DNA from: Bacteroidales bacterium | Lineage (GTDB): Bacteria > Bacteroidota > Bacteroidia > Bacteroidales > UBA932 | Length of the DNA stretch: 36,410 nt | Reading direction: 5' to 3' | NCBI GenBank assembly: GCA_024398125.1 | Contig: JAKSJO010000025.1 | Location: forward strand, 1-36,410 | Shown here: positions 1 through 36,410 of the stretch, in pieces | How the letters are laid out: every line of letters starts with the position of its first letter | How positions within the stretch are numbered: the first letter of the stretch is position 1 | Made by a program: the position numbers and the translations under genes | The notes under the pieces: model-generated | Told to the model about the DNA's origin: nothing | What the model saw: only the letters and a program-made list of their open reading frames with translations | Databases searched by the model: none

Positions 1-236
1 CGGACCGCAATTATATTGCAAATGAATCCGGAAAAACAGAAAAGGTAAAAAACAAACATGCGATTTTTATCTTTTTTACTTTTTGAAAAGATTTTACATT
101 TTTTGCTCTGTTTCTATATACCTTGACGTTTATCCTGCGACAACGGATCTCGATTACTGGTAAACATTCTTGGCAGCCTCATGAGGTGTATAGAAACCTT
201 CTTCCGGATAGGTGGGGTTCCTTGTACTGATGACTC
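1..236. other. Gene-free left edge
   Basis: No convincing gene is visible. The first 130 bases are AT-rich. On the minus strand one frame ends in a TAA at 154-156 after reading NPTYPEEGFYTPHEAAKNVYQ-like residues, which could be a worn gene tail, but there is no start and I do not recognise it. Position 237 is where sequence shared with the duplicate block at 3951 begins, so this stretch lies outside the duplicated unit. Confidence 0.5.
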
Positions 237-266
237 CCAGAATACAAAAGATTTTATTACAAATAG

Positions 267-308
267 AAAAAGGCTGCCAGCAGCATTCCGCCGCTCGCAG
301 CCCTTTTT
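267..308 (-). terminator. Rho-independent terminator of the BspA-like operon
   Basis: A run AAAAAGGCTGC at 267-277 pairs with GCAGCCCTTTTT at 297-308 (one G/C-rich register, 19-base loop). Read on the minus strand it gives a GC stem followed by a T tract, about 45 bases past the stop codon of the lipoprotein gene. The same hairpin is duplicated at 3981-4021. Confidence 0.8.
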
Positions 309-353
309 CATTTCTTTATCCGGTTAGTTGGATTGAGTTTGGAGAGAAAGAAT

Positions 354-2315
354 TTATTCCCAAATTGGTTCAAATTGCATATACCAATAATCCCATCCGG
401 TACCGTTGCTTAAAGCATTCTCAAGATCCCCGTCATCATTATTAACAGCATATACGCAGAAAGACCCCGCGTAAGATCCACAGTCCTGGAACATATCCCA
501 CTTATTAGTAACGTTACTCATGGAGAAATTTTCTCCAATCCTCAGGGATGTTAGATTTGTACACATAAAGAACATACTTTGCATGTTTTCCACAGATCTG
601 GTGTCAAAGGAAGTGATATCAAGCGATTCCAGCGTTTCACAGCCAGCGAACATGTTGGACATATCTGTCACATTGCTGGTGTTGAAATAGGCGACATCAA
701 GTGCGGATAGATTTTGACAGTCATTGAACATATAGGACATATTTGTCACATTTTGGGTGTCAAAATTGGTTACATCAAGCTCGGTTAGAGCACTACAAAA
801 AGCGAACATCCCCCCCATATTTGACACATTTTGGGTGTCAAAATGGGTGACATCAAGTGCGGATAGACTTCCACAGCCATTGAACATTTGGGACATATTT
901 GTCACATTTTGGGTGTCAAAATGGGTGACATCAAGTGCGGATAGAGCTGGACAATCCTTGAACATACCGTACATGTTCGTCACACTGCCGGTGTTGAGAT
1001 TATCAATACCTGTAATACTTTGCAACTTTACGCAATTATAGAACATGTAATTCATATCAGCCACACTGCCGGTGTTGACAGGGAGGGCTATGCTCGTCAA
1101 TTCATAACAATCAGCAAACATACTGCTCATATCTGTCACACCGCTCATATCCAGTTTGTTAAGATTGGCAATAGACTCAACTTTATAATATTTTCTAAAC
1201 AGACCAGATGAATTAACAGGAGCTATAATCTTGTCTGCGGAGGTCTGGATTCTCAGCACCTGACCATCAAGAAACTCCCACAGCGTGCCTGCAGCATTGA
1301 GTTTCTTGTGAGTTGCATCTTCGGTATATGAGCTGACATTGACACCTGTTTGAATTTCGATGCTGGTGGCACCACTAAATGATCTGCCAAGCGTCAGTGC
1401 GGTTTCCCATGCGGCAGTTACAACGTAATTCGCGGAGAAATTGATAGGATAGATCTTGTTGCGCTCAACCTGAATACCTTCAGCCTTGGTGGTGCGCATT
1501 CTCTTGGTGGTGGTGCCGTCGGTCACGTCAATCTGGAGGTAGCCGTAGTGATCTGCCTGTGTTTCCTGAGTATTTTCGCTCATAGGGGGAATGGCAATAT
1601 AGAAAGTCTTGCTTTCGCCTTCTGGGATAGCAATACCCGAAGGAATATTCAGTGTAATCTTGCTGTTCTCGGAAGTTACATCAGGGTTACCGCCGATATA
1701 CATGTAACCACCTGCGTCGAAACAAACCTCTCCATTCATCACAAGGTCAGAAGATACCGTGATAGAAGTCAAATTGGCCATTTGAGTATGAGGAACGGTA
1801 ATCTTCAGCAATGCTGCTCCATTTTTGAACACTATGTTATTCGGTGTTTCGGGATCTAAAAATGAAGGCATAGAGAACATAGGTGCAAAGCTGATATCCT
1901 CCCCATTATAGGTTTGAGTGGCAGGGAAAATATATCCCTCACCTAACGAAAGAATCGATGCCGGATATATAGCCATCACAAATTTATCAGCATTAGGGTC
2001 CAGAACCATAACATCGGCTTTGTGTGACAATGTTGCTGAAGATGCATCTACACCAGGAGTGGCTTCATAAATATATACAGCCGAGGCACCATCATCCTCA
2101 ATGCCAAGCGCCATCAGCACCTCGTCACCATTCTCCCAGTTGACTTTATTTCCCTCGCCAAGGGTAGTCTTGGTGGCATGGTCCTCGATGGTTGCCTTGA
2201 ATACAGGCATGCTGACTGACTCCGGCTCGGTGCCGACTTCAACGATTGGATCTTCCTTGGTACATGCACTGAGTACAGCCATGGCTGTGGCTGCGATATA
2301 GAATAATCTCTTCAT
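354..2315 (-). CDS. BspA-like surface lipoprotein with fimbrillin-like N-terminus and DUF285 repeats
   Basis: Predicted 653-residue surface lipoprotein. Residues 1-17 form a signal peptide ending in the lipobox LSAC with Cys18 as the lipidated residue. The following TKEDP carries a K-E-D run that matches the K-(D/E)2 lipoprotein surface-export signal known in Bacteroidota. Residues about 37-310 resemble a fimbrillin (Mfa-like) domain, with the typical TKTTLGEGNKVNWENGDEV stretch. Residues about 385-608 are a series of DUF285/BspA leucine-rich repeats of the form LDVTxFDTxNVTNMSxMFxxC, mostly 26 residues long. BspA-type proteins bind host matrix or other bacteria, so adhesion is the likely role, but the ligand is unknown. 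The gene is last in an operon behind two tiny ORFs (12-base gap) and ends in a strong terminator. Both of its ends recur, fused, at 3951-4166. Confidence 0.88.
   Translation of the reverse strand: MKRLFYIAATAMAVLSACTKEDPIVEVGTEPESVSMPVFKATIEDHATKTTLGEGNKVNWENGDEVLMALGIEDDGASAVYIYEATPGVDASSATLSHKADVMVLDPNADKFVMAIYPASILSLGEGYIFPATQTYNGEDISFAPMFSMPSFLDPETPNNIVFKNGAALLKITVPHTQMANLTSITVSSDLVMNGEVCFDAGGYMYIGGNPDVTSENSKITLNIPSGIAIPEGESKTFYIAIPPMSENTQETQADHYGYLQIDVTDGTTTKRMRTTKAEGIQVERNKIYPINFSANYVVTAAWETALTLGRSFSGATSIEIQTGVNVSSYTEDATHKKLNAAGTLWEFLDGQVLRIQTSADKIIAPVNSSGLFRKYYKVESIANLNKLDMSGVTDMSSMFADCYELTSIALPVNTGSVADMNYMFYNCVKLQSITGIDNLNTGSVTNMYGMFKDCPALSALDVTHFDTQNVTNMSQMFNGCGSLSALDVTHFDTQNVSNMGGMFAFCSALTELDVTNFDTQNVTNMSYMFNDCQNLSALDVAYFNTSNVTDMSNMFAGCETLESLDITSFDTRSVENMQSMFFMCTNLTSLRIGENFSMSNVTNKWDMFQDCGSYAGSFCVYAVNNDDGDLENALSNGTGWDYWYMQFEPIWE
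585..1052 (-). repeat. 78-bp tandem repeat array inside the BspA-like gene
   Basis: The element around TTTGTCACA recurs at 585, 663, 741, 819, 897 and 975, exactly 78 bases (26 codons) apart. The next unit leftward in the protein is 3 bases longer. Units starting at 825 and 903 are identical over 43 bases. Each unit encodes one leucine-rich repeat. Confidence 0.9.
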
Positions 2316-2327
2316 CTTCGTGCCGGA

Positions 2328-2495
2328 TTAATTGTTGAACCAATTACTGGTATCACCCTCTTGGTAGCTCTCGCTTGAAGAGCGTCCCTGACTCTGGCAG
2401 ATGATTCCTGCTGGATCCATCTCCACCACCTTTGCCTGTGGCGTTGCATATGGCTTCCTCTGGAAGTCAGATGCCGCAAAAATTTCTTTCTTCAT
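2328..2495 (-). CDS. Small Cys-motif protein (55 aa) preceding the lipoprotein
   Basis: A 55-codon ORF runs from ATG at 2495 to TAA at 2328, with 7 bases separating it from the small ORF upstream and 12 bases from the lipoprotein start. It begins MKKEIFAASDFQRKP and has no signal peptide or membrane helix. Residues 16-35 (Y16, P19, V24, E25, I31, I32, C33, S35) align gap-free with residues 8-27 of the small protein at 5688-5813, which sits in the same place in a second operon. The C-terminal 20 residues are polar (S, E, N, W). Short proteins of this look occur widely ahead of Bacteroidales surface lipoproteins, but I know of no assigned function. It is real in my view because of the tight operon packing and the match to its counterpart. 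Confidence 0.75.
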   Translation of the reverse strand: MKKEIFAASDFQRKPYATPQAKVVEMDPAGIICQSQGRSSSESYQEGDTSNWFNN

Positions 2496-2502
2496 TTCTT
2501 TT

Positions 2503-2631
2503 TTATCTTGTTTTGTTTTTTCTGTTTTCTATTATCAATGGAATTGTAAGAACAACCAGGCAGATCAGCCCGGCTGTCAGAAGCACTATGATTTCAGTGT
2601 TATCTTTAGGAAGTTCGATGGTCGTTTGCAT
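2503..2631 (-). CDS. Single-helix membrane micropeptide (42 aa)
   Basis: ATG at 2631 opens a 42-codon ORF ending with TAA at 2503, 7 bases before the next ATG. A polar N-terminus of 12 residues is followed by one hydrophobic segment, residues 13-34 (starting EIIVLLTAGLICLVVLT), then the basic tail ENRKNKTR. This gives a clear one-helix, C-terminus-in topology by the positive-inside rule. I do not recognise the family. Its place between the araC terminator and the Cys-motif peptide suggests it is the first gene of the lipoprotein operon. The alternative is a chance ORF, but the helix plus basic tail and close spacing argue against that. Confidence 0.6.
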   Translation of the reverse strand: MQTTIELPKDNTEIIVLLTAGLICLVVLTIPLIIENRKNKTR

Positions 2632-2715
2632 GCACCAATGGATGTTTGCACAAATATGGCCTCTCCGACCGTATTCATGTGTGCGTTTCCTATACGAAAA
2701 TGTATGGCTTGCTCA

Positions 2716-2751
2716 AAAAAAATGTATGACTCCTAGGAGCCATACATTTTT
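2716..2751 (-). terminator. Terminator overlapping the araC stop codon
   Basis: Bases 2718-2751 form a near-perfect inverted repeat centred on CTCCTAGGAG (2730-2739), with one A/C mismatch, followed on the minus strand by a run of eight T residues. The araC stop codon TAG (2733-2735) lies at the apex, so the last codons of the gene form half of the hairpin. Confidence 0.8.
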
Positions 2752-3839
2752 ATGCGCCATTCTCGTGGGGTGAAACCCGTTTCCGCCTTGAATAGATTTT
2801 GGAAATAGCTTCTTGAAGCGAAGCCGCATTCTTCGGCGACGAATTCGATGGTTGCCTCCGGATTGCTGATAAGAATCCGCTTGGCTTCTTCGATTCTGAT
2901 CTTTGAGAGCCAGACTCTGAAGGTGACACCATAACATGTGCCGATATAGCGGCTGAGCATCTGGGCAGGTACTCCGATGGAGTGGGCCAGCTTGGCAAGC
3001 GATATGTCCGGATTGGAGAAGCTTCCCTTGGCGACCCATGCATCCAAGGATTCCTTAATCGAGGCGATATCCATGCCTTGAAGGGCGTCCTCTTCCCTGT
3101 CCTTTCCCTCGGAGTCCGGGCTGTTGTTTTCCTGGCTGTCCAGGACATCCGCCACGGGACGGAGACCGAAGCCGAGGCATACGAAGTTAAGGGAGTAGAT
3201 GAACAGGATAAGAAGGAATATCGGTCCAAGGACAAAAAGCAAAGGGCGGAAAAATATCATCGCCGGGCTGAGAAGGCTTGTGATCAGCAGGAGGAGCGTT
3301 CCGGTCAGCATGAAGTTATTGTAAATGCCGAGGTCTCCGGCCGTGTTGCTTTCGAGCTCGGAGCGTATGCGTCTGCTTTCCTTGAACGGATCGAAGACGG
3401 CAAAGACTATGCTCACGAAGAACTCCGCGCCCATTGCGTACAGGAAATTCCCAAGATGCAGCGATCTTTGGAAATACAATCCGATAATGAAGGTGACGAC
3501 TATAAGGGAGTAGCTGATGATGCTGAAGATGATGTGGCGCTTGAGATATCGACTGCCGCTGGACAGGTTGACGATGGAGAAGGACAGCAGGTAGGCCACA
3601 GGAGCGTAGAACAGGATGTTCACGGCTGCTCCGACGTCATCTCCGCTGGCTCTGAATCCAAACAATATCTGGAGAAGATAGTGGATGGAATAGATGAGCA
3701 TCGAACACACCATCATCCAGCGGGATGTTTCATAGCGGCTGACAATGGTCGAGATATGCACTCTGCTGAGCGCAAGCATAAGCCCGATGAAGAATGTGAG
3801 GATCATCGAGCTGAACTGTATGAGAAGTAGATTGTCCAT
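2733..3839 (-). CDS. Seven-helix membrane AraC-family transcriptional regulator
   Basis: A 368-residue protein from the ATG at 3839. The frame stays open to a TTG at 3863, but that lies within a base or two of the predicted transcription start. Seven hydrophobic segments fill residues about 3-235 (for example MILTFFIGLMLAL near the start), followed by an acidic linker rich in D/E/S and a C-terminal AraC/XylS DNA-binding domain at about 265-366. The second helix-turn-helix is clear (EFVAEECGFASRSYFQNLFK, then GFTPREW). Membrane-bound AraC regulators of this kind occur in Bacteroidota and are thought to sense envelope signals. The gene has its own promoter and terminator and lies directly upstream, same strand, of the small-peptide/BspA operon, which is its likely target. 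Confidence 0.88.
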   Translation of the reverse strand: MDNLLLIQFSSMILTFFIGLMLALSRVHISTIVSRYETSRWMMVCSMLIYSIHYLLQILFGFRASGDDVGAAVNILFYAPVAYLLSFSIVNLSSGSRYLKRHIIFSIISYSLIVVTFIIGLYFQRSLHLGNFLYAMGAEFFVSIVFAVFDPFKESRRIRSELESNTAGDLGIYNNFMLTGTLLLLITSLLSPAMIFFRPLLFVLGPIFLLILFIYSLNFVCLGFGLRPVADVLDSQENNSPDSEGKDREEDALQGMDIASIKESLDAWVAKGSFSNPDISLAKLAHSIGVPAQMLSRYIGTCYGVTFRVWLSKIRIEEAKRILISNPEATIEFVAEECGFASRSYFQNLFKAETGFTPREWRIKMYGS

Positions 3840-3870
3840 TTTGCAAGCGGGGTAAACCGTCAACCGCTCA

Positions 3871-3901
3871 CAAAGTTAAGGATTATCTGCGTGCCCTCAA
3901 A
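3871..3901 (-). promoter_or_regulatory. Bacteroidota-type promoter for araC (2733-3839)
   Basis: On the minus strand TTTG (3898-3901) and TAACTTTG (3871-3878) are 19 bases apart, an exact match to the Bacteroides -33/-7 consensus. The start site would fall near 3864, giving a 25-base leader to the ATG at 3839. Confidence 0.75.
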
Positions 3902-3950
3902 TACTGCGGGGAACTTTACGCTCCGACGTCCAGGCGGAGGCGGTTACCTT

Positions 3951-4166
3951 CCAGAATACAAAAGATTTTATTACAAATAGAAAAAGGCTGTCAGCAGCAT
4001 TCCGCCGCTCGCAGCCCTTTTGCATTTCTTTATCCGGTTAGTTGGATTGAGTTTGGAGAGAAAGAATTTATTCCCAAATTTGTTCATATACCATATACCA
4101 ACCCCATCCGGTACCGACTTCAACGATTGGATCTTCCTTGGTACATGCGCTGAGTACAGCCATGGC
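3951..4166 (-). pseudogene. Collapsed duplicate of the BspA-like lipoprotein gene (ends only)
   Basis: Bases 3951-4116 match 237-405 (terminator, stop codon and last codons) with a few substitutions and one net 3-base gap. Bases 4117-4166 match 2235-2284 (lipobox and following codons). The join falls at GGTACCG/GGTGCCG, a 7-base near-match present at both parental breakpoints, so about 1.83 kb of the middle is missing. The frame survives across the join: lipobox LSACTKEDPIVEVGT runs straight into the C-terminal GWGWYMVYEQIWE. The hydrophobic segment upstream of the lipobox (ILVLAAAMA) differs from the intact gene and no good start codon is seen, so this is a remnant and not a functional micro-lipoprotein. 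Confidence 0.85.
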
Positions 4167-4212
4167 GGCGGCGAGAACGAGTATGGCTGGGCACAGCAGG
4201 GCAAGACCGCAG

Positions 4213-4368
4213 GGAGGCTTCGGCGACGGCACCGACCCTAAGGAAGAGACAGAGGATGTCAAGGCCTCAGGCGTCAACACTCACTTCTACGTATCTCCAG
4301 ACACCGCTCACGAATGGCTCACCTGGCGCCGCTGTCTCTACCAGTTCGCCCAGTTGCTCTTCAAATAA
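4213..4368 (+). pseudogene. Orphan C-terminal fragment of an enterochelin/feruloyl-esterase-like hydrolase
   Basis: The plus-strand frame ending in TAA at 4366-4368 reads GVNTHFYVSPDTAHEWLTWR followed by RCLYQFAQLLFK. This is the typical C-terminus of Bacteroidota alpha/beta-hydrolase esterases (enterochelin-esterase-like and xylan/feruloyl esterases), where the His of TAHEW is the catalytic His. Only about 50 residues are present. The nucleophile-serine part and the start are absent, and the sequence just upstream belongs to the lipoprotein remnant. It is a gene fragment stranded by rearrangement. Confidence 0.75.
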
Positions 4369-4397
4369 TGGATCAAGGGTCATCCCTTGGAAATGAT

Positions 4398-4437
4398 AAA
4401 GGCTGTTTCTCACCCATAGGGTTCTGAAACAGCCTTT
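4398..4437 (-). terminator. Terminator after the FISUMP lipoprotein gene
   Basis: AAAGGCTGTTTC (4398-4409) pairs perfectly with GAAACAGCCTTT (4426-4437) around a 16-base loop. It lies 18 bases beyond the stop codon of the minus-strand gene ending at 4456. The plus-strand side is also followed by T-rich sequence, so it may act in both directions. Confidence 0.8.
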
Positions 4438-4455
4438 AAAGTTATTTTTTTATTT

Positions 4456-5679
4456 TTAATCCAGTGGACGAACCAGTCTTATAGCACGCTCGTCCATATC
4501 GAAAGCAGCTCCACCGGTCGAGAAGTTTGCTTCATTGGAGAATGACATGAAACTATGCTTGTCAAACGGATCTCCCCAACGCTTTGCAGTTCCTGCATAA
4601 CTGTCGTACCAATAGTATCCTGTATCTGTTCCTCTTATGTCATCATAGTATGCATTCAAGTAACCACCTATAGGGAAGAAAATCGATGCTCCATTGTTTG
4701 AGACGAAGCAGCCATTGACACCATTCAGTGCTCCCATCGCCTTGGAAGCGGCAGACAGACTTGTGAGTTCCTGCATTTCGGCTTCCGTCGGGAGACGCCA
4801 GCCAGAGCCCCAATCATTTGAGTTGGTCCATTCAAGCATTGTATATAATCCTGGCTTGCTGCTTCTGTAATTCATATCTGCCCATGCAACGCTGAGTCCG
4901 ATGTCCGACGCCTTTTTCCAACCATTGGTTTGAGAATACTTGGATGCATCGCCGAGAGACATAGCGATATCGTACGCCTTTGCAGAGAATGTCGACACCT
5001 TTGGAACATTGCGTGTATACTCGAGATATGATCCGTTAGCTGTAATTACAAACGCTGTAGGAGTGTATGTAACCGAACCTGCAGGAACAACCACATACAC
5101 TTCTACAGGTGTTTCAGACAGTGTGGATGTGTTGAGATAGTCGGCTTGATAATCTCCTGCCTTGACTGCTTTCAAGGAACCGGAGCCTGTCACATTGAAA
5201 CGAAGCACAGATCCCAGGACTGTATATCTCACATCAAGTGATTTTGTTCCTTCTACAACATCGTCCTTTTCTGCCACCATAGGCAGATAACGGCCATCAA
5301 AAGAACCTGCCGATGGGTGGTTCTGGTACTTCTTGACAGAAGGAACTGCATACTCGGAACCATCAGCAACAGAAGGATACACTACTTTTATGTGGCTATG
5401 ACCAGCCGGGATTGTTGCGGTGAATTCTCCAGCCGTGATTTCTGCAGAAGCACTTTCGCCAAAAGAGACACCATCTGCACTTGTCCAATATGAAACCATA
5501 TCCCCTGCCGCCCAGCTGAGTTTGGCGGACTCATCAAGGGATGTCTTTGTTTCAGTTGAAGGAACAAGTCTTACTGTCGCTTTCCAGAAAGGAGCCTGCT
5601 GCTCCTGGGTTTCAATCTTTGAACAAGAAACAGCTGCAATCGAAGCTGCTGCAATGATAAATGACAATATCTTCTTCAT
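4456..5679 (-). CDS. Fimbrillin-like/FISUMP-domain lipoprotein
   Basis: A 407-residue lipoprotein with signal peptide MKKILSFIIAAASIAAVSC, Cys19 being the predicted lipidation site. Residues about 28-240 are fimbrillin/Mfa-like (TETKTSLDESAKLSWAAGD, TIPAGHSHIKVVYPS). Residues about 255-405 match the FISUMP/DUF1566 fold: GLSVAWADMNY, then WGSGWRLPTEAEMQELTSL and a closing ERAIRLVRPLD. Such modules are common in cell-surface proteins of Fibrobacterota and Bacteroidota, and their role is unknown. The start is 8 bases past the stop of the Cys-motif peptide at 5688-5813, so the two are translationally linked. A divergent 7-helix AraC regulator is the nearest candidate controller. Confidence 0.82.
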   Translation of the reverse strand: MKKILSFIIAAASIAAVSCSKIETQEQQAPFWKATVRLVPSTETKTSLDESAKLSWAAGDMVSYWTSADGVSFGESASAEITAGEFTATIPAGHSHIKVVYPSVADGSEYAVPSVKKYQNHPSAGSFDGRYLPMVAEKDDVVEGTKSLDVRYTVLGSVLRFNVTGSGSLKAVKAGDYQADYLNTSTLSETPVEVYVVVPAGSVTYTPTAFVITANGSYLEYTRNVPKVSTFSAKAYDIAMSLGDASKYSQTNGWKKASDIGLSVAWADMNYRSSKPGLYTMLEWTNSNDWGSGWRLPTEAEMQELTSLSAASKAMGALNGVNGCFVSNNGASIFFPIGGYLNAYYDDIRGTDTGYYWYDSYAGTAKRWGDPFDKHSFMSFSNEANFSTGGAAFDMDERAIRLVRPLD

Positions 5680-5687
5680 AACACAAT

Positions 5688-5813
5688 CTATTCATCTATT
5701 AGCTCGTAACCGGATTCCCAGTTACTATCCAAAGATCCACATAGTACAGATTGGTTCTGTACATCAACTGCCACAGACTTAGGCGGCACATAAGTGAGTT
5801 TTGTTTGTTCCAT
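5688..5813 (-). CDS. Small Cys-motif protein (41 aa) preceding the FISUMP lipoprotein
   Basis: ATG at 5813 to TAG at 5688, 41 codons, starting MEQTKLTYVPPK. No signal peptide or membrane helix is visible. Residues 8-27 align without gaps to residues 16-35 of the 55-aa protein at 2328-2495: Y8, P11, V16, C25 and S27 are identical, and D17, V18, V23, L24 are conservative. The C-terminal tail (LDSNWESGYELIDE) is acidic with a Trp, as is usual for this type. It lies 8 bases upstream of the lipoprotein ATG. The function is unknown; the repeated pairing with a lipoprotein gene is the main clue. Confidence 0.72.
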   Translation of the reverse strand: MEQTKLTYVPPKSVAVDVQNQSVLCGSLDSNWESGYELIDE

Positions 5814-5954
5814 ACAATCAGTATTTGAGTCAATAAGCGAAAATAGAAAAGAGGGCTTTTATCGGCAATCCGGGTTTGTCAGGATGATAAAAATCTTTCT
5901 CCCGATTGTAAAAAATTGCATTATCCGATTCTCTAATGCTTTGTAGATTATTCA

Positions 5955-5962
5955 TATATTTG
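5955..5962 (+). promoter_or_regulatory. Probable -7 box for the araC gene at 5992
   Basis: TATATTTG fits TAnnTTTG and would place the start site near 5968, 24 bases before the ATG. No TTTG is found at the right distance upstream, so only half of the promoter is seen. Confidence 0.5.
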
Positions 5963-5988
5963 TCCGAAACAACATATCTTTCGACAAA
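5959..5988. repeat. Imperfect inverted repeat, possible operator
   Basis: TTTGTCCGAAA (5959-5969) faces TTTCGACAAA (5979-5988). The arms pair with one bulged base across a 9-base spacer. The repeat covers the end of the -7 box, the predicted start site and the leader of the AraC-type gene, a position suited to autoregulation or to shared control with the divergent lipoprotein operon. Confidence 0.45.
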
Positions 5989-5991
5989 CAG

Positions 5992-7071
5992 ATGTCTACT
6001 GAACTCTACACCTTATTCTCTGTGCTTCCATGCATGGTATGTCTATTCTGGAGCCTGATACTAGTCGTCGACTGGGCTGATTCTGATCGAGCGACACATA
6101 TTCTTCTGTTGTTTTCTTTGACTTGCACCGCTCTATACGCCTGCCACGCGGCACACTTCCTTTGTGCTTTGACATCTTATCCGAAATGGATAGACGGCCT
6201 GTGGTCTACGTGCAATCTTGGAGTATATCCCTTATTCTACATCTATATAAGATACCTCACTGATGTTCATGGCCCATCTCGACGTATCTTCTGGGTACTT
6301 ATACCTTCTCTTGTCGCTGTCATTCTCTCTTCAGCAGTTGCCATCTGTGGATTGAATTTTGACATTGTTAGGATGTTCAACACCCCAGTTTTCGCAGCTG
6401 AAGTCATATATACTGCAGTATACGGGCGAAGGCGGCTGATTCGATACAGAGAGAGAATCAGCAGTTTCTATGCTGACACAGATGACAAGAATCTTGAAGC
6501 CCTTGACAGGATTCTTGCATTGCTCGTAGTTACGTCGATTGCCTCTATGTCTGTTAACGCGCTTGGCAGAGACAATTTTTCCGATGCTGCAATAACTATC
6601 CCTTCCATCGCGTTCTCTGCCCTTCTGTTCGGCATATTCATGTGGGGACACAGACACCATTTTTCTGCCGAAAATTTCAAGCTTGAAATCGAGAATACCG
6701 ATAAGAATATAGAGACAGGTACAGTAATGTCAGATGATTTTCACAATATTCTATACCAACGGATCTGCAAGCTGATGGAGGACGAGAAACTATTCCTCAA
6801 CAAGGACTTGAAGATTACAGAACTGGCAACCAGAATCGGAACAAACAGAACATACGTATCTTCATGCATCAATCACCATTCGGGTGTTTCTTTTTCTGAT
6901 TTCATACATAGATACAGGATAGAGTACGCTATGACAATACTTGCAAAGGATAAGGAAACAAGCATGGCGGAAGTCGCAGAACTGTCGGGATACAAAAGCG
7001 GAAACTCCTTCTACAAGGCATTTGTAAAAATCAATGGAATATCCCCTACAAAGTGGATGGAATCCCATTGA
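5992..7071 (+). CDS. Seven-helix membrane AraC-family transcriptional regulator
   Basis: A 359-residue protein. Seven hydrophobic stretches (the first containing LPCMVCLFWSLILVVDW) span residues about 8-220, followed by a charged linker and an AraC-type domain at about 255-356. The second helix-turn-helix motif is MAEVAELSGYKSGNSFYKAF, ending with the family signature GISPTKWM. It has the same architecture as the regulator at 2733-3839 but low sequence identity, so they are not a recent duplicate. It diverges from the 41-aa peptide/FISUMP lipoprotein operon across a 178-base gap and is the natural candidate to control it, possibly together with itself through the inverted repeat in its leader. 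Confidence 0.87.
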   Translation: MSTELYTLFSVLPCMVCLFWSLILVVDWADSDRATHILLLFSLTCTALYACHAAHFLCALTSYPKWIDGLWSTCNLGVYPLFYIYIRYLTDVHGPSRRIFWVLIPSLVAVILSSAVAICGLNFDIVRMFNTPVFAAEVIYTAVYGRRRLIRYRERISSFYADTDDKNLEALDRILALLVVTSIASMSVNALGRDNFSDAAITIPSIAFSALLFGIFMWGHRHHFSAENFKLEIENTDKNIETGTVMSDDFHNILYQRICKLMEDEKLFLNKDLKITELATRIGTNRTYVSSCINHHSGVSFSDFIHRYRIEYAMTILAKDKETSMAEVAELSGYKSGNSFYKAFVKINGISPTKWMESH

Positions 7072-7100
7072 ACATGGTGTCAGACCCATAGATATACGAA

Positions 7101-7138
7101 AAAGAAGCCAGCCCGGAAGATCCAGGCTGGCTTTTCTT
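7101..7138. terminator. Bidirectional terminator between araC and the PPIase gene
   Basis: AAGCCAGCC (7105-7113) pairs with GGCTGGCTT (7125-7133), flanked by A-rich and T-rich runs on the two sides. It sits between convergent genes ending at 7071 (+) and 7160 (-) and suits both. Confidence 0.82.
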
Positions 7139-7159
7139 ATGAAGTGTGATGATCAGCTA

Positions 7160-9253
7160 TTAAAAGAAGCGTGCGCGATGATCAACGACCTCAGCATCCT
7201 CCATCATTACGCTGGTAAGCATCTGGCCATTGTACTGGTTCTTTCTATCCTGGAATGCTGCAGCATCCTCCTCGGTGTAGAATGAACCGTTGTCGCGGTT
7301 CTTAACCATGAACACGTAGGTACCGATTGAACCTGCAACTGGAGCTGAGAGCTTGTTCATAGGAGCTACAGAAGCAGCGCCGACGAACTTAGGATCAAGT
7401 GCAGCTGAACCGAGTGAAGCGAAGGTAACGCCGCTCTGTGAGCTTACTGAGGTACCGAGCTTCTCTGCAATCTCCTCGAGTGAGTTGAGACCCTTGATCT
7501 GCTCTGCAACCTTTGCAGCAGCCTTCTCAGCATACTTCTCAGCATAGATATCCTGACGGATGGTTGTTGCGAGATCCTTGATGTCAGCAAGACCCTCCTT
7601 ATGGATTTCCTTGAGAGCTACGATGAAGAAGTAGTTCTGGTTGACAGTGATAACGTCAGATACCTTTCCTGGCTTCTTTGCGTCGAAGATCCAACGGGTA
7701 ACCTCCTTGGCGTTGTCGATTGCACCATAATTTGAAGTGCCCTCGATCACGTGCTGGAGAGGATGTGAGTATGTACCGAGTGAATCAACTGCAGCGTTGT
7801 AGTTAGCGAGGCTTCCGTTTGCGATGGTAGCGAACTTGTTAGCCTGAGCGTACATGCTGTTGAAGGTCTCGTTGCTTGCGATAGCGGTCTTCTCAAGGAT
7901 AGCAACCTGCTTCTTGAGGACTGGCTTGGTCTTCTCGGTAACGAGGACTACATGAGAACCGTACTGGGTCTTGAGAACGAATGGCTTGTTGATGTCAGCG
8001 TCAAGTACTGACTCCATTCCTGGGATCATGTAGGTCTGGGTCATCCAGCCGATAGCACCGTTCTCGCCATTTGCTGCTGAGCTGAGGTCATCAGAATAGA
8101 GAACTGCCACGTCTGAGAAGTTCTTTGCGTTGACTACACCAGCAAGGCTGTCAGCCATTGACTCCTTCTCGTTCTGGAGAAGAATGTGCTTTACGAATAC
8201 TGAATCCGCACGCATCTCGCTTGCGAGTACCTTTGCAGCGCGGAAGGTGTTGCCTGACTTGTATACAGGAGATACTGCGTCAACGTTATTTGAGAAAACG
8301 AACTCGTTGATGTCAGGAGAAACGGTGAGGAGCTCACCCTCCTTGTACCAGTAGTTGTCGAGTGCTCTGTCCGAGTTCTTCACAAGGAAGTTCTTCATGT
8401 TGTCTGCAACTGCGAAGTCAGCAACTGCAGCGTCCATCTTTGCAGAGGTCTCGTTGATGTCCTTCTCAGAAGGAACAACCTCGAATACAACATACTCAAC
8501 GTCGCGGTTTGCAACCTGCTTGTAGAACTTCTTGTGTGAATCATAGTATGCCTTGATCTCAGCTTCGCTCACTACGATTGAAGTATCCTCTGCGAAGGTA
8601 TAAGGAACCATGACAAAGTCAACATCGGTGGTAGCGTTGTTCTCCTCGATGGACTTGCGGAGCATGAGAGGGTTCTGGTATGCGCTGCCGTTGAGGAGAG
8701 CACCGTACTTGGTGTAGTACTGCTGGGTATTGAGACTCTGCTGGATGTAGTTCCAGTAGGTCTGCATGTTACCGCTTGGATCAGCCTGGATACTCAGCAC
8801 GAGGTCTGAGAGTCTTGCTGGATCATAGTTGCCGGCCTCGTCACAGAACACAGGGTTTGATGCGAGTACAGGTGAAACCATGTCAGACTGGGTGATGGCA
8901 ACAAGCTCGTCCTTGCCGACCTTGATACCTGCAGCCTTTGCATTCTTGATGAAGAGGAAACGGTCAATGAGCTCCTGCCATGCAGCGTTTCTGATCTGCT
9001 GCTGCTCAGCCTCAGACTTGACTGAGGTACCTGAAAGAAGCTCGCTGATTGTGGTGTATCTCTCGATGTCCTGCTGGAAATCGGTGTAAGAAACAGCCTT
9101 ACCTGCGATGTTGCCTACATCGTACTTCGAAGACATTGACTGCATTGCAGACTGAATCTGACCTGGGTCAATGATGAACGAGAGAAGGCCTAGAGCCACT
9201 ATGATTGAGATGGCAAGGCCGAATTTTGTGCGAAGTTTTTGAAGAACCGCCAT
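7160..9253 (-). CDS. ppiD: PpiD/SurA-like periplasmic peptidylprolyl isomerase
   Basis: A 697-residue membrane-anchored folding factor. One N-terminal helix (about residues 12-27, ISIIVALGLLSFII) anchors a long periplasmic part, as in PpiD. A SurA-N-like chaperone region covers about 40-180. A parvulin domain is visible at about 345-450, with FVKHILLQNEKES, the GAIGWMTQ loop and YGSHVVLVTE. Homologues help fold outer-membrane proteins. The gene is the last of a leftward block with lptC and an outer-membrane barrel gene, which fits that role. A 64-base gap separates it from lptC, so it may have an internal promoter, though I found no clear consensus. In some Bacteroides genomes a CBS/CorC-type gene lies between lptC and this gene; none is present here. 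Confidence 0.88.
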   Translation of the reverse strand: MAVLQKLRTKFGLAISIIVALGLLSFIIDPGQIQSAMQSMSSKYDVGNIAGKAVSYTDFQQDIERYTTISELLSGTSVKSEAEQQQIRNAAWQELIDRFLFIKNAKAAGIKVGKDELVAITQSDMVSPVLASNPVFCDEAGNYDPARLSDLVLSIQADPSGNMQTYWNYIQQSLNTQQYYTKYGALLNGSAYQNPLMLRKSIEENNATTDVDFVMVPYTFAEDTSIVVSEAEIKAYYDSHKKFYKQVANRDVEYVVFEVVPSEKDINETSAKMDAAVADFAVADNMKNFLVKNSDRALDNYWYKEGELLTVSPDINEFVFSNNVDAVSPVYKSGNTFRAAKVLASEMRADSVFVKHILLQNEKESMADSLAGVVNAKNFSDVAVLYSDDLSSAANGENGAIGWMTQTYMIPGMESVLDADINKPFVLKTQYGSHVVLVTEKTKPVLKKQVAILEKTAIASNETFNSMYAQANKFATIANGSLANYNAAVDSLGTYSHPLQHVIEGTSNYGAIDNAKEVTRWIFDAKKPGKVSDVITVNQNYFFIVALKEIHKEGLADIKDLATTIRQDIYAEKYAEKAAAKVAEQIKGLNSLEEIAEKLGTSVSSQSGVTFASLGSAALDPKFVGAASVAPMNKLSAPVAGSIGTYVFMVKNRDNGSFYTEEDAAAFQDRKNQYNGQMLTSVMMEDAEVVDHRARFF

Positions 9254-9317
9254 TGTATTTTGTTTTTAATATTTGCAAATAAGGGTGCGAAGATAACTAT
9301 TTTCCTACAAATTCCAT

Positions 9318-9950
9318 TTATTTTTTAAGGAATGGACCTATAAAATTCACAGAATCAATCAAAACGGCAGTCGTATCCTGGACAACGACACCGAAACTGT
9401 TGAATGGACGCAGGATCACGGAATTGCTTGCCTTCTGGTTTGAACGCATGCCGTAGCCCTGCATGAAACCGTCAGGTGAGTACATTCTGATGTAACAATC
9501 TGTATAAAGTTCTTCGTTAGCCTTGTCCCAGTAGAGGGTGTCTGTCTCCATCGTTTCCTGCTTTATCACGTTCTTGATGACCACGTTTCCGTAAGCCTTC
9601 CAGATTTCTTCCTGGTCGCTTCTCTTCATGGTCTCATGGACAGCGTTGTCGGAAAAGATGGTTGTCTCGAGCAATCCCTCATCCGTATAGCCATACACCG
9701 CCAGACCTCTCGGGAAGGTCTCATAGTTCATGGAATCAGTCGAGTACCGTTCCATCACATCAGCTTCCATTCTCATCACAACCACACCGTTCTTGGTCTG
9801 GACCGCGAACATGTCGTTCACAATCTGGACAGGGTGCGAATTGAGGTCCAAGCGGTCGGCTTCGCCGATCCTTGAACTGCAAGAAAAGACGATGAAAGCA
9901 ACCACGGTTGTGGTTGCCATCATCATAAAGCTATGTAAGCGGTGTTTCAA
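9318..9950 (-). CDS. lptC: LPS export protein LptC (Bacteroidota type, lipoprotein-like)
   Basis: A 210-residue protein with an N-terminal hydrophobic segment ending in FIVFSC, so Cys24 may be lipidated instead of the protein keeping a membrane anchor. The rest fits the LptC/OstA-like beta-jellyroll: ADVMERYSTDSMNYETFPRG, the repeated strand units, and GFMQGYGMRSNQ near the end. LptC bridges the LptB2FG transporter and the periplasmic LptA in lipopolysaccharide export. It begins 6 bases after the TPR-protein stop, so it is co-transcribed with it. Confidence 0.85.
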   Translation of the reverse strand: MKHRLHSFMMMATTTVVAFIVFSCSSRIGEADRLDLNSHPVQIVNDMFAVQTKNGVVVMRMEADVMERYSTDSMNYETFPRGLAVYGYTDEGLLETTIFSDNAVHETMKRSDQEEIWKAYGNVVIKNVIKQETMETDTLYWDKANEELYTDCYIRMYSPDGFMQGYGMRSNQKASNSVILRPFNSFGVVVQDTTAVLIDSVNFIGPFLKK

Positions 9951-9956
9951 AGCCGA

Positions 9957-11270
9957 TTACTTCTTCTGGGTACGAACGGTGGTGGTAGCTCTCATACCGC
10001 CGCAAGATACGGTGTATGACTGACCGTCGGTAATGTCGTACATGAATGCGTCAGCTGTTGCAGGGAAGTAAGCGCTGCACTGACCGATAAGACGGCCACA
10101 CTCCTCTGCGAGTGAAGGATCTGCGTTACGTGCCTTTGAGAAGTTGTCGGCAGCAACCCAGAACTTTGCGCGGCTCTCAACCTCGTTTCCGCTGCAAGAT
10201 GCGCTCTGCCAGATGGTACCGAGAAGCATGTAAGCCTTGCCTGCGAGGGTCTCGTTGAGTGCGAGTGCCTTGTTGGCAGCCTCAAATGCCTGTGCGTTCT
10301 TACCATTCTTGAAGCAGAATGCTGCAAGCTCATAGTAGTACTCACCGTCCTGCTTGTCATCAGACTCAGGATAAGCAATAGCCTCCTCCATGTACTTGAT
10401 AGCGTCAGCTACATTGCCTCTTGAAGAGTTGAGTCTGTAGAGGAAGTATGCTGAGTTGTAAGAAGGATCAAGCTTGTACATTGCGGTAACAGCGTTGAGA
10501 TAGAGGTCGTTTGAGGTACAGCCCTCGGTAACGCTCATCATCTTTACGATGTTGCTTACGAGATTGATGTCGTTTGGATTAGCCTCATAGCGTGGGGTGA
10601 AGAGTGCGATAAGGTTGTCGCAGCTTGCCACCTTGCTGGCAATAAAGAGAGACTCAACGTCGGTTCTTACCTGTGGTACGTTATCCTTGTCCTCGGTGGT
10701 GTTCTCGAGAGCAGCGATAGACTCCTGATAAAGGTTGATGATCTGCTCTGCGTCCATAGAACCCTGGTTGTAGAGGTCGATTGCTGAGCTGAGACGATAG
10801 AGGTGGAAGGTTGGAGTTGCCTTCTCCTTGAGGGTCTCGACAATTGCAGTGAACTGGTCGTAGCTCTTCTTTGCATCGTTCTTTACGTAGTTGAATACGT
10901 CCTTACCCTTTGCATTGAGAGCGGTGGTAGCGTAGTTTGGATAGTACTGTGCACGAAGATCGCTGAGGGTAAGAAGAGTATCAACGATTGCATTTCGCTC
11001 AGCAGCATCCTTGGTCTTGGTAACAACCTGTCGGAGAAGGGTGGTACCCTGAACGAGCATGTTCTGATTAGCGGTAGGAGGGCAATACTTGTACGCCTTT
11101 CTCCAGTTTGGAAGTGCGTCAGTGTAGTTCTTTGCCTTGTAATACTCCTGATAGTAAGAGAGGTACTTGATACACTCGGCGCTGTCTGCGCCGAATTTTC
11201 CCTGTGCGGAAGCGTTTACTCCCGTCATCATCATCACTACTGAGATGGCTGCAAATAATAATCTCTTCAT
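9957..11270 (-). CDS. Secreted tetratricopeptide-repeat protein
   Basis: A 437-residue protein with a signal peptide (MKRLLFAAISVVMMMTGVNA, cleavage after ASA near residue 22). The body is alpha-helical with TPR-like units, for example NYTDALPNWRKAYKYCPP, GNVADAIKYMEEAIAYPESD and NAQAFEAANKALALNETLAG. It is probably a periplasmic scaffold. This family is regularly found between lptC and a coaX-linked outer-membrane protein in Bacteroidales, but its partner is not known. Thirty-seven bases separate it from the barrel-protein gene upstream. Confidence 0.75.
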   Translation of the reverse strand: MKRLLFAAISVVMMMTGVNASAQGKFGADSAECIKYLSYYQEYYKAKNYTDALPNWRKAYKYCPPTANQNMLVQGTTLLRQVVTKTKDAAERNAIVDTLLTLSDLRAQYYPNYATTALNAKGKDVFNYVKNDAKKSYDQFTAIVETLKEKATPTFHLYRLSSAIDLYNQGSMDAEQIINLYQESIAALENTTEDKDNVPQVRTDVESLFIASKVASCDNLIALFTPRYEANPNDINLVSNIVKMMSVTEGCTSNDLYLNAVTAMYKLDPSYNSAYFLYRLNSSRGNVADAIKYMEEAIAYPESDDKQDGEYYYELAAFCFKNGKNAQAFEAANKALALNETLAGKAYMLLGTIWQSASCSGNEVESRAKFWVAADNFSKARNADPSLAEECGRLIGQCSAYFPATADAFMYDITDGQSYTVSCGGMRATTTVRTQKK

Positions 11271-11307
11271 AAGTATTTTGTTATTGTTTATTAATCAAGT
11301 GTTTGTA

Positions 11308-12633
11308 TTAATTATATCTAGTCTTCTGGAACCAATAGTCAAAGAAATTGAAGCCTATGGTGAACTTCACATATCTTTCTCTAATCATATTTTGTGCCGA
11401 AGTGCCCCGCTGTCCCAGATCAACTGCCCAGGTAACTCCATTATAGTACCTGAAAACAGGTATTGTACCACCTACCGTGATACCCGTGCTGGTTACATTG
11501 TTACCGTCCATCATGTAGTAGGACTTTTCTCTGTAAGTACCTAATCTATAAGCACATCGGCGATAGAAATATCGGATGTCGTTCCTGTTTGGAACTATCT
11601 CGAAACCAGCTCTCAGGGACTCGGAGCATGTCGCTGTGAATTTTGACTGTCCATTTACTGCAAATCCTGTTGCGGTAGAGACTCCGGTATTGGTCCAGTC
11701 GGATCTTACATAGTCGATTTCAGCGCGCCAGCGGTCATTCGAGTTGAGAGAAATACCTACCGCAATCTCGTCCGCGAAATTTACGTGATGGGATTTAGCA
11801 AGGGTATCTACACTGAAACGGAGTGTATCTGTCTGAACTGCGCCCTGGGCAAACTGATAGTCCTGGGAGAATCCTCTCATCCTGCTGCCGAGCTTGTATG
11901 TCGCTCCGACGCCGAGAGTGAGATTGTTGCCGAGAGGCTGCTCATACTGAAGGCCGAACTTGCCGCTTGTGCCTCGAAGGATGAGGTTGCTTCCGCTGCT
12001 GACATCGCTGAATGCGCTGTTGATGAAGTCAAGTTTGTTGCTCTTGGCAATGTTTCCAACGTATTCGTTTAACTGGACACCAAGCGAGAGTCGGTTCCAG
12101 AATGTGACGCCGAAGGCTCCGAATACCTGGAAAAGGCTGCCCTGACCGGTAGAGCTGTAGTAGAGACCGCCTGTGTCTTCAATCATCTGGGGATTTTCAT
12201 CGCTCAGGTAGCAGCCATATCCTGTAGAGCTGTATGGTGCAAGACCGAACATCATAGCCGATGACTTGTATACCGGGAATGACAATGCGAGAGAACTGAT
12301 GTTGAAGGTATTGTTGACGGTCTTCATGTCATTCTGGGCAAAGACCTTGTTTGCCTGGTGAAGAGACATGTCGGCCATGAAGGAGAGTGTGTCTCTTGCT
12401 GTGACAGATGCCGGATTGAGGTAGTTGATGTATCTCTTGTTCCTGGTAGCGATTCCCACTCCGCCCATTCCGGCATTGTAGGCTGAACCCTGATTCATCA
12501 GATCGCCGATAGCGAAGATGGAATACGGCGTATAGCCGCTGTATGCACCATCCTGGGCATAAGCGGCGATAGTCGTGAACAGGGTCACGATGGTTATAAA
12601 TGCTTTACTGAAGAAGCCTTTTTTCATATTCAT
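11308..12633 (-). CDS. Outer-membrane beta-barrel protein (FadL/PorQ-like)
   Basis: A 441-residue protein with a signal peptide (KAFITIVTLFTTIAAYAQ). After it comes YTPYSIFAIGDLMNQGSAYN, then GMGGVGIATR and YLNPASVTARD, the N-terminal pattern of Bacteroidota FadL/OmpP1-superfamily barrels. The remainder shows alternating amphipathic strands and ends in an aromatic-rich strand (FTIGFNFFDYWFQKTRYN). Substrate unknown. The start overlaps the end of coaX by 29 bases (23 if the second Met at 12627 is used), which implies translational coupling. Confidence 0.8.
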   Translation of the reverse strand: MNMKKGFFSKAFITIVTLFTTIAAYAQDGAYSGYTPYSIFAIGDLMNQGSAYNAGMGGVGIATRNKRYINYLNPASVTARDTLSFMADMSLHQANKVFAQNDMKTVNNTFNISSLALSFPVYKSSAMMFGLAPYSSTGYGCYLSDENPQMIEDTGGLYYSSTGQGSLFQVFGAFGVTFWNRLSLGVQLNEYVGNIAKSNKLDFINSAFSDVSSGSNLILRGTSGKFGLQYEQPLGNNLTLGVGATYKLGSRMRGFSQDYQFAQGAVQTDTLRFSVDTLAKSHHVNFADEIAVGISLNSNDRWRAEIDYVRSDWTNTGVSTATGFAVNGQSKFTATCSESLRAGFEIVPNRNDIRYFYRRCAYRLGTYREKSYYMMDGNNVTSTGITVGGTIPVFRYYNGVTWAVDLGQRGTSAQNMIRERYVKFTIGFNFFDYWFQKTRYN

Positions 12634-13327
12634 GTGCGATAAGGGCTAACCCCATCAGTACAAGGTTCCAAATCACAAAGATGGAGTTTTTCATTTTGTT
12701 TGCAAAATAATTGGCGTCTCCACCCGTAAATACTGTCATATTTTCGGGTTTTGAGTCCAGGTAAGCCTGTGTTTCAAACATTATGCCCGAAGTCACCCCC
12801 TCTATGATAGATGTTTCTATCATGTCGTTTTCATCCTGTTTTTCCATACTTGCGAGCGGCAAGCTGCTTGAATACCTGTTCAGGGACTTTATTCTGGTAT
12901 TAAGTCCTGGTGAAAGATATCCTTTTTCGTAATTGCCGTCGGAATCTATGAAATCAAACGATATTACAGTTCCATAGTCGATGATTGTACATGGCTTGCC
13001 GGCGAACATGTTGCGGACGGCCATGATAAGCGAAGCTCTGTCCGCGCTGAGACATTCCGGAATATTTTTTTCTCTCAGTATATCCTTATGAGAAGGATCC
13101 ATGATCACAAGATATCCGCATGCCGATTCGAGAATTGAAATGTCTTTCGGACTCAGTTCAAACACGCTTGCCACAACAAGCACAGATGGCTTTATGTCCT
13201 CAGCCAGCCATACTATGTAGTCTATCTTCTTTTCACCCTGATATCTGAAACACTTTCCAATAGTATTTCCTTCACAGGATGCCGCCTTCAGCGCAGTATT
13301 TCCTATTTCTACAACAAGATTCATCAT
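12605..13327 (-). CDS. coaX: Type III pantothenate kinase
   Basis: A 240-residue enzyme for the first step of coenzyme A synthesis (pantothenate to 4'-phosphopantothenate) in the cytoplasm. The N-terminal phosphate loop reads VEIGNTALKAA. The position usually held by Asp in DxGNT is Glu here, a conservative change. The second motif IIDYGTVISFDFIDSDG and the GYLSPGLNTR stretch are those of the acetate-kinase-like CoaX fold. The start codon overlaps the mfd stop codon as ATGA (13324-13327), and the 3' end overlaps the next gene, so the three are coupled. Confidence 0.9.
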   Translation of the reverse strand: MMNLVVEIGNTALKAASCEGNTIGKCFRYQGEKKIDYIVWLAEDIKPSVLVVASVFELSPKDISILESACGYLVIMDPSHKDILREKNIPECLSADRASLIMAVRNMFAGKPCTIIDYGTVISFDFIDSDGNYEKGYLSPGLNTRIKSLNRYSSSLPLASMEKQDENDMIETSIIEGVTSGIMFETQAYLDSKPENMTVFTGGDANYFANKMKNSIFVIWNLVLMGLALIAHEYEKRLLQ

Positions 13328-16300
13328 ACAAGTGTTCTTACGTGGGCAAGTGCCTTGTCAAGAGATTTTACATTTCTTGTTATAAGCTTCAGCCTGTTGT
13401 TGTCAGTCTGCTTGAATTCAAAGATTCTTCCTTCGTTGACCTTGTTAAGTACATCTGAGAACGTCTCTGAACGCAGATATGATGAAACAGGACTGAAGAA
13501 CATTATGAGCATGCCATTCTTGAAAATGATCTTCTCGAATCCGAGAGCGGCTCCGATGTTCCTTATCTTTACAACCTTGATCAGGTTGTCTACCTCCTGT
13601 GGCAGCTTGCCGAAACGATCCACCAGACGTGCCACAAAGCGGTCTATCTCCTTCTCGTTTGTTATTGAGTCAAGGTTCTTGTATATCCTTATCTTCTCGG
13701 CTGTGACATCTATGTAATCGTCAGGTATCTGTGCGGTCTGGTCAGTTTCGATGTTGCAGTCGACAGAAAGGCTTTCCTTCTTTGGACCCTTTGTCATGCC
13801 TGTTTCCATACCAAGTTCCTCAAGCGCCTCGGAAAGTATCTTCTGGTATGTTTCGTATCCCATGTCCATGATGAAGCCGCTCTGCTGCGCTCCAAGCATG
13901 TTTCCGGCTCCACGGATATCCAAATCCTGCATGGCGATGTTGAAGCCGCTGCCAAGGTCGCTGAATTCCTCTATTGCCTTCAGTCTTCTTCGTGCATCGT
14001 CAGTGATGGATACCAGAGGAGGGACAATCAAATAGCAGAATGCTCTCTTGTTTGAACGGCCAACTCGACCACGAAGCTGATGAAGGTCGCTCAAGCCAAT
14101 ATTCTGGGCCTGGTTGACAATAATGGTATTTGCATTCGGTATGTCCAGTCCATTTTCAATGATGGTAGTACACAGAAGCATGTCATAGTCACCCCGCATG
14201 AAACCCAGCATCTTGTCCTCAAGTTCCTTTGATTCCATCTGGCCATGCGCCACACATATCTTCATGTCCGGTACAAGACGATGCAGGATCGTCTCTATTG
14301 ACTTTAACTCTTCTACCTTGTTGTGAAGGAAGAAAAGCTGGCCTCCCCTATTGAGTTCATAATTTATGATGCTCTTTATTTCTTTCTCGTCAAAGAGAAT
14401 TATCTCTGTCTGGACAGGTATTCTGTTCGGCGGCGGAGTATTTATTATGGATAGATCTCTTGCTCCGAGAAGCGAGAACTGGAGAGTTCTTGGAATAGGT
14501 GTGGCAGATAATGTAAGAGTATCCACGGCCAGCTTCATCTGACGGAGCTTTTCCTTGGCCGAAACACCGAATTTCTGCTCCTCGTCAATGATGAGCAGTC
14601 CAAGGTCCTTGAACTCGAAGCCCTTTCCAAGTATCTTATGGGTTCCTATGAGAATATCGATGGATCCTTCCTTCAGTCTTTTCTGGATATCGCTTATTTC
14701 TTTTGCAGTCCTGAGTCGGCTGACATATTCTATATTGCATGGAAAGTTCTTGAGCCTGTTCTTGAAGGTATTGAAATGCTGAAGGGACAGTATGGTTGTC
14801 GGCACAAGAACCGCTACCTGCTTGCTGTCCGCAGCAGCCTTGAATGCAGCGCGGACGGCTATTTCTGTCTTTCCGAAACCTACATCGCCACATACAAGCC
14901 TGTCCATAGGACATTTTTCTTCCATATCCCTCTTTACAGCCCTTGTGGTCTCTTCCTGGTCCGGTGTGTCTTCATAAATGAATGATGATTCAAGCTCTTC
15001 CTGGAGGTATGTATCGGGCGAGAAGGCAAATCCTTCCGAAGCCTTTCTTTTTGCGTACAGCTGAATCAACTCCTTTGCTATATCCTTTACTTTTGACTTT
15101 GCACCAGACTTGAGTGTCTGCCAGGTCTTTGAACCTATCTTGTTTATGCGTGGAGCCTCTCCATCCTTCGATCTGAAGCGGGAAATCTTGTTCAGTGAAT
15201 GGACAGATACGAATACAACGTCATTATCCTTGTATATCAGCTTTACAACCTCCTTGTACCGGCCTTTGTCGTCAAGCATCCTTACCAGGCCTCCGAATAC
15301 GCCTACACCATGATCAATGTGGACAATGTAGTCTCCGATATTGAATGAACTGAGTTCGTTTAGAGTCAGCTGCTCGGTCTTGTCTACGGTACGACGTATT
15401 ATTACTCGATGGAATCTGTCAAATATTTCATGATCCGAGTAACAGCATATCTTGTCTTCATTATCAATGAATCCATTGTGGATGTTCTTTCCCTTTATGA
15501 ACTCCGGTACCATTCCGCAGTCCTGGAGGAGAATGGATCTTACCCTTTCTATCTGGGATTCCTTTTCGGAAAAAATGTAGACCTTGTAACGGGAATGCAT
15601 TTTTTCACTTATATCCGATGAAAGCAGCTCGAAGTTCTTGTTGAATACCGGCTGTGGTGTTATCGAGAACTTTATAGATTTTTCCTTGTCTACCGAAAGT
15701 GGTGTATCAATGAATACTTTCTGGAATGGTTCGAATCCGCTCATGAATTCCTTGTTGGAATACATGTCGTATGAATCAAGCCATATAAGACTGTTCTTTG
15801 GTATTATTGAAGAAGCGGGACATTTACCATCCGTAGATACAACTGCGGAAATAATATCGGCCTCTTCATATTTTCCATTGCTGAGCTGGGTATTGCAATC
15901 GAATGTGCTTATCTCTTCTATCTCATCACCCCAGAATGATATTCTGTATGGATAGTTTGATGAATAAGAAAAAACATCTATAAGCGATCCTCTTATTGCA
16001 AACTGTCCAGGAGATGATACAAAGTCAACCTTTTCGAATCCGAGTGAAAAAAGCCTTTCCTTTATATCTTCGAAACTTACTTCGTCACCTGTATGGAAAC
16101 TTATCTTTGATGAGGATACTGAAGCCATATCTGGAAACTGCTCCTCAAGGGCCTCTGGATATGTTACCACTATGGTAAGATCATCGGGACTGATAATCTT
16201 GTTCAATGCTGCAGTTCTCTGGACCTCAAGACTTGCCTTATAATTGCTTTTTTCTATTCCTGTTCCGGAAGATGGCATGAAGTATACATTGTCTCCTTCG

Positions 16301-16503
16301 ACCATGCCATAGAGATCAGCGGCACAGTATTCAGCATTTTCCTTGTCAGGAAGGATTATAAGGTGGAATCCTTTGGTTGCTACTTGGGAAAGAACCATCC
16401 ATCTTGCAGAAAGAAACAGTCCTGAACAGTACGCAGTACCCCCCGAAGCAATGACCTGCCCCAGTTTTTTACCAGATTTTGACGATATTGACAAATATCC
16501 CAT
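13324..16503 (-). CDS. mfd: Transcription-repair coupling factor Mfd
   Basis: A 1059-residue protein from ATG at 16503 (MGYLSISSKSGKK). The frame stays open to 16590, but those 29 extra residues are unlike the family. The UvrB-like N-terminal part covers about 1-340, the RNA-polymerase interaction region about 400-470 (FNIGDYIVHIDHGVGVFGG), and the translocase lies at about 540-870 with Walker A GDVGFGKTEIA, the DEEQ box (IIDEEQKFGV), ATPIPRTLQFS and LRGRVGRSNKRAFCYL. A TRCF C-terminal domain follows. Mfd removes stalled RNA polymerase and recruits UvrA. It heads the leftward operon and diverges from ruvB. Confidence 0.95.
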   Translation of the reverse strand: MGYLSISSKSGKKLGQVIASGGTAYCSGLFLSARWMVLSQVATKGFHLIILPDKENAEYCAADLYGMVEGDNVYFMPSSGTGIEKSNYKASLEVQRTAALNKIISPDDLTIVVTYPEALEEQFPDMASVSSSKISFHTGDEVSFEDIKERLFSLGFEKVDFVSSPGQFAIRGSLIDVFSYSSNYPYRISFWGDEIEEISTFDCNTQLSNGKYEEADIISAVVSTDGKCPASSIIPKNSLIWLDSYDMYSNKEFMSGFEPFQKVFIDTPLSVDKEKSIKFSITPQPVFNKNFELLSSDISEKMHSRYKVYIFSEKESQIERVRSILLQDCGMVPEFIKGKNIHNGFIDNEDKICCYSDHEIFDRFHRVIIRRTVDKTEQLTLNELSSFNIGDYIVHIDHGVGVFGGLVRMLDDKGRYKEVVKLIYKDNDVVFVSVHSLNKISRFRSKDGEAPRINKIGSKTWQTLKSGAKSKVKDIAKELIQLYAKRKASEGFAFSPDTYLQEELESSFIYEDTPDQEETTRAVKRDMEEKCPMDRLVCGDVGFGKTEIAVRAAFKAAADSKQVAVLVPTTILSLQHFNTFKNRLKNFPCNIEYVSRLRTAKEISDIQKRLKEGSIDILIGTHKILGKGFEFKDLGLLIIDEEQKFGVSAKEKLRQMKLAVDTLTLSATPIPRTLQFSLLGARDLSIINTPPPNRIPVQTEIILFDEKEIKSIINYELNRGGQLFFLHNKVEELKSIETILHRLVPDMKICVAHGQMESKELEDKMLGFMRGDYDMLLCTTIIENGLDIPNANTIIVNQAQNIGLSDLHQLRGRVGRSNKRAFCYLIVPPLVSITDDARRRLKAIEEFSDLGSGFNIAMQDLDIRGAGNMLGAQQSGFIMDMGYETYQKILSEALEELGMETGMTKGPKKESLSVDCNIETDQTAQIPDDYIDVTAEKIRIYKNLDSITNEKEIDRFVARLVDRFGKLPQEVDNLIKVVKIRNIGAALGFEKIIFKNGMLIMFFSPVSSYLRSETFSDVLNKVNEGRIFEFKQTDNNRLKLITRNVKSLDKALAHVRTLV

Positions 16504-16519
16504 AAATATGTTTAAAAGC

Positions 16520-16680
16520 TGTTGAAAACCCTGTTTATAAACACAGGAACAGTTGTCAGTAAGTAAACACTGATGTTTTTCAACAATCAATCAAGATCAA
16601 ACAGACATTGATTTCAACAAAAATTCAATTTTCAATTTATTTACTGATAAGTATTTACGCTACTTATCAACATATCAACA
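16520..16680. other. AT-rich gap with clustered TTWTCAACA-type 9-mers (possible origin or DnaA-binding region)
   Basis: Between mfd and ruvB the 9-mers TTTTCAACA (16520-16528, minus), TTATAAACA (16535-16543, palindromic, so present on both strands), TTTTCAACA (16577-16585), ATTTCAACA (16611-16619), TTATCAACA (16664-16672) and ATATCAACA (16672-16680) occur within 160 bases. TTWTCAACA is one base from the DnaA-box consensus TTWTNCACA. The hairpin GATAAGTA-N7-TACTTATC (16646-16668) and AT-rich tracts lie in the same gap, and genes on both sides are transcribed outward. Whether this is an origin, a DnaA-controlled promoter region or only AT-rich sequence cannot be settled by reading. Confidence 0.35.
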
Positions 16681-16717
16681 GCTTAATATTAAACCAAAAA
16701 GATTTAAATAAAAAAAG

Positions 16718-16725
16718 TATATTTG
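16718..16725 (+). promoter_or_regulatory. -7 box for ruvB
   Basis: TATATTTG matches TAnnTTTG and would start transcription near 16732, 18 bases before the ATG at 16750. No -33 TTTG is evident. Confidence 0.5.
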
Positions 16726-16749
16726 TATTGATATTAATTTTGATTGCTG

Positions 16750-17796
16750 ATGTCTGAATTTGATCCTCATAAAACAACGGATAGCAAAGATAATGAATTG
16801 GATGGAATTATAAGGCCGCAGGGTCTTGAAGATTTCACCGGTCAGAAAGAGATAGTATCCAATCTTAAAATATATATCCAGGCGGCCAAGCTTAGGGGTG
16901 AGGCTCTCGACCACACCTTGTTTCATGGTCCTCCTGGACTTGGAAAGACCACCCTTGCACATATCATAGCGAATGAGATGGGTGTAAATATGAAGATCAC
17001 ATCAGGTCCTGTGCTTGACAAGCCTGGCGACCTTGCAGGTCTTCTTACATCTCTTGACGAGGGTGACGTGCTTTTCATCGATGAGATCCACAGACTTTCT
17101 CCTGAAGTAGAGGAATACCTCTATTCAGCCATGGAGGACTATGTAATCGACATCATGATCGACAAGGGACCTGGAGCCCGTTCCGTCAGGATAAACCTCA
17201 ATCCTTTCACACTTGTAGGTGCAACTACACGCAGCGGACTTCTTACGGCTCCTCTTAGAGAGCGCTTCGGTATAAACTGTGCTCTTGAATACTATGATGC
17301 AGATGATCTGGTTAGGATTGTCCAGCGAAGCGCCTATATACTGAAGGTAGGCATAGAGCCTCAGGCCGCGATGGAGATTGCTCTCCGAAGCCGCGGTACT
17401 CCGCGAATAGCAAATGCCCTTCTTAAGAGAGTAAGGGACTTCGCACAGGTTCTTGGCGACGGCCATATCGACCTTCAGATTGCACGTTATGCGCTTGACA
17501 AGCTTCATATAGACAAGAGAGGTCTTGATTCCATTGACAACAAGATACTTAGTACCATAATTACAAAGTTCAAGGGCGGTCCGGTAGGAGCAAGTACCAT
17601 TGCTACTGCCATCAGTGAGGATCAGGGAACATTCGAGGAAGTTTATGAACCTTTCCTCATAAAGGAAGGTTTTATTCTAAGGACTCAGAGGGGTCGTATT
17701 GCAACAGAGCTTGCCTACAGGCATCTTGGTCTTGAATCTTGTCTCAATGAAAGAAAACCTTTGAAAGAGGGTGATGACATGCCAAGTTTGTTTTAA
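16750..17796 (+). CDS. ruvB: Holliday junction branch-migration ATPase RuvB
   Basis: A 348-residue AAA+ motor from ATG at 16750 (MSEFDPHK); an in-frame TTG at 16744 would add only two residues. Motifs: Walker [10 protein letters not shown], Walker [10 protein letters not shown], sensor 1 GATTRSG, arginine finger in LRERFG, and the C-terminal winged helix ending [14 protein letters not shown]. RuvB hexamers drive branch migration with RuvA, which is encoded about 10 kb away on the other strand (26644-27237). The next gene follows after 28 bases. Confidence 0.97.
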
Positions 17797-17824
17797 TATA
17801 TCTTAAGAGTGAATTAATAAAAGC

Positions 17825-19069
17825 ATGAAAAGAATAATAGCTGCTTTCTTTTTATTGTTGATTTCGATAGAGGCTTTCTGCTGCACATCCATAATCATAT
17901 CAGGAAAATATACCGTCGACGGCAGACCTGTTATGATGAAAAACAGAGATACAGGAGAACTGAATAACAGGGTTTCTTTTTACAGGGGACCTGTTTTTTC
18001 ATTTATAGGTCTTGAGGACTCCCCTGCTCCGGAGAATGGTGTATGGACAGGTACTAATTCAGCTGGTTTCAGTATAATGAATACTGCTTCGTACAACATA
18101 AAGGATGATGATGTTCCTTCCGACCAGATGGATAAAGAGGGAATTCTTATGTTCAAGGCACTCGGTATATGCCGTGACATAAAGGATTTCGAGAATCTTC
18201 TCGATACACTTCCCCGCCCTATGGGTGTTGAGGCAAATTTCGGAGTTATAGATGCTTACGGTGGTGCTGCATATTACGAAGTCAACAATCACAGCTGGAT
18301 AAAGTATGATGTAAATACCCTTCCTGAGGGATATAAGGTTGTAACAAATTTCAGCGAGTCAGGTCCAAGAGAGAAGTATGAGGGATATGAAAGATATCTT
18401 ACAGCTTCGTCTATCGTATCTGAGCTTCATAAGAGTGGCAAATTGAAGAAAGCTGATCATTCTCTTCTTATCAATTCGCTTTCCCGTTCGTACAGACATG
18501 AACTGCTTGGAATGGATTATGTGAAGGATTACGATATTTTAAGGAAAAAAACTTCATTCAGCGGAACCATCGTTGATCAGGATTTCATTCCTAGAAGAAT
18601 TTCTTCGGCAATTATGGTTATTGAAGGAGTAAGACCTGGTGAGGATCCTGTACATACAGTAATGTGGACGGCTATAGGATATCCTGCAAGTACTGTATAT
18701 ATTCCTCTCATGGTCGGAAAAGAAGACATACTTCCGTCTTATGTAAAGGCTGGAAATAATGAAGGACATTCATTGATATGTGATGAAGCGATGAGTATAA
18801 AGACTTCATTCATATTCAATTATGATATCAGCAATGGAAGTCATTATCTAAGACTGGATAGTGTTCTTAAAGGAACTGACGGTCGTCCTTCATTGCTTTC
18901 ATGCTGCAGAAAGACTGAATCTTTCATTGATGAAAGTTTCGATAAGCTTTATTCCGGATGGGTATCGGAAAAGATTTCCGATGACAGATTTTTCAGTGAA
19001 TACAAGGTTTTGACGGAGAGCTATATCGAAAAGTATCATTCAGTCTTTGCTTCTTTTCGCAATAAATAG
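17825..19069 (+). CDS. Secreted Ntn-hydrolase (C45/choloylglycine-hydrolase-like)
   Basis: A 414-residue exported protein. The signal peptide MKRIIAAFFLLLISIEAFC is followed by CTSIIISGKYTVDGRPVMMK and NRD, the N-terminal nucleophile pattern of the C45/penicillin-V-acylase superfamily. Signal cleavage between the two cysteines would free Cys20 as the catalytic N-terminal residue. Family members hydrolyse amide bonds of N-acyl compounds or peptides; the substrate here is unknown. The CC pair could be misread as a lipobox, but EAFC fits a lipobox poorly and the downstream motif is that of the nucleophile. Placed 28 bases after ruvB and 79 bases before sdhA, it is probably co-transcribed with ruvB. 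Confidence 0.78.
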   Translation: MKRIIAAFFLLLISIEAFCCTSIIISGKYTVDGRPVMMKNRDTGELNNRVSFYRGPVFSFIGLEDSPAPENGVWTGTNSAGFSIMNTASYNIKDDDVPSDQMDKEGILMFKALGICRDIKDFENLLDTLPRPMGVEANFGVIDAYGGAAYYEVNNHSWIKYDVNTLPEGYKVVTNFSESGPREKYEGYERYLTASSIVSELHKSGKLKKADHSLLINSLSRSYRHELLGMDYVKDYDILRKKTSFSGTIVDQDFIPRRISSAIMVIEGVRPGEDPVHTVMWTAIGYPASTVYIPLMVGKEDILPSYVKAGNNEGHSLICDEAMSIKTSFIFNYDISNGSHYLRLDSVLKGTDGRPSLLSCCRKTESFIDESFDKLYSGWVSEKISDDRFFSEYKVLTESYIEKYHSVFASFRNK

Positions 19070-19148
19070 GTATAGCTAATTGTCCGTCTCGCAAAAAATG
19101 CTTAAAATTGCGGAATAAAGTGAAAGTTAATAATCTAATAATAAACAA

Positions 19149-21095
19149 ATGGCCGATAAATTAATCTCAAAAATTCCGGAAGGACCTTTGGCTGAAAAAT
19201 GGACAAAGCGTAAATCGGAAATTCATCTTGTCAGTCCTAACAACAAGAGAAAGCTTGAAATCATTGTAGTCGGAACCGGTCTTGGCGGCGCTTCTGCAGC
19301 TGCTTCTCTCGGTGAGCTTGGTTACAATGTAAAGGTTTTCTGCATCAGCGATTCACCTCGTAGAGCTCATTCTATCGCAGCTCAGGGTGGTATCAATGCT
19401 GCCAAGAACTACCAGAACGACAACGATTCTATCTACCGTCTGTTCTACGATACCATCAAGGGTGGTGACTACCGTGCACGTGAGGCAAACGTATACCGTC
19501 TTGCCGAGGTCAGCGCAGCCATCATCGATCAGTGCGTAGCCCAGGGAATTCCTTTCGCACGTGAGTACGGCGGTTATCTTGCAAACCGTTCATTCGGTGG
19601 TGTACAGGTAAGCCGTACATTCTACGCAAGGGGACAAACCGGCCAGCAGCTTCTTCTCGGTGCTTATGCATCGCTCAACAAGGAGATTGCAGCAGGTACT
19701 GTAAAGAGCTATCCTCGTTACGAAATGCTCGACCTCGTAGTTGTTAACGGCGAGGCTAAGGGTATCATTGCCCGCAACCTTGTTACCGGTAAGCTCGAGC
19801 GCTTCGGTGCACATGCTGTCATCATCGCTACAGGTGGTTATGGAAATACCTACTTCCTTTCTACCAACGCTATGAACAGCAACGGTTCAGCTGCTCTCCA
19901 GTGCTACAAGAAGGGTGCTTACTTCGCAAATCCTTGCTTCGCACAGATTCATCCTACATGTATTCCTGTACATGGTGATCAGCAGTGCAAGCTTACCCTT
20001 ATGTCAGAGTCACTCCGTAACGACGGACGTATCTGGGTTCCTAAGAAGATTGAGGATGTAGAGAAGCTCCGCAAGCGTCAGATCAAGGCTTCCCAGATTC
20101 CTGAGGAGGATCGCGACTACTATCTCGAGCGCCGCTACCCTGCATTCGGTAACCTCGTTCCACGTGACGTTGCTTCACGTGCTGCAAAGGAGCGTTGCGA
20201 CGCAGGTTATGGTGTAAACGAAACTGGTCTTGCAGTATTCCTTGACTTCTCTGAGGCTATCAAGAGACTTGGACACCAGAGAGTTGCAGAGCGTTATGGC
20301 AACCTCTTCGAGATGTATGAGAAGATCACTGCTTCTTCTCCATGGGAGGAGCCTATGATGATCTATCCTGCTATCCACTACACCATGGGTGGTATCTGGG
20401 TTGACTATGATCTCCAGACAACTATCCCTGGTCTTTATGCAATCGGTGAGGCTAATTTCTCTGATCACGGTGGAAACCGACTCGGTGCTTCAGCTCTCAT
20501 GCAGGGTCTCGCTGACGGTTACTTCGTAGTTCCTATCACCATCGGTGATTATCTTTCAAAGAAGTTCTCTGAGCCTAAGCAGGATATCAATGCACCTGAG
20601 TTCGTACAGGCTGAGAAGGATGTACAGGCTCGTATCGACCGTCTCTTCGCCATCAAGGGAACCAAGACTGTTGATTCAATCCATAAGAAGCTCGGTCTCA
20701 TCATGTGGGATCATGTAGGTATGGCTCGTAATGCTGAAGGTCTTAAGAAGGCTATCAAGGAGATTGCTGAGCTTAAGAAGGACTTCTACGAGAATGTAAA
20801 CGTACCTGGAACCCAGTATGAGTTCAACCAGGAGCTTGAAAAGGCACTCCGCCTCGAGGACTTCTTCGAGATCGGTACCCTCATGGCATACGATGCACTC
20901 AACAGAAACGAGTCTTGTGGTGGTCACTTCCGCGTAGAAAGCCAGACCGAAGAAGGTGAGGCTAAGCGTGACGATGCAAACTACATGTATGTAGCTGCAT
21001 GGGAGTACAAGGGCGAAGGCGTTGAGCCAGAGCTTCATAAGGAGCCACTTATTTACGAAAATATCAAGGTCGTTACCAGAAACTATAAAGACTAA
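19149..21095 (+). CDS. sdhA: Fumarate reductase/succinate dehydrogenase flavoprotein subunit
   Basis: A 648-residue catalytic subunit with the FAD-binding [18 protein letters not shown], the covalent-flavin histidine in [14 protein letters not shown], the substrate loop [13 protein letters not shown] and the capping segment [14 protein letters not shown]. The length is typical of Bacteroidota quinol:fumarate reductase, which ends fumarate respiration and gives succinate. Codon use is strongly biased, as in highly expressed genes. The iron-sulfur gene follows after 6 bases. In Bacteroides the cytochrome b subunit gene (frdC) usually precedes this gene, but here the upstream neighbour is a hydrolase. 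Confidence 0.95.
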
Positions 21096-21101
21096 TCAAA
21101 A

Positions 21102-21881
21102 ATGGAATTCAATTTAAAGATTTGGCGTCAGAAGAACGCTAAGGATAAAGGACATTTCGAGACCTATCATATTTCTGGTATCGAAGAGGACGCTTCATTC
21201 CTCGAGATGCTCGATATTCTCAACGAGCAGCTTATCCGCGAGGGTTGCGATCCTGTAGCAGTAGATAAGGGATGCAAGAGCAGCGGTCCTGTTTCATTCG
21301 ATCATGACTGCCGTGAGGGTATCTGCGGTGCATGCTCACTTTACATCGACGGCCGTGCACATGGTCCAGATGAGCATGTTACTACATGTCAGCTCTTCAT
21401 GCGTCACTTCAAGAACGGTGCAACCATTACCGTTGAGCCTTGGAGAAGTGCAGCTTTCCCTGTAATCAAGGACCTCGTTGTCGACAGAAGCGCATTTGAC
21501 AAGATCCTCCAGGCTGGTGGTTTCATTTCAGTACGTACCGGTTCTGCACAGGATGCAAATAATATCCTTATCTCTCATGACAGAGCCGAGGAGAGCATGG
21601 ATGCTGCTGCTTGTGTAGGTTGCGGTGCTTGTGTTGCTACCTGTAAGAACGGTTCTGCAATGCTCTTCGTTGCAGCACGTGTAAGCTCTCTCGCTCTTCT
21701 TCCACAGGGTCGTCTTGAGGCTCAGAAGCGTGCAAAGAACATGGTTGCAAAGATGGATGAGCTCGGATTCGGTAACTGTACCAATACTAGAGCTTGTGAG
21801 ATGGAGTGCCCTAAGGGTATTTCTGTTGCTCACATCGCCCGTCTCAACCGTGAGTTCCTTAAGGCTAAGTTCAGTGAGTAA
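21102..21881 (+). CDS. sdhB: Fumarate reductase/succinate dehydrogenase iron-sulfur subunit
   Basis: A 259-residue electron-transfer subunit. The [2Fe-2S] ligands are in [16 protein letters not shown] (with later Cys in TTCQLF), the [4Fe-4S] ligands in [14 protein letters not shown] and the [3Fe-4S] ligands in [14 protein letters not shown]. It passes electrons between a membrane quinol site and the flavoprotein. The third, membrane-anchoring subunit is not in the window; after this gene comes a terminator and then the convergent hflX. Confidence 0.95.
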
Positions 21882-21897
21882 TCATCTGATACCAAAT

Positions 21898-21934
21898 AAG
21901 AAAGCCGCTGAATTTTCAGCGGCTTTTCTTTTTT
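21898..21934. terminator. Bidirectional terminator between sdhB and hflX
   Basis: AGAAAGCCGCTGAA (21899-21912) pairs with TTCAGCGGCTTTTCT (21915-21929) around a 2-base apex, followed by T residues on the plus strand and preceded by A residues. It lies 17 bases after sdhB and reaches the last two bases of the hflX stop codon. Confidence 0.85.
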
Positions 21935-23135
21935 ACCAAAGGAAGTTGTTGAATGGATATCTTCCGGCGTGTATTTCAGCGACCATCTTATAGATATCAT
22001 TTCTAAGCTTCTCTATTCCAATCTTTTCCTTTGCCGAGATGAATATGCAAGGACTCTTTTCATCAGCTATCCAGCTGTTCTTCAATTCATCCAGGCTTCT
22101 GTTTTCCTTTCCTTTTGGAGTAAGAGAAAACTCGTCATATTCCTCATACTCGTAAGCGTCAATTTTGTTGAATACTACATATACCGGCTTGTCACTTGCT
22201 CCGATATCCTTGAGGGTATTCTCTACAACCTTCATCTGGTCCTCAAAATCGGGATGTGAGATGTCTACGACGTGTACAAGTATATCTGCTTCACGTACCT
22301 CGTCTAGAGTGCTTTTAAAGGCCTCTATGAGCTGTGTAGGGAGCTTTCTGATAAAACCTACGGTATCACTCAAAAGGAACGGTACATTCTCAATTACGAC
22401 CTTTCTGACGGTTGTATCGAGGGTTGCGAACAGCTTGTTTTCCGCGAATACATCAGATTTTGCAAGAAGGTTCATCAGAGTACTTTTTCCCACATTGGTA
22501 TATCCTACCAAGGCAAGACGTACCATCTGTCCCCTATTGCTTCTCTGGGTTTCCATCTGGCGGTCAACCTTCTTCAGCTGTTCCTTAAGTCTATTGATCC
22601 TTTCCTTGACAATTCTTCGGTCGATTTCGATCTGGGTCTCACCCATACCTCCTCGTGTTCCCATACCACCTCTCTGTCTTTCAAGGTGGGTCCACATGCC
22701 TGCCAGTCGTGGAAGCATGTAGTTATATTGAGCCAATTCAACCTGCATCTTGGCATATGAGGTTTTGGCTCTTTGGGCGAATATCTCAAGGATCAGGCTT
22801 GTTCTGTCTATTACGGAGGCTGTCTTTACTACCTTTTCTATGTTTCGCTGCTGCATTCCTGTCAATTCGTCATCGAAAATGCAGTATTTAATCTGGTTTT
22901 CTTCGCAGTAATCAGCAATTTCCTGAAGCTTTCCGCTTCTTATATAGGTAGCTTTTTCTGGTTTGTCCAGCCTCTGGACGAATTTTCTGTCTCCGGTACA
23001 ACCTGCTGTAAGGGCTAGGAATTCGAGTTCGTCAAGGTACTCCATAACCCTGCGCTCGTCTTCGTTCTGGCGAATGATTCCAACGAAAACTGCGCTTTCA
23101 ACAGTTGTGTCTTTTGTTAAGTATGGTCCTGGCAT
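21933..23135 (-). CDS. hflX: Ribosome-associated GTPase HflX
   Basis: A 400-residue GTPase that splits or rescues stalled ribosomes. The N-terminal HflX domain (residues about 1-190) includes the glycine-rich RGGMGTRGGMGETQIEIDRR signature and a coiled linker. The G domain has G1 GYTNVGKS, G3 DTVGFIRKLP, G4 NKID and G5 SAKE. It converges on sdhB. No operon partner lies upstream: the tonB gene ends in its own terminator. Confidence 0.95.
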   Translation of the reverse strand: MPGPYLTKDTTVESAVFVGIIRQNEDERRVMEYLDELEFLALTAGCTGDRKFVQRLDKPEKATYIRSGKLQEIADYCEENQIKYCIFDDELTGMQQRNIEKVVKTASVIDRTSLILEIFAQRAKTSYAKMQVELAQYNYMLPRLAGMWTHLERQRGGMGTRGGMGETQIEIDRRIVKERINRLKEQLKKVDRQMETQRSNRGQMVRLALVGYTNVGKSTLMNLLAKSDVFAENKLFATLDTTVRKVVIENVPFLLSDTVGFIRKLPTQLIEAFKSTLDEVREADILVHVVDISHPDFEDQMKVVENTLKDIGASDKPVYVVFNKIDAYEYEEYDEFSLTPKGKENRSLDELKNSWIADEKSPCIFISAKEKIGIEKLRNDIYKMVAEIHAGRYPFNNFLW

Positions 23136-23173
23136 TTAATTAATTACCAATTATTTTTTCATCTTTCATTATC

Positions 23174-23207
23174 AAAAAAAGGCTATCCTTTCAGGACAGC
23201 CTTTTTT
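23174..23207 (-). terminator. Terminator after tonB
   Basis: AAAAAAAGGCTATCCT pairs with AGGACAGCCTTTTTT with one A/C mismatch and a 3-base loop, 18 bases after the tonB stop and ending in a T tract on the minus strand. Confidence 0.8.
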
Positions 23208-23224
23208 GAGTATTTGATGCTGTA

Positions 23225-23917
23225 TTATCTCAACTGGAAGATTACAGGGAAGGTGTAAGTTACCTTTACTGCACGGTCTCTCTGACGACCAGGAGTCCAC
23301 TTAGGTGAGCTTGAAACGACGCGTACAGCCTCCTTGTCAAGTGAAGAGTCAACGCCACGTACAACCTTTACGTTAGATACGGTACCGTCAGCATTTACAG
23401 TAAACTGAAGAGTAACACGACCTGATACGTTGTTCTCCTTTGCAACCTCAGGATAAACGAGGTGCTTGTTCACCCACTTAGAGAATTCGTTAGCGTCACC
23501 GCCGTTGAACTTAGGTTTCTCCTCTACGAGCTGGAATGGAATAGCCTCTTCCTCGATAACCTCTTCCTCAACTTCCTCGACGTAGTCCATGATTTCTACA
23601 CCCATGTTGGCGTCATCCTCAAGGTTTACGAACAGGTCGTCATCAACGGTGATCTCATCGTCAACGATGTCGATCTGGTCAGAAAGAACAGGAATCTTTG
23701 GTGCCTCTGGTGGAGGAGGGAGCTCCTCCTGGGTAATAGGAATGATTTCTTCTTCAATGAGTTCGGTGGTTACTTCCTCGAACATTGAAGTCTGCTTTTC
23801 CTTGGTTGTGTAGTTGAACGCACCCCATACAATGAGGAGAGAACATACCAAACCAATTTCAGTGAAGAGAAGCTTCTTGTCTTCAAGATTTGCCTTTGGC
23901 GATTTCTTTACTTCCAT
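23225..23917 (-). CDS. tonB: TonB-family energy transducer
   Basis: A 230-residue inner-membrane protein that carries proton-motive energy to outer-membrane receptors such as SusC-type transporters. There is one N-terminal helix (residues about 20-33, GLVCSLLIVWGAF), then a periplasmic linker with LPPPPEAP and very acidic EEV/DDE runs, and a C-terminal TonB domain at about 150-229 (VYPEVAKENNVSGRVTLQFT, KWTPGRQRDRAVKVTYTFPV). It has its own promoter and terminator, and no exbB/exbD neighbours are in the window. Confidence 0.9.
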   Translation of the reverse strand: MEVKKSPKANLEDKKLLFTEIGLVCSLLIVWGAFNYTTKEKQTSMFEEVTTELIEEEIIPITQEELPPPPEAPKIPVLSDQIDIVDDEITVDDDLFVNLEDDANMGVEIMDYVEEVEEEVIEEEAIPFQLVEEKPKFNGGDANEFSKWVNKHLVYPEVAKENNVSGRVTLQFTVNADGTVSNVKVVRGVDSSLDKEAVRVVSSSPKWTPGRQRDRAVKVTYTFPVIFQLR

Positions 23918-23950
23918 ATGTCTTTTTATCTTTTATTGTCAACAAGCACC

Positions 23951-23981
23951 CAAAGGTATAAATAATTCCTATTAAAAACAA
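23951..23981 (-). promoter_or_regulatory. Promoter of tonB
   Basis: On the minus strand TTG (23979-23981) and TACCTTTG (23951-23958) are 20 bases apart, close to the Bacteroides consensus. The start site would be near 23944, 27 bases before the tonB ATG. Confidence 0.6.
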
Positions 23982-24000
23982 TTTTTTCATTTAATAGAAG

Positions 24001-24008
24001 TAAATTTG
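24001..24008 (+). promoter_or_regulatory. -7 box for ybeY
   Basis: TAAATTTG matches TAnnTTTG, with the start predicted near 24013 and the ATG at 24025. It lies back to back with the tonB promoter in a 107-base divergent gap. Confidence 0.5.
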
Positions 24009-24024
24009 CGTAAAACTTTATTCT

Positions 24025-24450
24025 ATGATCTCCTATTTCAACCAGGATATTGACTTTAAGCTTAAGGGAAAGCTCATTAACAACCAGTGGCTCAAACTGG
24101 TTGCTGAAAGTGAAATCAGAAGAATCGGTGATGTTAACATAATATTCTGTTCCGATAATTATATACTTGATGTCAACATGAAGTATCTCGGACATGATTA
24201 TTTCACTGACATCATTACTTTCGATTATTGTGAAAAGGACAGACTCAATGGAGATCTTTTCATCAGCATCGACAGTGTTCGTGAGAATGCCCTTCATTAT
24301 GGTACTGAGTTTGAGACTGAACTTAACCGAGTAATGGTTCATGGCATCCTCCATCTCATAGGCTATGATGATCATTCCAAGAAGGACATTAAAGTCATGA
24401 GAGAAAAAGAAGACTATTATATTTCTTTAAAGGAAGCTTTGAAAGGGTAG
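24025..24450 (+). CDS. ybeY: Endoribonuclease YbeY (16S rRNA maturation)
   Basis: A 141-residue metal-dependent RNase involved in 16S rRNA 3'-end processing and ribosome quality control. The zinc-binding motif HGILHLIGYDDHSKKD supplies the three histidines, and the upstream strand VNMKYLGHDYFTDIITFDY matches the family core. It ends 6 bases before mnmG, with which it is presumably co-transcribed. A long antisense frame on the other strand (23926-24375) is a shadow. Confidence 0.93.
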   Translation: MISYFNQDIDFKLKGKLINNQWLKLVAESEIRRIGDVNIIFCSDNYILDVNMKYLGHDYFTDIITFDYCEKDRLNGDLFISIDSVRENALHYGTEFETELNRVMVHGILHLIGYDDHSKKDIKVMREKEDYYISLKEALKG

Positions 24451-24456
24451 GGGAGT

Positions 24457-26526
24457 ATGCAGAAAGTCTACGATGTAATTGTAGTTGGTGGTGGCCATGC
24501 CGGTTGTGAAGCCGCTATGGCAGCTGCCGGTCTTGGTTCTTCTGTTCTCCTTGTCAGCATGGATTTGAATGGCTTTGCCAAGATGTCCTGCAACCCTGCA
24601 ATTGGTGGAATCGCAAAGGGTCAGATCGTAAGAGAGATAGATGCTCTTGGAGGTTACACAGGAATTGTTACTGACGCGTCCACCTTACAGTTTCGTATGC
24701 TTAATCGCTCAAAGGGCCCGGCAATGTGGAGTCCGCGAGCACAATGCGATAAAACCGTCTTTTCGCAGAATTGGCGTAAAATTCTTGAAACTAATTCAAA
24801 CATAGATATTTACGCGGATATTGCGACTTCTTTTCTCTTTGAGAATTCAAAAATCGTTGGAGTCTGTACAACCACAGGGGCAATTTTCAATTGTCAAACA
24901 CTTATTTTGACTGCTGGAACCTTCCTGAACGGAAAACTCTTCATCGGCCGCACCCAATTCGAAGGAGGTCGCATTGGCGAATTGTCTTCTTACGGTCTGA
25001 CCGAACAGCTTGTCGAGAGGGGAGTGCAGACTGCGAGGATGAAAACTGGTACGCCTCCTAGAATCGACATTAACTCCGTCAAACTTGATAATCTCGTAAG
25101 ACAAGAGGGAGATGTGCAGCCTGACAAGTTCTCGTTCCTTCCTTACCTTTCGACAGCCCAGAATGGAACTCCGCAGATGCCTTGTTTCATTCTTCATACC
25201 AATTCCAAGGTTCATGATATCCTTCGTTCAGGTTTTGAGGATTCTCCTCTCTTTACCGGAATGATCCATGGCAAAGGACCTCGCTACTGTCCAAGCATCG
25301 AAGACAAGCTAAGGGTATTTTCAGATAAGGATTCCCACCAGGTTTTCCTCGAACCGGAGGGTAGGGGAACGAATGAGTATTATCTCCAGGGTTTCTCGTC
25401 ATCCCTTCCTTTAAATATCCAACTTGATGCTCTCCATAGTATAGAAGGACTTGAGGATGTAAAGATTTTCAAGCCTGCTTATGCTGTTGAATATGATTAC
25501 TTCGATCCTACCTTCCTTAAGTCTACATTGGAATCGAAAGTAATTGACAATCTGTATCTTGCTGGTCAGGTTAACGGTACTACCGGTTACGAAGAGGCTG
25601 CAGCTCAAGGACTTATGGCTGGTATCAATGCTGCTTTGAAGGTTAAGGACAAAGATCCTTTCGTACTTGGTCGTGATCAGTCATATATTGGGGTTCTCAT
25701 TGATGACCTTATCACTAAGGGAGTAGACGAGCCATATAGAATGTTTACTTCAAGAGCCGAGTATCGCATTCTTCTAAGACAGGATAATGCCGACATCCGC
25801 CTTTCTCCGCTTTCATATCAGATAGGTCTTGCGGACAGTTTCCGTTATGACTTCACTATGAGAAAGTATGAAGAAGCTGATAGGTATGAGGCATTGTCAA
25901 ATTCAGTCAATTTAACAGCAAAGACTCTTAATCCATACCTTGAGTCTTTAGGTTCCACAGCTCTTTCTGATTCGAAGAAGATTTCAGATATAGCTTCTCG
26001 TCCAGAATTAAGTCTTTCAAATCTCTTGAATTTTGTTCCACGTGGAACAATGCTTAAGAATTCAATCGATCCTGAATTGCCTCTTCTTTCGGATAAGGAA
26101 GATTATTTGACAGTTCTTCAATCGAACGAGTTTGGTTCGGATCGTCTTTTGGATAATCAGGATTCCCTCAGTTTTGCTCATCTGGCACTTTCTTCAAACT
26201 GCTCGTATCCTTTGTCTCGACTTGATTTGTCTAAGGCGAATGATTCAATTGAATCCAATCTCCGAAATGAGATAGTACAGTCTGTTGAAGTTGCAATCAA
26301 ATATAAGGGTTATATTGAGCGGGAAAAGAAGGTGGCGGACAAGTTACATTCTCTTGAACGCCTTATTATTCCTGATAATTTTGACTTCGATAGGATACAG
26401 GGACTCTCTATTGAATGTCGCCAGAAGCTTAAGAGATACGCTCCAAAGACTATCGCTCAGGCTTCTCGTATTTCTGGAGTTTCACCTTCCGATATACAGG
26501 TTTTGCTCGTTTACGTCGGTAGATAA
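24457..26526 (+). CDS. mnmG: tRNA uridine-5-carboxymethylaminomethyl synthase MnmG with a lineage-specific insertion
   Basis: A 689-residue FAD enzyme which, with MnmE, modifies U34 of tRNAs reading two-family codons. FAD-binding [10 protein letters not shown] lies near the start, then [22 protein letters not shown] and [15 protein letters not shown]. The family is usually about 620-630 residues. Here about 84 residues separate RPELSLSNL from [16 protein letters not shown], where E. coli has about 16, so roughly 68 extra residues lie at about 526-600. The insertion is polar and serine-rich. A perfect parS-type palindrome is encoded at its very start (FVPRGTM, 26034-26049). Confidence 0.94.
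26034..26049. other. parS-type ParB-binding site inside mnmG
   Basis: TGTTCCACGTGGAACA is a perfect 16-bp palindrome identical to the parS form described in Pseudomonas and one symmetric change from the general consensus TGTTTCACGTGAAACA. It lies in the coding sequence at residues about 526-531. Confidence 0.75.
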
Positions 26527-26556
26527 GTATCAGTGTCCAATAAATCATTTAGTCAA

Positions 26557-26596
26557 ATAATAAAAGGATGTTCCACGTGGAACATCCTTTTATTAT
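26557..26596. other. parS-type site within a 40-bp perfect palindrome; also a terminator
   Basis: The core TGTTCCACGTGGAACA (26569-26584) is identical to the site in mnmG. It is extended on both sides by TAATAAAAGGA and its complement, so 26557-26596 is perfectly palindromic. The outer arms end in T-rich runs in both directions, so the hairpin can terminate both mnmG (+) and ruvA (-), whose stops are at 26526 and 26644. Confidence 0.8.
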
Positions 26597-26643
26597 GAAT
26601 ATTTCTTGTTTTGATAGGCTTACTATTTGGACTGAAATGTCGC

Positions 26644-27237
26644 TTAGAGCATCTTCAAAGCAGCTTTTATAATCTCTTCTACCTTCGCGGTAGGGTTGTC
26701 TTTCAGGATAGATTGGATGGCCTTGTTTACATTCGGCTTTGCAAAACCAAGCATCATGAGTGCTCTTGAAGCCTCTTCCACAGTCTCGCTGTCCGGAGTC
26801 TGAAGGAGAACTGTAGAACTGCTGCCTTCGCCCTTGGTTATCTTGTCCTTCAATTCAAGAATGAGCCTCTGGGCGCTCTTCAGTCCGATTCCCTTTACGC
26901 TCTTAATCTTTGCCACGTTCTCCGAAATAATGGCCTCCCTAAGTTCGTCCGAAGACATGGAAGAGAGCATTATCCTGGCAGAAGAAACACCCACGCCATT
27001 CACGCTGATGATGAGTTCGAACAAAGCTCGCTCATCCTTTGAAGCAAATCCATAATACACTTCGACTTCTTCCTTCTGGGAAACATGCTGGTGAATGTAG
27101 ATCTTCGCGATGTCCTGACCCTGAAGAGTATTGTAGGTCTGGATAGATATTTCGATACTGTAGCCTATTCCATGGTTGTCAATGACAACCTGGGTAGGGG
27201 AGAGTTCGGCAATTTTACCGCTGATATAATCGATCAT
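26644..27237 (-). CDS. ruvA: Holliday junction DNA-binding protein RuvA
   Basis: A 197-residue protein from ATG at 27237 (MIDYISGKIAELSPTQVVID); the upstream in-frame residues to 27270 lie before the predicted transcription start and are not family-like. It has an N-terminal OB fold with HQHVSQKEEVEVYYGF, tandem helix-hairpin-helix motifs (ISVNGVGVSSARIML and IKSVKGIGLKSAQRLILELK) and a C-terminal RuvB-binding domain. Tetramers hold the four-way junction for RuvB, which is encoded separately at 16750. Confidence 0.95.
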   Translation of the reverse strand: MIDYISGKIAELSPTQVVIDNHGIGYSIEISIQTYNTLQGQDIAKIYIHQHVSQKEEVEVYYGFASKDERALFELIISVNGVGVSSARIMLSSMSSDELREAIISENVAKIKSVKGIGLKSAQRLILELKDKITKGEGSSSTVLLQTPDSETVEEASRALMMLGFAKPNVNKAIQSILKDNPTAKVEEIIKAALKML

Positions 27238-27267
27238 GATAAGACGATAATTAAGAAAGACTGCTTG

Positions 27268-27275
27268 CAAAAATA
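27268..27275 (-). promoter_or_regulatory. -7 box for ruvA
   Basis: The minus strand reads TATTTTTG, matching TAnnTTTG. The start site would be near 27261, 24 bases before the ATG at 27237. This supports the shorter RuvA start. No -33 element is clear. Confidence 0.5.
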
Positions 27276-27309
27276 TGTCTTTTATATGTCAAATGAAAGC
27301 GAGATTTCT

Positions 27310-27317
27310 TAATTTTG
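27310..27317 (+). promoter_or_regulatory. -7 box for the sufS operon
   Basis: TAATTTTG fits TAnnTTTG, giving a start near 27323 and a 14-base leader to the sufS ATG at 27337. Confidence 0.5.
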
Positions 27318-27336
27318 TCCTCTTATTATAAAAGAC

Positions 27337-28560
27337 ATGAAGGTAGAGCAGATTAGAAAAGAGTTCCCATTACTCGAGGAAAAAGTATATGGCAAGCAGC
27401 TTGTCTATCTTGACAATGCTGCAACCATCCAGCGCCCTCGTTCAGTCGTAGAAAAGTGGAACGATCTTACTCTCCATTGCAACTCAAACCTCCATCGTGC
27501 GGTTCACAAGATTGCCGCTGATGCGACAGAAGAATACGAGACAACACGAGATGCCGTACGGGATTTCCTCAATGCCGAATCACGCCAGGAAATCATTTTC
27601 ACGTCAGGAGCAACTGCATCAATCAATCTAGTTGCCTTCTCTTTCGGTGAAGCATTCGTAAAGGAAGGTGACGAGATCATAGTTGCAGAGAGCGAACATC
27701 ATTCCAACATCGTCCCTTGGCAGATGATGTGCAATCGAAAGAAAGCATCAATCAAGGTCCTGCCAGTTGACGACAGCGGCTGCCTCTGCATAGACCGGCT
27801 CGAAAATCTCATTACCGATAAAACCAGGCTGATAGCTGTTGCACAGATATCGAACGTTCTAGGTGTACGCAATCCGATCAAGGAAGTCGTAAGGATTGCC
27901 CATTCTCACGGAGTGAAGGTCCTCGTCGACGGAGCCCAGGGAGTGGTCCACGACGGAGCCGATGTACGCGACCTTGACTGTGATTTCTACGCATTCTCCG
28001 GCCATAAGGTCTATGCTGCGCCGGGCACAGGCGTTCTTTACGGCAAGAAAGAAATTCTCGACCAGATGCCTCCATACATGGGTGGTGGAGAGATGATAGC
28101 GAAAGTTAAGTTCAGCGGAACCACATATGCTCCGCTTCCCGGAAAATACGAAGCCGGCACCCAGAACATGGCCGGAACTCCGACCCTCAAGCCTGCGTTG
28201 GAAATGGCAAAGTCTTTGAAAGACAAAGAGATAAGCGAATATCACGAGCAGCTCACCGCATTTGTCCTCGATGCTCTTGAGAGCAATCCGAAGATTCATC
28301 TTTACGGCAATCCGGAGGACAGGTCGACAAAGACGTCCATCTTCTCCTTTACAATGGAAGGTGTTCATCATGAGGACCTTGCGCTGATTCTCGACAAGAT
28401 GGGCATAGCTGTAAGATCCGGACAGATGTGTGCGGAACCGCTCATGGACAGGTTCGGCGTTACCGGAATGCTGCGCGCTTCATTCGCGCATTACAACACC
28501 ATGGAGGAGGCCGCCTACTTCATCAAAAGCCTTGACAAGGCTGCATCAATGCTTCTATAG
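27337..28560 (+). CDS. sufS: Cysteine desulfurase SufS
   Basis: A 407-residue PLP enzyme that takes sulfur from L-cysteine for Fe-S cluster assembly. PLP-site features are SEHHSNIVPWQ, VDGAQGVVH and the Schiff-base lysine in FSGHKVYAAPG. The persulfide cysteine is in RSGQMCAEPLMDRFG; the usual RTGHHCAQP is changed to SGQM just before the Cys. It heads a compact cluster with sufE (2-base gap), a DUF59 protein and folK. sufB, sufC and sufD are not in the window. Confidence 0.95.
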   Translation: MKVEQIRKEFPLLEEKVYGKQLVYLDNAATIQRPRSVVEKWNDLTLHCNSNLHRAVHKIAADATEEYETTRDAVRDFLNAESRQEIIFTSGATASINLVAFSFGEAFVKEGDEIIVAESEHHSNIVPWQMMCNRKKASIKVLPVDDSGCLCIDRLENLITDKTRLIAVAQISNVLGVRNPIKEVVRIAHSHGVKVLVDGAQGVVHDGADVRDLDCDFYAFSGHKVYAAPGTGVLYGKKEILDQMPPYMGGGEMIAKVKFSGTTYAPLPGKYEAGTQNMAGTPTLKPALEMAKSLKDKEISEYHEQLTAFVLDALESNPKIHLYGNPEDRSTKTSIFSFTMEGVHHEDLALILDKMGIAVRSGQMCAEPLMDRFGVTGMLRASFAHYNTMEEAAYFIKSLDKAASMLL

Positions 28561-28562
28561 AC

Positions 28563-28982
28563 ATGGAAACCAGAAGTTTAAAAGAAATACAGCAGGACAT
28601 CATCGACGAATTCTCAATGTTCGACGAATGGCTTGACAAATACGAATACCTGATTGATCTCGGAAAGAATCTCGACGCATATCCAGAGGCTCTCAAGACC
28701 GATGATCGTCTCATAAAAGGGTGTCAGTCAAGAGTTTGGCTTGATTGCAAGACCGAAGACGGAAAGCTGGTCTTCATTGCGGACAGCGATGCGATCATCA
28801 CAAAGGGAATCATTTCGCTGCTCATCTCGGTCTATTCCGGAAGGACAGCGGAGGAGATTGCTTCCGACGACTTTTCATTCCTCGACCAGATCGGACTCAA
28901 GGAAAACCTCTCGCCAACCCGCGCCAACGGACTCGTATCTATGATCGAGACAATCAGGAAAGCAGCAACTGAACGCAAGTAG
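28563..28982 (+). CDS. sufE: Sulfur acceptor protein SufE
   Basis: A 139-residue partner of SufS. The acceptor cysteine lies in the conserved loop IKGCQSRVWLD (about residue 51), which takes the persulfide from SufS, and the C-terminal ENLSPTRANGLVSMIETIR is family-typical. It starts 2 bases after the sufS stop, so expression is tightly coupled. Confidence 0.94.
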   Translation: METRSLKEIQQDIIDEFSMFDEWLDKYEYLIDLGKNLDAYPEALKTDDRLIKGCQSRVWLDCKTEDGKLVFIADSDAIITKGIISLLISVYSGRTAEEIASDDFSFLDQIGLKENLSPTRANGLVSMIETIRKAATERK

Positions 28983-28986
28983 AATC

Positions 28987-29355
28987 ATGAACGAAAACAA
29001 CAACGAAGTACTTACCGCAGAAGATGTCAAGGAACTGGCACCTTACTACGATAATGTCATAATGGCAATCAGACAGGTCTACGACCCTGAAATCCCTGTC
29101 AATGTCTATGACCTTGGACTCATCTATGAGCTCAACATCAAGAAGACCAAGGATGTCTTCATCAAGATGACCTTTACCTCGCCGACCTGTCCTATGGCCG
29201 ACGAAGTGCTCGCGGAGGTAAAGCGCAGCGTAGAGGACGTTCCGGGCATCAATTCTTGTGAGATCGAGCTTGTATTCGAGCCACAGTGGGACCAGAGCAT
29301 GCTTTCCGATGAGGCAAGGGTCATCCTCGGATTCGATCCTGAAATCTCAGACTAG
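28987..29355 (+). CDS. DUF59/MIP18-family Fe-S assembly factor (SufT-like)
   Basis: A 122-residue protein of the MIP18/PaaD family. It has the signature DPEIPVNVYDLGLIYELNIK followed by TFTSPTCPMADEV, whose cysteine is thought to act in metal-sulfur cluster handling. It starts 4 bases after sufE, which supports a role as a carrier or maturation factor in the same pathway. SufT-like is the best description, but orthology to SufT proper is not proved. Confidence 0.88.
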   Translation: MNENNNEVLTAEDVKELAPYYDNVIMAIRQVYDPEIPVNVYDLGLIYELNIKKTKDVFIKMTFTSPTCPMADEVLAEVKRSVEDVPGINSCEIELVFEPQWDQSMLSDEARVILGFDPEISD

Positions 29356-29358
29356 GAC

Positions 29359-29374
29359 TGTTCCATGTAGAACA
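29359..29374. other. Degenerate parS-like site
   Basis: TGTTCCATGTAGAACA differs from the two perfect sites at 26034 and 26569 in two of 16 positions (CACGTG to CATGTA) and ends directly at the folK ATG. It may be a weaker ParB site or a decayed copy. Confidence 0.4.
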
Positions 29375-29860
29375 ATGGCATTCGTCAGCGTATATTTCTC
29401 ACTTGGGACCAACATGGGCCGGCGCGAAGAAAACATTTCACGCGCCCTCACGATGCTGGACGAAGCCATGGGCTGCCATTGGACAGCACTCTCGCACATC
29501 ATCGAAACCCGTTCCTGGGGGTTCTCCGGCCCGAAATTCCTGAACGCTGCCGTCATGTACCGCATCTTCCGTCAGCCTGTTTCGGCGGAGCAGCAGGCGC
29601 TTGACCTGCTGGACATGGTAAAGTCGATCGAAGCTAGGATGGGCAGGGAAGTATCTCCGATCTTCAATCCCGAAACGGGCGAACGGATATACGAGAACCG
29701 CATCATCGACATCGACATACTCTTTTTCGGCGATGAGAGAATAGACAATCCGCGGCTAACTATACCTCACAAACTGATTGCAGAGCGCGATTTTGTCCTT
29801 TTTCCGCTGAGGGAGATAGCCAAACCCTCGCTCAAGACGGCTTTCCCGGAGTATTTCTAG
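29375..29860 (+). CDS. folK: 2-amino-4-hydroxy-6-hydroxymethyldihydropteridine diphosphokinase
   Basis: A 161-residue folate-pathway enzyme that pyrophosphorylates 6-hydroxymethyl-7,8-dihydropterin. It begins FSLGTNMGRREENISRAL. The ATP/Mg site is IIDIDILFFGDERIDNPRL, followed by IPHKLIAERDFVLFPL, all standard HPPK motifs. The ATG at 29375 is chosen because the SLGTN motif begins near residue 8; the frame is open upstream only through the preceding gene. Confidence 0.93.
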   Translation: MAFVSVYFSLGTNMGRREENISRALTMLDEAMGCHWTALSHIIETRSWGFSGPKFLNAAVMYRIFRQPVSAEQQALDLLDMVKSIEARMGREVSPIFNPETGERIYENRIIDIDILFFGDERIDNPRLTIPHKLIAERDFVLFPLREIAKPSLKTAFPEYF

Positions 29861-29902
29861 AAGCTGTTCCGAATTATTCGACAACTTCTCGAACAAAATG
29901 AC

Positions 29903-29910
29903 TAAATTTG
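29903..29910 (+). promoter_or_regulatory. -7 box for glyS
   Basis: TAAATTTG matches TAnnTTTG. The predicted start is near 29917, leaving a leader of about 57 bases before the ATG at 29974. The in-frame ATG at 29908 would lie inside the promoter, which favours the later start. Confidence 0.5.
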
Positions 29911-29973
29911 CCGCTCCAATGGGACGCCGTCCCGGATACAGCAAAAACAAAAGAAAATCAAACAGATAACGAT

Positions 29974-31512
29974 ATGACTCAAGATGAACTTTTCAAAGTG
30001 CTCGTAGCTCACTGCAAGGAGTACGGATTCATTTTCCCTTCCAGCGAGATCTACGACGGACTCGCAGCCGTTTATGACTACGGCCAGATGGGTTCAGAGC
30101 TTAAGACCAACATCAAGCAGTATTGGTGGAACGCCATGACCCGCCTGAATGAAAACATCGTCGGCATCGACTCATGTATCTTCATGCACCCAAAGATCTG
30201 GGAGGCTTCAGGCCATGTCGGCGCATTCAACGACCCGCTCATCGACAACAAGGACTCAAAGAAGAGATACCGCGCAGACGTTCTTATCGAGGACTACCTC
30301 GGAAAGATCGAGGAAAAGATGAACAAGGAGGTCGAGAAAGGCCGCAAGAAGTTCGGCGAGAACTTCGACGAGGAGCAGTTCCGCGCAACCAACCCTAACG
30401 TTCTCCGCGAAAAGGCAAAGTATGAGGCTGTACACAACCGCTTCAAGGCTGCCGAGGAGGCAAGCGACTTCAACGAGTACCGCCAGATCATCATCGACTG
30501 CGGCATCGTATGTCCTATCAGCGGAACCTGCAACTGGACAGAAGTACGCCAGTTCAACCTCATGTTCAGTACCTCAATGGGCAGCACCGCAGACGGCGCA
30601 AGCACCATCTATCTCCGTCCGGAGACAGCTCAGGGTATCTTCGTGAACTACCTCAACGTCCAGAAGACCGGCCGCATGAAGATTCCTTTCGGTATCGCAC
30701 AGATCGGAAAGGCCTTCAGAAACGAGATCGTTGCCCGCCAGTTCATCTTCCGTATGAGAGAGTTCGAGCAGATGGAGATGCAGTTCTTCATCAAGCCTGG
30801 TACAGAGCTTGACTGGTTCGCACAGTGGAAGAAGAACCGTATGGCATGGCACGTAAACCTCGGCATGGGCGCTGAGAACTATCGTTTCCACGATCACGAG
30901 AAGCTCGCACACTACGCAAACGCAGCTACCGATATCGAGTTCAAGTTCCCATTCGGCTTCAAGGAGCTCGAGGGTATCCACTCAAGAACCGACTTCGATC
31001 TTGGCAACCACCAGAAGTTCTCAGGCAAGAAGATCCAGTACTTCGACCCAGAGAGCGGCGAGAGCTACACTCCATACGTAGTCGAGACATCCATCGGTGT
31101 CGACAGAATGGTGCTCGCAGTGCTTTCAAACTCATACAAGGAGGAGGCACTCGAGAACGGCGAGACCCGCGTAGTCCTCTCTATCCCTGCTCCTATCGCA
31201 CCTGTAAAGGCAGCTGTGATGCCACTCGTAAAGAAGGACGGCCTTCCTGAGCTCGCGCGCGAGATCCTCAAGGACCTCAAGTTCGATTTCAACTGCCAGT
31301 ATGACGAGAAGGACTCAATCGGAAAGCGCTATCGTCGCCAGGATGCAATCGGAACCCCATTCTGCATCACTGTAGACCATGATTCACTCGTTGACCACTG
31401 CGTGACCGTACGCGACCGCGACACCATGCAGCAGGAAAGAATTCCTATCGCTGAGCTCAGAAACCTCATCGACAAGAAGGTGAACATGAACAATCTTCTC
31501 AGAAACCTCTAG
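29974..31512 (+). CDS. glyS: Glycyl-tRNA synthetase (dimeric, class IIA type)
   Basis: A 512-residue enzyme that charges tRNA-Gly, of the single-chain alpha2 type (archaeal/eukaryotic-like) used by Bacteroidota. Motif 2 and neighbours are seen in TIYLRPETAQGIFVNYLNV and IGKAFRNEIVARQFIFRMREFE. Motif 3 is VETSIGVDRMVLAVL. The C-terminal anticodon-binding domain starts about residue 400 (IAPVKAAVMPLVKK). Its TAG stop overlaps the stop of the convergent gene within CTAG at 31509-31512, and no terminator is visible. Confidence 0.95.
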   Translation: MTQDELFKVLVAHCKEYGFIFPSSEIYDGLAAVYDYGQMGSELKTNIKQYWWNAMTRLNENIVGIDSCIFMHPKIWEASGHVGAFNDPLIDNKDSKKRYRADVLIEDYLGKIEEKMNKEVEKGRKKFGENFDEEQFRATNPNVLREKAKYEAVHNRFKAAEEASDFNEYRQIIIDCGIVCPISGTCNWTEVRQFNLMFSTSMGSTADGASTIYLRPETAQGIFVNYLNVQKTGRMKIPFGIAQIGKAFRNEIVARQFIFRMREFEQMEMQFFIKPGTELDWFAQWKKNRMAWHVNLGMGAENYRFHDHEKLAHYANAATDIEFKFPFGFKELEGIHSRTDFDLGNHQKFSGKKIQYFDPESGESYTPYVVETSIGVDRMVLAVLSNSYKEEALENGETRVVLSIPAPIAPVKAAVMPLVKKDGLPELAREILKDLKFDFNCQYDEKDSIGKRYRRQDAIGTPFCITVDHDSLVDHCVTVRDRDTMQQERIPIAELRNLIDKKVNMNNLLRNL

Positions 31513-32345
31513 AAGACGAATCTGGCCTGAACAGGGAAGTGGCTTGAGATAAAGTTTCTCTCGTAGTAAGGCTTATCGATAGTGGAGAACTCCACACAGG
31601 AACTGAAACCGTTGTACCAGATATGGTCGACGGTTTCATTCTTTCTGCCCCAACCGTTGTAGCTGTGCTTGCTGTCGCTCGCGGCGGCAGTCGAACGTGC
31701 ATCCTTCATTGAAGCGCGGATACCGGAAAGCTCCGAAGAGCCTGCCGCGATGCGGAAATCGCCCGCGAGCACGAACGGAAGCGACTCTTTGTTGATTTCT
31801 GCGATTTTTGACATGATCAGTTCAGCTGAAGCCTGCTGAGCCTCGCTGCCTTCGGCACAGAGCTGAACGTTTACGACCAGGAAACGCTGGCCGCTTTTCT
31901 TTTTCTTCAGGATGGCCCAGGTGACGCTGTTTGTTTCGCCCGAACTCCAGCACTCCGAAGGCTTGTCCGGGGTCTCAGACAGCCAGAATGTACCCCATTT
32001 GCCCGCCGAAAAGCTCTTTGACTTGAAATAGATGGCGGTGGACTCCCCCTTCTTCTTTCCGTCCTGCTCGCCTACGCCCACATGACTGTACTGGACCATG
32101 ACCTGATTGAGATAGCCCAGCTGGTCAGGCATCGCCTCCTGGAGACAGAATACGTCCGGCTTGACATCATCAATCATCATTGCACTTGCAGGATACCTGT
32201 ATTCCCATGAATTTGTGCCGTCCTTGGATTCGCTGTTGCGGATGTTGTACGACATGATGCTGACACCTGCAGGCTGGTCCTTGGGACCCGCGTACGAAGG
32301 AAAGGCGCAAAGCAGCGCAGAGAGTATGAGGATGAGTTTCTTCAT
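31509..32345 (-). CDS. Secreted endonuclease/exonuclease/phosphatase-family protein with altered active site
   Basis: A 278-residue protein from ATG at 32345, with signal peptide MKKLILILSALLCAFPSYA. The EEP (DNase I-like) fold is clear from VSIMSYNIRNSE, DVFCLQEAMPDQLGYLNQ, GTFWLSETPDKPSECW and the end ISSHFPVQARF. Active-site positions differ from the family: the usual NTHxDH is VNVQLCAEG, GDFN is GDFR, and SDH is SSH. The metal-binding Glu of QE and the last His remain. By knowledge of DNase I, the general-base His, the GDFN Asn and the SDH Asp are needed for phosphoester cleavage, so this may be a non-catalytic or changed-function member. Codon use and frame are intact. Confidence 0.82.
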   Translation of the reverse strand: MKKLILILSALLCAFPSYAGPKDQPAGVSIMSYNIRNSESKDGTNSWEYRYPASAMMIDDVKPDVFCLQEAMPDQLGYLNQVMVQYSHVGVGEQDGKKKGESTAIYFKSKSFSAGKWGTFWLSETPDKPSECWSSGETNSVTWAILKKKKSGQRFLVVNVQLCAEGSEAQQASAELIMSKIAEINKESLPFVLAGDFRIAAGSSELSGIRASMKDARSTAAASDSKHSYNGWGRKNETVDHIWYNGFSSCVEFSTIDKPYYERNFISSHFPVQARFVF

Positions 32346-32353
32346 AATATTCG

Positions 32354-32361
32354 TATCTTTG
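32354..32361 (+). promoter_or_regulatory. -7 box for the ThiL-like gene
   Basis: TATCTTTG matches TAnnTTTG with a start near 32368 and a leader of about 59 bases. It overlaps the transcribed leader of the divergent gene at 31509-32345. Confidence 0.45.
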
Positions 32362-32385
32362 TGAGTCGAAGCCGTCAAGGCTCGC

Positions 32386-32417
32386 CAAAAATAGAAAGAT
32401 TACACGGAATAGACAAA
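32386..32417 (-). promoter_or_regulatory. Promoter of the EEP-family gene
   Basis: On the minus strand TTTG (32414-32417) and TATTTTTG (32386-32393) are 20 bases apart, a good Bacteroides-type promoter. The start near 32380 gives a leader of about 35 bases. It lies downstream of the opposing ThiL-like start, so the two transcripts overlap at their 5' ends. Confidence 0.6.
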
Positions 32418-32426
32418 AATACGACC

Positions 32427-33437
32427 ATGGCAGACGAGACCCGTTTTTCAGACATAGGCAAGCGCGCAGCGATCGAAGCGCTCTTCACAGGCACATCATA
32501 CAAGCCGTTCCAGACCCCGGAAGTAGAGACCGCGGCCGGCGACAGGATGGTGCATGCCGCATGTGTCCTGCTTGAAGGCACGGACTTCGACCTTGTCTAT
32601 TTCCCGCTCAGACACCTCGGCTACAAGGCTGTGCTCCGCGCAACAGGAGAACTGTATGCCTCCATGGCCCATCCGGCAACCCTCAGCGTCGTGATAGGCA
32701 TTTCCGCCAAGCTCGACCTGCCGCAGATCCGCGAAGTCTGGGCCGGCATGGTCACCGCTGCCCGAGAGCATGGATACGCATCGGTCGCACTGGATCTCGT
32801 TCCGTCCAGGAATGGACTCAGCCTCAGCGTCAGCGCAACAGGTATCCGTTCCAAGATAACTACAGTCCGCTGTCCGAAGCCGAAGAGCAAGGATCTTATC
32901 TGCGTCAGCGGAAGGCTCGGAGCCGCATACATGGGACTTCAGCTGCTCGAGCATGAGAAAGTGAATTTCGACAACGGCGTCCAGATCGACCGCGAAAGCT
33001 CTCTCGGACGCAACAAGATGCTCGTCGGAGCCTATCTTAAGCCCGAATTAAGCCCTAGAATCGTCGCGGAGCTCGAAAACGAGGAAATATACCCTTCTGC
33101 CGGCAGATTCGTCACAGGCGGCCTCGCAGACGCCGTAAAGAGCATCTGCGAGGAGAGCGGTCTCGGTGCAAAGATTTATGCGGACAAGATTCCGTTCGAA
33201 GGCAACAGCTTCCAGGTTGGACGCGAGCTTGACATAGATCCTATCTCAGCCGCGATGAACGGCGGGGATGATTACCAGCTCGTATTCACCATTCCTATTC
33301 TCGCGCTGGACAAGTTCCGTCATGACTTCCAGACATTCGACATCATCGGCCATCTCGCCCAGAGCGAAGTGGGCGCAGCACTCGTCACCCCTGACGGGGT
33401 GGAACTTCCTATGAGCGCACAGGGCTGGAACGACTAG
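32427..33437 (+). CDS. ThiL-like (AIR synthase superfamily) protein lacking the usual kinase acidic residues
   Basis: A 336-residue homologue of Bacteroidota thiamine-monophosphate kinase, from ATG at 32427. Family landmarks include EGTDFDLVYFPLRHLGYKAV, DLICVSGRLGAAYMGLQLLE, MNGGDDYQLVFTIP and the closing LPMSAQGWND. The ATP/Mg2+ residues seem lost. The early GDDAAV motif is replaced near residue 35 (AAGDRMVHAACVLL). The SDxxAM motif reads GELYASMAHP, GGDT reads ALDLVP, and the late DISDGL reads VTGGLADAV. True ThiL makes thiamine pyrophosphate, and activity here is doubtful. It converges on dnaE with stops overlapping in CTAG (33434-33437). Confidence 0.8.
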   Translation: MADETRFSDIGKRAAIEALFTGTSYKPFQTPEVETAAGDRMVHAACVLLEGTDFDLVYFPLRHLGYKAVLRATGELYASMAHPATLSVVIGISAKLDLPQIREVWAGMVTAAREHGYASVALDLVPSRNGLSLSVSATGIRSKITTVRCPKPKSKDLICVSGRLGAAYMGLQLLEHEKVNFDNGVQIDRESSLGRNKMLVGAYLKPELSPRIVAELENEEIYPSAGRFVTGGLADAVKSICEESGLGAKIYADKIPFEGNSFQVGRELDIDPISAAMNGGDDYQLVFTIPILALDKFRHDFQTFDIIGHLAQSEVGAALVTPDGVELPMSAQGWND

Positions 33438-36410
33438 CCCTTCTTTTCGATACGATAAGGGATTCCCAGTTCGTTGAGGCCGGCGATGAACTCCACGGTC
33501 ACGTCGATCGGGTACTTCTTTGACAGGAAATCGATGCTGTAGCCGGTCTCCTGGTCGTACAGATTGACGGTCAGCGGTGTCTTGCCGTGGCAGCTCTTCA
33601 TAAGATCCGCGAGCGATTTCCTGAACTTCGGATTGAGCATCTCGGTCCTGAGCTGGATGCAGAACGCTCCAAGATGGTCCTCGTTGACGTTTCCAAGCTG
33701 GGAGACCTTCTTGAGCCTGAGCGCGTACGGCGCCATCTTGCCTTCCTTGATCTCCTCCGGACGCAGTCTGTACTTCTCCTTGATCTCGGCCTCGACGTAG
33801 ACCTTCGCCTGCTCGTACAGGAACGGAAGGAACGCCTCGACATCCTTGCCGAACAAAGCAATTTCGTAATTTCCTTCGAAATCCTCGATGGTGACCTTCA
33901 TCATCGGGCTGCCGTTTCTTGTAGCTCCCCTTTCAACCTTCGAAACCATGCCTCCGAATGAGAGCGGAATGTTCATTCCCGGCTTGTCGCAGCTGTTGAT
34001 GAGAGGGTCGATCTGCGGCAGGGTGTGCGTACAGAAGGTAGACATCGTGAATGCGTGCGGATCCAGCGGATGCGCCGACAGGAACATGCCCACCAGCTCC
34101 TTTTCCTTCTGGAGGAAGGACATGGTATCCTCCTCTCTCGGTGCCTCCGGAAGCTCAGGACGCTGTGGCTTGAGCTCCTCGACGTCGCCGAAAAGCGACA
34201 CCTCGCTGTTTTCCTTGTCCTTGCGGTACAGATCCGCATATCGTGCAAGCTCGTCGATGAACAGCTCTCCGCTCTTTCCCGGCTCGAAGAACTGGCTGCG
34301 CTGTATTCCGAACGACTCGAACGCATTCGAATAGGCAAGGGCTTCCAGGGCCTTTCTGTTGACGGTTCCGGACATTCTCTCGACAAAATCGAATACGTCG
34401 GTGAACTGTCCGTTCTCCTCGCGCTCCTTGATGAGGGCATTGACAACGTTGCTGCCGAAGCCGCGGATTCCGCCAAGTCCGAAGCGGATGTTTCCGGCCT
34501 TGTTTACGGTGAACTTGTTCTCGGACTCGTTGACATCAGGGGAGAGAACCTTTATCTTGTGCGCCTTGCAGTCCGCCATGATCTTCTTGATCTCCTCCAT
34601 GCTGTCAAGGTTGCACGAGAGGTTGGCGGCAAGGAATTCCGCTGTATAGTGAGCCTTGAGCCAGCCAGTCTGGTAGCTGACCCATGCGTAGCAGGTCGCG
34701 TGGGACTTGTTGAAAGCGTACTGGGCGAACTTCTCCCAGTCCTTCCAAATCTTGTCGAGGGTCTTCTCGTCGTGGCCGTTTGCGATACCCTGGGTCATGA
34801 ACTTCTCCTTGAGCTCCTGCATGACGGCAATCTGCTTCTTTCCCATCGCCTTTCTCAGCTTGTCAGCCTCACCCTTGGTAAAGTTGGAAAGCTTGCGGCT
34901 GAGCAGCATGACCTGCTCCTGGTATACGGTCACGCCATAGGTCTCGGCGAGGTATTCCTCCATATCCGCGAGATCGTAGGTGATAGGCTCCTGGCCCTGC
35001 TTTCGCGCAACGAAGGAAGGGATGTAGTCCATAGGGCCCGGACGGTAAAGGGCATTCATCGCGATAAGGTCCTCGAAGCGGTTCGGATTGAGCTTCTGGA
35101 GCCATTTCTTCATGCCGGGAGATTCGAACTGGAACACGCTGTCGGTGTCTCCGCGGGCGTAGAGCTGGTATGTCTCGGCATCATCGATAGGGATGGCCTC
35201 GATGTCTATCATGTCGCCTCCGAAACGCTTCTGGATGTTCCTTAGGCATTCTTTCTGGATGGAGAGTGTGTTCAGTCCGAGGAAGTCCATCTTCAGCATG
35301 CCGACGTCCTCGATATAGTGGCCGTCGTACTGCGAAATCCAAACGTCCTCGCCGGTATCCTTATCCTTTGCGATGGAGATAGGGATATAGTCAGTCAGGT
35401 TGCCACGGCCGATGATGGTCGCGCAGGCATGCACGCCGACCTGACGGATACATCCCTCCAGCTTCAGCGCATACTTGAGCACGTCCTTGTTGACCTCGCT
35501 GCCGTTCTCGAGTTCGTTCTTGAATTCCGGAACAAGCCTGAAGCAGTTCTTGAGGGTGATCTTCACGTCAACCTCCTCCATACCCTTCTGGAACGACTTC
35601 TTTACGGTTATCTTCTGGCCTTCGTTGTCCGGATCGTCAATTTCGACATCCTTCTCGATGGCCTTGAATCCAGGTTTGAGCTCGTCCAGCTTGGGATTGA
35701 ACGGGTATTCCTTCTCGACCTTCTCGCTGAGGCGGTCAGGAACCATCTTGGACAGCCTGTTCGACTCGTCCACGCTGAGACCGCTGACGCGTGCGACGTC
35801 CTTGATCGCACCCTTCGCCAGCATGGTTCCGAAGGTGATCACTCGCGACACATGGTCCTTGGAATACTTGTCCTCGACATATTTGTGCGCAACGACAAGG
35901 TCCTCGAAGTCCACGTCGATATCAGGCATGCTGATACGGTCAGGGTTGAGGAATCGCTCGAACAGGAGCTGGTACCTGATAGGGTCGAGGTTGGTGATGC
36001 CGAGGCAGTATGCCACCACGGAACCGGCGGCGGAGCCACGGCCCGGTCCGACCATCGAACCGGCGGCACGGGATGCCGCGATGTAATCCTGGACGATGAG
36101 GAAGTAGTCCGGGAAGCCCATTCGGCAGATGGTCTTGAGCTCGAAGTCGATACGCTCCTCCTGCTCCTCATTGAGGGTGTCGCCGTACCTCTTGTGGGCT
36201 CCTTCGTATGTCAGGTAGCAGGGGTAGGCCACAGATTTGCAGAACTCCTCTCCGCGGTCCACGCCGTTCTTGTCGCAGCGGCCTTCGTCTATGACGCTCT
36301 TGTATTTTTCCAGATAGCTGTAGATATCGGCGAGGAAGGCAGGATCTATGTCGAATTTGGGGAGGACGTGGTCCCTGTCTATCTTGTAGCTTTCGATCTT
36401 GTCGCAGATC
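33434..36410 (-). CDS. dnaE: DNA polymerase III subunit alpha, DnaE (5' end beyond window)
   Basis: The replicative polymerase, C-terminal 991 residues or so. The reading frame continues to the right edge of the window (through IDPAFLADIYSYLEKYKSVI); the GTG at 36262 is internal and the PHP domain and true start lie outside. The palm carries VGPGRGSAAGSVVAYCLGIT and the catalytic PDIDVDFED, and the third Asp region is in MDFLGLNTLSI. The fingers segment has YQEQVMLLSRKLSNFTKGEAD. The tail carries helix-hairpin-helix (FGLGGIRGFG) and OB-fold (LSFGGMVSKVERGATRNGSP) regions. No terminator follows; its stop overlaps that of the ThiL-like gene. Confidence 0.95.
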   Translation of the reverse strand, partial: ICDKIESYKIDRDHVLPKFDIDPAFLADIYSYLEKYKSVIDEGRCDKNGVDRGEEFCKSVAYPCYLTYEGAHKRYGDTLNEEQEERIDFELKTICRMGFPDYFLIVQDYIAASRAAGSMVGPGRGSAAGSVVAYCLGITNLDPIRYQLLFERFLNPDRISMPDIDVDFEDLVVAHKYVEDKYSKDHVSRVITFGTMLAKGAIKDVARVSGLSVDESNRLSKMVPDRLSEKVEKEYPFNPKLDELKPGFKAIEKDVEIDDPDNEGQKITVKKSFQKGMEEVDVKITLKNCFRLVPEFKNELENGSEVNKDVLKYALKLEGCIRQVGVHACATIIGRGNLTDYIPISIAKDKDTGEDVWISQYDGHYIEDVGMLKMDFLGLNTLSIQKECLRNIQKRFGGDMIDIEAIPIDDAETYQLYARGDTDSVFQFESPGMKKWLQKLNPNRFEDLIAMNALYRPGPMDYIPSFVARKQGQEPITYDLADMEEYLAETYGVTVYQEQVMLLSRKLSNFTKGEADKLRKAMGKKQIAVMQELKEKFMTQGIANGHDEKTLDKIWKDWEKFAQYAFNKSHATCYAWVSYQTGWLKAHYTAEFLAANLSCNLDSMEEIKKIMADCKAHKIKVLSPDVNESENKFTVNKAGNIRFGLGGIRGFGSNVVNALIKEREENGQFTDVFDFVERMSGTVNRKALEALAYSNAFESFGIQRSQFFEPGKSGELFIDELARYADLYRKDKENSEVSLFGDVEELKPQRPELPEAPREEDTMSFLQKEKELVGMFLSAHPLDPHAFTMSTFCTHTLPQIDPLINSCDKPGMNIPLSFGGMVSKVERGATRNGSPMMKVTIEDFEGNYEIALFGKDVEAFLPFLYEQAKVYVEAEIKEKYRLRPEEIKEGKMAPYALRLKKVSQLGNVNEDHLGAFCIQLRTEMLNPKFRKSLADLMKSCHGKTPLTVNLYDQETGYSIDFLSKKYPIDVTVEFIAGLNELGIPYRIEKKG

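Follow-up and report, generated by a model that had tools for sequence, protein, structure and literature searches.

Small ORFs preceding two lipoprotein genes

What is the role of two small ORFs that lie directly before two different lipoprotein genes of a Bacteroidales bacterium? The window, meaning the whole stretch of DNA analysed here, is 36,410 nucleotides long, and the relevant features all lie on its minus strand.

354..2315, minus strand: lipoprotein 1, a probable surface protein of 653 aa with the lipobox LSAC, a fimbrillin-like module, and DUF285/BspA-type LRR
2328..2495, minus strand: small ORF 1, 55 aa, predicted precursor peptide (HMM A3, E = 1.9e-13, with a profile that includes the ORF 1 sequence)
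2391..2495, minus strand: predicted leader of ORF 1, residues 1-35, with YATPQAKVVEMDPAGIICQS; alignment core, with a putative leader role and cleavage point
2331..2390, minus strand: predicted core (tail) of ORF 1, residues 36-55, acidic and Trp-containing; variable part with a putative role
4456..5679, minus strand: lipoprotein 2, a probable surface protein of 407 aa with a lipobox, a type V pilin fold predicted for residues 28-248, and a sub-threshold FISUMP-like C-terminal part
5688..5813, minus strand: small ORF 2, 41 aa, predicted precursor peptide (HMM A3, E = 4.4e-9, with a profile that includes the ORF 2 sequence)
5733..5813, minus strand: predicted leader of ORF 2, residues 1-27, with YVPPKSVAVDVQNQSVLCGS; conserved core with a putative role
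5691..5732, minus strand: predicted core (tail) of ORF 2, residues 28-41, LDSNWESGYELIDE; variable part with a putative role

The initial annotation had noticed ORFs of 55 and 41 codons immediately before the lipoprotein genes. This was confirmed, with spacings to the lipoprotein gene start of 12 nt for ORF 1 and 8 nt for ORF 2. The gapless alignment was also reproduced, and the shared core can be written as Y-x2-P-x13-[C/A]-x-S followed by a variable acidic tail. Family searches returned no known family for the two ORFs, and among their relatives, 21 scanned against NCBIfam and 69 scanned against Pfam, only weak matches of single members turned up. The annotation had offered a leader, a chaperone, or a modified peptide as possible roles. 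The modified peptide is favored here over the other two because the conserved front half is followed by a variable acidic tail, and because the peptides co-occur and co-locate with an operon encoding an RRE protein, a kinase, a peptidase, and an ABC transporter. The two ORFs probably encode members of a large family of dispersed RiPP-like precursor peptides. These lie before lipoprotein genes and would be matured in trans by a single set of genes located elsewhere in the genome.

Distribution and sequence of the peptide family

Do related genomes encode similar peptides? In total, 334 HMM matches to the peptide family were found in 49 of the 61 genomes of the genus, with up to 29 matches in a single genome. 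From a longer match list, 97 places were taken as the locus set; matches within long open frames were left out, as were most with E above roughly 0.03, and of the places left out at least G032:C16:7987 later scored as a family member. The 97 loci include two exact duplicate pairs, two loci with an internal stop in the match and a misread peptide (L017 and L018), one in which no ATG precedes the motif (one of the L044 pair), and one truncated at a contig end (L012).

The search that the initial annotation had proposed, for the motif in short ORFs before Bacteroidales lipoproteins, recovered homologues at like positions: a lipoprotein gene directly follows 85 of 95 peptide ORFs, compared with 13 of 1207 other small ORFs. 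The median gap from the peptide ORF to the lipoprotein start is 14 nt, and some peptide ORFs are followed by no lipoprotein gene that could be found. The complete spaced motif is present in 82/90 of the peptides fetched and in 2/1257 other small ORFs, counts that are free of preselection for spacing. YxxP is present in 86/90, while the Leu position of the lasso YxxPxL motif is occupied chiefly by V, I, T, A, or S. Purifying selection, which it had also been proposed to check on the small ORFs, was shown for the family.

Tails and individual positions were analyzed in 81 peptides preselected by a motif-spacing pattern, and the per-position counts are conditioned on this spacing because the peptides had to pass it. 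The tails are 8-25 aa long and net acidic in 79/81, and their first residue is mixed. A short ORF with a conserved leader and a variable core is what is expected of an RRE-dependent RiPP precursor, and the family has this design.

A nearby regulator had also been counted among the constant parts of the two loci. This was not borne out, as an AraC regulator adjoins only 5/90 loci, and it was rejected as a constant component. Separately, three more loci of the genome G012 share one common AraC-type gene 2-11 kb downstream.

An RRE operon that accompanies the peptides

The operon comprises genes for a PqqD/RRE protein, an HprK/PEPCK-fold kinase, an S24/S26-type peptidase, and an ABC transporter, often with a nucleotidyltransferase (NTase). 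In the genome of the window, its genes lie at two places, PqqD and kinase on contig C1 and S24 and ABC on contig C34, and the PqqD match (L139:8021-8287) has an E-value of 6e-12. When the PqqD profile was compared with the PDB at E<=0.1, it matched only lasso B1 proteins, TfuB1 (7e-5) and TbiB1 (0.05), consistent with a B1-type RRE of lasso peptides. An alignment of 24 peptidase sequences showed the Ser of GxSMxP, the His of HR, and the Asp of GD to be invariant. Pfam places the enzyme in PF00717 (Peptidase_S24); the GxSMxP/HR/GD pattern is that of S26B-like (Ser-His) signal peptidases.

Co-occurrence was assessed in an order-wide draw of 295 genomes, 26 of which have a peptide match at E<=0.05. 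The 19 genomes with a match in an open frame of <=100 aa (that of G180 with an internal stop) were taken as peptide-positive, a set fixed when PqqD had been searched for but the kinase had not. The kinase (E<=1e-8) was found in 17/19 peptide-positive genomes and 25/276 others (p = 2e-14, no tree correction), although one genus supplied most of the sequences in both profiles, and common descent could help both to match the same genomes. At E<=1e-30, a cut picked after the list had been seen, the counts were 15/19 and 6/276 (p = 3e-17). Counted by family, they were 10/14 and 2/99, with the number of families (113) taken as the highest family number seen. The two peptide-positive genomes that lack the kinase, G180 and G186, have weak peptide matches. 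Seven other genomes matched only in longer frames, and two of these have PqqD and one has the kinase. PqqD is present in 18/19 peptide-positive genomes (p = 0.002); since it is present in 183/295 genomes of the draw, it is a weak marker alone.

Within the genus, PqqD was found in 52/61 genomes, and its presence is associated with the peptides at p = 0.011, a value confounded by incomplete genomes. Among the nine genomes with no PqqD match, four still carry peptides, three of these being <86% complete, and 7/52 genomes with PqqD show no peptide match.

PqqD loci were compared in a hand-picked set of 13 peptide-positive and 7 peptide-negative genomes. In G054, a peptide gene lies directly before kinase-S24-PqqD-NTase-ABC with no lipoprotein gene between them. 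In G242, the order is peptide-lipoprotein-kinase-S24-PqqD-NTase-ABC, and similar arrangements were found in G262, G143, and L198; a peptide gene thus adjoins or lies within the operon in several families. The rumen commensal Xylanibacter brevis ATCC 19188 (L222) carries kinase-S24-PqqD, with no peptide gene seen within 8 kb. In the genome of the window, no peptide was detected close to the operon genes, and few such loci were found in the genus, where the proximity of peptides to PqqD is about what their density predicts (judged by eye from the listed places only).

These results bear on the idea that the ORFs are regulatory leader peptides, in which translation of, or ribosome pausing on, the 20-residue stretch would tune the lipoprotein gene 10-20 nt downstream. 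The short motif with its fixed spacing, the median gap of 14 nt, and the lack of a visible signal peptide agree with it. It is nonetheless improbable, as it leaves unexplained the link to the operon, the G054 peptide gene, and the steady acidity of the tails.

Are the peptides instead true lasso precursors whose cyclase is encoded elsewhere? The YxxP leader, the B1-like RRE, the HprK-type kinase, the nucleotidyltransferase, and the ABC transporter would all fit, yet this is the least probable of the explanations considered. The B2 leader peptidase family PF13471 was found in only 2/61 genomes of the genus and is absent from the genome of the window; a tblastn search with the G013 cyclase (L129) matched only itself among the operon loci searched; and the first tail residue is mixed.

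For RiPP-like precursors matured in trans, the following route may be proposed. The RRE would grip the leader through the YxxP strand, as in lasso peptide maturation, and the kinase and the nucleotidyltransferase may modify the peptide. The Ser-His peptidase may then cleave after [C/A]-x-S, with small residues at -3 and -1, and the ABC transporter would carry the acidic tail out. At the cell surface, the exported tail might act with the co-encoded fimbrillin-fold lipoprotein.

Tails and lipoproteins

A type V pilin (fimbrillin) fold was predicted by a structure model for lipoprotein 2, the one lipoprotein modelled. Pfam Mfa_like_1 has no match in either lipoprotein of the window and matches 6/84 lipoproteins of a wider set. 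The C-terminal domains vary among the 84 lipoproteins (<=450 aa scanned) and include LRR, BACON, fn3, F5/8, and TIG.

Is each peptide cognate for its lipoprotein, as had been suggested? G023 and G011 share 95.6% identity across 2582 nt, a stretch that ends 4 nt after the Ser codon of C-x-S; beyond it, the tail and the lipoprotein both differ. This natural swap speaks for the suggestion, as does a tail-lipoprotein correlation, albeit a weak one (r 0.09-0.22; p up to 0.08 with within-genome permutation). A counter-example is G012:C74, where two peptides have a common leader and tail, yet different lipoproteins. No correlation was found between leader and lipoprotein distances. The tails have diverged in 7/9 non-identical pairs with similar leaders, the pairs being not all independent. 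A point against the precursor explanation is that in L214/L216/L218 the shared stretch stops before the [C/A]-x-S position. One summed pair comparison took 5/6 pairs, with L214 not used a second time.

Pairing with the lipoprotein gene and the weak correlation could also point to cytoplasmic proteins, unmodified, that serve as chaperones or adaptors and bind the lipoprotein prior to its export. This is very improbable, since the tails are far more variable than expected of a chaperone binding face, and such a role would not account for the link to an operon that encodes an RRE, a peptidase, and an ABC transporter.

Another proposal keeps the maturation unchanged and takes the matured peptide as an antibacterial or signalling product and the adjacent lipoprotein as its immunity protein or receptor. 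Immunity lipoproteins are small, unlike the lipoproteins beside these peptides, which are large and combine a pilin-fold module with varied C-terminal domains, and up to 29 matches per genome are many for bacteriocins. This proposal is unlikely, although the two genes adjoin, peptide and lipoprotein differ together in one otherwise near-identical locus, and RRE, kinase, and nucleotidyltransferase of this type belong to lasso clusters (PMC10368454, PMC7533575).

A wider reading of the dispersed precursors is offered tentatively, at somewhat below even chances: a genome-wide peptide decoration of surface adhesins in Bacteroidales, with a lasso-derived RRE/kinase/peptidase/exporter set and dozens of scattered precursors. 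Each acidic peptide would have a fimbrillin-fold lipoprotein of its own as partner, and the two would form one cassette of tail and lipoprotein behind a fixed leader. If so, cassette exchange would be a modular means of changing the cell surface.

If the precursor explanation is right, RRE-guided peptide maturation would be joined with fimbrillin-type lipoproteins, and likely surface adhesins would be the centre of a new peptide system; a full-text search of open-licence papers found none treating a RiPP together with a fimbrillin. Hundreds of small genes that have no Pfam or NCBIfam family would gain a role, the lipoproteins would gain a partner peptide, and a lasso-type maturation set that has a signal-peptidase-like enzyme but lacks a nearby cyclase would become testable. 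The leader is a handle for locating substrates of the RRE operon, which mostly has no adjacent precursor gene.

Comparison with known systems

The modules studied here differ from the type V pili and fimbrillins of Bacteroidales (FimA, Mfa2, BACUNI_00621) in carrying varied C-terminal domains; searches of open-licence papers found no small peptide partner for type V pili or fimbrillins. Prochlorosins are dispersed-precursor RiPPs in which one enzyme set serves many peptides. The present family resembles them in its conserved leader and variable core and, by prediction, in one maturation set for many precursors. Unlike prochlorosins, each precursor gene here lies before a lipoprotein gene, and the maturation set is of the RRE/kinase/peptidase type.

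The bsf cluster (BsfA/B1/B2/C/D/K/N) directs lasso maturation with a kinase and a nucleotidyltransferase (PMC10368454). With this cluster, the present system shares YxxP in the leader, a discrete PqqD-type RRE, an HprK-type kinase, a nucleotidyltransferase, and an ABC transporter. It differs in having an S24/S26-type Ser-His peptidase beside the RRE, with the B2 family nearly absent from the genus, and in having no cyclase in the operon loci searched. Unlike in the bsf cluster, the precursors lie dispersed through the genome, each next to a lipoprotein gene, and the predicted cleavage point has [C/A]-x-S in place of Thr or Ile at -2.

Small ORFs directly preceding lipoprotein genes

The two small ORFs of the window lie on the minus strand as initially annotated, with 55 and 41 codons and gaps of 12 and 8 nt to their lipoprotein genes, and the ungapped 20-residue match claimed between them, Y-x2-P-x13-C-x-S, is present. 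The features concerned are as follows.

2328-2495, minus strand: ORF 1, before lipoprotein gene 1 (354-2315)
2503-2631, minus strand: 42-aa ORF without a Pfam match, lying between the AraC gene and ORF 1 and resembling a lone membrane segment
2733-3863, minus strand: AraC-type regulator 1 (HTH_18, hydrophobic N-terminal half), beside one operon
5688-5813, minus strand: ORF 2, before lipoprotein gene 2 (4456-5679)
5992-7071, plus strand: AraC-type regulator 2 (HTH_18, hydrophobic N-terminal half), beside the other operon

Judged by eye, positions 3950-4200 (minus strand) hold a remnant of a second lipoprotein 1 copy, in which the 3′ end and terminator are fused to a piece of the 5′ lipobox region, as in an internally deleted copy.

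Neither Pfam nor NCBIfam gave a match to ORF 1 or ORF 2, and no family was common to two members among 69 relatives scanned with Pfam and 21 with NCBIfam. In the same genome (2.34 Mb, 49 contigs, of which the window is C18), single-sequence searches found two further copies, each preceding another lipoprotein gene. Later searches found extra copies in contigs C3 and C20 and divergent copies in C12, C19, and C23, all of them followed by a lipoprotein ORF. A four-copy profile matches 38 of the 61 genomes of the genus set, including this one (E<=1), and 97 of the places listed were taken for locus analysis. By a lipobox rule, a lipoprotein starts near the peptide stop codon in 90 of the 97 (median gap 14 nt), one of which (L076) is doubtful since its main downstream ORF resembles a transporter. 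The other seven comprise two contig ends, a lipoprotein missed by the rule (G028:C5), a tandem peptide (G023:C15), a fimbrillin-like ORF with no lipobox found in frame (G012:C74:50943), and two places with no lipoprotein found downstream (G024:C53 and G054:C102:122057). Two peptide ORFs stand in tandem before a single lipoprotein gene at L007 (G005:C6) and L082 (G023:C15).

The expectation that the motif recurs upstream of lipoproteins in other genomes was borne out. With a tighter rule (-16 to +45 nt), a lipoprotein start was found at 85 of 95 peptides vs 13 of 1207 other small ORFs of the same loci. YxxP occurs in 86 of the 90 taken peptides, and the whole Y-x2-P-x13-[C/A]-x-S in 82 of 90 vs 2 of 1257 other small ORFs. 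A 69-row profile (A3) gave 334 matches in 49 of the 61 genus genomes, up to 29 per genome (E<=0.02). The proposal that a nearby regulator is a constant part did not hold, an AraC-type neighbour being rare at other copies of the peptide.

Seen from the lipoprotein side, a peptide lies directly upstream of seven of the ten strongest fimbrillin-module lipoproteins of this genome (E<=1e-20), L279 being counted by its peptide known from separate searches. An eighth (L276) appears to lie downstream of a peptide-lipoprotein pair in C19, and no upstream peptide was found for the other two (L273 and L280). None of 14 weaker module matches has a peptide in the range tested.

A constant leader and a variable tail

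Five pairs with similar leaders together give a pN/pS of 0.16 (Fisher p=3e-11), the purifying selection expected of translated genes. Among 81 peptides passing a spacing pattern, Tyr1 is found in 81, Pro4 in 78, and Ser20 in 80, while position 18 is Cys in 75 and Ala in five. The tail is 8-25 aa long, net acidic by two or more in 79 of the 81, with an aromatic residue within its last six in 67. Relatives from other families often have G-[FI]-A-x-S in place of [VI]-[LI]-C-x-S.

Two genus genomes, G023 and G011, share 2582 nt at 95.6% identity through the leader, stopping 4 nt past the Ser codon of C-x-S; past that position they differ in both tail and lipoprotein. Eleven leader-similar pairs comprise two identical duplicates, one ordinary orthologue, one pair with a conserved tail, and seven with a similar leader and diverged tail, which overlap (one duplicated peptide serves in two of the seven, and the trio L214/L216/L218 supplies three). 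In that trio, the common part stops before the [C/A]-x-S position. Judging from the sequences, the front part is in effect a constant module and the tail a variable one.

Does the tail go with the lipoprotein? In Mantel tests of 81 peptides, tail and lipoprotein distances correlate (r=0.22, p=0.0005; r=0.12, p=0.0005 with close pairs dropped), and no correlation was found between leader and lipoprotein. With another distance and stricter filtering (59/77), r is 0.09 (p=0.014); partialling out tail length gives p=0.003, restricting the test to between-genome pairs 0.03, and permuting within genomes 0.08. In the G012:C74 pair, the tail is conserved and the lipoprotein is different. The tail-lipoprotein link is suggestive only. 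A mature tail may have a surface role with the co-encoded pilin-fold lipoprotein, which is the favoured reading; the main rival is that the lipoprotein is an immunity protein or receptor for the mature tail.

A PqqD/RRE operon accompanying the peptides

YxxP is a known recognition sequence of lasso peptide RREs (PMC12710340, PMC10368454), and therefore PqqD/RRE genes were searched for. They were found in 52 of the 61 genus genomes. PqqD, a HprK/PEPCK-fold kinase, an S24/S26-type peptidase (S24), and an ABC transporter lie on one strand within 4 kb at 68 of 112 loci, 80 of which came from the genus PqqD profile. Seven further loci add a nucleotidyltransferase (NTase), 25 have fewer of these genes, and 12 gave no match to the local PqqD profile. 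The peptidase Ser (GxSMxP), His (HR), and Asp (GD) are kept in 24 aligned sequences, a pattern which I take to be that of S26B signal peptidases, and [C/A]-x-S would fit the -3/-1 small-residue rule for cleavage. In the genome of the window, the set is split between C1 (PqqD and kinase, L139) and C34 (S24 and ABC, L269). One and the same neighbour gene (~230 aa, containing DYNTEREKL..MPEYGRNVLKM) is found next to the full operon of G023 (L145) and next to the S24-ABC part at L269, which suggests that PqqD and the kinase have been relocated in the genome of the window.

In a draw of 295 genomes from the order, PqqD occurs in 183 and the kinase in 42 (E<=1e-8); the 19 peptide-positive genomes were fixed before the kinase search. 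PqqD was found in 18 of the 19 vs 165 of 276 others (p=0.002), and the kinase in 17 vs 25 (p=2e-14; exceptions G180 and G186). A stricter kinase cut of 1e-30, set after the results had been seen, gives 15 vs 6 (p=3e-17), or 10 of 14 vs 2 of 99 when families are counted (p=1e-9). These p values ignore kinship, and the peptide and kinase profiles both derive mainly from one genus. At least one of the six strict-kinase "peptide-negative" genomes (G262) has a peptide missed by the profile. In a hand-picked set of 13 peptide-positive genomes, the kinase and/or S24 lies beside PqqD in 12, and the thirteenth (G320) has PqqD-S24-kinase elsewhere in the genome. Of seven peptide-negative comparators, five have neither around PqqD, one has a weak kinase match, and G119 has PqqD-NTase-ABC with kinase and S24 at other places. 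An accepted peptide lies within 8 kb at 6 of 80 named PqqD loci; the named records are mainly Bacteroidales MAGs, rumen ones among them, alongside a few of Prevotella type, one Rikenellaceae MAG, and Xylanibacter brevis.

Gene order at five loci
G054: peptide directly before kinase-S24-PqqD-NTase-ABC
G242: peptide-lipoprotein-kinase-S24-PqqD-NTase-ABC
G262: PqqD-NTase-kinase, two other genes, peptide (by motif, not profile), fimbrillin-like lipoprotein, one gene, S24
G143: peptide (by motif, not profile)-lipoprotein-ABC-S24-PqqD, one ORF, kinase
L198: kinase-PqqD-peptide-lipoprotein

Relation to lasso peptides

That the peptides are true lasso precursors was considered and judged very unlikely: PF13471, the lasso leader peptidase family, occurs in 2 of the 61 genus genomes and is absent from that of the window, the mixed first tail residue counts against it, and a search with the G013 lasso cyclase found no relative among the operon loci covered. 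Locus L129 (G013:C1) has a sulfotransferase-like gene, PqqD, and, by eye, an Asn-synthetase-like cyclase, with a PF13471 peptidase ~6 kb off on the same contig, and is probably a true lasso cluster.

Most likely, the small ORFs encode precursor peptides that a lasso-type RRE recognises in trans and that a gene set with no cyclase close by then matures. The whole reading, RiPP-like precursors matured in trans whose tail acts at the surface with the fimbrillin-fold lipoprotein, seems reasonably probable, my confidence being slightly reduced by the post hoc choice of the strict kinase cut and by the origin of both profiles mainly in one genus. At E<=0.1 the PqqD profile matches nothing in the PDB except TfuB1 and TbiB1, both lasso B1 proteins. 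The kinase model (pLDDT 90) has the PEPCK/HPr kinase fold, and the lasso kinase BsfK phosphorylates its precursor with the help of the RRE BsfB1 (PMC10368454).
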